Translations under genes and position numbers: made by a program
Notes under the pieces: model-generated
Told to the model about the DNA's origin: nothing
The model's database searches: none
Seen by the model: only the letters and a program-made list of their open reading frames with translations
In this document: positions 1 through 64,000 of the stretch, piece by piece
How positions within the stretch are numbered: the first letter of the stretch is position 1
Layout of the letters: the number at the start of each line of letters is the position of its first letter
NCBI RefSeq assembly: GCF_963082655.1
Contig: NC_081552.1
Coordinates: 125,397,494 to 125,461,493 of the forward strand
DNA length: 64,000 nucleotides
Direction: 5' to 3'
From: Stomoxys calcitrans
Taxonomy: Eukaryota > Arthropoda > Insecta > Diptera > Muscidae

Positions 1-324
1 TTTAGGTTCTCATTTCTTTGAGAAACTGTCTAATTTAGCGGATACGAACATGCGCTGGTTATTGGGCTTTTTAAAGCGATCTGGATGGTTCAACGGTAGG
101 AACTAGAAGACATCCCGTTGTATCACAATGGACGAAAACGTCTAAGTGAGTCTGATGGCAGACTGCCAATTAAACCTAACCTGACCTTCAAATGAGATCT
201 CCCTTTATTCGATAGAGTCCAAATGGGGTGATTTCGGAATAAAGGTGTCATATACACATATCTCCTAATTCAAAGTATTGATATGGCCAAAATGTTAATC
301 AGTGCGTTGTAAAGAGAGTGCGGG
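1..324 (+). mobile_element. 3' end of a LOA/R1-like LINE plus flanking sequence
   Basis: This stretch is nearly identical (a handful of differences) to 57416-57738. There it follows a recognisable LINE coding region. The first ~100 bases encode the C-terminal tail of the second ORF and the stop. A short 3' UTR follows, with AACCTAACC at about 171-181. Homology to the other copy continues past that tract to about 324. Either the true 3' end lies further downstream, or the flank was duplicated together with the element. The 5' part of this copy is outside the window. Confidence 0.7.
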
Positions 325-561
325 TATGATACTCTTTACATTCGCACAGAGAATGATCCAGATCGGATCATATTTAGACATATTTTCTTTACAGATGGAT
401 CTCTCGATTGAACTTTTTGACCACTTAAATGACGCATTTTTAACCGATTTCCTTGAAATTTTTGAAATTGGATAGTATATTATATCGGTTCTAAGTTGAA
501 TAGACCGAATATAGACCGACCTACGGATAAGAAATATACAAATGGTTACAGATTAAATGTG
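325..561. other. Unassigned AT-rich spacer
   Basis: No coding signal is seen. Short tracts such as 'accgatttccttgaaatttttgaaattgg' resemble the decayed 'accgatttggctgaaattttg' phrase common to the mini-me-like repeats, so this may be an old, eroded copy. Confidence 0.4.
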
Positions 562-1320
562 AGGCAGCCAGTGCGGCTACGATGGGAGAATAGATAGAGG
601 ATGGGAGCAGCTCATACCATCGCGGTATATTCGAGGCGACGGTAGGAAACCTGGAAGGAATGGAAGATGTTTCCGATCGGATACCTGATATGACACCTGA
701 GGTCTAGTGCGAGGCACTGCTGCCATCAGCACAGTCTTGGATTGACGGAACCCTAGTATTGCCATCTGGAAGATCGTGTTACACGGATGGATCAAAGCTA
801 GAGGACAGAGTGGGCCTGAGGCTCTACATTGAGAACCGAAGGTCTGAGATCTGTTTTAGACTGCCTGGCCATAATACGGTCCTGCAGGCCGAGATCCAAG
901 CGATCAGGTGCGTGAGGTGGTGTGGTGCTAATGGGAGAACGTCGAGTGTGAACATCTTTACGGAGAATACAATTAACATAAGGGCATTAACAACCAGAAC
1001 GGTAAGAATACGAACAATCTTGGAATGTAAGTAGGAGATCAACGCCTTCTCTGAGGAAAGCATTTCCGCATCGTTTGGGTGCCGGGCCATAACGTAGAAA
1101 CTGGGAATGAGAAAGCAGACGATTTGGTAGTGAAGTCCAGAGAACTGCCTTCAATAAACTTGTTTAACCCGAAGCCTTTCGGGTCGACTCAGTCCGAATT
1201 AAGGGCGCGGGCGACGTATGCGCATGCAATCCTGTGAAACCGCGAAACGGTCGGTAGGACGGAAAAAATCCTATTGGGGACATTCAGACCATGCACTCAA
1301 AAAATGGTGCGCCTAAAATA
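562..1320 (+). pseudogene. LINE second-ORF 3' fragment (RNase H domain), family of 46913-51612
   Basis: The sequence aligns by eye with 50215-50960 of the longer copy of this LINE family. In frame it reads an RNase H-like segment that includes YTDGSKLEDRVG (about residues 7-18 of the open stretch from 759) and HNTVLQAEIQAIR. The frame is broken by stops and indels, for example at 1032-1034. It ends in the family's 3' UTR. The 5' end is truncated abruptly at about 562, as expected for a LINE relic. It is non-functional. Confidence 0.75.
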
Positions 1321-1354
1321 ATGTAAAATACTTATCCCATATAATTTAGATAAT

Positions 1355-2880
1355 TATACCCTCCACCATAGGATGGGGGTATACTAATTTCGTCATTCTG
1401 TTTGTAACTACCCGAAATATTCGTCTGAGACCCCATAAAGTATATATATTCTTGATCGTTGTGACATTTTATGTCGATCTAGCCATGTCCGTCCGTCTGT
1501 CCGTCCGTCCGTCCGTCTGTTTGTCGAAAGCACGCTAACTTCCGAAGGAGTAAAGCTAGCCGCTTCAAATTTTGCACAAATACTTCTTATTAGTGTAGGT
1601 CGGTTGGTATTGTAAATGGGCCATATCGGTCCATGTTTTTATATAGCTGCCATATAAACCGATCTTGGGTCTTGACTTCTTCAGCCTCTAGAGTGCGCAA
1701 TTCTTATCCGATTGGAATGAAATTTTGCACGACGTGTTTGGTTATGATATCCAACAACTGCGCCAAGTATAGTTCAAATCGGTTCATAACCTGATATAGC
1801 TGCCATATAAACCGATCTTGGGTCTTGACTTCTTGGGCCTCTAGCGTGCGCAATACTTATCCGATCAGAATGAAATTTTGCACGACGTGCTTTGTTATTA
1901 TATTCAACAACTGTGCCAAGTATGGTTCAAATCGGTTCATAACCTGATATAGCTGCCATATAAACCGATCTTGGGTCTTGACTTCTTGAGCCTGTAGAGG
2001 GCGCAATTCTTATCCGAATGGAATGGAATTTCGCACGACGTGTTTTGTTATGATATTCAACAACTGTGCCAAGTATGGTTTAAATCGGTCCATAACCTGA
2101 TATAGCTGCCATATAAACCGATCTTGGGTCTTGACTTCTTGAGCCTCTAGAGTGCGCAATTCTTATCCGATTTGAATGAATTTTTGCACGAAGTATTTCG
2201 TTATGATATCCAACAACTGTGCCAAGTATGGTTGAAATCGGTAAATAACCTGATATAGCTGTCATATAAACAGATCTGGGGATTTGACTTCTTGAGCTTT
2301 TAGAGGGCGCAATTCCTATCCGATTTGGCTGAAATTTTACATGACGTATTTTATTTTTACTTTCAACAACTGTGTCAAATAAGGTTCAAATCGGTTCATA
2401 ACCTGATGTAGCTGCCATATAAACCGATCTGGGATCTTGACTTCTTGACCCCTAGAGGTCGCAATTATTATCCGATATGCCTGAAATTTTGTACGACGGA
2501 TCCTCTCATGACCATCAACAAACGTGTTTATTATGGTCTGAATCGGTCTATAGCCCGATACAGATCCCATATAAATCGTTCTCTCTATTTTAAAATTATT
2601 TAAAATTCTTAATTTAAGTAAAATTCTTAATTAAATTCTTAATTTAATTTCAGCCAATTCTTATACGAATTGGCTGAAATTTTACACAGGTCTCCAACAT
2701 ATAATTTAATTGTGGTCCGAACCGGACCATATCTTGATATCGTTTTAATAGCAGAGCAACTCTTTTCTTATATCCTTTTTTGCCTAAGAAGAGATGCCGG
2801 GAAAAGAACTCGACAAATGCGATCCATGGTGGAGGGTATATAAGATTCGGCCCGGCCGAACTTAGCACGCTTTTACTTGT
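1355..2880 (-). mobile_element. mini-me/DINE-like non-autonomous element, copy 1
   Basis: Read on the minus strand it starts with the head ACAAGTAAAAGCGTGCTAAG and the GC-rich GGCCGGGCCGAAT, then the TATACCCTCCACCAT motif. It then runs through 153-bp tandem units and ends in a tail with (GGAC)n, the core TGTCACGACGATCAAGA, a short (TA)n tract and ATGGTGGAGGGTATA. Unit phase marks ('gatcttggg' or equivalents) fall at 1661, 1814, 1967, 2120, 2273 and 2426, exactly 153 bp apart. The (TA)n-core-(GTCY)n order matches the published description of dipteran mini-me elements. Open frames through it come from the repeat length being a multiple of 3 and do not look coding. Confidence 0.8.
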
Positions 2881-3930
2881 TTTTATACCCTCCACCATAA
2901 GATGGGGGGTATACTAATTTCGTCATTCTGTTTGTAACTACTCGAAATATTCGTTTGAGACCCCATAAAGTATATATATTCTTGATCGTCGTGACATTTT
3001 ATGTCGATCTAGCCATGTCCGTCCGTCTGTCCGTCCGTCCGTCCGTCCGTCCGTCCGTCCGTCTGTCTGTCGAAAGCACGCTAACTTCTGAAGGAGTAAA
3101 GCTAGCCGCTTGAAATTTTGCACAAATACTTCTTATTAGTGTAGGTCGGTTGGTATTGTAAATGGGCCATATCGGCCCATGTTTTGATATAGCTGCCATA
3201 TAAACCGATCTTGGGTCTTGACTTCTTGAGCCTCTAGACTCCGCAATTCTTATCCGATTGGAATGAAATTTTGCACGACGTGTCTTGTTATTATATTCAA
3301 CAACTGTGCCAAGTATGGTTCAAATCGGTCTATAACCTGATATAGCTGCCATATAAACCGATCTTGGGTCTTGACTTCTTGAGCCTCTAGAGCACGCAAT
3401 TCTTATCCGATTGGAATAGAATTCCGCACGACGTGTTTTGTTATTATATCTAACAACTGTGCCAAGTATGGGTCAAATCGGTCCATAACCTGATGTAGCT
3501 CCCATATAAACCGATCTGGGATTTTGGCTTCTTGAGCATGTAGAGGTCGCAATTATTATCCGATATGCCTGAAATTTTGTACGATGGATCCTCTCATGAC
3601 CATCAACAAACGTGTTTATTATGGTCTGAATCGGTCTATAGCCCGATACAGATCCCATAAAAATCGTTCTCTCTATTTTACTTCGTGAGCCCCCAATGGG
3701 CGCAATTCTTATACAAATTGGCTGAAATTTTACACAGGTCTCCAACATATAATTTAATTGTGGTCCGAACCGGACCATATCTTGATATCGTTTTAATAGC
3801 AGAGCAACTCTTTTCTTATATCCTTTTTTGCCTAAGAAGAGATGCCGGGAAAAGAACTCGACAAATGCGATCCATGGTGGAGGGTATATAAGATTCGGCC
3901 CGGCCGAACTTAGCACGCTTTTACTTGTTT
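2881..3930 (-). mobile_element. mini-me/DINE-like element, copy 2, joined head-to-tail to copy 1
   Basis: It has the same head, 153-bp units and tail as copy 1 and the same orientation. The tail of this copy abuts the head of copy 1 with only a few T residues between (around 2881-2884), so the two form a dimer. The (GTCC)n tract is at about 3018-3070. It holds fewer inner units than copy 1. Confidence 0.8.
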
Positions 3931-4440
3931 TTTTTTATTTTTAGGCAATTATATTTGAGAACATTTTTTGCCCCCTTTCGAGCTCTAGTTATTATTTTCA
4001 TACCCGCTTCAACATTTTTTATATGTTGACTTTTTGCTGCCAGCGTGATTTGAACTCATATTCCTTCAAATGCAAAGCGCATACTCTACCAACTCAGCCA
4101 CCACACAATTAATGTAATGAACGGCAAAAGGTTTACTTTAACTTAACAACAAAATTGTAGTAGACAACATACCCCTTCATTGCAGTCTGCAGGCATACGT
4201 AGGTGCATGCAATACGGCAAGGGTAAAAATGCTCATGTACGATCCGACTTCATTTCTACCGCAAACCCAGGTTCTATTCCTCCGGCCGGAAAGTTTTATC
4301 TGTTTTATTTTTCTTTAAAGTAATTTTGGAAAATTCGGCACAATTTTTTGTGTATTTCTCATTAACAAAAATTTTTAAAAGTAATTTCTACACTTTTTTA
4401 AATATTGATTTTTTTGGTTCTTTATTCATTTTTATTTACT
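3931..4440. other. Spacer with tRNA-like relic, otherwise AT-rich
   Basis: Apart from the tRNA-like sequence (separate entry) this is T-rich sequence with no gene. Around 4255-4290 there is a second box-B-like string (CAGGTTCTATTCC), without a convincing box A. Confidence 0.4.
4036..4106 (-). tRNA. tRNA-Ala(TGC)-like pseudogene or SINE head
   Basis: On the minus strand this reads GTGTGGTGGCTGAGTTGGTAG, then an anticodon-loop-like TTTGCAT, then the box-B-like GAGTTCAAATC, ending CTGGCAGC. The spacing and the GGTAGAG...GCTTTGCAT context resemble tRNA-Ala(UGC). The acceptor and anticodon stems pair poorly, so it is a decayed tRNA gene or tRNA-derived retrosequence rather than a working gene. 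Confidence 0.5.
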
Positions 4441-4935
4441 ACTAGCCAAACCGGGCCCGCTCCGCTGCGCCTTCTTCAACTCTCAAATATTTTTTGAAAG
4501 TGGGAACACTTCCACTGAATGCGGATATCGAATTCGTGCCATTGTGCCATATGACGCTGAACGCGTTCGAATCTTGGCGAGAACATCGGACAAAGCGGTG
4601 TTTATCCTCTTTTAATGTTGGCGACATTTGCGAGGTACAATGCCATGCATAGTCATTTAAAAAATGTTCCCCAAAGAGATGTCGCACTACGAGACGCCGC
4701 TCGGATTCAGCTATAAAAAAAGGTCCCTTATCATTGAGTTTAAACTTGAATCGGAAAGCGCTCGTTGATGTGTGAGAATTTGCCCCTTCTCGGTTCTCAT
4801 TATGGAGGGATGGCACCTCAGACATTTCGACTCAAATATGGATATCAAATTCGTGCTGCACTTCCAAATCACTTTATGGTAAATATGAACCGTTTGGAAG
4901 GTGTTTTGGGGTTGGGGCGGCCACCGGCACAGGTC
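4440..4935 (+). mobile_element. Composite repeat containing a decayed tRNA-derived SINE
   Basis: It begins with a CCGGGCCCGCTCCGCTGCGCC head like that of the repeat family at 30368. A SINE body follows at about 4545-4800: box-B-like GCGTTCGAATCTTGG, then phrases shared with the intact SINE at 51019-51341 such as 'ggtcccttatcattgag'. A tail around 4860-4935 (GGTGTTTTGGGGTTGGGGCG) follows. The same composite recurs in the opposite orientation at 54280-54800, so SINE and host repeat have spread as a unit. Confidence 0.65.
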
Positions 4936-5465
4936 ATTTATTGTGGGCATTCATAGGAGACGCCCCTGTGGCGTGCCTTTTGCCACTTTCTCCCTTATAT
5001 ATATGCCATTGGATACGCAATTTATCCACCTGTCCCTTAGTATATGGGTTATCGAGTCTCTTAGGACCGGGTCCACCCGGTACTGGTCTAAGGATTGTAT
5101 AAGTGAGTCGATCCGCACATGGTTGAAAGACTCCTGCCGCTGCGTTTGTTTTGGGTTTGTCGTCGGGTCCCTCTTTGTTAGGCTATGTTGGGTCTTTCGC
5201 CACTGCACTGCCTGATATTTCATTAGGATCATTGCTTATCCTAGTCTTACCAACATTGAGAGAGGCCGTGATTGTCTTGTTGTCAGCCCCCTGTTTGTTG
5301 GGCGGTGATGAGTCACCTGCCTGCCACGGCCTGATGTCTCAAAATGAGAATTTCTGCCTATCCTAGTTTTCCCAATCTTGAAAAGGACAGCTTTGCTCCC
5401 GTAGTGCGTCATATATTTAGTCTTATCCAAACTCGTCACGAACAAAATGATCAATGCCAAAAACT
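4936..5465 (-). pseudogene. LINE fragments: ORF1 repeat region joined to RT segment
   Basis: On the minus strand, about 5400-5236 encodes the ...KIGKTRIGRN...ETSG repeat also seen in ORF1 at 47530-48110. About 5232-4951 encodes an RT piece (SLIQSLDQYRV...REKVAKGTPQG) matching 49640-49760. ORF1-type sequence lies directly beside RT, so several kb of the element are missing. It is a non-functional relic of the 46913-51612 family. Confidence 0.65.
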
Positions 5466-5760
5466 TTATAAAGGGTGATTTTTTCGAGGTTAGGATTTTC
5501 ATGCATTAGTATTTGACAGATCACGTGGGATTTCAGACATGGTGTCAAAGAGAAAGGTGCTCAGTATGCTTTGACATTTCATCATGAATAGACTTACTAA
5601 CGAGCAACGCTTGCAAATCATTGAATTTTATTACCAAAATTAGTGTTCGGTTCGAAATTTTTTTGAAATTTTTTGAAAATCGGGCCATAAATGTGCTTTT
5701 TACAGCCCGAACAAAATTTTGTAGGGCCGAGGTGACCAACTTTGAATGGGCCACTGGGAC
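5466..5760 (+). pseudogene. Tc1/mariner-type transposase N-terminal relic
   Basis: From the ATG at 5584 the frame reads MNRLTNEQRLQIIEFYYQN, then a TAG, then CSVRN. This is the N-terminal helix-turn-helix region of a Tc1/mariner-like transposase family common in insects. The upstream 5' UTR-like stretch (5466-5583) probably belongs to the same element. No catalytic residues remain, because the sequence diverges after about 5670. Confidence 0.6.
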
Positions 5761-5884
5761 TTCTATTTTTGGGCCCTAAAATTATGCATATAAACTGGAT
5801 AACATCTCAGATATAACCAAGTAAAATTTCATAAATATATCTCTATCCATTCCAAATGGCAAACTTATTTCCACTTAGTTTTTC
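5761..5884. other. Unassigned spacer
   Basis: Short AT-rich sequence with no recognised feature between the transposase relic and the LINE endonuclease fragment. Confidence 0.4.
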
Positions 5885-6490
5885 CCATCCCACCTTGTGA
5901 CGGCTTGTCAGGTTACGTCACTCAGGAGATCAGCGAATGCAATGGAAATGTCCGGCGAGCTGCTACACATCCTCGTAATCCTAGAGGAGGCATCGTCATT
6001 CACTGTGCCAAACGTGGAGCCTTCAATCTGCTCTGCCAAAGTTGAGGAGAATGCGCATTAAAGTCTCCTAGAACCAGACGATTATGGCCAGATGGTAGCC
6101 CACTTATGTCGGGCATGTAAGCCTGGCTGTTAATTGGGAAAAAGCCACCAACCGCCGGTATGTACACGTTGTATAGCTCTATCTCGGCAGTACGGGACCT
6201 GACTGCTATCCCCATGCACTCCTTGTTGGGGTCACTAGATCCAGGCGCAGGCGAGATGAGTCTATACTGCACGGAATGGTGTATTACGAAGGCCGTAATA
6301 CACCCTGACAACTGTGCAAGCTGCAGGTCTTAGTCAGCATTGTCTCCTGGATCGCTGCAACCACTATGTTCTCCCGGCTCATAAAATCCTCAATCTCGTC
6401 GATCTTGCCTCCGATGGTGGAGGCGGATCTGGCCAACCGAACAGAACCAGAGGTTTTTTTCAATCCCGGCACAGACCAGAAGCGTGCGGA
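5885..6490 (-). pseudogene. LINE APE-type endonuclease fragment
   Basis: Minus-strand frames give IVVAAIQETML (about 6390-6360), typical of the N-terminal part of AP-endonuclease-like LINE endonucleases with its conserved Q-E-T. Downstream comes RLVLGDFNAHSPQLWQS (about 6080-6030), which holds the GDFNAH catalytic motif. The two parts are in different frames (break near 6300). It probably belongs to one of the LOA/R1-like families in this window. Confidence 0.7.
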
Positions 6491-6861
6491 GAAGGCACTC
6501 CGGGATGTGCCTCTCCCATGAAAAAAAAAGGACGAACCCTATAAGTGGGAAATATATCTAATTTTGATGGTTATTAAACAACCCGTATCAAATTTCGAAC
6601 AAAGCAAATGTGTTCAAACTGTAATAACTACGGTTGACAAATGACAACATTATTGCAAATTACAATAAATCTGAAGAACATATATATGGGAGCTTTATCT
6701 AAATCTGAACCAATTTTGACCATTAAATGCGCTTGCAGTGTCTCTAGGAGTGAAAATCGGTCGATATGTATGCGGGAGCTATATCTAAATCTGAACCGAT
6801 TTCTATGATTTTCACCAGTAATGTCGGGAGTCTTAAGAGAATCCTTCTTCCAAAATTTCGA
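6491..6861. other. Decayed 'gggagctatatctaaatctgaacc' repeats
   Basis: Two imperfect copies of a phrase like TATGGGAGCTATATCTAAAT followed by CTGAACCGATTT lie at about 6685 and 6770. They are relatives of the mini-me inner units. No gene is seen. Confidence 0.45.
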
Positions 6862-8745
6862 TAGGTTAGGTTAGGTTGAAAAGAGAGTGCGGGCAATAAT
6901 CCGTTCCGTGCCACTGGACATACACCTATGCCAGTAGTCGTCTCGTTGTGCGCTAATATTAAAAAAAGTAACATCGAAAAAGAAAAGCTAGGTAAGGAAT
7001 TCGGCGCTACTTACAAAATCCTAAATTGTTTCCCATGGCACTCCCCCAAGCTGGTTCATGTCCAGTATTGTGTCCCCACCTAAGTACCGGTGTGCTTTAG
7101 TCGTGAAAGCCCGGCAATGACATAGGAAATGCTCCAACTTCTCATCACACGTGGCTATATGCCCTAAACATGCTATCACTTGCCGCACCGAAATTGCTTT
7201 AGTGAGCTCGTAGTCCCATGTGTCCCGTTATGTTACCAAAAGCTATACAGGCCTAATTCTTACTTTATTTCTACTCTCGTCCTCTCACGATTCGGATCAC
7301 CCCATATGATTTTCGCCGTCTTACCGACAGTTTCGTCGAAAGCGTCGACGCGAATAGCTTCTGGTTTACCAAGTTTATTGACGGCAGTCCTCTGGCCTTC
7401 ACCGCCAAATAGTCTGCCGTTTTATTCCCCCTCAATCCGTAATGACCCGGATTATGGCCATTTTACTGTCCGTAAAGATGTTCACACTAGACGTCCTCGT
7501 GTTAGCACTACACCACTTCACGCAGTCCGTGATCGCCCGGATCTCCGCCTGCAGGACCGTATTATGGTCAGACATTTTAAAACAGATCTCAGTTCTTGGG
7601 TTCTCAATGTAGACCCCAGCCCACTCTGTTCTCTAGCTTTGATCCATCTGTGTAACATGATCTTCCAAATGGCAATACAAGGGTTCCGTCAATCCATGGT
7701 TGTGCCGCTGGCAGCAGTGCTTCGCACTCGACCTCAAGTGTCGTCTCATGTATCCGATCGGAAACCTTTTCCCTTTCTTATAGCTTTCGTATCGTCGCCT
7801 CGATTATATCGCGATGGTATGAGCTGCTCCCATCCTCAATCCATTCTCCCATCGCCTAATGTCTTATAGCCGCAGTGGCTGACTCACACTTAATCTGTAT
7901 GCCAATGGGTCGGATATCTAGAAAAGTCTCCAGAGTCCTAGTGTGCGTGGCCATCATGGCTCCGTCTGTGCCAAGACAACATGTTCTCTGAACCTGTTGT
8001 ATGGTCCTTATGTTGCACTTTTTCTCCATAGCAGTCCACCAAACTACTGGACTATCCTCGGATTCAGGCCCCATTTCGAGCCTACGGCCCGACTACATTG
8101 TGCCCAACATCTGTGAGCCTTCTCAGTACGCTTCTGAATGTGACACTTTCAATTAAGTTTCCTATCCAAGATCACTCCTAAGTATTTGACCTTTTCAGAT
8201 ACCGAAACCGTTTTGTTGAGGAAACGTGGTGCGTCAAATTGGCCCACCTTCGTCTTCCTCGTGAAAAGGCATATTTCGGTCTTCTCTGGTCCAGCCCAGC
8301 CATATGCCATATGTAAGACCTTTTCGGCCCTTCTGCAAAGCTGGTTCGGATCCTTACCCCTTGAAAGTATTATAGTACCATATGCATTGCAGACGGGTGC
8401 AAGTCCCTTCTTAGTCAGCATTCGTAATAGGTTATGTAAGGTGGTCACCCTTAGGAGTGGTGATAAAATGCCCCCCTTTGTCGTGTCCTGTCTCACTTTC
8501 TCCCTTATATTTATGTCATGGGACCCGCAATTTATCCACCTGTTCCTTAGAATATGGTTTATCCAGCACATTAGATCAATGTGTCGGTCCGCACATTTTT
8601 AAACGCCCCCTCGATGTCAATGCAAACCGCCAATGTGTACGTCTTGGCATCGAAGGATTCTTCTATTTTATGAACAACCTCATGCGGGGCAGTCTCCACA
8701 GACCTTCCCTTGACATAGGCATGATGTTTGTATTTGAGCAGTTCG
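6862..8745 (-). pseudogene. 5'-truncated LINE copy (RT C-terminal part, RNase H, 3' UTR)
   Basis: Read on the minus strand from about 8745: an RT segment (8571-8149) with LLTKKGLAP...ILSRGKDPNQL, EKTEICLFTRKTKVGQF and YLGVILDRKL. The connection follows (8074-7856, QVQRTCCLGTDGAM, LETFLDIRPIG). An RNase H-like region with stops covers about 7800-7330, and a 3' UTR ends in CCTAACCTAACCTATCG near 6862. The RT active-site box is altered (AYGT where the family has a YADD-like box). It aligns along its length with 49640-51612 and is non-functional. Confidence 0.75.
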
Positions 8746-9667
8746 CTGGATGTCCTACTCTATATCATGAGAATCGATTAAAAAATTACCATTTTGCTGG
8801 ATTATATCTGCAAATCGTTCGAACATATTATGTATGGGAGCTAGATCCAAATTTGAACCTTTTTTTTTTAATTTCAATAGACTTCGTCTCTAGGCCCAAA
8901 AAAATGCTTGTGCCAAATTTAATGACGATCGGAACAAAAATTGCGACCTGTACTTTGTACTAAATTAACATAGAAAGACGGACGGGCAGATTTAAATATA
9001 GCTCATATAGCCCATTTGGACTAGTATTGTTTTAATTTGGCCCTTTGTTAACCGATTCACACTAAAATTGACATATAGGATTCGCTTATGACTCCCGGTA
9101 TTGCTACTAAATTTAATAAAAATCGGTTCAGATTTAAATATAGGTCCCATTTATATTTTCGTACGATTTTGAATAATAATCAATAATTTAGTAAGTTGTT
9201 AACCGATTGTCACAAAATTTGGCACGAACTCTTCTGATGACTGATGAATTTCATAGAAAACTGTTCAGTTTTAGATATAGCTCCCACATATATGAATCTA
9301 CCGATTTTCAGTTTTAAGGCCTTTGCTAAAGCATTTATCAATCGATTTTTCAAAAATTTGCACAATGATGTTCTTATGGCTCCTACAATATTGACGGATT
9401 TCGATCGAAGTTCTAGATGCACACCAAATTTAAGCAAATTTCTAATGCGATGACTTAGCCTGCAGATCCAATGTGGTGTAGGTTGTTATATTGTACTGTA
9501 ATCAGTTGATTATTACATATGTAAAAATACAAATTTGCAAGTGCAAATGCAAATTTTGCCATGAACATTCCATTATATATGTATGTATATATATATATAT
9601 ATGTTCTTATTCTATGTAGCGAAAAAAATTGAAAAAAAATCTTACTTTTATGTTACAAGGATAGGAT
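8746..9667. other. Decayed interspersed repeats and a (TA)n tract
   Basis: Several degenerate units of the type 'tatgggagctagatcc...tttgacc...aaatttggcac' occur between 8820 and 9440, spaced roughly 150-200 bp. A (TA)n tract lies at about 9577-9602. No coding or RNA gene signal is seen. Confidence 0.45.
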
Positions 9668-10578
9668 AAAATAAGTAAGAAACAACTAAACGCGTGCTAA
9701 GTTCGGCCGGGCCGAATCTTATATACCCTCCACTATGGATCGCATTTGTCAGGTTCTTTTCTCGGCATCTCTTCTTAGGCAAAAGAAGGATAAACGAAAA
9801 GACTTGATCTGCTATTAGAGCAATATCAATATAGGGTCCGGTTGGGACCACAATTAAATTATACTTTGTAGACCTGTGTAAAATGTCAGCCAATTCGAAT
9901 AAGAATTGCGCCCTTTGGGGGCTCAAGAAGTAAAATAGAGAGATCGATTTATATGAACTGTATCGGGCTAGAGGCCGATTAAGACCACAATAAAAACGTA
10001 TGTTGATGGTCATGAGAGGATCCGTTGTACAAAACTTCAGGCAAATCGGATAATAATTGCGACCTCTACAGGCTCAAGAAGTCAAGATTCCAGATCTGTT
10101 TATATGACAGCTATATCAGGTTATTTACCGATTTCAACCATACTTGGCACAGTTGTTGGATACCATAACGAAATACTTCGTGCAAAAATTCATTCAAATC
10201 GGATAAGAATTGCGCACTCTAGAGGCTCAAGAAGTCAAGACCCAAGATCGGTTTATATGGCAGCTATATCAGGTTATGAACCGATTTAAACCATACTTTA
10301 CACAGTTGTTGAATATCATAACAAAACACGTCGTGCGAAATTCCATTCCATTCGGATAAGAATTGCGCCCTCTACAGGCTCAAGAAATCAAGACCCAAGA
10401 TCGGTTTATATGGCAGCTATATCAGGTTATGAACCGATTTGAACCATACTTGGCACAGTTGTTGGATATAATAACAAAGCACGTCGTGCAAAATTTCATT
10501 CTGATCGGATAAGAATTGCGCACGCTAGAGGCTCAAGAAGTCAAGACCCAAGATCGGTTTATATGGCAGCTATATCAG
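9668..10578 (+). mobile_element. mini-me/DINE-like element, left half (host site of the BEL element)
   Basis: The head (AACTAAACGCGTGCTAAG, GGCCGGGCCGAAT, TATACCCTCCACTAT) and 153-bp units, with marks at 10094, 10247, 10400 and 10553, run up to the BEL insertion. The other half resumes at 22364 in the same unit phase, giving a precise empty-site reconstruction. Confidence 0.85.
10574..10578. repeat. Target-site duplication ATCAG of the BEL element
   Basis: ATCAG lies immediately before the TG of the 5' LTR and again at 22364-22368 immediately after the CA of the 3' LTR. The native 153-bp unit reads TATATCAGGTTATG with one ATCAG, so this is a true 5-bp duplication, the size usual for BEL/Pao. 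Confidence 0.95.
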
Positions 10579-10862
10579 TGGACAAATTTGCATTTGTCCT
10601 TAACTTAAGCTTTAAATATTTTTGAATTTATTACCCTGACTTATAGAGTATTATTGTGAATTATCTATAACATAAGATTTGAATTGCCATTTAGTTCTAA
10701 GTTTGCTATTGAAATGTAATAGAATCTAAGTTATTGTGAATTAATTGTTTTTAAGAGTTTAGTACAAAAGGTTAGCTGTTAACTTTTTATGCCCACTCAC
10801 TTCACTTACTCTACAACCGCAGTCAAGGTGAGCAACACAAGCTATTTCTCCTCTTTTTCCAC

Positions 10863-10868
10863 AATAAA
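10863..10868 (+). terminator. LTR polyadenylation signal AATAAA
   Basis: A single canonical AATAAA in the LTR. The functional copy for 3' end formation would be the equivalent one in the 3' LTR at 22185-22190. Confidence 0.6.
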
Positions 10869-10957
10869 CTCTAACACCATATACTCGTCATAAACCGAAA
10901 TCTAACCATCTTTTTATTTCACACTTTTAATTTTGGGCTACCTCAACCTTTCACTTT

Positions 10958-10992
10958 ACTTATTATTCCTCTGTGTACGAGGAATAATAAGT
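10958..10992 (+). repeat. Perfect inverted repeat in the 5' LTR
   Basis: The arms ACTTATTATTCCTC (10958-10971) and GAGGAATAATAAGT (10979-10992) flank the loop TGTGTAC. The 3' LTR keeps the left arm and loop and then jumps past the right arm, so the 97-bp indel starts at this hairpin. Confidence 0.9.
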
Positions 10993-11140
10993 AGTAAACC
11001 CGCTTACATACAGTCCACTTGTTTCACAGAGGGAATTCCAATAGTGACGTCACAAGGCCAAAGATCGACACACCGCAGCTAATCCGCTCATTCTATTCAC
11101 CCCCGCTACGTACACATAGGAAAACCCCCCAATTTTGTGC

Positions 11141-11182
11141 ATGGTCCTTCGTACGCCGTTCACTGAGAAGACCATTGACTGA
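11141..11182 (+). other. Primer-binding region and 13-codon upstream ORF
   Basis: The TGG directly after the LTR (11142-11144) is the usual start of a tRNA primer-binding site. I could not assign the tRNA from the following CCTTCGTACGCC-like bases with confidence. An ATG overlapping the LTR end (11141-11143) opens a 13-codon frame ending TGA at 11180-11182. Confidence 0.5.
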
Positions 11183-11220
11183 GGTAACCCCATCTCCTTA
11201 CATTGCCCAACATAGTTGTC

Positions 11221-11228
11221 GGTAAGTG
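11221..11228 (+). promoter_or_regulatory. Candidate 5' splice site G|GTAAGTG
   Basis: GGTAAGT is a near-consensus metazoan splice donor about 80 bp after the 5' LTR. Splicing from here to an acceptor near gag (for example AG at 15737-15738 or 15775-15776) would remove the whole leader. Splicing to AG at 21269-21270 would make a subgenomic mRNA for the accessory ORF. This is inferred from consensus only. Confidence 0.55.
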
Positions 11229-12362
11229 AACCTTTTTTTGGTTTTGTTCTTAAATATAAAAAAGGCAAACATACATACATAAAAATCAAGGTGACATACA
11301 TAAAGATCAAAAGAGGTTAAAATTGTGAAAGATTCGAAGTGTTTATGCGAAACAAAGAAGAAGAGGTGCAATCCCTGCATGTATATTCAAAATCGTGGTA
11401 ATTGAAGAAAAGACTGATCATCTCTATTAGTGTCGCAAGTGTATGTATGTATGTAAATGCCTTCCTTTAATCACAATATTCATATAAAGGTGTGCAAAGT
11501 GCAAAGTGTTCATTTGTCTGTCCAGCTTCGTTTGACATAGAGAAAAAAAAAATTCTCTCTAGTGGTTTCGTGTGAAATCTTTTCATTTGAGTACGTTTCC
11601 AACCCTTTTTCTATTGGCAAAAATTCAAATTCAGCTCATCTAAAGACACAAAACGCAAAATTTGACAAAGTTTCATGTAACGGGTCGGAGTCCCGCAATT
11701 GTTATACATACATATCTTTGCAACAAATAGAAAGAGCTTGTGATACATAGATCGCCTATGTGCAACGTTAAAGTTCAGTAACCTTTTTTCACCGTGCAAT
11801 ACATAACTCACAGATTGGATTCTCTCATTCTTTTGAGCAAGAGAGAGAGAGAAGAAACAAGAGATTCGGAGAGAATAGTCAACAAGTGCCATATGCCAAA
11901 TTTGAACGAAAGGAAAGAAGAGCGCGGACAGACAAACAGCACTTAGAAGAAGCAGAAGAGTGAGTTCATAATTTTATGTGGTGCGAAATAGAAGTTGTGC
12001 AGCCTATATGCAATAGAATACAGTCTGTATTTGAAGTACTTATGTGAACGGGAAAGAGAAGGAATGAAAAACAGAAAATTTTAAATAATTTAAAGGAGAA
12101 AAGTTTAATTTATTGCAGTCTGAATAAAGAAATTGTGAAATGATTAACAAGCGAAATTAAAGATTTGTGAATAATTAAAAAAAAGACGAAAGAAGTCTGT
12201 GTAAGCCCGACAGAAAAGTAGAAGAAGATAGAAAACGAAACCGGAAAAAATTTTTAAAGTTTTGGAAATCGATTATAATCGCCCTATCGAAAGGTAAAAT
12301 CAAGTACTTTTCAATTAAAATTAAACTAGCATTCAAGAACGAAACGAACAAGGTTAAAATTA

Positions 12363-14843
12363 TTGCACGAACGTTTTCGATATTGCACTTCCCTCATATC
12401 ACAGCGTTGTTTGGTTGCAATTGCACAGTTCCCTATTATTTATAAGGTGGTTTATTCTTGGCACCTTTGTGATTTTGGGAGAAAGAGAAGTATTGCACTA
12501 GAACTGGGCCTTTTCAAATTCACAGCACTGTTACAAGTCATTGCCTCAACCTGTTATTATTGCACTCATTTTGTTTTCTCCACTATTCGTTTATTTTTGC
12601 ACTCCCTTTCGTTGTCCATGTAAATTATCTGTAAAGATCACTAGCCAATCCATCAAACATCGAACAAAAGGAGGGAAACACAAACATACCTACGGAGACC
12701 TGTCACTTCAAAAATATAACGAAGGCGAAATCAAGACAGAGCACATACCGATTAAAAGACAAGAAAAAAAGGGAAGAAGATAACATTTTGAGATAATACA
12801 CTTTTCCACAGTTCTATTTCCACATCATTTAAAATCAATCAGAAAGGATAAAAGTTGAAACAATTATTATGTTCATTACAAGTGAACATTATTGCATAAT
12901 GTCATGAAAAATATTGCACTTTTCCCTAATTTCCTTATATAATTTGTATAATATTGCACTGTGTACAGAGAAATTATTTATTGCACATTAAAAGCCTTAA
13001 AGACCGTAAAGAATATTGCACACACAGACACAGATGTATTGCACTTATTTCAGCTAAAAATTACTGCCCATAATTCTAATTAATTAAATATCGAGCTTAT
13101 TGCACGGATTGATAATATCGTACGATATTAAAATATCGCATTATTGCACTAAATTGAAAAAATTGTACTACGTTCTAAACATATTGCACAAATTTTTTAA
13201 CACGAACACACCGGTTATTGCGTTGGTTGGACCTGCAGTCCAGAAAGAAGAATAATTGCACATATCCCAACAACAATTTGAAGATTAGTGCCAACTTCCC
13301 ACCTGTTGGGTTTTTTATGGAATGTTACAACGGCTTTCGTATTATATTACCAATCACAGACTTACTTAAATAGTAGAATCACCACTGTGCTTATTATTAT
13401 AGCAGCGCCTTTGTAGCAATAGACAATCATAATTACCGAATTCCAATTATATTGCAATTATATTAACTAAGGCACAGTAGCCTTGTGGCCTTGTTATTGC
13501 ACTGCTCCCGGCTTTTTTTTTGATAAATTTCTTGTTGCACATTTTATATTTATATATTTGAAAATTTGCCCATCTATTAAGCATAGACAAAGAAAAGAAG
13601 AATAAACCAAGCTTTGGTTGTCCGGAATAAGAATAACGAAAACAAAACAAAAACACACTTACGTACATACGTACATACGCACATACGTACAGACAAGGGA
13701 GGCCATCAACCAACTCTGGTTTTCATTGATTTGGTTACGTATGACAGAACGCATGGTACAGTAAGATAGGGTAAAGGGAGAAAATACTGCACTAATCTTC
13801 AAACTAACATAGATATGTATATGCACTGGAAAATCTAATGAATTTATATAATAAATATTTGGTTTATTGCATCGATTGATGAACATTGCACTTGCCACAA
13901 GTCGTAACACTATTACATTTAAATTGCACTTGCCCCTGACGTTTTTAATTGCACGAGTCCCAGGTTGTCATAGTATGAAAAAAGAAATTTTTAAATACTT
14001 AAAGCCATTTGATCGTACTGTTTATTGATTTGAGTCCACTTTTGAACTTCGAATTATCGGAAGGACTCTGCCACAGAGACTAAATTTGCGTAACACACCA
14101 TACATTATTACAGTTGGTTGGAAGTATTGCACCTGTTTAAATCACGGCACGGCAGTCACATTAGCTTATTGGTGGCACATTTACATCGTTTTGTTCACAG
14201 TTCAGGCTGTATAAGGTGTTTGATTATCGTCCGCTAACTATTGAAAAGAATAGGCACAAAGACGAATCAGGACAAAATACACATATGTACATACGTACAT
14301 AGCAGGCATAGCATACACATATGTATATACGTAGATGCACTTCCTCGTTGTTTTGCTTATTACATTGGGTCATTGACTAGATGAAGAATCATCCACCAAG
14401 CATTCAGTGGTGCCAGATGAATTGATTTTTAAATATTTCTGGGATTGTGGTTTTATTTCCATTCGTTTACACACAACTGGTATTTAAGGGACAAGACTGT
14501 TTACGTGCTTGTTTCCCATTGTTGCTTATAAATTGTACAAGTCCCAATTTGTATTTACGTAACGAAAAAGACGAAATTTTCAAAACACTGTCGTCGTATT
14601 CATTCAGTCGTTTAAAGCCACTGGGTTGTGTAGAATATATTGCACTTGTTTTCATGTCAGAAACTGCTAAAACTAAACCTACCTAATATCACATTAACGT
14701 TCCATTGCTATTGCATGTAATTAAAAGTAATTGCACTTGCTCCATATTGCAACGTCACAAATCTCAGTAAAATTATTATTTGAACATTGCTATAATTCAT
14801 TTTTTAACACTACGCTGTTCTCTCACACTCATTAATATTGCAC
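12363..14843 (+). repeat. Array of 24 TTGCAC motifs (mostly TATTGCAC), sense strand only
   Basis: TTGCAC starts at 12363, 12383, 12421, 12493, 12560, 12598, 12914, 12954, 12981, 13016, 13039, 13100, 13144, 13184, 13256, 13497, 13535, 13886, 13924, 13949, 14127, 14640, 14731 and 14838. Of these, 22 are ATTGCAC and 16 are TATTGCAC. I saw no GTGCAA in the same interval. By a rough hand estimate for AT-rich sequence, under one copy is expected. Flanks are not homologous, so this is not a simple tandem repeat: only the motif is kept, sometimes followed by a C-rich run (CTTCCC, TTTTCCC, TGCCCC, TGCTCCCGG). Spacings of 38-40 bp recur six times. Confidence 0.9.
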
Positions 14844-15776
14844 CCAGTTTATTGTGTTTGATCATTCGCTATTCTTATTGCGAATGGATAGGAGGAAGTT
14901 CAAGACAAGATAAGAAAACTTACGCATGTACATGCGTACAGGTCAAGCATATAATTCGTAAACACTTTTCCTCTTCGTTTTGTCTATGTTCTACTGCCTT
15001 GGGGTCATTGACTAGATAAAAGACTCAATCACATATATAGTGTTGCCGGATTTGGGGATTTTTGATTAGTTGCGGGATTGTGACTTTCAGTGCATATTGC
15101 CGAAACGCGACACCCTATTTCACTTATCTCTGCTACACCCCAGACACATTGAATTCTTACAACATTTCTGGTGTGAACTAGTTTTGCAGGTTGGATTTGT
15201 TGAATACGTTGAACTTTTTTTTTTTTAAGGGCTTGTGTTCTTGTGAGAGAATTCACACGAATTACATTGCCGAAACCGCAATTTGGGTTTGTTAGTCAAG
15301 CTCTTTTGAATTCGAATGCCTTTCGACAGTATATCGCTTTTTACCGCTATGGTTATGCTCATCTCGTACGTTTAAATCTCCCGCTTACGATCTAAAGGAT
15401 TATTTGGATTTTCCTGAAATCTCGAGTTTATTATTAAGTCTAAGAGGGCAGCTCCTTTTAGACGACCGCGTAGTTCTGAATTAGAAGGCTATATTTCGGC
15501 ATTGATTGCATACCCCGCTACCTTACTAATTCAGAATTTTGTTGATTCTCTCAGACGCTGAAGCAACGATTTGGTTGTTTATTGTAGCTTACGCTTGCAT
15601 TTACTCGAACCTCAAATCCAAATCGTTTCTCTATCTCTCTGTTTCTCTACAAAGAGAGTTCAACCGAAACAATACCAAATAATTTTTAGACTTACTGAGA
15701 ACATAGCCAACTCTGCGCTTCTCTCCCTTTCGATCCAGTTTTCTTCTCTCGCTCTATTGTACGGGACCGATTTAAG

Positions 15777-18700
15777 ATGAGCTTGGAAAACGCAGCCTCA
15801 GATTTAGCATCCCTACCTTCGGGATCTAATAATCTTACAAGCTCGTCTTCCTCAGTGAGAAATTCACCAAGTCAGGACAAGTTTCTCTTTGACTGTGACC
15901 ATTTGATCAACTTTTGCACTCAGTTTGAACAGAGTGATATTCAAGATCAAACGGATTCGGTATTGGAGGTGAAGTTGGAGGACTTGGAGAATAGGTGGCA
16001 ACGGCTTCAAGCTACCTATGAAGGTCTCATGCTAGCTCCAAGTAACACCAATACCAAGGACTTTAGGGCGAACGCGAGGATAAATTTCAACGCCAGCTCC
16101 GAAGCTTATTACACAGCTAGATCGCAGATTCTCGACATTCTGAGAATCTCGGGGGGAAATGCTCGCCAAAACGCGAGGCACAGCCTTATTCCGGCTTATA
16201 TTCCCCAACCCTCGGCTAACCATCCTTCTCAAGAGATTGGTAGTGGCTACATCAAGGTCCCTCCCTGTGATACTGAGGTATTTAAAGGAGGCTACGAGGA
16301 ATGGCCGTCATTCCGTGACATGTTCACGGCGGTTTACGCAAACCATCCGAAATTGACTCGAGCTCAAAAGTTATATCATCTGCGAAATAAGACTAGGGGG
16401 GCAGCCGGCGCCATAGTCAAAAGATACACTCTCTGTGATGAGAATTTTGAGCTCGCTTGGAGTGCTCTCAAGGCTCGGTATGAAAATAAGCGAGTCTTAG
16501 TAGATAATCAGTTGAAAATCCTCTTCAACATCCCAACGGCCTCTGTGGAGAATAGTGAAGCAATTCACAGGATTCAATCCACAGTTAACGATTGTCTCTG
16601 CACTCTAAGAACTCTTGACGTCAATGTGGAAAGCTGGGATCCAATCTTGTTATACTTGGTATCAACCAAGTTGCCAGATGAGACACTGGCTCTCTGGGAA
16701 CAATCACTCACATCTCACCGTGAACTTCCCACTTGGAACCAGCTAGACGAGTTTCTCATTAGCCGATACGAGATCGTAGAACGTCTCTCAAGCATGAAGG
16801 CCACAAAAACTAGAAGTTCGCTCCCATCTGAAAACAGTGGTAAGATCCAAACTTATCACTCGCAAGAAAAGCTCAGTTCTTCTTGCCCCCTATGCAGTTC
16901 CGATCACTCGATAAGAAGTTGTGGCCAGTTTCGCAAATATACTGCACAGCAACGCATAGATTTTGCGTTTAAACACAAATTATGCATTAATTGCTTATCC
17001 TCGTCTCATCTCAAGACAAATTGCAAAAGTACAAACACTTGCATCGTTTGTCACAAGCCACATCATACCCTTCTTCACCTTAAAGGTAAACCTGAGGGAA
17101 AATCTGAGGATCAAGTACCTCATACCAGTCATAACGACAACAAAGTTCCGAACCAATCATCTGATCCAAGCCCAAAGGCTTCATCTCATATTGAAGCGCC
17201 CTCAACTTCAGGGGCAAGACGCCCCTCTCATGTTCAGGCCAATTTCTCGGCCAACAATGAAATGATTTTGCTACGAACAGCTCTGGTTCGCATTGAACAT
17301 CATGGGGAGCTGTTTACTCTAAGAGCCCTCATTGATCCTGGTTCTCAACGAACATTCATTACTCAAAGAATGCAGAAGCGCTTGCAACTTCCCACTACTA
17401 AAGCGCACTTTGAGATTTTTGGAATTGGCGAACAAACTCAAACGTCGGAAAAGGAATGCCAACTCGTCATTGTTGCCGAGAAGTACGATGTCCGCTTTAC
17501 TGTCTCGGCAATAGTTTTGCCTAAAGTGACAAAATGGCTCCCTTCAGTCTCATTCGAGATTTCAAATCCCTCAGACTTGGAGGAGCTTGACTTAGCCGAT
17601 CCAAACTTTAATAAATCCGCTCAAATTGACCTAATTTTAGGCAATGATTCTGAACGATTCATAAATATTGATGGAATCAGGAAGAATATATGTGGCGATA
17701 CCTCAGCATACAATACAGTTTTTGGCTGGGTATTGAGCGGTCCAATGCAAACTGACAGAATTTTCTCATTTTCCACGAACGTGGTTGAATCCGAGGATGT
17801 AAAAATAAGCGAACTTCTGAGAAAATTCTGGGAGCAAGAAGAGATACCCATGGCTTCCCCTCTGTGTGAGGAAGATCAGTTTTGCGAGGAGTTCTACTCG
17901 AAAACTACCTCCAGATCCCCGGATGGTAGATACGTCGTGAGACTGCCTTTCAAAGCAGAATTCTCCGACTCCCTATCTCTTGGCTCATCTCGTTTTCTCG
18001 CTCTGGCTCAATATAATCGAATGGAGTCAAAGCTCTCCGATGATCCCGAGCTAAATACCGAATATAATTCAGTTTTGAATGAGTACATCTCTCTCGGTCA
18101 TGCTGAAGAGACCTCATCCCAAGAAATAAACTCCGGTGGAAAATACAATTCGTTCTATCTCCCCCACCATGCAGTCGTCCGTCCAGAGCATAAGTCCACT
18201 AAAGTCAGAATCGTCTTTAACGCGTCTCGTAAGAGCAAATCGGGCCAGTCTTTAAATGATGTGCTCCATACTGGGCCTACGCTCCAGACTGATTTGACAT
18301 CAGTACTTCTCAATTGGCGAAAGTATAGATATGTTTTCTGCGGGGACATTCAAAAGATGTATAGGCAGATATGGCTACACCCTATCGACAGAGCTTATCA
18401 GCGTATACTTTTCCGGCCAGATCCCAAGGGACCGGTAAAAGATTTTGAGTTAAAAACCTGAACTGGCCTGAACTGTGCGCCGTTTTTAGCAATTCGCACG
18501 CTCCTACAACTCGCCTCGGATTCTGAAAGTGAATTTCCCGATGTTGCAGAAACATTGAGAAAAGAGACATATGTCGACGACATTTTGTCCGGAGGCTTCT
18601 CTATAGAGGACACTATTCGAGCACAAGAGAACTTAAGCTCAGTCCTTAAGCATGCAGGGTTTCCTCTTGTCAAAATGACTGCAAACAACCCCAAATTGCT

Positions 18701-19907
18701 TGCTCATCTCCCACAAGAGAGTCTATATGACTCCGAGTTCTTGCGCTTTAACGACTCGAGCACTACCAAGACACTTGGCATCAAATGGAATGCGCTAACT
18801 GATTCCTTCAGTTACACTCTCGGCGCCATTCCGACGGACCAACCCATTAGTAAACGCAAGGTACTTTCAGCCGTTGCTCAATTATTTGATCCTGCAGGTT
18901 GGGTTGCTCCTGTAGTAATTAGATCGAAGATATTGATGCAACAACTTTGGCTCGAAGGTCTTGATTGGGATGATGAACTCAGCCCAGAGACTTTGCTGAA
19001 GTGGAACGCTCTGGTATCCGATTTGAAGCACATCGGGTCAATTTCTATTCCTAGATGGCTGCAGTACCATCCCTCCGATATAGTTGAAATACACGGATTC
19101 TCTGACGCGTCTCAAGCGGCAATGTGTGCATGCGTTTATATCCGGTGCCAGACTCTGAAATATGTTGTCTTCTCTAACTTGCTCGTTGCGAAAAGCAAGG
19201 TAGCACCACTAAAACCCGTCTGCCTGCCTCGATTGGAGCTCAATGGGGCATTTCTGCTCGCTAAGCTCGTCAACCTCGTACTATGTACTTTTGATTTGAA
19301 TATCAGTGGCATAACTCTTTGGACGGACTCTTCAATAGTACTTGGTTGGTTGACAAAGCCACCATGGACCTGGGAGACATACGTGGCAAATCGAACGTCG
19401 AAGATACACGATCTCTTACCCGGGGGGACATGGCGACATGTCCCTACTCACGACAATCCAGCTGACCTCGGAACGAGAGGCTGCAGGCCACAGGATCTCA
19501 TCGGCAATTCGTTGTGGTTTAATGGCCCGACTTGGCTAACGAACCCACCATCAGAATGGCCCAACCGAAATCCGTTGGTCTCTCCGGAAATAGGGAGGCG
19601 GCAGAATATTCAGGTCATGCATGGAACTATCGAGGACTCTGACATCTTGATAAGGTTTTCTTCCTATACCCGTGCCTTGAGAGTGATCTCTTTTGTATTT
19701 CGTTTTTACCATAACTGCCTGAGTAGATATAGGGGTACCGCGAGGAATTCCTCCCCCATCCTCACCCAAGATGAAGTGACTTTCACGAAAAATCGTCTCA
19801 TAATGCTGGCTCAAATTAGATGGTACCCAGAGGAGTACAAGACTGTAAGTAGATCCGAGGAATTGTCTTGCAAAAGTTCACTGCAATGCTTGAACCCTGG
19901 ACCGTAA
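15777..19907 (+). pseudogene. BEL/Pao Gag-protease-RT-RNase H reading frame with internal TGA
   Basis: The start ATG follows AAG at 15774-15776. Domains by residue: DUF1759-like Gag about 165-350 (EEWPSFRDMF, LKARYENKRVLVDNQL). Zinc knuckles at about 369 (CPLCSSDHSIRSC), 403 (CINCLSSSHLKTNC) and 422 (CIVCHKPHHTLLH). Retropepsin at about 516 with DPGSQRTFI. RT from about 805 (KVRIVFNASRKSKSGQSLND, then GDIQKMYRQIW). A TGA at 18459-18461 stops the frame at residue 894. The same frame then reopens with the RT YVDD box (about 18570), a connection, and RNase H motifs (GFSDASQAAM near 19095, LWTDSSIVLGWL near 19320), ending at 19907. Compared with relatives, the stop region also seems to lack a codon. 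The TGA is followed by ACT, not the leaky CTA context, so simple loss of function is most likely. Confidence 0.9.
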
Positions 19908-21132
19908 CAAAGTCCTACGGGTGAATGGTCGGCTGGCCGCCTCTTCCCTACCGTATAACGAGAAATTCCCAGTTATACTTCCTGGTAACTCTCGTCTCTG
20001 TCAGTTGTATTTGCTCCACTTGCACACGTTCCTGGCCCATGGAGAATGTATTTTAATGTGTCGTATGGTCCAGACAGAATTTTACATTTCTCGTCTAAAA
20101 CCAAGGGTGAAAAGTATCATCCATAAATGCAAGACATGCATAATTTTCAAGAAAAGATCTTGCGCCCAGATAATGGCACCGCTCCCTCAAGATAGATGTA
20201 CGATAACTCCGGCATTTCACGTCACGGGCATAGACTTTGCAGGGCCTTTTGACATTAAGAGTTCGCCACTACGCCGTTCCCCTCTCTTAAAGGGTTATGT
20301 CAGCATCTTTGTATGCTTCGCCACGAAAGCCGTACATCTGGAACCATGCTCGGAACTTTCCACGGCGGCATTTGAGGCCGCTTTTGCTCGTTTTCTTGGG
20401 AGACGAGGCCTACCTCGGAAGGTAATTTCGGATAATGGTAGGAATTTCGTTGGTGCCAGTCGCAAGCTTCTACGGGAATTCAGGAGTTTTATCCAAGTAG
20501 TAGCAAGCGATATATCTGAGAAATACTCGACACAGGGGTTTGAATGGCAATTTATACCGCCCCATGCTCCACATATGGGTGGACTTTGGGAGGCAGCCGT
20601 TAAGAGCTTCAAACACCATTTTAAACGAGTGGCTGGAGCTCACTTGTTCACCTTCGAACAGTTTGCTACCGTTCTTGCGCGGATCGAAGGAGTCTTGAAC
20701 TCACGTCCAATTTCCGCCGTCTCTGAGGACCCGAACGACCTCACAGCTTTGACTCCCGGGCACTTTTTGAAGGGTTCGCCAATCATGTCATTTCCGGAGC
20801 CGAATGCGCAAGACATATCCCTGATAAATAGATGGCTAAGGCTGAAGGCGATACATCACCAGTTCGCTACACAATGGAAGGAAGATTACCTCAAGGCTCT
20901 TCAAAAACGATATAAGTGGAAAAACACTTCTCCTAATGTAAAGATCGGTGATCTTGTAGTCGTAATTGACGATTTGCTGCCCCCTAGCGACTGGCGATTG
21001 GGGAGAGTAGTTAAGACTCACGCTGGGTCCGATAGCAATACAAGAGTTGCGGAGGTGAGGATTGCCTCCGGTATCATTACTCGACCGATTGTGAAATTAT
21101 GTCTCCTTCCCTTTCTGGACCAACCCCAGTAG
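19897..21132 (+). pseudogene. BEL/Pao integrase with C-terminal DUF5641-like domain (frameshifted from RT)
   Basis: The frame is +1 relative to the upstream pol frame; the break is a 1-2 nt indel near 19890-19898. Zinc-binding HHCC region: HLHTFLAHGECILM...CKTCIIFK (about 20010-20155). DDE core: first D in GIDFAGPF (about 20228), second in SDNGRNF (about 20430), E in GGLWEAAVKSF (about 20590). The tail KIGDLVVVIDD...WRLGRVV matches the DUF5641 domain usual at the C terminus of BEL integrases. The domain itself reads intact to the stop at 21132, but no start of its own is evident. Confidence 0.9.
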
Positions 21133-21254
21133 TATATCGCTGAGATGTATTGGTATCTGGATGATCAAACCCAACTTTTACTCTAACTAATACAGAATCT
21201 TTTCTCATCTCATTTTAATTTGCCACTTCAACCTTTCAAATGCAATTCGCTAAC

Positions 21255-21270
21255 CTCTCACCATTTTCAG
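21255..21270 (+). promoter_or_regulatory. Candidate 3' splice site before the accessory ORF
   Basis: The sequence ACCTCTCACCATTTTCAG is a pyrimidine-rich tract ending CAG at 21268-21270, eight bases before the ATG at 21278. It lies 138 bp after the pol stop. It pairs naturally with the donor at 11221, giving a spliced mRNA whose first long ORF is the zinc-knuckle protein. Inferred from consensus. Confidence 0.6.
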
Positions 21271-21277
21271 ATAAAAC

Positions 21278-21883
21278 ATGCCTGGTCAAGATATGTACAA
21301 ATGCCATCTATGTAAGAAAAGGCACGCTCTTAGATATTGCCCAAAATTTGTCAAGATGACCGTAGAGGAAAGACGAGCGGCCGTTCGACAACACAACTAT
21401 TGTCGCAATTGCTTAGCGCGAAGCCACACCATCGAAGAATGTGAATCTTCTGGAACATGTCGAAAGTGTGGATTTCAGCACCACACTATGTTGCACCCAC
21501 GAAAATTCACCGTGCAACAAACGAAATCCAACACTTCGACCAGATCCATCCAGTCTCGCCTCCAAAAGCAACAGCCTGCAAGATCCATCGCTTCCACCAA
21601 GCCACCGAAAAGGTCAGCAAAGTCCCACTCTACCGCCATTCACAAATCATCTCGACATCAGCAACTCACACGCCGTACCAAACAGCAACACACCCAGCAA
21701 CGCACGCATCAACGCAAGAAGCCTCAGAAGACAAAAAGAAACCACCAAAAGCCTGGTAAGAGGCAACAACAGCAACTTACAAAGAAGCAATCTTCAACCC
21801 CTCAACCAAATGTCTTAATCCTCTCGGAAGCTATAAAGTCCTTAGCGACCGTATTGTGCGCTACACCATCAAACTTTGCGTAA
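21278..21883 (+). CDS. Accessory nucleocapsid-like protein: three zinc knuckles plus basic tail (201 aa)
   Basis: Intact ORF, ATG to TAA. Residues about 9-75 hold CHLCKKRHALRYC (CX2CX4HX4C), CRNCLARSHTIEEC (same spacing) and CRKCGFQHHTMLH (CX2CX4HX3H). They share the linker pattern F-x-K-x-T-x3-R with the Gag knuckles at 16884-17080, so this module appears to be a copy of, or a relative of, the element's own Gag C-terminal domain. Residues about 80-180 are dominated by K, R, Q, S and T with no predicted membrane segment, so it is not an Env. A nucleic-acid-binding role is likely from the knuckles and charge; the exact function is unknown. It stays open while pol in the same copy is broken, and it ends 18 bp before the 3' LTR. 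Expression by splicing is suggested by the acceptor at 21270. Confidence 0.8.
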   Translation: MPGQDMYKCHLCKKRHALRYCPKFVKMTVEERRAAVRQHNYCRNCLARSHTIEECESSGTCRKCGFQHHTMLHPRKFTVQQTKSNTSTRSIQSRLQKQQPARSIASTKPPKRSAKSHSTAIHKSSRHQQLTRRTKQQHTQQRTHQRKKPQKTKRNHQKPGKRQQQQLTKKQSSTPQPNVLILSEAIKSLATVLCATPSNFA

Positions 21884-21900
21884 ACGCAAGGCCGGCGCCA
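21884..21900 (+). other. Polypurine-tract position before the 3' LTR (weak)
   Basis: The bases before the LTR are CGCAAGGCCGGCGCCA, which is G-rich but not a clean polypurine run. Its position makes it the plus-strand primer site by default; the sequence itself gives weak support. Confidence 0.3.
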
Positions 21901-22363
21901 TGGACAAATTTGCATTTGTCCTTAACTTAAGCTTTAAATATTTTTGAATTTATTACCCTGAATTATAGAGTATTATTGTGAATTATCTATAACATAAGAT
22001 TTGAATTGCCATTTAGTTCTAAGTTTGCTATTGAAATGTAATAGAATCTAAGTTATTGTGAATTAATTGTTTTTAAGAGTTTAGTACAAAAGGTTAGCTG
22101 TTAACTTTTTATGCCCACTCACTTCACTTACTCTACAACCGCAGTCAAGGTGAGCAACACAAGCTATTTCTCCTCTTTTTCCACAATAAACTCTAACATA
22201 TACTCGTCATAAACCGAAATCTAACCATCTTTTTATTTCACACTTTTAATTTTGGGCTACCTCAACCTTTCACTTTACTTATTATTCCTCTGTGTACGAG
22301 CTAATCCGCTCATTCTATTCACCCCCGCTACGTACACATAGGAAAACCCCCCAATTTTGTGCA
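21901..22363 (+). repeat. 3' LTR (463 bp)
   Basis: It matches the 5' LTR except for C to A in the 'ccctgacttatag' stretch, a 3-bp deletion (CCA) after 'ctctaaca', and absence of the 97-bp segment after 'tgtgtacga'. AATAAA is at 22185-22190. ATCAG follows at 22364. Confidence 0.95.
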
Positions 22364-22793
22364 ATCAGGTTATGAACCGATTTGAACTATACTTGGCGCA
22401 GTTGTTGGATATCATAACCAAACACGTCGTGCTAAATTTCATTCCAATCGGATAAGAATTGCGCACTCTAGAGGCTCAAGAAGTCAAGACCCAAGATCGG
22501 TTTATATGGCAGCTATATCAAAACATGGACCGATATGGCCCATTTACAATACCAACCGACCTACACTAATAAGAAGTATTTGTGCAAAATTTGAAGCGGC
22601 TAGCTTTACTCCTTTGGAAGTTAGCGTGCTTTCGACAGACAGACGGACGGACATGGCTAGATCGACATAAAATGTCACGACGATCAGGAATATATATACT
22701 TTATGGGGTCTCAGACGAATATTTCGAGTAGTTACAATCAGAATGACGAAATTAGTATACCCCCCATCTTATGGTGGAGGGTATAAAAATTTT
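22364..22793 (+). mobile_element. mini-me/DINE-like element, right half
   Basis: It continues the unit interrupted at 10578, then the tail: CAAAACATGGACCGATATGG, GACAGACAGACGGACGGACA, a TA-rich tract and ATGGTGGAGGGTATA at 22772-22786. Confidence 0.85.
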
Positions 22794-23270
22794 AGGTCAT
22801 ACAAATATTCCATTTTTCGCAGTGCTGCAGAAACAACTTTAAGAGCAGATTTATTTAATTGGTGCTGTTGCAGGCCATTCCAAAACACTGTTTTTGTAGG
22901 ACTCGTAAATGGACATATTTTGCAGGCCCTTCAGCAGGCATATATCAAGCAATGGGAGGTGCATGACATCGTGCCAATGACACACAATGTTATTTTGAAA
23001 TCGTGTTTACATTTGTGTAGAAGTACTGGTAATTGGCTTTGCAGGCATATGCGTATGCATGTATATCGTCTCTTAATTCCCGAGCGTACATGTAGACATA
23101 TGTCTATAAAACAACAATACATTTGCGAATACATGCTGATTATAACGCGATTTATTCGTATTTGACACACATGAGGGAAGTGTAGCATAGGTTCTGCTAA
23201 AAATTTATACAAAATAAATTTAGTTGAATGACATAATTTTATTTTATTATACATACCAAGCTTCTGTCAA
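22794..23270. other. Unassigned intron-like sequence
   Basis: Not obviously repetitive within the window. A 140-codon open stretch crosses 22743-23165 but begins inside the repeat tail, has no domain and no codon pattern that persuades me. Probably host intron. Confidence 0.4.
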
Positions 23271-23850
23271 TCCATCAAATATTAAAGCTTCTAGGAACCG
23301 AACAAGGATGATCGAGAGACTGGTTTATATGGGAGCTATATCAGGTTATAGACTGATTTGGACCGTAATTGGCACAGTTGTTGAAAGTAGTAACAGAACA
23401 CTACATGCAAAATTTCGCCAAATCGAACAAACATTAAGGCTTCCAGGCGCTCAAGAAATTAAATCTGGAGATCGGTTTATATGGGAGTTATATCAGGTTA
23501 TTATTAGACCCATTTGGACCGTACTTGACACAGATGTTGCAAGTAGTAACAGAACACTACATACAAAATTGGACAAGAATTGCGGCTGGTAAGGCCTCAA
23601 GAAGTCAAATCGGAAGACCGGTTTATATGGGAGCTATATTTAAATCTGAACCGATATGGCCCATTTGCAACGACCAAAAGTCAATAGTAAGTATCTGTGC
23701 AAAATTTCAAGCGGCTAGCTTTACGCGTTCGACCGCTATCGTGATTTCGACAGACGAACGGACGGACATGGCTAGATCGACTGAGAACGTCGAGACGATT
23801 ATGAATATGTATACTTTATGGGATCTTAGACGAATATTATAAAGTGTTAC
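23271..23850 (+). mobile_element. Diverged mini-me/DINE-like element
   Basis: Units read 'ggtttatatgggagctatatcaggttatagac...ttgaaagtagtaacagaacactacatgcaaaattt', followed by the tail with GACAGACGAACGGACGGACA and 'tatgtatactttatgggatcttagacgaatatt'. The GGGAGC and AGTAGTAACAG variants mark an older subfamily than the flanking copies. Confidence 0.7.
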
Positions 23851-24128
23851 TATATATAATAAAAAATATATAATATAAGAAAAATATATATAACGTAATA
23901 TAAAATCTAACTGTTAAAATGCAACATTAAATGTCTTTTTTAAGTGTCAGATAGGTTTATGATATTATATAACTTGTCAAATTGATAGCATATTCGACGA
24001 AAGGGATCATTGTTTGCAAAATTTGTGGTATGAAATGTTGTACTTAATAATTCAAAATTTCTGGTAGGTCTGATCGGAAAATTCTGGCTTAATTTTTCCA
24101 TGGATGATATTCATAACAAAATTAACAT
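23851..24128. other. AT-rich spacer
   Basis: TA-rich sequence; no gene or repeat recognised. Confidence 0.4.
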
Positions 24129-25190
24129 TCAGCATAGCTCTGCGGCTGGTTTCATAAGGTCCAGTCTCAACTCATATGTAGGTACAGACTGCCGATCCCA
24201 CCCATGTCCTCGGAGGCAAAACAAAAGGAATTGCTTTTGAACAGATTCGACCAGATTAGAGTGAAGAGTATATAAAAAAAAATATAAAGAAGTGTATACA
24301 TTTTTTTGCCATAGGAATATCATTAAGCTGTGCTCCAATGTTTCATCAATCCAAGGGCGCCGTAAGCATAACCAACTGTCATAGAGATATGGTAACGAAA
24401 GTTTAAACGTGGATCCATAGGTAGCCCAATATATTTAAATGAATCGGCTGATTCAAGCTCATCAGATCCGATAAAATAATTTGTGATAAAAGGACTTTGT
24501 CTAGAAAAGCGCAACATTTTGCATTTGGAAATATTCAATTGCATAACGTTAATAGTGCACTAATCGTAAAAGAGATCATGATCGGACTGGAGATAATACT
24601 GATCATCTGGGTCATTAGAAGACCTAAAAATTTGCAGGTCATCGGCAAACATCAAAATATTAGAATGCTTTATTATGTTAAATAAATCATTAATGAAAAG
24701 ACAAAAAAAGATCGGGCCGAGATGGCTACCTTGGGGAACACTGGAGGAAACAATGATGGTTTTAGAGATCGCATTACCAAATTTCACATTTTGTGTACGG
24801 CCAATCAGATATGAACTTAACATACCGAATTACTGAAACCATATAAATCTAATTTCATCATCAGAAGTGTATAATTAACCTTATCGAACGCTTTACTAAA
24901 ACCCATCGTTGACAAGACATGTAAATTCCAACAGATTTGTTATTTGTTTGTTTGCCCTGGATCCGTGTTGTCATGAAGATAGTAATATGGAAACCTGATG
25001 AGAAATAGATTCTGTCAATATCTTCTCCATTAACTAAGTATGAAGATGCCCCTGTTATAACATGCATCATTACAACTTCCACATTTAAACAATGGTAGAT
25101 ATCCAAATTTAATGAATTATTAAAAAGTATCAATAAAAGATAGCAAAGTTGATCCGCACACCGTTTCAAAATGCTAGCTGGCACACCTGC
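24129..25190 (-). pseudogene. Jockey/CR1-like LINE reverse transcriptase relic
   Basis: On the minus strand, 25184-24861 carries degenerate RT N-terminal sequence (ASILKRCADQLCYLLLILFNNSL). The frame at 24823-24560 has SSVPQGSHLGPIFFCLFINDL and MFADDLQIF, the RT motifs around the FADD active site. The frame at 24544-24323 has LNISKCKMLRFSR and YIGLPMDPRLNF. At least three frames are used, so the gene is broken. No 3' UTR poly(A) is evident. Confidence 0.8.
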
Positions 25191-25218
25191 AGACTAGCAA
25201 GAAATGTAGATTTTAACA

Positions 25219-26316
25219 AGTAAAAGCGTGCTAAGTTCGGCCGGGCCGAATCTTATATACCCTCCACCATAGATCGCATTTGTCGAGTTCTTTTCCCGGC
25301 ATCTCTTCTTAGGCAAAAAAGGATATAAGAAAAGAGTTGCTCTTCTATTAAAACGATATCAAGATATGGTCCGGTTCGGACCACAATTAAATTATATGTT
25401 GGAGACCTGTGTAAAATTTCAGCCAATTCGTATAAGAATTGCGCCCATTGGGGCTCACGTAGTAAAATAGAGAGAACGATTTACATGGGATCTGTATCGG
25501 GCTATAGACCGATTCAGACCATAATAATGGTCATGAGAGGATCCATCGTACAAAATTTCAGGCATATCGGATAATAATTGCGACCTCTAGGGGTCAAGAA
25601 GTCAAGATCCCAGATCGGTTTATATGGTAGCTATATCAGGTTATGAACCGATTTGAACCTTATTTGACACAGTTGTTGAAAGTAAAAAAAAAAATACGTC
25701 ATGCAAAATTTCAGCCAAATCGGATAGGAATTGCGCCCTCTAGAAGCTCAAGAAGTCAAATCCCCAGATCTGTTTATATGACAGCAATATCAGGTTATGG
25801 ACCGACCAACCATACTTGGCACAGTTGTTGGATATCATAACGAAATACTTCGTGCAAAAATTCATTCAAATCGGATAAGAATTGCGCACTCTAGAGGCTC
25901 AAGAAGTCAAGACCCAAGATCGGTTTATATGGCAGCTATATCAGGTTATGTACCGATTTGAACCATACTCGGCACAGTTGTTGCATATCATAAAAAAACA
26001 CGTCGTGCAAAATTTCGTTTTAATCAGATAAGAATTGCGCCCTCTAGAGGCTCAAGAAGTCAAGACCCAAGATCGGTTTATATGGCAGCTATATCAGGTT
26101 ATGGACCGATTTGAACTATACTTGGCACAGTTGTTGGATATCATAACAAAACACGTCGTGCAAAATTTCATTCCAATCGGATAAGAATTGCGCTCTCTAG
26201 AGGCTCAAGAAGTCAAGACCCAAGATCGGTTTATATGGCAGCTATATCAAAACATGGACCGATATGGCCCATTTACAATACCAACCGACCTACACTAATA
26301 AGAAGTATTTGTATAA
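25219..26316 (+). mobile_element. mini-me/DINE-like element lacking its tail
   Basis: Complete head (ACAAGTAAAAGCGTGCTAAG to GGATATAAGAAAAGAG) and 153-bp units. It stops at 'ctaataagaagtatttgt' before the (GGAC)n tail. The following bases (26317-26465) are unassigned. Confidence 0.8.
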
Positions 26317-26465
26317 GTTGCATAAAAGTCGTCACTCTTATTCGTATTCACCAAGTATTCTTTGCCTACACTACGTTTCTTCCCGGCAAGTCAATTTAGG
26401 ACCATTTACATTAGGGAGATGACTTATTGATTTTTTTCGCAAATATTATTTCCTGTTGCACGATT

Positions 26466-26945
26466 ATGGGTTGCTTTCTATATACAGGATTGGACAACCC
26501 TTGTGTTGTAATCTGCTAACTGACAGCTCTATCGTAAAGCTTGACATTTTGGAGGTTGTACGTACTCAGAACGTTTTGATATACGAGCGCAATTTTTTGT
26601 TGTTTACAATAACTTAAAATATTCATCACGCCCAAAAAATAGGATTAAATCGTAAACATTTTCGTGCGATTATTTTTTACAACCTTCGATGTCGATTAAC
26701 TCAACAACAGTGCATCGATGAACTTAGTTCAATTTTTTATGAAACTCCATTGAGAACCAGTGTTTATCGATTTAATGGTGAATTCAACCGTGGTCGTATT
26801 TCACTCCAAGACGAATTTAGTGAACGTCGTCCAAAATCAGTTGTTGTTCCACAACCCATTGATGCTTTGCGCCAACTGATATTGCTAGATCGTAATGTGA
26901 TCAATCGCGAGAGACTCTAAGGTTACTGCATGAACATTTGATTGT
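26466..26945 (+). pseudogene. mariner transposon, 5' part
   Basis: The left end GGGTTGCTTTCTATATAC resembles the terminal repeat of the copy at 37227. The frame then gives FRAIIFYNLRCRLTQQQC and NGEFNRGRISLQDEFSERRP, the mariner transposase N-terminal DNA-binding region. It is interrupted at 26946 by a mini-me element and resumes at 28424. Confidence 0.8.
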
Positions 26946-28423
26946 AAAACAAGTAAAAGCGTGCTAAGTTCGGCCGGGCCGAATCTTTTATACCCTCCAC
27001 CATGGATCGCATTTGTCGAGTTCTTTTCCCGGCATCTCTTCTTAGGCGAAAAAGGATATAAGAAAAGAGTTGCTCTGCTATTAAAACGATATCAAGATAT
27101 GGTCCGGTTCGGACCACAATTAAATTATATGTTGGAGACCTGTGTAAGATTTCAGCCAATTCGTATAAGAATTGGGCCCATTGGGGCTCACGAAGTAAAA
27201 TAGAGAGAACTATTTATATGGGATCTGTATCGGGCTATAGACCGACTCAGACCATAATAAACACGTTTGTTTATGGTCATGAGAGGATCCGTCGTACAAA
27301 ATTTCAGGCATATCGGATAATAATTGCGACCTCTAGGGGTCAAGAAGTCAAGATCCCAGATCGGTTTATATGGCAGCTATATCAAGTTATGAACCGATTT
27401 GAACCTTATATGACACAGTTGTTGAAAGTAAAAATAAAATACGTCATGCAAAATTTCAGCCAAATCGGATAGGAATTGCGCCCTCTAAAAGCTCAAGAAG
27501 TCAAATCCCCAGATCTGTTTATATAACAGCTATATCAGGTTATGGACCGATTTCAACCATACTTGGCACAGTTGTTGGATACCATAACGAAATACTTCGT
27601 GCAAAAATTTATTCAAATCGGATAAGAATTGTGCCCTCTAGAGGCTCAAGAAGTCAAGACCCAAGATCGGTTTATATGGCAGCTATATCAGGTTATGGAC
27701 CGATTTAAACCATACTTGGCACAGTTGTTGGGTATCATAACAAAACACATCGTGCGAAATTCCATTCCATTCGGATAAGAATTGCGCCCTCTAGAGGCTC
27801 AAGAAGTCAAGACCCAAGATCGGTTTATATGGCAGCTATATCAGGTTAAGAACCGATTTGAACCATACTTGGCACAGTTGTTGGATATAATAACAAAACA
27901 CGTGGTGCAAAATTTCATTCTGATCGCATAAGAATTGCGCACGCTAGAGGCTCAAGAAGTCAAGACCCAAGATCGGTTTATATGGCAGCTATATCAGGTT
28001 ATGGACCGATTTAAACTATACTTGGCGCAGTTGTTGGATATCATAACCAAACACGTCGTGCAAAATTTCATTCCAATCGGATAAGAATTGCGCACTCTAG
28101 AGGCTCAAGAAGTCAAGACCCAAGATCGGTTTATATGGCAGCTATATCAAAACATGGACCGATATGGCCCATTTACAATACCAACCGACCTACACTAATA
28201 AGAAGTATTTGTGCAAAATTTCAAGCGGCTAGCTTTACTCCTTTGGAAGTTAGCGTGCTTTCGACAGACAGACGGACGGACGGACATGGCTAGATCGACA
28301 TAAAATGTCACGACGATCAAGAATATATATACTTTATGGGGTCCCAGACGAATATTTCGAGTAGTTACAAACAGAATGACGAAATTAGTATACCCCCCAT
28401 CTTATGGTGGAGGGTATAAAAAT
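26946..28423 (+). mobile_element. mini-me/DINE-like element inserted in mariner
   Basis: Full-length copy, head at 26950 and tail ending ATGGTGGAGGGTATA at about 28418. Unit marks include 27666 and 27819 (153 bp). Around 15 bases of mariner coding sequence seem to be missing at the junction, so no clean target duplication is visible. Confidence 0.85.
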
Positions 28424-28838
28424 CCTACAAAAATTGCCAATCGCTAAAAAAGGCTCGTTTCGATTGGTCGAAAGAAATGCTCCAAAAATACAATCGCGGT
28501 GCTTCAAAACACGTCATTGACATGGTGACAAGCAATGAATCGTGGATTTACGCGCATGAGCCCGAAAGTAAATAGCAGTCGACTATATGGGTGTTTCAAG
28601 ATGAGCCAAATCCAATAAAAGTTGCTGGCGCACGAAGAACTTCTAAGGAAATGATCGAATGTTTTTTTGGAAAAACTGGTCATGTCGCAATCGTGCCACT
28701 AAAACAATGCAGTCAATTCTGAGTGGTATACAACCATTTGTTTGCCAGTTGTCTTCCAAAAAATAAAGAAAACCAACCGCCGAAGACTGATCTTTCTTCA
28801 TTACGACAATATGTCTTACACATTGGCTCAAACAACTC
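28424..28838 (+). pseudogene. mariner transposon, middle part
   Basis: It encodes KARFDWSKEMLQKYNRGASK, then SNESWIYAHEPESK, the region around the second catalytic Asp of the mariner DD34D triad. In this copy the position where mariners have D (in D-E-S-W) reads N-E-S-W. In-frame stops occur (TAG near 28575). A second repeat insertion cuts it at 28839 and the 3' third is gone. Confidence 0.75.
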
Positions 28839-30012
28839 CATTTTTTATACCCTCCACCATAGGATGGGGGTGTACTATTTTCGTCATTCTGTTTGTAACT
28901 ACTCAAAATATTCGTCTGAGATCCCATAAAGTATATATATTCTTGATCGTCGCGACATTTTATGTCGATCTAGCCATGTCTGTCCGTCCGTCTGTCTGTC
29001 GAAAGCACGCTAACTTCCGAAGGAGTAAAGCTACCCGCTTGAAATTTTGCACAAATATTTCTTATTAGCGTAGGTCGGTTGGGATAGTAAATGGGTCATA
29101 TCGATCCATGTTTTGATATAGCTGCCATGTAAACCGATCTCGGGTCTTGACTCTTGAGCCTCTAGAGTGAGCAATTCTTACCCGAGTGGAGTGAAATTTT
29201 GCACGACGTTTTTTGTTATGATATTCAACAACTGCGTTAAATATGTTTCAAATCGGTCCATAACCTGATATAGCTGCCACATAAACCGATCTTGGATCTT
29301 GACTTCTTGAGCCTCTAGAGTGCGCAATTCTTATCTGATTGTAATGAAATTTTGCACGACGTGTTTTGTTATGATGGCCAACAACTGTGCGAAGTATGGT
29401 TCAAATCGGTTCATAACCTGATATAGCTGCCATATAAACCGATCTTGGGTCTTGACTTCTTGAGTCTCTAGAGTGCGCAATTTTTATCCGATTTGAATGA
29501 ATTTTTGTACGAAGTATTTTGTTATGATATCCGTCCAACTGTGCCAAGTATGGTTCAAATCGGTCTATAACCTGATATAGCTGTCATATAAATAGATCTG
29601 GGGACTTGATTTCTTGAGCTTCTAGGGGTCGCAATTATTATCCGCTTTGCCTGAAATTTTGTACGACGGATCCTCTCATGACCATCAACATTCGTGTTTA
29701 TTATGGCATGAATCGGTCTATAGCCCGATACAGCTCCCATATAAATCGATCTCTCTATTTTATTACTTGAGCCCCCAAAGGGCGCAATTCTAATTCTAAT
29801 TGGCTGACATTTTACACAGGTCTCCAACATATTATTTAATTGTGGTCCAAACCGGACTATATCTTGATATCGCTCTAATAGCAGAGCAAATCTTTTCTTA
29901 TATCCTTTTCTACCTAAAAAGAGATGCCGAGAAAAGAACTCGACAAATGCGATCCATGGTGGAGGGTATATAAGATTCGGCCCGGCCGAACTTAGTACGC
30001 TTTTACTTGTTT
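28839..30012 (-). mobile_element. mini-me/DINE-like element (minus strand) cutting mariner
   Basis: Tail first (TATACCCTCCACCATAGGAT at about 28847), short (GTCC)n at about 28980, diverged inner units, head ending CGCTTTTACTTGT at about 30010. It belongs to a slightly diverged subfamily (GAGCCCCCAAAGGGCGCAAT). Confidence 0.8.
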
Positions 30013-30308
30013 TTTTAACCGATTTTGCTGAAATTTTAAACAGTGGGTTTTTCTGTGCCACACGATATCCGACCTTAATGTGGTTGAGATCGGCTTATAA
30101 TATATCTGGCAAAAAGACAAATATTTTGTTCTACAAAATTGGATAGTGACATATATATTAGACCACTCAATGTCCGTGCCGAATTTGGGTGCTTAATTTA
30201 TCCAATTTTCACCGGATTGTGACGTAATGGGGTTTACATATATACTCGAGGTGGTGGATATCCAAAGTTCGGCCCGACCGAACTAAATGCCTTCTTACTT
30301 GTTTTTAT
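30013..30308 (-). mobile_element. Short diverged mini-me-like element
   Basis: It ends in TTCGGCCCGACCGAACTAAA and TTCTTACTTGTTT, a variant of the mini-me head, and has one 'accgattttgctgaaattttaaacagtg' unit. It is a distinct subfamily. Confidence 0.6.
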
Positions 30309-30367
30309 CTCACATTATTTTCAGGTTTATATATATAATGCATTTACTTAGCATTAAATTCGCCAAC

Positions 30368-32176
30368 TTAGCTGACCCGGGTCCGCTCCGTTGCGCCTTC
30401 TTTTACTGTATATGGAACAAAAGTTTCCTTGGAATATTTATTTTCGACAATTAAAGATCTTTTAGTGAAATACCATGCTACGAAAATAGTAATTGCTTGA
30501 CTAACAGTTTAACATTATAAGTGCCTTTATCTGAATCCCATATGATCTTTATTGGTCTACGAATTTAAGTTAGGATGTAAGGTGTACTCCATTCTTAAAA
30601 TACTTCATTTCAGCCCGATATTCTCATGAAGTCTGTTTTAGTGGTATTTTCGGGGGAGAGGTGGTCCCCCAAATACTTGGCCCTGAAAAAATATCAGCAT
30701 CGTGCTCTTCTCTCAAATACTATTTATTTAAACCCCATATTGCCATTAGATTAAGGGGAGGTCCCCCAAACACATGGCTCCAAAATTGGTTATCAAATTA
30801 GTTTTCTAATCTCAAATACCTTTCATGTGAGCCACATATTGGCAGCGTCGAAAAATTTTTTCTCTTTGGGGGTGTTTTTGGTACTGGGGTGGTCCCCCAA
30901 ATTCTAAGCCCTGAAAATATATTAGCAATGTGCTTTATTCTCATATATCTATATATCATTTATTTGAACCCCATATTGCCATTGCCCTCAAAATTGGACG
31001 TCAAATTCGTTTTCTAATCTCATTTAAACTCCTTATTGCAAAAGTCAGCAAATATATCCGGTTTGTGGTATTGGCCATAAAAACTATGAATATATAGTTC
31101 CACTCTCTTTAAGACCCAAATTGTCTTGGTGAGCAAATACGTCCTATTTGGGTGTTGTTATGGTGGTGGGACGTCTGCTAGACAGTTGGTCCCTAATGTT
31201 GATATCAGATACGTGGTCTACTCCCAAATTTATATAGTCGGCAAACATGACCGACTTGGGGGTGTTTTGAGGGTTGGGCGGCCACTCAGTGAGTTGGCCT
31301 TGAAAATATATATAGGATTCGTTTTCTATTCTAAAAACCCTCTTATTTGAGCCTCATATTGCAATACTCAGCAAATACTTCCTAATTGCTAGTTGGAGGG
31401 GTGGGGTGGCCATATTGCTATGGTCATAAATTTGTCCCCTATGGGGTATGTTTTTGGGGAGAGGCGGCCCCCCAAACACTTGGTCCCATATTTGGATATC
31501 AGATTCGAATTCTACACTCAAATACCTTTCATTTAAGCCCCATATTACCATGGTCAGTAAATAAGTCCTGTTTGGGGGTGGTTTGGGAAAGGGGTGGACC
31601 CCCAGAAAGTTTGTCTCACATTTGGATATCAGATTCGTATTCTACTCGTAAATACCTTTCATTTGAGTCCTATATTGCTATGGTCGGTAAATATGTCCGA
31701 TTTATGGGTTTTTTGGGGGTTGGGGTGGTCCCCCAAGCTCTTGGTCCAACAATTGTATATCAGATACGTTTTCTTATCCTAAATACCTTTCATTTGAGTC
31801 CCATATTGTCGTGATTTGTGTAAATATATGTTTGGCAGGTTTTAGGGTGGGGCAACCCCCCTAGGTACCCCATCCGAAATTTGGATACCAATTTTTTATT
31901 TTTAAGGTACTATATGAGAGCACACAAAATTTTGCTTAAAGCGCACCACCCATCTCCGAGATCTGGCGTTTCTGAAAATTAGGGTAAGGGGGAGGGTCCG
32001 CCCCTCTTCAGATATCAAATAATGTAGTACCCTATTTTCACCACGGGGTCAATATGTACCATCTGTGCTAATTTGAAGAAAATCGGTTCAGCCGTTTCTG
32101 AGTCTATGAGGAACACACAAACATTCAAACAAACAAATCTACAAACAAACACAAATTGATTTTTATATATAAGAAG
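30368..32176 (+). mobile_element. Unclassified repeat with GCTGACCCGGGTCCGCTCCG head
   Basis: It starts TTAGCTGACCCGGGTCCGCT and then TTCTTTTACTGTATATGGAA. Imperfect ~130-150 bp units follow ('tttcatttgagccccatattgccatggtc...ggtggtcccccaaa'). It ends 'gaaaatcggttcagccgtttctgagtc...aacaaacacaaattgatttttatatataag'. The same ends occur at 52714-53880, so these are element boundaries. No ORF of note. I cannot assign it to a transposon class. Confidence 0.7.
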
Positions 32177-32224
32177 ATGTAGTGTAGATTACCAACAAGA
32201 AATGACAAGAGTAGGTGTCCATAC

Positions 32225-32394
32225 CTGACGAAGTTTTACTTCCTTGCCAATAAGGTGGGTGCGCATCATTACAGCAAACACTCGAATACCCTCCGGAGGA
32301 AAGGCATAAGCTGTGCAGTCTTCGATACATTGGCCATCCGATATAACTTTCTTTTGTCCCGGAGGTATAATGTGTCGCCAGTTAGGGTCAATGC
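32225..32394 (-). CDS. Host exon: copper type II monooxygenase (DBH/MOXD1-like), partial
   Basis: The only recognised host coding sequence. The minus strand has acceptor CTATCTACAG (to 32395), a 170-bp exon starting with two bases of a split codon (phase 1), and donor CAG|GTATGG (32225/32224). The 56 codons are open and read IDPNWRHIIPP..., QCIEDCTAYAFPPEGI, RVFAVMMRTHLIGKEVK. This matches the C-terminal Cu2-monooxygenase domain, including the paired cysteines and the segment that in dopamine beta-hydroxylase holds the H-T-H copper ligands. Here that motif is R-T-H (CGC ACC CAC), so one ligand is replaced. In flies the candidates are tyramine beta-hydroxylase or MOXD1-like paralogues; I do not assign which. 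These enzymes hydroxylate amines or related substrates in the secretory pathway. Neighbouring exons are not found in the window. Confidence 0.8.
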
Positions 32395-33674
32395 CTGTAG
32401 ATAGGGAAGTGTAATTAGAATTAAATCACTATGAAAATGGTTATTTATGTGTCAAAGCAAATAAGACATTTCTTAAACATGTACATACAAAAAACATTAT
32501 GTAAAAAAATTTCTTCATCTTACACTAAGACTTACTTCATGTCGTACAAATACGTTTGATTTGCTATAGAGCATTTAAATATTTAACATTGACTGTAATT
32601 TATTCAAAAAATTATCGCAGGGTTCATACGAAATTATCCAGAGTATGTTATGGAAAAGCTTTTGAACATTTGTATCATAAAAAGAGAATAGATTGTACTC
32701 CAACGAAAGGACGTGTCAGAGGGCAATCCCCCCCCCCCCATTCCTATTCAAAAAATGAAAATCTGGCGGAGCCGTCTATATAATACACTACACCACCGAT
32801 TCGGCCCGGCCGAACTTTTACGCTTTTGCTTGTTTTCTTTTTGATCCCAATAAGCGAAACACGAAACTATAACAATCAGTTTACAATAACATATGCCGGC
32901 CCTCAGTGGGATAGAATCGAAAAAAGGTACACTGAATAAAAAAGCTGGCCAAAAATTTAAGTTTTTTACTTTTTCGTAGGATTTTAGCAATGAAAACGAG
33001 CCAAAGAAACAAAACTTAAAAATAAAGATGTTATCTTTAAATTAAATTTACTATTTACTAACGGATATGACCAACCGTTTTAATTTTTGATCGCTGATTG
33101 ATTCTGACTATCCAATTTTTATTTTTTGAAAAATTCTTTTTTCAAACTTAGCATCTTTACATAAAAAACTGAACATTTAAAGACGCTCCTATTTGTAAGG
33201 CTATTTTGCATCTTTAACTAAGGTACACTGTTGTCTTATCCCAAAGTCTATTTCCTAATTGTCAAGGTTATTTCAACCTTCATTTTAGATTTTTGTCTTG
33301 ATTAAAAAGACGAAGAGTTAAGGATTAATTAACCATTTAAAATAAAAAAACCTTTACAAGAAAAAAATCTTTCGCCAAAAAGAATGTTTCCTTAAAAAGT
33401 TGGAAAATGGATCATCTTTAAATTAAGTTTGCTAGTCTTTGACTAGCAAACTTAATTTTAATTTTTTAGTGTAGTAAACAGTTTTGAAAATTAGTGAATA
33501 ATTTAAAAAAAATTGTAAGAAAAATTTTTTTAGAGTTTTGTGTATAATCTGTGTATATTTAAAAAAAAAAAAAAAACAAAAATAAGTTCTGCCAGAATTT
33601 TTTTTTACAAAAATCCCCAAAATACCTATTTCGGGCAAAGAAAATTTTAAACCTGAAACTTTTTAGTAAATTGC
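32395..33674. other. Intron-like unique sequence with a short repeat head
   Basis: AT-rich. It contains a C9-10 run near 32730, an isolated mini-me head remnant (TTCGGCCCGGCCGAACTTTT at about 32800) and a perfect hairpin at 33420-33458. No coding signal. Confidence 0.5.
33420..33458. repeat. Perfect 18-bp inverted repeat
   Basis: The arms AAATTAAGTTTGCTAGTC and GACTAGCAAACTTAATTT are separated by TTT. The arms match perfectly. A related but diverged TTAAATTAAATTTACTA lies near 33040, so it may be part of a foldback element. Confidence 0.9.
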
Positions 33675-34640
33675 CTATGGAGGCTTTAAATACAGCTTGC
33701 GTGAGTTTAGGGGATGGCGGTATATTAATTTCGTTATTCCGCTTAAAACATACCGAAATATTGATCTAAGACCCAACAAAGTATATATATTCTTGATCGT
33801 CTTGACATTTTAAGTCGATTTAGCCATGTCCGTTCGTCTGTCAGCTTATTGAAAGCACGCTAACTTTCGAAGGAATAAAGCTAGGCGCTTGAAAATTGGC
33901 ACAAAGTTCCGATCGGTGTAGGTCGGTGGGAATTGTAAATGGGCTACATTGGTCCATGTTTTGATTTAGCTGCCATACAAACCAAACGCAGATATTGACT
34001 TCTTGATCCACTAGAGGACGCAACTCTTATCCGATATGTCTGAAATTCAGCATGAAGTCTTTTGTTATGATTTTTAACAGCTGTGCTGAGTATGGTCAAT
34101 ATCGGTTCATAACCAGATATAGCTCTCATATCAACCGATCTAAGATCTTGATGTCTTGAGCCGCTAGAGTGCGCAATTATTATCTGATCTGGATGAAATT
34201 TTGCTCGAAGTGTTCTATTTTAACATCCAACATCTGTGCTAAGTATGGTCGAAATCGGTTTAATACCTGATATAACTCCAATATTAACCGATGTCCCGAT
34301 TATACTTTTTGAGAATTTAAAGGGTGCAATTTTTATCCGATTTGGCTGAAATTTTGCAAACGACTTCTCCTATGATCTAAAGATATGTGCCAAATATTGT
34401 TTGAATCGGTTCATAATCTAATATAGCTTTAGTGTAAGCCGATCTCCTTATTTTACTTCTTGGGCCTCCAGGCGGCGCAATTCTTATCTGATTTGCTTAA
34501 TATTTTACACAGTGATTTCTGTCATGGTCTCTAACATCCAAACTAAGTATGGGTTAAATCAGTATTAACCTGATATATGTAGCTCCAATACAATGACAAT
34601 TTTTATTCAATATGCTTTGTTTACCTATAAAGAGCTATAG
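33675..34640 (-). mobile_element. Diverged mini-me/DINE-like element
   Basis: The tail core 'aaagtatatatattcttgatcgtcttgacattttaagtcgatttagccatgtccg' is clear at 33779-33835. Inner units near 153 bp follow but are strongly diverged. No intact head. The oldest clear copy in the window. Confidence 0.7.
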
Positions 34641-34980
34641 GGCAAAGAACTTGTTTTACTTTCTATCTGTAGAACTTTTAACTGAATAATCGGATGTTGA
34701 CGCATACTGCAGTAAAGTCATTGTAAATTTTGTCATCAATCCAAATCATGCATCAAACTGAAAATTTTTCGTAAATCGCAAAATACGATGCCAATCTTGG
34801 CCAAAATTTCAAAAAATAAAAATTAAAAGTGGAATATCATCGAAACCAGTGGAGATATTGTAACCTAGGCATTTCTTCATCCGATTGCTGCGAAATTTGC
34901 AGCAGTAAGATTTAGTAGACCACATTCTTAGCAAATGTGGTCCAGCTTTAATAATATTTGAATACATCTCACATATAGTC
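34641..34980. other. Unassigned spacer
   Basis: AT-rich, no gene. Contains 'gattgctgcgaaatttgcagcagtaag', a small imperfect inverted repeat. Confidence 0.4.
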
Positions 34981-35256
34981 TGGAGGCCACTGTAGGGCAG
35001 AGGTTAGCATGACCGTCTATGACGCTGGGTTCGAATCCTGACGAGAACAGCAAACAAGTTTTCAGCTATGGTTATCCCCTTATAATACTGGCGAAATTTG
35101 TTAGACACTATGCTATACATAAAAGCCATGTTAAAACTTTTCCCAAAGAGGTGTCACAGTGAGACACGCTGTTCGGAGTTTCTGATATGTGAGAATTGTG
35201 AGATTGTCAATGTTCTTTAATGGAATGTTCATGGGCAAATATGGTCCGAAATTCAC
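34981..35256 (+). mobile_element. tRNA-derived SINE, decayed copy
   Basis: Box A region GGCAGAGGTTAGCATG, box B GGGTTCGAATCCTG (about 35027-35040), then a body aligned with the SINE at 51019-51341, ending 'tggaatgttcatgggcaaatatgg'. Confidence 0.7.
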
Positions 35257-36900
35257 TTTGCTAATTTCATCGAAATCGGAAGAAAAATACTGCTCTTATG
35301 GGCTCAACGCTCTATATCAGGAGATTTTTCTATATGGCAGCTATATCCAAATATGATCCAATCTGGACCACATTTCACGATAATGAGTAGGGTCTTCTAG
35401 AACTCAATGTACCAAATGTCATCAAAATAGGGTAAAAAATGGAACCTTTATGGCCTTAATACCCCATTAGGAGAGATTGGGAGGTCGGTCTATACGACAG
35501 CTATTTCTAAATATAGTATAAAAACAAGTAAAAGCGTGCTAAGTTCGGCCGGGCCGAATCTTATATACCCTCCACCATGGATCGCATTTGTCGAGTTCTT
35601 TTCCCGGCATCTCTTCTTAGGCAAAAAAGGATATAAGAAAAGAGTTGCTCTACTATTAAAACGATATCAAGATATGGTCCGGTTCGGACCACATTAAAAT
35701 TATATGTTGGAGACCTGTGTAAAATTTCAGCCAATTCGTATAAGAATTGCGCCCATTGGGGCTCACGAAGTAAAATAGAGAGAACGATTTATATGGGATC
35801 TGTATCGGGCTATAGACCGATTTAGACCATAATAAACACGTTTGTTGATGGTCATGAGAGGATCCGTCGTACAAAATTTCAGGCATATCGGATAATAATT
35901 GCGACCTCTAAGGGTCAAGAAGTCAAGATCCCAGATCGGTTTATATGGCAGCTATATCAGGTTATGAACCGACTTGTACTTTATTTGACACAGTTGTTGA
36001 AAGTAAAAATAAAATACGTCATGCAAAATTTCATGCCAATCGGATAAGAATTGCGCACTCTAGAGGCTCAAGAAGTCAAGACCCAAGATCGGTTTATATG
36101 GCAGCTATATCAGATTATGGACCGATTTGAACCATACTTGGCACAATTGTTGGATATCATAACAAAACACGTCGTGCAAAATTTCATTCTGATCGGATAA
36201 GAATTGCGCACTCTAGAGGCTCAAGAAGTCAAGACCCAAGATCGGTTTATATGGCAGCTATATCAGGTTATAAACCGATTTGAACCATACTTGGCAATGT
36301 TGTTGGATATCATAGCAAAACACGTCGTGCAAAATTTCATTCCAATCGGATAAGAATTGCGCACTCTAGAGGCTCAAGAAGTCCAGACCCAAGATCGGTT
36401 TATATAGCAGCTATTTCAAAACATGGACCGATATGGCCCATTAACAATACCAACCGACCTACACTAATAAGAAGTATTTGTGCAAAATTTCAAGCGGGTA
36501 GCTTTACTCCTTCGGAAGTTAGCGTGCTTTCGACAGACAGACGGACGGACAGACGGACGGACATGGCTAGATCGACATAAAATGTCACGACGATCAAGAA
36601 TATATATACTTTATGGGGTCTCAGACGAATATTTCGAGTAGTTACAAACAGAATGACGAAATTAGTATACCCCCCATCTTATGGTGGAGGGTTTAATATA
36701 GTAGGGGTCTACCAAAATGCATTTTGTTAAATTTCATCGAAATCGGATGAAAAATGAGCAATTTATTGCTTCAAGACTGTAAGTCGGGAGATGGGTCTAC
36801 GCTCGAAAAAAGTGAACTCCAAGTGAATGAATATTTAACTAAATGGGAGTAAAATTAACCATGATATGGCGCTAAAGATTTGTTTTGTTCCGTTTGGTAT
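35257..36900 (+). mobile_element. Older repeat split by the mini-me copy at 35521
   Basis: 35257-35520 and 36698-36900 are the two halves of one repeat ('catcgaaatcggaagaaaaatactgctcttatgggctc' and 'catcgaaatcggatgaaaaatgagcaattt'). No gene. Confidence 0.55.
35521..36695 (+). mobile_element. mini-me/DINE-like element with possible 8-9 bp target duplication
   Basis: Full copy: head AAAACAAGTAAAAGCG, inner units, tail ending ATGGTGGAGGGTTTA. AATATAGTA occurs just before the head (35510-35518) and just after the tail (36695-36703). Confidence 0.8.
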
Positions 36901-36904
36901 ATAC

Positions 36905-38340
36905 ACTTCATTATATTTGGTACTAGTCGAACCGGTCCCGATCCGCTGCGCTTTCTTTTACATTATATGGAACAAAATTATGCCTTGAATAGTTGTTTTT
37001 GACAATCAAAGAGCTCTTAGTGAAATACGATGCTACGGAAATCGTATGTGTATATCGCTTGACTAAGAGTAAAACAATATAAATTCTTTTATTTGCATCC
37101 CATTTGATCTTTATTGGTCTATGCATTTGCACCCCCAAATACTTAGCCCTGAAAAAATATTTGCACCCTGTTCTACTCTCAAATATAATTTGTTTGACCC
37201 CCATATTGCCATTGGTTTAAGGGGAGTACGAGTGTTGCTTTTTATATTTCGTAATTGGACAACCCTTGTGTTGCAATCTGTCAACTGAAGCTCTATCGTA
37301 AAGCTTGATATTTTTGAGGTTGTACATACTCAGAACGTTTAGACATACGAGTGCTATTTGTGTTGTTTACAGTAGCTTAAAATATTAATCTCGCCCAAAA
37401 AATTAAATTAAATCGTGAATATTTTCGTGTGATTATTTTTTACAACCTTCGACGTGGATTAGCTCAACAACAGTGCATCGATGAACATAATTCAATTTTT
37501 GGCGATGAAGCTCCATCAAGGACCAATGTTTATCGATGGTATGGTGAATTCAACCGAGGCCATAGTTCACTCCAAGACGAATTTCGTGAAGGGCGTCAAA
37601 AATTAGTTGTTGTTCAAAAAATCATTGATGCTATGAGTCAACTCATATTGCTAGAAATCGCTCAAATAAAGGCTCAATCGATTGGTCAAAAGAAATGCTC
37701 CAAAAATATGAAACAACTGCATTTTTGAGCACTTAAAACATCGATTTGATGAGTTATCCGCCGTATAGTCCTTCTATTTGGCACCGAATGACTTCTTCTC
37801 TTTTTCTTCCCGTACGTAAAAAATAAAATGAGAGGTCAACGTTTTTCGATACCTGTAGAAGCGGTTGATGCGTTCAGAATGCATGTTTTGGAGATACCTC
37901 AATCCGAGTGTCAAAAGTGCTTAGACAATTGGTTCAAACGCATGCAAAAGTGTATAGACCTTAAAGAGGATTATTTTGAAAAACAATAAATCGATTTTCG
38001 ATGCTTAATATTTGTTTTTGTGTTCTCTAATCCCAAAATATATATTGAGGCGTTCCTCAAACACTTGGCCCCCCAAAAAGAGATATATAATTAGTTTTCT
38101 TATCTCAAAGACCTTCCATTTGAGGCCCTTATTGCAATCGTTAGCTATTAACATCGTGCTCCACTCTCCTTGAGCCCTAAATTATCATGGTGAACAAATA
38201 TGTCCTATTTGAAGGTTGTTATGGGGGTGGGTAGTCCCCTAGACAGTTAGTCCCGATTGCTGATATCAGTTTAGTACTCTACTCCCAAATGCCTTTGAGC
38301 CCCATATTTCTGTAGTAGACGAACTTTTCTGGTTTGGGGG
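36905..38340 (+). mobile_element. Repeat of the 30368 family, split by mariner
   Basis: Head GTCGAACCGGTCCCGATCCG, then 'attatatggaacaaaat', as at 30368. The body stops at 37226 ('attggtttaaggggag'), where a mariner begins, and resumes after it at about 38051 ('cctcaaacacttggcccc'). Confidence 0.65.
37227..38050 (+). pseudogene. mariner transposon with internal deletion
   Basis: The terminal repeat starts TACGAGTGTTGCTTTTTATA at 37227. The transposase N-terminal part (37429-37730) reads FYNLRRGLAQQQCIDEHNSI and YRWYGEFNRGHSSLQDEFRE. The frame then jumps from KKCSKNMKQ into LMSYPPYSP-like C-terminal sequence, so the central catalytic part is deleted. The C-terminal part (about 37745-37990) is in more than one frame and ends at the TAA of ...YFEKQ. 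Non-autonomous relic. Confidence 0.85.
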
Positions 38341-39615
38341 TGGGGGTGTTCGGGGGTTGGGTAGGCCACGCGGATAGGTTCTTTCAAAATTTCGTAGACG
38401 CACATGAAAATTTTTAGACCCATAAAAGCCACATTTATTATCCGATTACGCTGAAATTTGGGACAGTGAGTTGTGTTAGGCCCTTCGACAACCTTCTTCA
38501 ATTTGGCCCAAATCGGTCCAGATTTGGATATAGCTGCCGTATAGACACATTTATTATCCGATTTTGCTAAAATTTAGGACAGTGAGTTGTGTAAGGTCCT
38601 TCGACATCCTTCTTCAATTTGGCCCAGATCGGTCCAGATTTGGATACAGCTGTCATATAGACCGATCTCCTGAAAAAGGGTTTGATACCCATAAAAGCTT
38701 TATTTTTTATACGATTTCGCTAAAATTTGAAATAGTGAGTAGTTTTAGGCCTCTCGACATCAGACCTAAATATGGTTCTGATAGGACTATATATAGATAT
38801 AGCTGCATAAAGACCGATCTGCCGAGTCTGAAGCCCATAAAAGCTTTATTTTTTATCTGATTTGAAACAGTGATCCCCGCGACAACCGGACTATATCTAG
38901 ATAGGGTCTGGATCCTATGAGAGCTGTACTTATCATCCGAGAGGGTTTGGAACCTATGAAAGCTGTACTTATCATCCGATTTCGCTGAAATTTTAAACAG
39001 TGAGTTGACTTAAGCCCGTTATCCGACCTGAATTTGGTTCTGATCGGACTGTATTTAGATATAATCGCCATATAGATCGATCTGCCAGTTGAGGGTCTGA
39101 ACCCATCAAAACTGCATTTATTACCCGATTTCGCTGAAATTTGAAACAGTGAGTTATTTTAAGCCTCCCTCCAACTGACCCAGAAATTGTAAAGATCGGA
39201 CGATATTTAAATATAGTTGTCATATATATAGACCGATATGCCGATTAAAGGTCTGAAGCCCATAAATGCTTTATTTATTACCCGACTTCGTTCAAATTGT
39301 GATAATTGAAATAGTGAGTTGTTTTAAGCCTCCTGACATCCGACCCTAATATGAATTAGATCAGACTATACAGATATAGCTGTCATATAGACCGATCTTC
39401 TAATTTAGGTCTTAATCTCTTAAAAAACATATTTCTTGCCTGATTTCGATGAAACTGCTATTTGTATATGAGTTCTCGGGACCTGAATAAAATATGATCG
39501 AGACCAGCCCCTATTTAGATAGTATAATTATTGATGTAGTAGTAGAGTTATAATAAAATAGGATGATTATTATAGCCAAAGATCGACACGGCTGAACTTA
39601 ACGTTTTCACTTGTT
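38341..39615 (-). mobile_element. Diverged mini-me-like tandem-repeat element
   Basis: Repeated units of about 130-180 bp: 'ttatccgatttcgctgaaatttgaaacagtgagttg...ggtctgatcggactatatttagatatagctgccatatagaccgatct', at least seven of them. It ends in 'gatcgacacggctgaacttaacgttttcacttgttt', a head variant. The (GTCY)n tail is missing. Confidence 0.65.
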
Positions 39616-39849
39616 TAATATTCGGAGAATTTTGTAACCTTTCCAATGGTTTAATTAAATTTTCAATTGGTAAAGAAACAATTCCAAAAATGCCGACTAT
39701 ACCTTGACTGATATCTTAAAAAAATTATAACTCCAATATCTCATACAAGGTTATATATATTCCAGATATCTGTGAACGTTTTTTTTATAGGATTTAAAGA
39801 GTTCTAACTTTTACAAAAAGAATCATAACGATCGGCCTACCAAATGCCT
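39616..39849. other. Unassigned spacer
   Basis: AT-rich, no feature recognised. Confidence 0.4.
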
Positions 39850-40333
39850 ATTTGGAAACACTTCAAAATTTGAAATGCTAGAGGTGACATACATTCACTC
39901 TTCATATCAGCCCCCGGACCTACCATTGCCTTAAAATTTCGCATAATTATTCGAAACCATCTCCACATTCACTATGTAAAATTTCGTGTAGATATTCTTA
40001 TCCGTTCGAACGTTAAAGAATTATTCCAACAGCTTTTCGACTGTGGGACATGTGCTCCAAACACTTCGTAAACCATGTCTTTATTGCAGTATTGGAAGCA
40101 CTTCAAAATTTGAAATGATAGAGGTGACATACATTCACTCTTCATATCAGCCCCCGGTCCTACCATTGCCTTCAAATTTCGCATAAATATTCGAAACCAT
40201 CTCCACATTCACTATGTAAAATTTCGTGTAGATATTCTTATCCGTTCGAACGTTATAGAATTATTCCAAGGGCTTTTCGACTGTGGGACATGTGCTCCAA
40301 ACACTTCGTAAACCATGTCTTTATAGCAGTATT
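39850..40333 (+). repeat. 240-bp tandem duplication (two copies)
   Basis: 'cttcaaaatttgaaatg' starts at 39861 and again at 40101. The two 240-bp copies differ at only a few positions (for example gctagagg/gatagagg). This indicates a recent local duplication. No coding potential. Confidence 0.9.
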
Positions 40334-40362
40334 TGCGTCAAAAAAAAAAAAAAACAAAAAAC

Positions 40363-40668
40363 ATGTAAAAGCGTGCTAAGTTCGGCCGGGCCGAATCTTA
40401 TATACCCTCCACAATGGATCGCATTTGTCAAATTCTTTTCCCGGCATCTCTTTTTAGGCAAAACAAGTAAAAGCGTGCTAAGTTCGGCCGGGCCGAATCT
40501 TATATACCCTCCACCATGGATCGCATTTGTCGAGTTCTTTTCCCGGCATCTCTTCTTAGGCAAAACAAGTAAAAGCGTGCTAAGTTCGGCCGGGCCGAAT
40601 CTTATATACCCTCCACCATGGATCGCATTTGTCGAGTTCTTTTCCCGGCATCTCTTCTTAGGCAAAAA
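40363..40668 (+). repeat. Triplicated mini-me head, 102-bp period
   Basis: Three direct copies of the element's first ~102 bp (GTAAAAGCGTGC at 40365, 40467 and 40569). Copies 1 and 2 are cut at the same place (...TTAGGCAAA). The third runs into an internally rearranged element. Confidence 0.9.
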
Positions 40669-43600
40669 AAGGCTATATCAGGTTATGAACCGACTTGTAC
40701 TTTATTTGACACAGTTGTTGAAAGTAACAATACAAAACGTCTTGCGAAATTTCAGCCAAATCGGATAGGAATTGCGCAGTTGTTGGATATCGTAACAAAA
40801 CACGTCATGAAAAATTTCTTTCCAATCGGATAAGAATTGCGCACTCTAGAGGTTCAAGAAGTCAAGACCCCAGATCGGTTTATATGGCAGCTATATCAGG
40901 TTATGGACCGATTTGAACCATACTTGGCACAGTTGTTGGATATAATAACGAAACACGCCGTACAAAATTTCATTCCAATCGGATACGAATTGCGCTCTCT
41001 AGAGGCTCAAGAAGTCAAGACCCAAGATCGGTTTATATGGCAGCTATATCAGGTTATAAACCGATTTGAACCATACTTAGCAATGTTGTTGGATATCATA
41101 GGAAAACACGTCGTGCAAAATTTCATTCCAATCGGATAAGAATTGCGCACTCTAGAGGCTCAAGAAGTCCAGACCCAAGATCGGTTTATATAGCAGCTAT
41201 ATCAAAACATGGACCGATATGGCCCATTTACAATACCAACCGACCTACACTAATAAGAAGTATTTGTGCAAAATTTCAAGCGGGAAGCTTTACTCCTTCG
41301 GAAGTTAGCGTGCTTTCGACAGACAGACGGACGGACGGACATGGCTAGATCGACATAAAATTTCACGACGATCAAGAATATATATACTTTATGGGGTCTC
41401 AGACGAATATTTCGAGTAGTTACAATCAGAATGACGAAATTAGTATACCCCCCATCTTATGGTGGAAGGTATAACAAGTAAAAGCGTGCTAAGTTCGGCC
41501 GGGCCGAATCTTATATACCCTCCACCATGGATCGCATTTGTCGAGTTCTTTTCCCGGCATCTCTTCTTAGGCAAAAAAGGATATAAGAAAAGAGTTGCTC
41601 TGCTATTAAAACGATATCAAGATATGGTCCGGTTCGGACCACAATTAAATTATATGTTGGAGACCTGTGTAAAATTTCAGCCAATTCGTATAAGAATTGG
41701 CTGAAATTAAATTAAGAATTTATTTAAGAATTTTACTTAAATTAAGAATTTTACTTCGTGAGCCATTGGGGCTCACGAAGTAAAATAGAGAGAACGATTT
41801 ATATGGGATCTGTATCGGGCTATAGACCGATTCAGACCATAATAAACACGTTTGTTGATGGTCATGAGAGGATCCGTCGTACAAAATTTCAGGCATATCG
41901 GATAATAATTGCGACCTCTAGGGGTCAAGAAGTCAAGATCCCAGATCGGTTTATATGGCAGCTATATCAGGTTATGAACCGATTTGAACCTTATTTGACA
42001 CAGTTGTTGAAAGTAAAAATAAAATACGTCATGTAAAATTTCAGCCAAATCGGATAGGAATTGCGCCCTCTAAAAGCTCAAGAAGTCAAATCCCCAGATC
42101 TGTTTATATGACAGCTATATCAGGTTATTTACCGATTTCAACCATACTTGTCACAATTGTTGGATATCATAACGAAATACTTCGTGCAAAAAATTATTCA
42201 AATCGGATAAGAATTGCGCACTCTAGAGGCTCAAGAAGTCAAGACCCAAGATCGGTTTATATGGCAGCTATATCAGGTTATGGACCGATTTAAACCATAC
42301 TTGGCACAGTTGTTGATTATCATAACAAAACACGTCGTGCGAAATTCCATTCCATTCGGATAAGAATTGCGCCCTCTACAGGCTCAAGAAGTCAAGACCC
42401 AAGATCGGTTTATATGGCAGCTATATCAGGTTATAAACCGATTTGAACCATACTTGGCACAGTTGTTGGATATAATAACAAAGCACGTCGTGCAAAATTT
42501 CATTCTGATCGGATAAGAATTGCGCACGCTAGAGGCTCAAGAAGTCAAGACCCAAGATGGGTTTATATGGCAGCTATATCAGGTTATGAACCGATTTGAA
42601 CTATAATTGGCGCAGGTGTTGGATATCATAACCAAACACGTCGAGCAAAATTTCATTCCAATCGGATAAGAATTGCGCACTCTAGAGGCTCAAGAAGTCA
42701 AGACCCAAGATCGGTTTATATGGCAGCTATATCAAAACATGGACCGATATGGCCCATTTACAATACCAACCGACCTACACTAATAAGAAGTATTTGTGCA
42801 AAATTTGAAGCGGCTAGCTTTACTCCTTCGGAAGTTAGCGTGCTTTCGACAGACAGACGGACGGACGGACGGACAGACGGACGGACAGACGGACGGACAT
42901 GGCTAGATCGACATAAAATGTCACGACGATCAAGAATATATATACTTTATGGGGTCTCAGACGAATATTTCGGGTAGTTACAAACAGAATGACGAAATTA
43001 GTATACCCCCATCCTATGGTGGAGGGTATAAAAAGGATATAAGAAAAGATTTGCTCTGCTATTAGAGCGATATCAAGATATGGTCCGGTTTGGACCACTA
43101 TTAAATTATAGGTTGGAGACCTGTGTAAAATGTCAGCCAATTCGAATAAGAATTGCGCTCTTTGTGGGCTCAAGAAGTAAAATAGAGAGATCGATTTATA
43201 TGGGAGCTGTATCGGGCTATAGACCGATTCAGACCATAATAAACACGTATGTTAATGGTCATGAGAGAATCCGTCATACAAAATTTCAGGCAAATCGGAT
43301 AATAATTGCGACCTCTAGAGGCTCAAGAAGTCAAGATCCCAGATCGGTTTATATGGCAGCTATATCAGGTTATGAACCGATTTGAACCATATTTGGCACT
43401 ACGTGCCAAAATTCATTCAAATTGGATAAGAATTGCGCACTCTAGAGGCTCAAGAAGTCAAGACCCATGATAGGTTTATATGACAGCCATACAAGGTTAT
43501 GGACCGATTTGAACCATACTTAGCACAGTTTTTGAATATCGTAACAGAACACGTCGTGCAAAATTTCATTCCAATCGGATAAGAATTGCGCACTCCAGAG

Positions 43601-44264
43601 GCTCAAGAAGTCAAAACCCAAGATCGGTGTATATGACAGCTATATAAGGTTATGGACCGATTTGGACCATACTTAGCACAGTTGTTGGATATCGTAACAA
43701 AACACGTCGAACACGTCGAACGAACACACGAAATTTCATTCCAATCGGATAAGAATTGCGCCCTCTAGAGACTCAAGAAGTCAAGACCCAAGATCGGTTT
43801 ATATGACAGCTATATAAGGTTATGGACGGATTTGAACCATACTTGGCACAGTTGTTGGATATCATAACAAAACACGTCGTGCCAAAATTCATTCAAATCG
43901 GATAAGAATTGCCCTCTCTAGAGGCTCAAGAAGTCAAGACCCAAGATCGGTTTATATGACAGCTATATCAAAACATGGACCGATATGGCCCATTTACAAT
44001 ACCAACTGACCGTCACTGATAAGAAGTATTTGTGCAAAATTTCAAGCGGCTAGCTTTACTCCTTCGGAAGTTAGCGTGCTTTCGACAGACAGACGGACGG
44101 ACGGACGGACAGATGGACGGACAGACCGACGGACATGGCTAGATCAACATAAAATGTCATGACGATCAATAATACTTTATGGGGTCTCAGACGAATATTT
44201 CGAGTAGTTACAAACAGAATGACGAAATTAGTATACCCCCCATCTTATGGTGGAGGGTATAACA
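40569..44264 (+). mobile_element. Head-to-tail array of three mini-me/DINE-like elements
   Basis: Unit 1 about 40569-41475 (tail ATGGTGGAAGGTATA directly joined to ACAAGTAAAAGCG). Unit 2 about 41476-43034. Unit 3 about 43035-44264, lacking the first ~105 bp of the head. Each has 153-bp inner repeats and a (GGAC)n tail of different length (longest at 42851-42900 and 44085-44135). Unit 2 shares an AT-rich insertion with copy 1 (2590-2660). Confidence 0.8.
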
Positions 44265-44760
44265 AGGAGATGACGACTCCAAGCGAGCACTGAGAAGATA
44301 CTAGAATAAAATCAAAGTGTGAAAGCCAGATTTGAAGCGAAATATAAACCACCTTTCCAGTGCAACGTGGGCGATATAGTTTTCATTAAGAGTGCAATGC
44401 CGAGCAGTGGGAAATCTAGAAAACTTGATCAAAAGTACAGAAGCCATACATCGTCAAGAAAGTTTTGCTATTCGACAGATACGTCATTGAATGCATCGAG
44501 TGAGCACCGCGAAATCAACGTAAATTCATCACTGTGGCCAGCAGTCACAAGAAGATGCCTTGTTTCTAGAGGTTGACAACCTTTACCAAGAAGATGGTCA
44601 TCATGAGGATCTTTCCGAAGAGTCCTTGTAACACGATAACGAGTTATGATGGCTAACTTTATAAATTACACTAGACGGCAACCCGGAACAGCTGTCAGAT
44701 CCGAAGAAGATGGGTGCAGTAGGGAGTTTTGTGTTGGTCATAAGCATCTCAAGCGAGCTC
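44265..44760 (+). pseudogene. Ty3/gypsy-like pol C-terminal relic
   Basis: The frame from 44319 reads KARFEAKYKPPFQCNVGDIV and SSGKSRKLDQKYR, then shifts frame. This resembles the integrase C-terminal segment of gypsy-type elements. The sequence after about 44690 may include LTR remains, but no second LTR is visible. Confidence 0.5.
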
Positions 44761-46010
44761 TGCCATGCTATTTTTTTTTATAATAAACACACAGTGCAAT
44801 TATTTGAGTTAAAAACATTTTGAATTTAAAGCTTTACCATACTCGCCCATCCTTTGACACTTGCGAAATGTAAATAAATTGCTATTGTAAATAATATAAA
44901 AAATAATTTTAATTTTACTAATTTTTTAGAAGCAATTCCACCGTATATATACATGCCCTACTTTACATTACTTTATTTGTTTATCGCTTCAAATACTTAT
45001 TATATATGCTACAATATTTTTAAAGTCCTCTTACCTGAGTCCGATATTGTCCTGATCGGATTGCATGTCCGTATAGGAGTTTTGTGGCAGGCCCCAGATA
45101 CTTGTCCCTAAATTCAGATATCAGATTTTTCATTACTCCCAAAGTCTTTCCGATTAGGTTCTATGCCTGGGAGATATTTGGAAGATCTCAGACACTTGGT
45201 TCCTTATATTGGTACTCGACTTTTAAAGAACTTTCACTTCAGTCCCATACTGTCCTGGTCAACCTGCCAGTTTTGGTTATTTTAGCCGATGGCATCTATA
45301 CACTTGGTGTCAACAATTGATATCAGATTCATACTCCACTTCCAATGACGTTTTCTTTGAGCCCCATTTTGTTTCGATCCATCGACATGTTCTTTTGTGG
45401 CTAATTTGGCGTCATTCCACGCTTGCTCCCGAATTTGAAAGCCAAATTTTTACTCTACACCCAAATACCTTTCAATAGAGCCCCATATTACCCTGATCAG
45501 GCTACTTTTATTTTTAGGAGCTTTTAGGGGAAGAGCCAAATTTTAATATCAAATTCATATTCTTACTAAATACCAGTCTAGTCTCATATCGTTCCTTTCC
45601 ATCTCATTTTCCGTTTGATTGGATTTTGGAAGGACGCGTTTCGCCAAAATTTGATATTTGATTCGTGTTCTACTCCAAATATTTACCTTTCTTTTCTTTC
45701 TTTTGAAGTGAAGTGACTTTTGAAGCGAGACGGCCCCACTGAGACCTGATCTCAAATATTTTGATACATATTTAGTATTCTACCCCACAAAACCTTTTAT
45801 TTGAGTCCCATATTAAACTAATCGGTCCGCTTCTCCTTATGGGTGGTGCTTTCGGGGGTAAGTGTTAAATTGTTAGTCAAGCGATACACCATTTTCGTAG
45901 CATGGTATTTCGCTAAAAAATATTTAATTGTCGAAAATAAATATTGCAAGGAAACTTTTGTTCCATATAAAGTAAAAGAAGGCGCAGCGGAGCGGGCCCG
46001 GGCCAGCTAG
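44761..46010 (-). mobile_element. Repeat of the 30368 family, mosaic with inverted head
   Basis: 45870-46010 is the reverse complement of the GCTGACCCGG head, ending GGCCAGCTAG. The body before it (about 45010-45870) has plus-oriented units ('gagtcccatattgtcctgatcgg'). So the copy is a mosaic, or an inverted partner of two insertions. 44761-45010 is AT-rich with no feature. Confidence 0.5.
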
Positions 46011-46026
46011 TTTTATATAAAAGATA

Positions 46027-46158
46027 ATTTAGCCACCGTAGCGCAAAGGTAAGCATGTCCGCCTATGACGCTGAACGCCTGGGTTCGAATCCTGGCAGGA
46101 ACATCAGAAAATTTTTCAGCGGAGGTTATCATCTACTAATGCTGGCGATATTTGAGAG
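46027..46158 (+). mobile_element. tRNA-derived SINE, 3'-truncated
   Basis: Box A TAGCGCAAAGG at 46039-46049 and box B GGTTCGAATCC at 46082-46092, 33 bp apart. The body follows to 'ggcgatatttgagagg', where LINE sequence takes over. Confidence 0.75.
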
Positions 46159-46495
46159 GATAGGTTAGGTTGGGTTGAAAAGAGGGGGTAGGTACTACTC
46201 CGCCCCCTGCCACTATGGACATACACCTAAGCCAGTAATGGGCTTGTTGTGTGCTCTAAATACAAAAAAAAAGTAACCTCGAAAAAGAAAATTTTAAGTT
46301 AGGAATTCCGTGCTACTTACAAAATCCTTAATTGTTTTCAATACCACTCCCCTACGGTGGTTCAAGTCTGGTATAGTGTTCCCACCTAAGTGCCGGTATC
46401 TGTTAGACGCGAAAGCCCGGCAATGACAAAAGAAATGCTCCAACGTCTCATAAGTGAGCTCGTTATCCTATGTGTCCTCTCGTGATACCTTTCAT
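46159..46495 (-). mobile_element. LINE 3' UTR fragment
   Basis: The reverse complement ends ...CCAACCTAACCTATC and aligns with 6862-7200 and with 51350-51612 (reverse). Confidence 0.7.
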
Positions 46496-46912
46496 TCATT
46501 CAATTCAGTCCAAAACCCACATAAGCTGACACATAAACCGATCTCATGATTTGACTTTTTGAGACCTAGGCGGCGAAATTCTTATCCAACTTGGCTGAAA
46601 TATTGCGTATTTCGTTTTGGTATGACTCCCAACAACTTCGCTTTATATCCAGAAATAGCTGCCATATAACCGATCTCCAAATTTGGCTTTTCAGCCTCTT
46701 TAGGGCGCAATTATTACTCAATTTGCCTGAAATTTTCGAGGTGATATTTTTCGATGACTTGTACGGCATGGCAAGTACGGTCCATATCGGTCAATAACTT
46801 GATATAGCTCATATATATTTGAAAAATAATCCAAAGAGCTTGCCAAATACGATTCATGTTGGAGGGTATATAAGATTCGGCCCGGCCGAACTTAGCACGC
46901 TCTTAACTGCTA
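46496..46912 (-). mobile_element. Diverged mini-me-like element, head end
   Basis: Inner-unit remnants ('gctgacacataaaccgatctcatgatttgac') and the head GGAGGGTATATAAGATTCGG, then CCGAACTTAGCACGCTC at 46884-46905. No tail. Confidence 0.65.
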
Positions 46913-46958
46913 TTTCTCTTTTTCGTTTGAAATATTGGTGATGTGAAATTAACGATAC

Positions 46959-46966
46959 TATCGATA
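46959..46966. promoter_or_regulatory. TATCGATA (DRE-like) motif at the LINE 5' end
   Basis: An 8-bp perfect match to the fly DRE promoter element, 83 bp before the ORF1 ATG, with a further 'aatatcgaatgttgcgata' behind it. LINE promoters are internal to the 5' UTR, so a promoter role is plausible but untested. Confidence 0.35.
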
Positions 46967-47041
46967 TTTATTATTTGGAATGTCGAAAATATCGAATGTT
47001 GCGATAATCAAAACTTTGCCAGCTCTACTGTGACTTCCAAG

Positions 47042-47482
47042 ATGAGCCCACAGCCGTCACGAAAGGGGAAGATGATCGCTGAGAATGGTGAGGATCCGTC
47101 CTCTTACGCCAGAGTGGCAAGGAAGCACAACAGAGATGAGCTGACTTATGCAGTTCCACCAGATCATCGGTCCCAAGTGAAGGATCTGGACTCTGTAGAG
47201 GGTTCACCCATATAAATGATGAGCTTCAAGTATAGAGGGGACATCTTTACACTGCGTTTTGCATCGGCGGAATGTGTTGATACAGTCAAAGGTATCTATG
47301 CTCGCTGGGAGGGCGCAAAGCTCAACCTGGTGAGAAAGATGGACATCCCCCAGTTCACAAAGGCGACGGAACGCATGTTCGGATTCTTGGACAAGCAAAA
47401 CCAAGATTTGGTCGCAGAGAAGTGGGAGGTCTTCAACATGGAAGGAGAAGGAGGAAGGAATTCTCCTTGTGGTTGGCATTGA
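47042..47482 (+). pseudogene. LINE ORF1, DUF4780-like domain
   Basis: From ATG 47042 the frame gives MSPQPSRKGK. A TAA at 47213-47215 interrupts it. The same frame continues with FKYRGDIFTLRFASAECVD, GIYARWEGAKLNLVRKMDIP, FLDKQNQDLV and EKWEVFNMEGE, a pattern I associate with DUF4780 proteins of fly LINEs. A frameshift near 47460 leads to VVGIDQVSVSRLKA. Likely RNA binding in the RNP, inferred from ORF1 position. Confidence 0.65.
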
Positions 47483-47529
47483 TCAAGTCTCCGTGTCAAG
47501 ACTAAAGGCATGGCGCACTACGCACTTTT

Positions 47530-48110
47530 TTAAGATTGGGAAGACTAGGATAGGCAAAAATCCTCATATTGAGACATCAGGCCGTGCAGTGGCAGTTGAC
47601 TCAATACCGCCTAACGAAAAGGGAGCTGACGACGAAGCAATCCTAGCATCTCTCAATTTTGGAAAGATTAGGATAAGCAAAGATCTTAATACTAAAATAT
47701 CAGGCAGTGCAGTTGCGAGAGACCCAACACAGCCTAACAAACAGGGACCCGTCGAGTCGGTGATGGGTTCACTAGGATAGGTAAAGATCCTAATATTAAA
47801 ATATTAGGCAGCGCAGCGACAAGAGTCTCAATGCAGCCTAACGAACAGGGTGCCGACGACGGTACCATCACCCACTCCCAAGAAGCTCATTTACTTAAGA
47901 TTTGGAAGAGTAATATAGACAAAGATCCTAGTATTGAAACACCAGGCAGTACAGGGAATGGAAACTCTATACAGCCTAACGAACATGGCCCTGACGATGG
48001 AACCACTGCCGATTTTGTAAAGATTTGGAAGACTAGGATAGGTAAAGAACCTTATACGATAACATCAAGCAGTACAGTGACAGGAAATTCAATGCAGCAA
48101 TTATTCCATG
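47530..48110 (+). repeat. Five degenerate ~104-137 bp coding repeats in ORF1
   Basis: Units begin near 47541, 47664, 47768, 47905 and 48029. Each encodes a version of K-I-(G/W)-K-T-R-I-G-K-D-P, then I-E-T-x-G-S, then Q-P-N-E-Q-G-A-D-D-G. The third is in another frame. The same repeat occurs at 5236-5400 (minus). Confidence 0.75.
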
Positions 48111-48312
48111 CTAACACTGGTACTCGGCCGTGGACCTGCGTTATTTGTCATATAAATTTGAATCATATATTTTTCTCGGAGTTGTCAAGCATACCTGGCA
48201 TCACTTTATCTGTCTGTCAACTCTCCGACACTGGCGTCCCCGTCGGAGCTGCCACGGCTAGTGAGAAAAGCAAAACAGACAGGACACGAAGTACTAAGGG
48301 TGCGAGGGTGCG

Positions 48313-48963
48313 ATGCGACCTCTCACCACATTCCGTAAGCGGGGCCAAGCCATGGCAGAGTTTTTGAATACTAACGACCTAATATCACTTAATATTGGTA
48401 ACACCACTACCTTTGTTAATAGGATTATGGAGGAAGTATTAGATGTGACAACATGTTCGGCAAATCTAATCAATGAAGTTCAGGATTGGAGGGTCTCCAT
48501 GGAACACTCTTTCTCTGACCATCGCTACATTAGGTTTAGAATAGCACGGCCAGCGCCGAATCCAATAAGCTTCCGGATTAAGTTGAAGACCAACTGGACA
48601 AAATTTGGAAGGCTACTCAGAAGAAGACTTGGACAAGATGATTTAGTTTGTTCAATCATAGAAGACATTGACGAAAATGTAAACAGGATAACGACAGCAC
48701 TGGTGAGGTCTTATGAAGATTGTTGTCCTCTTCGGGAAAGGAAATCAGCCCAAGAAAAACCCTGGATGACCGGGGAGATTCGCAATATTGGGAAAGAGGT
48801 CCGCAGACTTTTAACAGAGCACGTCGTTAAAAGGCAGAAGTTTATTGGGATAAGTATTACACACGGCTCAAGGAATACAATAAGATTACCAGAGCAGCAA
48901 AACGTGCCTCCTGGAAGCTTTTCTGCGAATAGATCGATAGCGCTAATGACGCCGGCACGATGA
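48313..48963 (+). pseudogene. LINE ORF2: endonuclease C-terminal part and linker
   Basis: LNTNDLISLNIGN, then EVLDVTTCSANL and SFSDHRYIRFRI, which holds the S-D-H catalytic motif of APE-type endonuclease. The N-terminal half of the endonuclease is missing between about 48110 and 48340. Confidence 0.7.
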
Positions 48964-49173
48964 AAAAGTTTCTCTCAAAAACCCATGTCCAAACTGTAAC
49001 TTCAGTAGGCGGCATGGGAGGGATAGACAACATAATGAATTTTGAATATATTGAAGCTTTTAAGGAAACCCCATTTTCCACAGGATACGACGGAACTCAC
49101 GGTGACAACGGAATCTTGGAAAAACGATGTTGATCCAAGGTTCATAATTACGGAATTTATGGTGAAGTAATTC

Positions 49174-50098
49174 TTGAGGAGCTTTAAACCATTTAAGTCA
49201 CCCGGACCTGATGGAATATTTGCGGCGTTACGACAGAAAGAGGCAGATCATTTGGCGCCCCACCTGGCCATTATTTTCACAGCGTGCCTGGGAAATAAAT
49301 TCCTGTATATACTCCAAAAGCCTGGCAGCAGGCAAGCGAGGTATTTATACTCAAGCCCGGCAAGGCAAGTTATGCGACACCAAGGGCCAACAGACCTATA
49401 AGCCTTATGTATTTTCTACTCAAAACAATGGAACGTACTGTGGACATCATGATAAAGAGTAGGACAGCCAGCGGACTGCTCAAATACAAACAGCATGCCG
49501 ATGTCAAGGGAAGGTCGGTGGAGACTGCACTGCACGAGGTTGTGCATAAAATAGACAAATTCTTCGATGCCATAATGTACATACTGGCGGTATGCATTGA
49601 CATCGAGGGGGCCTTTAACAATGTGCGGACCTACACACTGATCCAGTCCTTAGACCAGTACCGGGTAGGCCCGGTTCATAGAGACTGGATAAACCATATG
49701 CTAAGGACCAGGTGGATAAACTTTATGTCCTATGACAAAAAGACAAGGGACAAACTGGCATCTTATCGCCACTACTACGGGTAACCACAATAAATGGCCT
49801 ATTAAGGATACTGATCGTCTGCTACCCAGACGATGTTATAATACTTCTAAGGGGTAAGGCTCCGAACCGGCTGTGCGTAAGGACCGAAAAGTTCTTGCAT
49901 ATTGCACATGACTGGGCTAAATCCAAAGGTCTCAATGTTAACCCAGAGAAGACTGAAATATGCCTGTTCACGAGGAAGACGAAAGTGGGCCAATTTAACG
50001 CACCACGTTTCCTCAATAAGGCGATTACAATCATTAGACCAATACTTACTTACGCCTCAGTAGTTTGTTGCACTGCTATGGAGAAAAGTGCAACATAA
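49174..50098 (+). pseudogene. LINE ORF2: reverse transcriptase remnant
   Basis: FKPFKSPGPDGIFAALRQ (49183 on), VCIDIEGAFNNV (about 49594), then after deletions CYPDDVIILLRG (about 49820; active-site box YPDD). After that EKTEICLFTRKTKVGQF. Several frames are used, with missing pieces. Confidence 0.75.
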
Positions 50099-50900
50099 AA
50101 TACAACAGGTTCAGAAAACATGTTGTCTTGGCATAGGCGGAGTGATGAGGACCACGCCCATTAGGGCACTGGAGACTATTCTAGATATTCGACCCATTGA
50201 CATACAGATTAAGTGTGAGGCAGCCACTGCGACTATGAGACTTAAGGCAATGAGAGAATGGATTGAGGATGGAAGCAGCTCATACCATCGCGGTATAATC
50301 GAGGCGACGATATCAAACCAGGAAAGAAAGGAAAAGGTTTCCGATCGGATACCTGAGATGAACCTTGAGGTCGAGTGCGAGGCACTGCTGCCATCGGCAC
50401 AATCTTGGATTGACGGAACCCAAGATTGCCATTTGGAAGATCATGTTACACATATCAAAGCTAGAGACAGAGTGGGCCTGGGGGTCTACATTGAGAACCC
50501 AGGGACTGAGATCTGTTTTAGACTGCCTGACCATAATACGGTCCTGCAGGCAGAGATTCGAGCGATCACGAAATGCGTGAGTTGGTGTGGTGCTAACGCG
50601 AGGATGTCGAGTGTGAACATCTTTACAGACAGTAAAATTGCCATAAGGGCAATAACAACCAGGACGGTAAGGTCACGAACAGTCTTGGAGTGTAAGAAGG
50701 AGATAAACGCCTTCTCTGAGTATGGCAAAATCCGCATCGTTTGGTTGCCGGGCCATAACGGAGTAAGGGGAAATCAAAAGGCAGACTATTTAGCAGTGAA
50801 GGCCAGAGGACTGCCGTCAATAAACTTGGTTAACCTGAAGCCTTTCGGATCGACGCAGTCCGAGGGCGTGGGCGACGTATGCGCATGCAACCCTGTGTAA
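50099..50900 (+). pseudogene. LINE ORF2: RNase H region
   Basis: A 270-codon open frame runs from 50088: QKTCCLGIGGVMRTTPIRAL, ETILDIRPIDIQ, then RVGLGVYIENPGTEICFRLP, TVLQAEIRAITKCV, NIFTDSKIAIRAI, WLPGHNGVRGNQKAD. These are the D-E-D-H-type RNase H motifs, although the first (YTDGSK-like) is replaced by VTHIKA. Confidence 0.75.
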
Positions 50901-51018
50901 CAACGAAACGCTCGGTAGGACGGCGAAAATCCTGTGGGGAATCCATATCGTGAGAAAACGAGGCTATACTGAAAGGAAGTAAGAAGGATGAGATCATTAT
51001 AGCTATTGGTATTATGAC

Positions 51019-51341
51019 AGGAGGAGGAGGCAATCGTAACTCAGTGGTTAGCATGACCGCCTATGACGATGGACGCCTAGGTTCAAATCCTGGCGAGACC
51101 ATCATAAAATTTTTAGCGGTGGTTATCCTCTCCTAATGCTGGCGACATTCGTGAGGTACTATGCCATGTAACAACTTCTCCTCAAAAAAGGGGTCGCACT
51201 GCGGCACGCCGTCTAGGCTATAAAAAGGAGGTCCCTTATCATTGAGCTCAAAAATTGAATCGGACTGTACTCATTGATATGTGAGAAGTTTGTCCCTGTT
51301 TCTCAATGGAATGTTCAAGGGCAAATTTGCATTTGCATTCC
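51019..51341 (+). mobile_element. Intact tRNA-derived SINE (323 bp) with 8-bp target duplication
   Basis: Box A TAACTCAGTGG at 51037-51047 and box B GGTTCAAATCC at 51080-51090. The body carries 'ggtcgcactgcggcacgccg' and 'ggtcccttatcattgagc', and the 3' end is TTTGCATTTGCATTCC, not poly(A). ATTATGAC flanks both sides (51011-51018 and 51342-51349). The surrounding LINE 3' UTR is continuous across the site when compared with 7180-7240 (reverse). Confidence 0.85.
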
Positions 51342-51612
51342 ATTATGACGGGACATATAGGACTACGAGCTCACTAATGCAAAATCGGTTCGGCAAGTAA
51401 TAGCATGTGTTATGCCCTACACGGTTAATATGATGAAACGTTGGAGCATTTCCTTTGTCATTTGCATTTCGCATCTAACAGATACCGGCACTTAGGTGGA
51501 GACACAATACCAGACATGAGCCAACTTGGAGAAGTGACATAGGAAACAATTAAGGATTTTGTAAGTAGCACGGAATTCCTAATTTAGATTTTCTTTTTCG
51601 AGGTTACCTTTT

Positions 51613-52460
51613 TATACCCTCCACCATAGGATGGGGTTATACTAATTTCGTCATTATGTTTGTAACTCCTCGAAATATTCTTCCAAGACCCTATAAAGTA
51701 CATAGATTTTTGACCGTCATGACATTTTAGGTCGATCTAGCCATGTCCGTCCGTCAGCCTGTACGTCAAAAACACGCTAACTTTCGAAGGAGTAAAGCAA
51801 ACCGCTTGAAATTTTGAACACATACTTTTTATTAGTATAGATCGGTTGGGACTGTAAAAGGGCTACATCAGTCAATGTTTTGATATAGCTGTCATGTAAA
51901 CCAATCTGGGGTCTCGATTTCTTGAGCCTCTAGAGGGCGCAATTTCTAAGCGATTTGGCTGAAATTTTGCACAACGTGTCATATAAACCGATCTTGAATC
52001 TTGACTTCTTGAGCCACTAGAAGGCGCAATTCCTATCCGATTTGGCTAAAATTTTGCGTGAAGTATTTTGTTATCATTTCCAACAACTGTACTAAGTATG
52101 GTTGAATCGGTCTAAAACCTGATATAGCTGTCATGTAAACCGATCTTGGATCTGGAATTCTTGAGCCTCTAGAGGGCGCAATACCGATTTGGCTGAAATT
52201 TCGCACAACGTGTCCCGCTATGATTTCCAACAACTGTGCTAAGTATGGTTCAAATCGGTACATAATCTGATATAGCTGCCATATAAGCCGATCTTGAATC
52301 TTGACTTCTTAAACTACTAGAAGGCGCAATTCCTATCGGATTTGGCTGAAATTTTGCATGGGGTGTTTTGTTATATCTTCAAACAACTGTGTTAAGTATG
52401 GTTGAAATCGGTCGATAACCTGAGATAGTTTTCATATAGATCGATCTGGTTAATAAACAT
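51613..52460 (-). mobile_element. mini-me/DINE-like element, head-truncated
   Basis: Tail TATACCCTCCACCATAGGAT, short (GTCC)n at about 51745, five diverged 153-bp-type units; stops at about 52460 without a head. Confidence 0.75.
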
Positions 52461-52713
52461 CAATAATTTTCTCGGCTCTCCTTGTATGCAAAAATATTTG
52501 AGCTAAGTTTACAAATTACTTCAGAATTTCGCTTTTAATGAGAGGGTGTCCATCAAAAAGTTCAAAGGTGTCTGTTCTAAAGAAAAAAGTTAGTGACTTT
52601 ACCAGTTAAGAAAGCGTAGAAAAAATTTTAAATTTTTAATCACAAATAATTTTTAACGGTAAAGTACAATAAAAAAGGACAGTCATAACAATTATTAAAA
52701 ATATATTTATTGT
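52461..52713. other. AT-rich spacer
   Basis: No gene or repeat recognised. Confidence 0.4.
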
Positions 52714-53880
52714 ACACTAGCTGACCCGTGCCCGCTCCGCTGCGACTTCTTTTACTTTATATTGAACAAAAGTTTCCTTGGAATATTTATTTTCGAAGAT
52801 CTTTTAGTGAAATACCATGCTAACTTGACTAAGAGTTTAATAATATAAGTGCCTTTATCTGAATCCCATATAAACGTTTTTGGTCTAGGAATTTAAGTAT
52901 GGATGTAAGGTGTACTCCATTCTTAAAATACATCATTTCAGCCCGATATTCTCAAGATTTCCTATAAATATTTAGCTCCACTCTCTTTAGGACCCAAATT
53001 GTCTTGGTGAGCAAGTACGTCCTATTTGAGGTTGTTATGGTGGTGGGACGTCCGCTAGACAGTTGGTCCCTAATGTTGATATCAAATACGTGGTCTACTC
53101 CCATATACCTTTAAATTGAGCCCCATATTTCCATAGTCGGCAAAAATGACCGGCTTGGGTGTGTTTTTGGGGATGGGCGGCCACTCAGTGAGTTAGTCTT
53201 GAAAACATATATCGGATTCGTGTTCCACTTATTTAAGCCTCATATTGCAATAGTTAGAAAACACTTACTATTTGGGTGGTGTTGTGGGGGTGGGGTGGCC
53301 CCATAGACACTTTTCGCGAATATTGATATCAAAATTGTGCTTTACTCCTAAAGACCTTTCATTTGAACCCCATATTAGTATGGTCGTAAATTTGTCCCCT
53401 TTGGGGGATGTTTTTGGTGAGAGGGGGCCCCCCAAATACTTGGTCCCATACTTGGATATCAGATTCGTATTCTACTCGCAAAACCTTTCATTTGAGTCCC
53501 ATATTGTCGAGATTGGTCTAAATATTTGTTTGGTAGGTTTTATGGTGGGGCAGCCCCCCTAGGTACCCAATCCGAAAATTGGATACCAAATTTTTATTTT
53601 TAGGGTCTACATCAGAGCACATGTACATTTCGCTTAAATTGCACCACCCATCTCCGAGATCTGGTGTTTCTGAAAATTAGGGTAAGGTGGAGGGTCCGCC
53701 CCCCCCCCCTTCAGATATCAAAAAATTTAGTACCCTATTTTCACCACGGGGTCATTATGCACCATCTGTGAAAATTTCAAGAAAATCGGTTCAGCCTTTC
53801 TAAGTCTATAAGGAACACACAAACATAAAAACAAACAACAACCCTACAAACAAACACAAATTGATTTTTATATATAAGAC
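52714..53880 (+). mobile_element. Repeat of the 30368 family, full ends
   Basis: Head TAGCTGACCCGTGCCCGCTC, units with 'gggggatgtttttggtgagagggggccccccaa', end 'aacaaacacaaattgatttttatatataag'. Confidence 0.7.
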
Positions 53881-54220
53881 TAGCTGACCCGGGTCCGCTC
53901 CGCTGCGCCTTCTTTTACTTTATATGAAACAAAAGTTTCCTTGGAATATTTATTTTCGACAATTAAAGATCTTTTAGTGAAATACCATGCTACGAAAATA
54001 GTATATCGCTTGACTAACAGTTTAACAATATAAGTGCCTTTATCTCAATCCCACATGATCTTTATTGGTCTACGAATTTAAGTTTGGATGTAAGGTGTAC
54101 TCCATTCTTAAAATACTTCATTTCAGCCCGATATTCTCATGATGTCAGCATCGTGCTTTTCTCTCAAATACCATTTTTTAAACCCCAAAACGCCATTGGC
54201 TTAAGAGAAGTTCCAATTTT
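53881..54220 (+). mobile_element. Second copy of the 30368 family, abutting the first
   Basis: TAGCTGACCCGGGTCCGCTC starts three bases after the end of the previous copy. It is closer in sequence to 30368 than to its neighbour and stops at about 54220. Confidence 0.65.
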
Positions 54221-54800
54221 GGAGCTAAGTGTTTTGGGGTACGCCATAAAGCACCCCCTAAACTGAACTTAATTTCCGTTGGGAATGAAGAACGGATTTG
54301 ATATCAATTTTCAGTGCAAAGTGCCGGTGGCCGTCCCAGCCCCAAAACACCCTCCAAACGGTTCATGTTTACCGTTAAGGGATTTGGAAGTGCAGCACGA
54401 ATTTCATATCCATATTTGAGTCGAAATGTCTGAGGTGCCATCCCTCCTCTAATGAGAACCGAAAAGGGGCAAATTCTCACACATCAATGCGTGCTTTCCG
54501 AAGTTTAAACTCAATGATAAGGGACCTTTTTTAATAGCCGAGTGCGAATGGCATCCCGCAGTGCGACACCTCTTTGGGGAAAATTTTTTAAATGACCATG
54601 CATGGCATTGTACCTCGCAAATGTTGCCAACATTAAGAGGGGATCAACACCGCTTTAACCAATGTTCTCGCCATGATTCGAACGCGTTCAGCGTCATAGG
54701 CTACAATGCCACGAATTCGATATCCGCATTCAGGGCGAGGTGTTCCCACCCTAATAAGATAATTGAGAGTTAAAATAGGCGCAGCGGAGGTTGAATAGTA
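54221..54800 (-). mobile_element. Composite repeat containing decayed SINE (minus)
   Basis: It is the reverse-complement counterpart of 4440-4935: 'ggccgtcccagccccaaaacaccctccaaacgg', then the SINE body reversed, box B CGATTCGAACG near 54675-54685. Confidence 0.65.
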
Positions 54801-57600
54801 TGCACATCACCAGATATGGGAAGTTCGAATAACAACGATAGAGGTGAACAGCTTATTGAAAATATTATAAGCTGCAATCTGGCGTCCGATCTTTATTACC
54901 AGGAACCGGCTGGAGGTACTAGATATTACCTTTGTATCGGTAGATATAAGTGGAATAATATGCGACTGGGAAGTGTTGGATGACCACTGCTTTTCTGATC
55001 ATCGTTATATTAGTTTCAGCCTTGGAGAAAATATTGAAGTAGTAGCCGCTCGGCTAAACAGAATAAAGGCGGATTGGGATCATTTTCGGCACAAATTCTG
55101 CACGTCTCTTCCTTCTAGACTAGAAAAGGAAGTGGAAACCACGGAGGATATAGACATAGTGGTCAAGCAGATCACGAAGGCCGTGAATGACTCGCTTATG
55201 GCAAACAGCGGTGTGGTATATTCAAAAGTCAGAGAATGTATGGACAATGTCTAGTGAGGAAACACTAGAACTACTAGTTGATACACATTTCCCGGGAAGT
55301 TCTCCAACGGACAAAGTGGCGTCAGAAGAGGTTGTCACAGGTATGCATTCGTCGGAGGTTATAAGGGAAATTGTGTCTGAGCCGAAAATCCTTTGGGCGA
55401 TAAGAAGTTTTGACTGCATTAAGTCGCCAGGCCCTGATGATGCGTCACCGGTTGAATTACAAGCTGTGTCTGATAGACTGGTTCTCTTGCTTAAGGAGAT
55501 ATACTCTGCTTGTATCAGAATGTCATATATACCTGTGGGATGGAGGGACACGAAGGACATTTTCAATCCGAAAGCAGGAAAACCCTACCACACGAATGCG
55601 AACGGTTTTCGTCCTAAAAGTCTGTCATCTTTGAAAATCGCCTGTAGCGGCAACAGCATGCATATAGTAAGGCAAATCCACTGAAACAGTCCTTCACGAC
55701 CTAGTCGGCTACATGGAGAGTAGCATTTCTTGACACTGAAGGTGCTTTCAACAATGTAAAACCGACGTTAATCATGAAGGAGTTGGAGTTTCTAGGCATC
55801 AACACTACCGTGCGAAAGTTTTTTCATAACCTCCTTGCTAATAGAAGCATTACGGCAGGCTTGGGATCTGTGGATCTAAAAAGAGGGATCAGCAGAGGAA
55901 CACCTCAAGGATGTGTACTGTCTCCTCTACTTTGGAATATAGCCATAAACAATATACTATTGTCTCTGAAAGAAAACGGCGTAAAAGTGGTCGCGTATGC
56001 TGATGACGTCGCAAGTGTGGTTAGGGGAAAGTTTCCCAGTTCTCTAAGAGATATACTTCAGGAAGCTCTACGTGCAAAAGCAAAATGGTCTACCGAAAGT
56101 GGTCTAGGTATAAATCCGTGCAAGACAGAAGTAGTTCATTTCAGCAGTAGATACAAGTTGCCTAGAGTAGTACCTGTCTCCTTAGGTGGAGAGTATGATC
56201 CATTTACACTGAACTTACTGAACTTCAAATCCAACATTTTCGATAGGGCAAGAAAGCCAATTCTTGCCCTATACACCTGCAATAAAGCCATTGGCAAAAG
56301 TTGGGGATTTAGACCGCGTGTCATGCATTGGGTATATACTGCAGTTGTCAGACCTCTTATGCTATATGGTGTTGTGGTCCGGATCCAAAGGATGGCGAGG
56401 ACGACACCATCTGATGCACTGAATTTAATGCTACATCTTATGCCTCTGGACATTGTGGCTACCCAAATTGCAGCGACCACTGCCGTGAGGTTAAGGAAGC
56501 TTTGTCATTGCTCATGTGGCGGCCACGGACACTGTGTTATACTTGATACAATATTCGATGTCCCAGGCAGTGTGGATTACACCCTACCTGAGCCGCGTTT
56601 TGATAAAAATTGCTGTACCACTATTCCTGATAGAACCGATTGGAACTACGATATGCCCAGCAACAGAAGTTACATAGACTTCTATACGGATGGTTCCAAA
56701 CAAAACGACCAGGTGGGCTTTGGGGTGTACTCCAAAGATCTACAACTGTTCATATCGAACGGTTACCCGACCACTGCAGTGTGTATCAAGCGGAGATCCT
56801 TGCAATTAAGGAAGTGGTGGAATTGCTAAGATGTAGAGTCATTACGACGATTGGCATAAATATCTTCTCAGACAGGCAGCTATTAAATCCCTGGAGAACG
56901 CATTTCTGAACACAAAAACCGCCCTCGACTGTCGCAGATCTTTCAACGAGATGGCTAAACAATTCAAAATTCACCTGTTCTCGGTGCCGTTTCACAGAGG
57001 TATCCCAGGGAATTATAAAGCGGAAGAGCTTGCGAGACTAGGAACTACCTTACACGTTCCAGGGCTACTGGAATCTGTGGGTATGGCTTTTGCAACATGT
57101 AAGCTAAGTTTTCAGGATCAGGCATGAAGGGCAACGAATGATAAATGGTCACAAAGAGGGGGCTGTGCGCATTCCAAAACTATGTGACCTAATCTAAACT
57201 TGAAGAGGTCTACTGCCTTGCTGTCATTGGCTGGAACAGATGTCTTAGTCATTGTGCCCGTCAAGAGAGATCACTGTCTAATCGGAAAACATGCTGACAG
57301 ACTGAAGGTTGCCAGCAACGACTTTGGCAGAAGATGTGAGGACATCAAAGAAGAAGAGACTATAGAACACCTTCTGTGTGTGTGTCCCGCACTAGCAATT
57401 AGAAGGAGTTCCACTTTAGGTTCTCATTTCTTTGAGAAACTGTCTAATTTAGCGGATACGAACATGCGCTGGTTATTGGGCTATTTAAATCGATCTGGAT
57501 GGTTCAACGGTAGGAACTAGAAGACATCCTGTTGTATCACAATGGACGAAAACGTCTAAGTGAGTCTGATTGCAGACTGCCAATTAAACCTAACCTGACC
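54801..57600 (+). pseudogene. LOA/R1-like LINE ORF2 (endonuclease end, RT, RNase H), broken
   Basis: Endonuclease tail DDHCFSDHRYISFSLG (54978 on). RT: SFDCIKSPGPDDASPVELQ (about 55410), FLDTEGAFNNVKPTL (about 55730), ISRGTPQGCVLSPLLWNIA (about 55890), VVAYADDVASVV (about 55990; intact YADD box), LGINPCKTEVVHFSS. A 351-codon frame (55774-56829) is open through RT and into RNase H (DFYTDGSKQNDQVGFGVYS). It is lost by frameshift near 56780 and continues in another frame (YQAEILAIKEVVELL). A zinc-binding CCHC-like tail follows near 57360-57400 (HLLCVCPALA). Different family from 46913-51612, with similar architecture. Confidence 0.8.
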
Positions 57601-57738
57601 TTCAAATGAGATCTCCCTTTATTCGATAGAGTCCAAATGGGGTGATTTCGGAATAAAGGTGTCATATACACATATCTCCTAATTCAAGGTATTGATATGG
57701 CCAAAATGTTAATCAGTGCGTTGTAAAGAAAGTGAGGG
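57416..57738 (+). repeat. Duplicate of window positions 1-324
   Basis: LINE 3' end plus about 140 bp beyond AACCTAACC, nearly identical to 1-324. Homology stops exactly where the minus-strand BEL LTR begins (57739). Confidence 0.85.
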
Positions 57739-58935
57739 TGTTGAGATAATTTTCCCTTTTGCCTATGCACAGTACAAAAAAAGACAAAGTGACTTCTTCT
57801 TTTCAAACAAAAGGGCTAGAACAGAGTTAATTTATTCAAACAGCAAAGTTTGGAAAAAGGTTACACAATTTTCAAAGTCGAAGTACTTATCGATGGTTAT
57901 CGCTTGGAGGTCCAAAAAGAAGAGAGAGTTTTAAAATAGAACAAAAGTTAAGACAGCTATATCAGGTTATGAACCGATTTGAACCATACTTGGCACAGTT
58001 GTTGGATATCATAACGAAATACTTCGTGCAAAAATTCATTCAAATTGGATAAGAATTGCGCCCTCTAGAGGCTCAAGAAGTCAAGATCCAAGATCGGTTT
58101 TTATGACAGCTATATAAGGCTATGGACCGATTTGAACCATACTTGGCACAGTTGTTGGATATCGTAACAAAACACGTCGTGAAAAATTTCTTTCCAATCG
58201 GATAAGAATTGCGCACTCTAGAGGCTCAAGAAGTCAAGACCCCAGATAGGTTTATATGGCAGCTATATCAGGTTATGGACCGATTTCAACCATACTAGGC
58301 ACACTTGTTGGATATAATAACGAAACACGTCGTGCAAAATTTCATTCCAATCGGATAAGAATTGCGCTCTCTAGAGGCTCAAGAAATCAAGACCCAAGAT
58401 CGGTTTATATGGCAGCTATATCAGGTTATACACCGATTTGAACCATACTTGGCAATGTTGTTGGATATCATAGCAAAACACGTCGTGCAAAATTTCATTC
58501 CAATCGGATAAGAATTGCGCACTCTAGAGGCTCAAGAAGTCAAGACCCAAGATCGGTTTATATGGCAGCTATATCAAAACATGGACCGATATGGCCCATT
58601 TACAATACCAACCGACCTACACTAATAAGAAGTATTTGTGCAAAATTTCAAGCGGCTAGCTTTACTCCTTAGGAAGTTAGCGTGCTGTCGACAGACAGAC
58701 GGACGGACGGACAGACGGACGGACATGGCTAGATCGACATAAAATTTCACGACGATCAAGAATATATATACTTTATGGGGTCTCAGACGAATATTTCGAG
58801 TAGTTACAATCAGAATGACGTAATTAGTATACCCCCCATCTTATGGTGGAGGGTATAAAAAGGCTTAAAATCTAATAGAAAATGTATGTGAGCTATTTGG
58901 ATGTGGTGTGGAAAAAAGATATATTTTTCACAACA
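57739..58935 (-). repeat. 3' LTR of BEL element 2, interrupted
   Basis: On the minus strand it starts TGTTGTGAAAAATATATC at 58935, is cut at 58861, and resumes at 57945, ending ...TTATCTCAACA at 57739. The ends TGTTG/CAACA form a perfect short inverted repeat. Without the insertion it would be 282 bp. AATAAA (minus) lies at 57831-57836. Confidence 0.7.
57946..58860 (+). mobile_element. mini-me/DINE-like element inserted in the LTR
   Basis: Starts inside an inner unit (no head), 153-bp units, (GGAC)n at about 58695-58725, tail ATGGTGGAGGGTATA at about 58841-58855. Confidence 0.8.
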
Positions 58936-58946
58936 TTCTCCCCCCT
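58936..58946 (-). other. Polypurine tract of BEL element 2
   Basis: Minus-strand AGGGGGGAGAA directly before the LTR TG: a textbook plus-strand primer site. Confidence 0.85.
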
Positions 58947-59108
58947 GAAGGACGAATGTTCTTGAATGTGGTCTGCTGAGCAATGATGGACTACCGTTGG
59001 GAGAATTTTAGTCGAGGTCACAACCTCCGCTATGCTCCGACTCACAGCGTGTAGTGGTAGTCATCGTTGCAACACCTATCCAAACGAAAAGGTCCTTCGA
59101 CGTTGAAA

Positions 59109-60514
59109 TTAATTTTGGGACTTGTCCAAATCAGGGATGGAATGTGGCGAATTATCTGGAAGAATACATATTTTAGAAATTGGTCGTTTAAAAATTTTAT
59201 TCTTAGTCAGAACCGATACCACCCTTGTATGTCCATCGAGTCCAGGATGAATATTTTCAACACGTCCAAGTGTCCATTGCCCTGGAGCACATCTCTCATC
59301 TGTAACGAGAACCAAGTCTCCAATTTTGATGTCGTTGAAAGTTTTTGTCCTTTTCGGGCGAGATTGAAGGCGATTTAGATACTCATGTTGCCATTTTTTC
59401 CAAAAATGTTGCTTGATCTTCTCAACAATCTTCCAGCGAGTAAGATGATTAATATTAGTTTCCAAAAGCGTTTCTTCCTGTAAGCAATTTGTTGGTTCCC
59501 CTATAAGAAAATGTGCTGGAGTAAGAGCCTCAAAGTCAGTAGGATCAGATGATAATGGACAAAGTGGACGAGAATTGAGGCAACCCTCAATTTGGCATAA
59601 TAGTGTCGTCAGCTCCTCGAAGGTGAGAGCTCTGTCATTCGTAATTCTTTTCAAGTGATATTTAACGGACTTCACACCTGCTTCTCAGAGACCCCCAAAA
59701 TTGGGTGAAGCAGGCGGTATGAAATGTCAATTAGTACAGCCCTGGCTTAAAGCGTGACGAAGATCTCCTGGTAAAGAGGTTTGACTTCGATTATAAAGTA
59801 CTTTTAATTCCTTCGAAGCACCAACAAAATTAGTGCCACAGTCCGAATAAAGATCTGTACAAGCGCCTCTCCCAGAAATGAAGCGTCTAAAAGCAGCGAG
59901 AAAAGCATTAGTCGTGAGATCTGATACAGCCTCTAAATGCAAAGCCTTTGTAACCATGCATACAAATACGCATATGTATCCTTTCGTCGTGCTAGCAGAT
60001 CTTAAATTAGAATTTTTTATGCAAACGGGTCCTGCATAATCGACGCCACTATGTTTGAAGGGTCTAGCAATAGCCAAACGCACACTCGGTAGATTCCCCA
60101 TAATCTGCTGAGTCGTTTTAGCATTGTATCGGAAACATCTCATACACTCATCGATCAAGCGTTTAGCCAGTTGATTACCAGAAACAATCCAAATCTTCGG
60201 TTCACAAATGACATTGTCAACGTTACACCGCCGTGCAACGTCCGTTCATGGGCGTCAGCAATAATAAGACGAGGCGAAGGGCTGTGTTTAGACATAATAA
60301 TAGGAAGCCTTACATCGTATGTAAGATTCGAATTTTGTAAACGTACGCCTACACGTATGAGGCCCCCCTCATCCAGGAACGGCATCAGTTTCAGGATAGG
60401 ACTTTTCCTTATCTCACATTTCCTGGCAAGTCCAGATATTTCATTAGGGAAATCGATCCTTTGAGAGGTAACGTAAAGCATGGTTGAATTCAAAAAGGGA
60501 CAAGGGTCCTCCAC
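59109..60514 (-). pseudogene. BEL element 2 integrase and C-terminal domain, broken
   Basis: Minus-strand pieces: 60514-60155 (ADAHERTLHGGVTLTMSFVN, HHCC region), 60158-59727 (second half of the HHCC zinc region DECMRCF; GVDYAGPVC, first D; YSDCGTNFVGASKEL, second D), 59675-59109 (CQIEGCLNSRPLCPLSS, KIGDLVLVTDE...GQWTLGRVE, DUF5641-like). Breaks: frameshifts near 60490 and 60175, and two TGA codons (59727-59729 and 59685-59687) at places where the family has Trp. Non-functional. Confidence 0.85.
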
Positions 60515-63500
60515 GCTTAGTTTCCAAATTTCTGCAATTCCCTATAAATCTTAGACAATAAGCAAATACCCTTACTAATGTCTGCAGTCTTGAATAATCA
60601 GTAAAGATCTTAGGATAATCTTTCTCATCGACTACATTCGTAGATATCTTGGCCTTCCTTTCCTCCTCAGAGGTAAATAAATTAGGAAGCATCTGAGGCC
60701 AAGATTGTTCAGATTCGTACAAAAAAGTGGGTCCAAACCACCACGACCGATTTTCCACTAATTCCTCAGCCAGCAATCCCCTTAAAGCGCAGTCTGCCGG
60801 GTTAAGAACACTTGGAACATATCTCCACTGAAGAGGATTGCTTAAACGCTGAATGTCTGCCACCCTATCGGCAACATAAACCGACCAGTTAGAGGGGGAT
60901 TTACGAATCCAGCTCAGAACAGTAGAACTATCGCTCCAATAAAAAATGTTTCCAATATCCAAAGCAACAAGTGACTCTCGAACCTTCTTAGTCAACTTAA
61001 CACCAAGTGCAGCAGCACAAAGCTCAAGTCGTGGTATTGAAACCGTTTTAATCGGAGAGACCTTAGATTTCGCTTGCAAAATGTTAACAAATAAGCCACT
61101 ATCTGCCATTACTCGTGCATAGACAACGGCAGCATAAGCAATGGTGGAGGCGTCACAAAAACAATGTAGCTGGGTGCCAAAATTTGGAGACCATTGAATC
61201 CATCTTTGAATCGTTAGATTCGAAAACGTTGGCAGCGAAAGTCTATGATTCAACCATTGTGTCTCAAGTGAAGATGGAATCTCTTCATCCCAACCAACGC
61301 CATGTTCCCAGAGTTGCTTAAATAGAGACTTGGCAACCACTGTAGTAGGCGTCAGCCAACCCAATGGGTCATAAAGTCTAGCAGACTCAGACAAAATCTC
61401 CCGCTTAGTAAAGTAAGGCCTTTTCTCGAGATTGACTGTGAAAAAAAACGAGTCAGTGTCGGTGTTCCACTGAATGCCAAGAGTTTTAACAACATTGTCA
61501 TGATCAAATTTGAGGGCAGCCGAAGTCTCCCTATGTGCCTCTGGTATTGTAGAAAGCAACTCCCTGGAATTAGTTCTCCATATCCGAAGATTACAACCAG
61601 CCCTCTCTAAAAGCCCACATAAAGTCCTATATAACAAAATCGAAGTGTCCACACTATCTGAACCAGATATTATATCGTCCACGTAAGAGTCTTCAACCAA
61701 AACCCCAGCAGCCTCTGGGAAAGTATGTCGATTGTCGTCAGCAATTTGACGAAGTATCCGAATGGCGAGATAAGGAGCCGAAGTGGTGCCATAAGTAACG
61801 GTGTTCAACTCATAGATCGAAATATCATCAGAGGGGCTATAACGCCATCTGCTGGAATCTTCTATGATCCTGACAAACACGTATTTGACGAAAAACTTTT
61901 TCTCAATGTCCGCACTGAAAGCCACCCTATGGCGTCTCCACTTGGTCATTATGCCAGAGAGATCATTCTGTAAAGCGGGTCCAGGAGAAAGTTCGTCATT
62001 GAGAGATTTACAGTCAGCCATGTGGCTACTGCCATCGAAAACCACCCTCAATTTCGTAGTTGAGCTACTTTCCTTCAGAACGCCGTGATGAGACAGAAAA
62101 TAAGAATCTGGTCGAACGTCAGTTGGATATATCCCAATTCTAGTCATATGTCCCAAAGATTCGTACTCTTCCATGAAAGCCCTATATGTATCAGCAAATC
62201 CGGGTCTCTTCGTAAAAGAAATTTCGAGTTGTCTAATACGCCGAAAGGCATTAGTGACGTTATAGTCAAGGACAGGACCAGAATTCGACCTAAGAATAGA
62301 TTTAAATGGCAAATTAACCTGATATCGACCATCTCCGACTCGATTCGTAGTAGCCCTGAAAAAGTTCTCACACTCCAGCTCCTCACTGGTAAGTTTCCTT
62401 TTAAAAATGACCTCCTCCTGCTCCCAAAAGGACTTAAGTATGTTTTCTAAATTCACATTATGAAAATGGATCCGACTAGTTGAGACCGAATCACTAGGTC
62501 CAGAAAACACCCAACCAAAGGTAGTCTTCTGAAAGAATAGTTCCTTATGCACGAATGATTCCGTAGGAATCTTGATTTTTGAACACACATCTGACCCCAA
62601 TATCAAGTCGATTGGGTCGGATTTGTAAAAGTAAGGATCAGCCAAGTCGTCCAGTTCAATATTAGGCAACGAAATATGTTCAGAAGATGGTTCTGGCGTA
62701 TAAGAAGAGAGAGAAGAAAGAACAAGAGCTGTACACGAAAGCACTAACTCTTGCTTTCGAGTGAATAAGTTTAGATTCACAGAAAATTTAGATAAGTTTC
62801 CAACGCCGTTTCCAACACCAAGCACCCGACAATGCGATCTGGTCTTTCCAAGACCCAATAACTGAACAGCGGACTCAGATATCAAACTTCCCTGCGAACC
62901 AGGGTCAAGTAAAGCACGCAAAGTGAATTTACCTCGCTTTGTCATGATGCAAAGCCGAATGGTGTAGAGCAAAACAGAATTAAAAGATTGCGCACTATGA
63001 GAAGTGACCTGATTGGACGAGTCCAGTAACCTAGTCTGAGTTACAGGCTCATCAGAATGAAGCACTGTATGATGAGGTTGCTTACAAGTTATGCAACGAA
63101 ATATAGACTTGTAATTGTTTGCATCGTGCCCGACCACAAAGCAATTGCGGCATATGTTCTTATCCGAGAGAAATTTATTTTTAGCGATCAATGTTAAGGC
63201 AAGAAATTTGAAACATTTCGAGAGATAATGATTTTTGTCACAAAATAAGCAAACAGTTTGGTTCGGTTTAGAAAACTTTCCAGAATGACTGGATGTTTTC
63301 TTATATTGAGAAGAGGGTTTGTAACCTTTATCATTCTTCGTAGAATTAGATTTAGAAGTCGATGAGAGCTGATCGGTCATGGACTCAAGTGTCCTAAAAG
63401 TTCTCTCCAAGAACGAAAACAACTCAGAAATCAAAGGCAATTCCGCAGAAGACCTAAGAGATTGTTCCCAATCTCGACGTGACTGAAGATCTAGCTTCTG

Positions 63501-64000
63501 GACAAGTAAATGAATCAACAGTGGGTCCCATGAATCAGTGCTAACATCCAAATTTCGCAACGATGCGATACATTCCTGAGCGGAATCCAATAAATTCTTA
63601 ATAGTCTGAAAACCACCATCCGATTTAGGGATATTGAATAATCTGGATATCAAGTTACCAACGAGCATCCGCTTGTTGTGGTACCTTGACTCCAAAATGT
63701 GCCACGCAGTATCGTAATTTGCCTCAGTGGCAGAAATATTTTTAATCAAATTGGCAGCCTCGCCCACGAGAGTACCGCGAAGATAATAGAATTTCTGAAT
63801 TTTATTCAGCGAGTTATTCCGATGAACGAGCGAAAGGTATATATCGCGAAATGGAATCCACTCTGTATAGTCGCCTGAGAATTTAGGAAGTGAAATTTTA
63901 GGTAGTGTAGAATCAGAAGCCAATGTGTCGGAACGATTGTGCTGTGCAACAAATGTACTCGCCATAGGTGAGTGAGAAATGGAAAAGTCAGACAAGGATT
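60444..64000 (-). CDS. BEL element 2 Gag-protease-RT-RNase H (partial, open for over 1,180 codons)
   Basis: The frame is open to the window edge; the first ATG in it is at 63965, but ~100 or more Gag residues are probably outside. Gag: FSGDYTEWIPFRDIYLSLV near 63880. Zinc knuckles: CLFCDKNHYLSKC near 63250; CRNCFVVGHDANNY near 63150, whose last Cys is Tyr; CITCKQPHHTVLH near 63090. Protease: LLDPGSQGSLIS near 62900. RT: LRVVFDGSSHMADC near 62040, SYVDDIISG near 61680. RNase H: HCFCDASTIAYAA near 61160, WSDSSTVLSWI near 60930. Between 61910 and 61850 the residues fit the family poorly, which suggests two compensating indels near the first catalytic Asp of RT. The frame ends at 60444 after a frameshift. 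Confidence 0.85.
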   Translation of the reverse strand, partial: SLSDFSISHSPMASTFVAQHNRSDTLASDSTLPKISLPKFSGDYTEWIPFRDIYLSLVHRNNSLNKIQKFYYLRGTLVGEAANLIKNISATEANYDTAWHILESRYHNKRMLVGNLISRLFNIPKSDGGFQTIKNLLDSAQECIASLRNLDVSTDSWDPLLIHLLVQKLDLQSRRDWEQSLRSSAELPLISELFSFLERTFRTLESMTDQLSSTSKSNSTKNDKGYKPSSQYKKTSSHSGKFSKPNQTVCLFCDKNHYLSKCFKFLALTLIAKNKFLSDKNICRNCFVVGHDANNYKSIFRCITCKQPHHTVLHSDEPVTQTRLLDSSNQVTSHSAQSFNSVLLYTIRLCIMTKRGKFTLRALLDPGSQGSLISESAVQLLGLGKTRSHCRVLGVGNGVGNLSKFSVNLNLFTRKQELVLSCTALVLSSLSSYTPEPSSEHISLPNIELDDLADPYFYKSDPIDLILGSDVCSKIKIPTESFVHKELFFQKTTFGWVFSGPSDSVSTSRIHFHNVNLENILKSFWEQEEVIFKRKLTSEELECENFFRATTNRVGDGRYQVNLPFKSILRSNSGPVLDYNVTNAFRRIRQLEISFTKRPGFADTYRAFMEEYESLGHMTRIGIYPTDVRPDSYFLSHHGVLKESSSTTKLRVVFDGSSHMADCKSLNDELSPGPALQNDLSGIMTKWRRHRVAFSADIEKKFFVKYVFVRIIEDSSRWRYSPSDDISIYELNTVTYGTTSAPYLAIRILRQIADDNRHTFPEAAGVLVEDSYVDDIISGSDSVDTSILLYRTLCGLLERAGCNLRIWRTNSRELLSTIPEAHRETSAALKFDHDNVVKTLGIQWNTDTDSFFFTVNLEKRPYFTKREILSESARLYDPLGWLTPTTVVAKSLFKQLWEHGVGWDEEIPSSLETQWLNHRLSLPTFSNLTIQRWIQWSPNFGTQLHCFCDASTIAYAAVVYARVMADSGLFVNILQAKSKVSPIKTVSIPRLELCAAALGVKLTKKVRESLVALDIGNIFYWSDSSTVLSWIRKSPSNWSVYVADRVADIQRLSNPLQWRYVPSVLNPADCALRGLLAEELVENRSWWFGPTFLYESEQSWPQMLPNLFTSEEERKAKISTNVVDEKDYPKIFTDYSRLQTLVRVFAYCLRFIGNCRNLETKRGGPLSLFEFNHALRYLSKDRFP

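Follow-up and report, generated by a model that had tools for sequence, protein, structure and literature searches.

The leader of a BEL/Pao retrotransposon in the genome of Stomoxys calcitrans carries a long, one-way array of ATTGCAC motifs; on the antisense strand of that leader, these probably form clustered target sites of the host miR-92/310 microRNAs. When read as its reverse complement, the motif has the layout of a canonical site for the host miR-92a, with a seed match to guide nucleotides 2-8, an A opposite nucleotide 1 and pairing at nucleotides 12-15. The conserved bases beyond the core and the pattern of mismatches agree with a microRNA target carried by the other strand, a reading that was absent from the first-pass annotation of this DNA.

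A one-way motif array in the leader of a BEL/Pao element

The window (the whole 64,000-nt stretch of DNA that was analysed) includes an LTR retrotransposon on its + strand, bounded by a 5′ LTR of 563 bp (10579..11141) and a 3′ LTR of 463 bp (21901..22363). As the blocks shared by both LTRs are 100% identical, the insertion is young; about 100 bp of the 5′ LTR, near 10980-11077, are missing from the otherwise identical 3′ LTR. Matches to DUF1759, Peptidase_A17 and DUF5641 above the Pfam cut-offs confirm the assignment to BEL/Pao made in the first-pass annotation. The leader begins with a first exon running from the LTR to a splice donor (11142..11221, + strand; donor TCG/GTAAGT at 11222), and its remainder (11222..15776, + strand) is probably intron at least in part; 42 ATGs are found in 11142-15776. 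The open frame that follows (15777..18461, + strand) encodes Gag-protease and the start of pol, with DUF1759, aspartyl-protease-like matches and zinc knuckles, and is 100% identical over its full length to the Stomoxys calcitrans protein P0001. The pol part with Peptidase_A17 (Pao) occupies 18555..19907 and the integrase part with DUF5641, in which H2C2 and rve stay under their cut-offs, occupies 19921..21132, both on the + strand; in the window copy the Gag-Pol frame is broken at 18461-18555. IMG/VR scans that used the Pol frame or a protein alignment as query retrieved zero relatives.

Downstream of these domains, 21278..21883 (+ strand) encodes a stand-alone nucleocapsid-like zinc-knuckle protein of 201 aa with a basic tail, which over 58 residues shares 41% identity with the zinc knuckles of the element's Gag. 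Its relatives occur in Stomoxys, with 45-55% identity for the closer named ones, in Haematobia (closest 43%) and in Musca; the L014 family has relatives too (55%; in pieces L017 and L020). No match was obtained in L018 and L019, which are 3′ pieces of other relatives. The protein is conserved among muscid BEL/Pao elements.

The array itself lies at 12362..14843. On the + strand of 12363-14843, TTGCAC occurs 24 times, 22 of them as ATTGCAC and 16 as TATTGCAC, and with both strands counted the reverse complement of TTGCAC is found zero times in that span, exactly as first annotated. On the - strand, the 22 ATTGCAC copies are 22 GTGCAAT matches to the miR-92/310 seed. They start at 12362, 12382, 12420, 12492, 12559, 12913, 12953, 12980, 13015, 13038, 13099, 13143, 13183, 13255, 13496, 13885, 13923, 13948, 14126, 14639, 14730 and 14837, and the TTGCAC copies lacking the leading A start at 12597 and 13535. 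The excess stands out from simulated sequence: at one mismatch or less, TATTGCAC is present 30 times in 12301-14900, and the top count reached by any non-low-complexity 8-mer in 2 × 150 order-2 simulations was 18. Among 86 other 2.6-kb windows, the highest counts were 31 and 28, both due to another word and both in the stretch at 41-44 kb, which is rich in a 153-bp satellite. Diverged 153-bp satellite arrays lie also at 9950-10709, 22364-29813 and elsewhere; TTGCAC often recurs in them at unit length, and these copies explain part of the window-wide TTGCAC excess.

The sense-only orientation that had been claimed is true of the array but does not extend to the entire leader, as five antisense TTGCAC (two of them ATTGCAC) lie just upstream of the array at 11366-11799. 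The antisense copy at 11794 is also found in the related leaders L009 and L010. For the recurrent 38-40 bp spacing, the six occurrences are of 37-40, and regularity of this kind was rejected (p = 0.10 in a simple simulation). The sequence between motifs had been described as non-homologous, and the flanks are indeed near background identity (upstream flank 0.288 between sites vs. background 0.275, p 0.02; positions +14..+45 0.273 vs. 0.274), but a few old internal duplications exist, namely 12360-12445 with 13864-13948 and 14194-14454 with 14832-15087; in the latter pair, just one member has the motif. As to rejected candidates, a 3′ splice-site element was dismissed (YAG follows 7/24 sites, null 0.31), and an unconstrained motif search drifted toward pyrimidine tracts and was discarded.

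The array among relatives and in copies made from spliced RNA

Near-identical leaders are found in six more copies in the host genome (L002, L003, L004, L005, L006 with L008, and L007), two of which have internal deletions. The array is also present in more distant copies (e.g., L009, L010, L014, L025-L030), a point that had been set beforehand as a refutation test. Sense and antisense ATTGCAC per fetched piece number 13/1 in L009, 9/2 in L010, 15/1 in L014, 4/0 in L011, 4/0 in L015 and 3/0 in L016. When the window is compared with L009, core columns are 94% identical and the aligned flanks 76.5%; the second refutation test set beforehand, equal mutation of motif and flanks, was thus passed as well. 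Of the 24 sites, leaving aside the unaligned ones (7 for L009, 14 for L010, 17 for L014 and 21 for L011), those intact are 12/17 in L009 (random 7-mers 19.7%, binomial P 8e-6; motif anagrams 19/116), 6/10 in L010 (random 20%; anagrams 20/82), 4/7 in L014 (random 16%; anagrams 6/32) and 1/3 in L011.

To find further families, the genome was scanned with TATTGCACNNNTCCC, which gave 126 matches vs. 36 for a reversed-pattern control. From the 100 scan matches listed, 20 regions were picked by hand and, later, the 12 remaining listed matches to the GGCTCCC variant were taken as well. Nine of the 20 picked regions (L025-L031, L036 and L037) are leaders of the same clade by gag, LTR or leader similarity, with sense/antisense ATTGCAC counts of 11/1 (L025), 14/1 (L026 and L027), 16/0 (L028), 14/0 (L029), 15/0 (L030), 2/0 (L031) and 9/1 (L036 and L037 each). 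Regions not placed in the clade include L033 (4/0) and L032 (3/0); L034, L035 and L038-L044 show one copy, which in L035 and L038 means one per strand. The Gag of L025-L027 is 88-90% identical to P0001, yet their array region fails to align with that of the window. The array of L026 shares with the window array one 30-bp match only, and the arrays of L028, L029, L030 and L036 gave no alignment to it at E 1e-3. Related element types with an array in the leader number at least seven, and for four of these the array cannot be aligned to the window array; since L026, L029 and L030 share alignable pieces (75-93%), the seven leader types are not fully independent.

Over the seven array spans (window, L014, L026, L028, L029, L030 and L036), which were drawn around the sites, ATTGCAC is found 102 times in sense and 0 times in antisense. 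Antisense copies outside the spans number 2 in the window, 1 in L009, 2 in L010 and 1 each in L014, L026 and L036. The first-pass annotation had taken the strand bias to point to RNA. RNA is the likely level of action, but the bias alone is no proof of it, because internal duplication is visible in the arrays of L028, L029 and L030.

Selection for a short motif, as had been proposed, agrees both with the intact sites in L009 and with the persistence of arrays in unalignable leaders; these comparisons show the motif to be under selection and kept in one orientation while the surrounding sequence turns over. The other proposal, decay of an old tandem array to its conserved core, could draw on the local internal duplications, but neutral decay is contradicted by the difference in identity between core and flanks (94% vs. 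76%) and by the retention of arrays where leaders no longer align, and we regard it as highly improbable. The five copies of the L030 type that were seen (L030, L049, L050, L052 and L053) all hold 15 sites. As a lineage of the L031 type seen in nine copies (L031, L045-L048, L051 and L054-L056) has just 2-3 sites in the fetched pieces, the array is favoured yet not indispensable.

Two copies bear on the RNA that carries the array. At the exon junction, L011 reads ..TTGTCG/ATGAAG.. and L015 reads ..TAGTCG/ATGAAG.., and the unspliced sister copy (L013/L012) reads ..TTGTCG/GTAAGT .... TTGTAG/ATGAAG... In L011 (near 4671) and L015 the GT-AG leader intron has been cleanly lost, as expected of retrotransposed spliced RNA. 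Two independent events of this kind are likely, since L011 shares 99.8% identity with the unspliced copy and less, 99.0%, with L015. The lost intron, of 9,265 bp, includes 11 sense and 1 antisense ATTGCAC, and the following 1,500 bp keep 4 sense copies. The window donor at 11222 is homologous to the donor used in L011 and L015, and it is conserved in L025-L027, L030, L031, L036 and L037, in 10/12 of the pieces L045-L056 and, as TTCA/GTAAGT, in L028. In the fetched pieces of L014 and L016 it was not found, and the L009 sequence has diverged at this place. The window has a good match to a 3′ splice site at 15738, which relatives do not conserve. BARE, a plant LTR retrotransposon, does not belong to BEL/Pao. 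It likewise produces spliced and unspliced RNAs from one element, splicing there favouring Gag-only RNA, and the abstract describes no motif array (PMC3735527).

As a conserved splice donor precedes the array, unspliced RNA would be enriched in it. This position, together with the strict orientation and the presence of an accessory nucleocapsid-like protein in two array-bearing families, would suit sites on the sense RNA that are bound by an RNA-binding protein, be it Gag, the separate zinc-knuckle protein or one of the host, in packaging, export or localisation of unspliced RNA. The packaging, dimerisation or localisation signal suggested in the first-pass annotation belongs here. No hairpin or other structural signal was detected, and sense-strand accessibility at the sites is not raised in the window copy (p 0.94) but is slightly raised in L014 (p 0.02). 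Moreover, the two intron-less copies integrated with 4 ATTGCAC remaining in each, and the nine-copy lineage spread with its 2-3; although a few sites do remain in every case, these copies argue against a strict cis requirement, and a packaging role is weakened because spliced, array-poor RNA can be retrotransposed. Zinc knuckles, in addition, usually prefer G-rich sites. We consider a sense-RNA function to be distinctly unlikely.

The motif as a probable miR-92/310 site on the antisense strand

The host genome encodes at least four mir-310/92 hairpins, three of them above the Rfam cut-off. Their guides begin with TATTGCACTTGTCCC.., AATTGCACTCGTCCC.. and TATTGCACAATCCCC.. (twice); a tandem pair with identical guides is located at C5:76517398-76517903, and two hairpins lie 22 kb apart at C2:224251244-224273530. 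Identity to a guide on one strand implies complementarity to it on the opposite strand. Twenty-two sites in the window match nucleotides 2-8 of the host miR-92/310 guides exactly, and the full sense motif corresponds to nucleotides 1-8 and 12-15 of the host miR-92a, its reverse complement being GGGA-NNN-GTGCAAT-A. The word TATTGCAC, which is the start of the miR-92/310 guide, was noted as such before the flank profile was made; as the likeness to miR-92 was first noticed by eye, its significance is inflated.

The presumed continuation of the guide, TTGTCCCGGCC, matches the window sites at 90 positions vs. 56.9 (sd 6.9), in a register-specific manner, and 0.2% of letter-shuffled templates reach this value. 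On 48 non-redundant sites of other families the same template gives 134 matches vs. 105.6 (sd 9.5; p 0.002), and TCCC alone gives 70/192 vs. 38.6. By family, TCCC matches amount to 29/60 vs. 12.6 in L014, 21/52 vs. 11.3 in L009 and, weakly, 6/12 vs. 2.7 in L016, with nothing beyond chance in L010 (8/36 vs. 8.1); as some of the L014 and L009 sites have homologues among those of the window, these tests are not independent. In the window, putative sites with a TCCC supplementary match to guide nucleotides 12-15 lie on the - strand at 12419..12433, 12912..12926, 13254..13268, 13495..13509 and 13947..13961, and one with a CCC match to nucleotides 13-15 lies, also on the - strand, at 13922..13936.

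We then profiled pairing position by position over 83 pooled sites from seven families, near-duplicates being dropped when at least 15/22 flank bases agreed; some pooled sites may share ancestry even so. The pool excludes L009, L010, L016, L025, L027, L031-L034 and L037, as well as sites without ATTGCAC. The base at nucleotide 1 is T in 66 sites, A in 11, C in 6 and G in 0, which places an A opposite in 66/83. Pairing at guide nucleotides 12-15 reaches 0.53, 0.37, 0.35 and 0.39 vs. the expected 0.35, 0.20, 0.20 and 0.20; at nucleotides 9-10 and 16-21 it is at, below or near background, with a slight excess at nucleotides 11 (0.23 vs. 0.14) and 22 (0.47 vs. 0.35). At least three contiguous pairs within nucleotides 12-17 are formed by 19/83 sites; over 500 sets of random anchors the mean was 1.6 and the highest count 6. 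Mean duplex energy is -15.2, compared with -13.6 (sd 0.58) when the 3′ half of the guide is shuffled (1/300 reach the real value) and -13.2 (sd 0.35) when flanks are swapped. In a second run, shuffled 3′ halves equalled the real guide in 0/150 cases for miR-92a; the corresponding figures are 7% for miR-92b and 13-18% for the C5 pair.

The distribution of imperfect copies points in the same direction. In the seven leader types, TATTGCAC is present 86 times in sense and 0 times in antisense (0.75 expected), and its single-mismatch variants 51 times in sense and 7 times in antisense (10 expected). The sense mismatches fall at guide nucleotides 1 (16), 7 (10) and 8 (11), and at nucleotides 2-6 they number 2, 2, 1, 4 and 5. 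This preference for nucleotides 1, 7 and 8 over 2-6 follows the order in which microRNA seeds usually tolerate mismatches. Of the spacings between neighbouring sites, 0/95 are under 16 nt (10.3 expected) and 45 are of 16-44 nt (26 expected).

Several observations count against the miR-92/310 reading or lie outside it. Among them are the nine-copy lineage with its 2-3 sites and the two intron-less copies, which retrotransposed with few sites. The supplementary match is limited to the 19/83 sites mentioned above, and L010 has none beyond chance. Positions -6..-3 are A-rich (A in 31, 31, 33 and 28 of 48 sites of other families) and the position of nucleotide 10 has an excess of G (26/83), features that the guide does not predict.

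A long gapped site also suits a multi-zinc-finger DNA-binding protein, and the array might act at the DNA level, as an enhancer or insulator of the provirus bound by a host protein of this class, in the manner of the Su(Hw) array in the gypsy leader. The location is the same (the 5′ leader of an LTR element), the sites are clustered and one-way, and the A-rich upstream positions and the C tract downstream recall the Su(Hw) sites, which likewise consist of upstream AT-rich, central and downstream modules (PMC5825117). Both motifs contain a TTGCA core, and the internal duplication seen in some arrays can account for the orientation. The gypsy cluster (PMC2374998) is alike in being a group of TTGCA-containing motifs in the leader of an LTR element; the present one differs in belonging to BEL/Pao, in having 24 sites over 2.5 kb and in its core, TATTGCAC rather than YRYTGCATAYYY. 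Per leader, sites of the canonical Su(Hw) type (within one mismatch of YRYTGCATAYYY) number 0-2 in sense and 0-1 in antisense, within or near chance, and enrichment is also lacking for the downstream flank of Su(Hw) sites (p 0.10 in the window, 0.08 in other families). A canonical Su(Hw) array was therefore rejected, as sites scored against YRYTGCATAYYY or TGT(T/A)GC(A/C)TACTTTT are not above chance and only the core is similar. For any multi-zinc-finger protein, the guide-like extension and the tolerance at nucleotides 1, 7 and 8 are left unexplained, and the lack of antisense ATTGCAC across the seven array spans speaks against it too. We regard this DNA-level explanation as unlikely, if worth keeping in view.

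On the sense strand the motif reads as the beginning of the miR-92 guide and continues in register, which is also what a captured cluster of miR-92-like microRNA genes would give. Nucleotides 16-21 are not conserved, and the array, unlike the mir-92/mir-310 genes whose guide nucleotides 1-8 and 12-15 it shares, is without precursor hairpins. Mean folding z is 0.08 at the 24 window sites vs. 0.10 at control windows, and -0.11 (lowest -2.1) at 48 sites of other families, whereas a host gene with a Rfam mir-310 match, used as folding control, gives -3.6. For mature-like segments, their own flanks are no better pairing partners than the flanks of other sites (permutation p 0.67 and 0.50). A Rfam scan of the window gave no match at cut-off, and its sub-threshold matches in the leader include neither the mir-310 nor the mir-92 family. 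We rejected a pre-microRNA cluster on these grounds, and such a captured cluster would be a most surprising outcome.

Proposed role and significance

Under the reading that we favour, miR-92/310 sites would be displayed on antisense transcripts, probably marking them for decay. An antisense transcript would cross the leader, starting within the element or reading through from outside, e.g., from piRNA-source loci. AGO1 loaded with miR-92/310 would bind it at several sites, the bound transcript would be destroyed or kept inactive, and the sense genomic RNA would be spared antisense pairing and the production of siRNA or piRNA. The setting would be the germline and the egg, where the miR-92/310 family is abundant in Drosophila. 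According to PMC4593001, mir-310-313 and mir-92a/b represent 31.3 and 17.4%, respectively, of microRNA reads in unfertilised eggs of D. melanogaster, the seed family thus accounting for about half. In a second version, with the same anatomy, the array would serve as a sponge for miR-92/310. A broader proposal is that antisense arrays of 9-22 exact seed sites arose in this retrotransposon family and were rebuilt again and again, so that the miRNA pathway removes the antisense transcripts that feed piRNA and siRNA production; a transposon would then be setting one small-RNA pathway against another. This is offered tentatively and may well prove wrong.

Close likenesses are CDR1as/ciRS-7 and other natural clusters of microRNA sites, which also have many seed matches for one microRNA (73 predicted miR-7 sites; PMC6108476, see also PMC7390531) on a strand antisense to another gene. 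Here, in contrast, the carrier is the leader of a multi-copy retrotransposon, the microRNA is miR-92/310 and the transcript is a predicted one. A short repeated motif is likewise found in the LTR-element leaders of PMC8872304; the motif there, ATCCATCGCTGAT, forms tandem repeats and is unrelated in sequence to the array described here. Among the papers listed by the literature searches, neither such an array in BEL/Pao nor an antisense microRNA-site array in a retrotransposon was found, and the main text of the BEL/Pao survey PMC3118150 makes no mention of leader, untranslated, insulator or tandem repeat.

Even if a protein proved to be the binder, the array would be a strongly selected and repeatedly rebuilt cis-element of this BEL/Pao clade. 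Should the miR-92/310 reading be right, it would explain a long one-way motif array of a kind otherwise ascribed to insulators or packaging, and it would provide a natural multi-copy cluster of microRNA sites in an insect. The elements would have been selected as antisense-strand targets of a common germline microRNA, and a mobile element would be employing that microRNA, made by its host, either against its own antisense RNA or by way of it. MicroRNA regulation and transposon silencing would then be linked in an unexpected direction.
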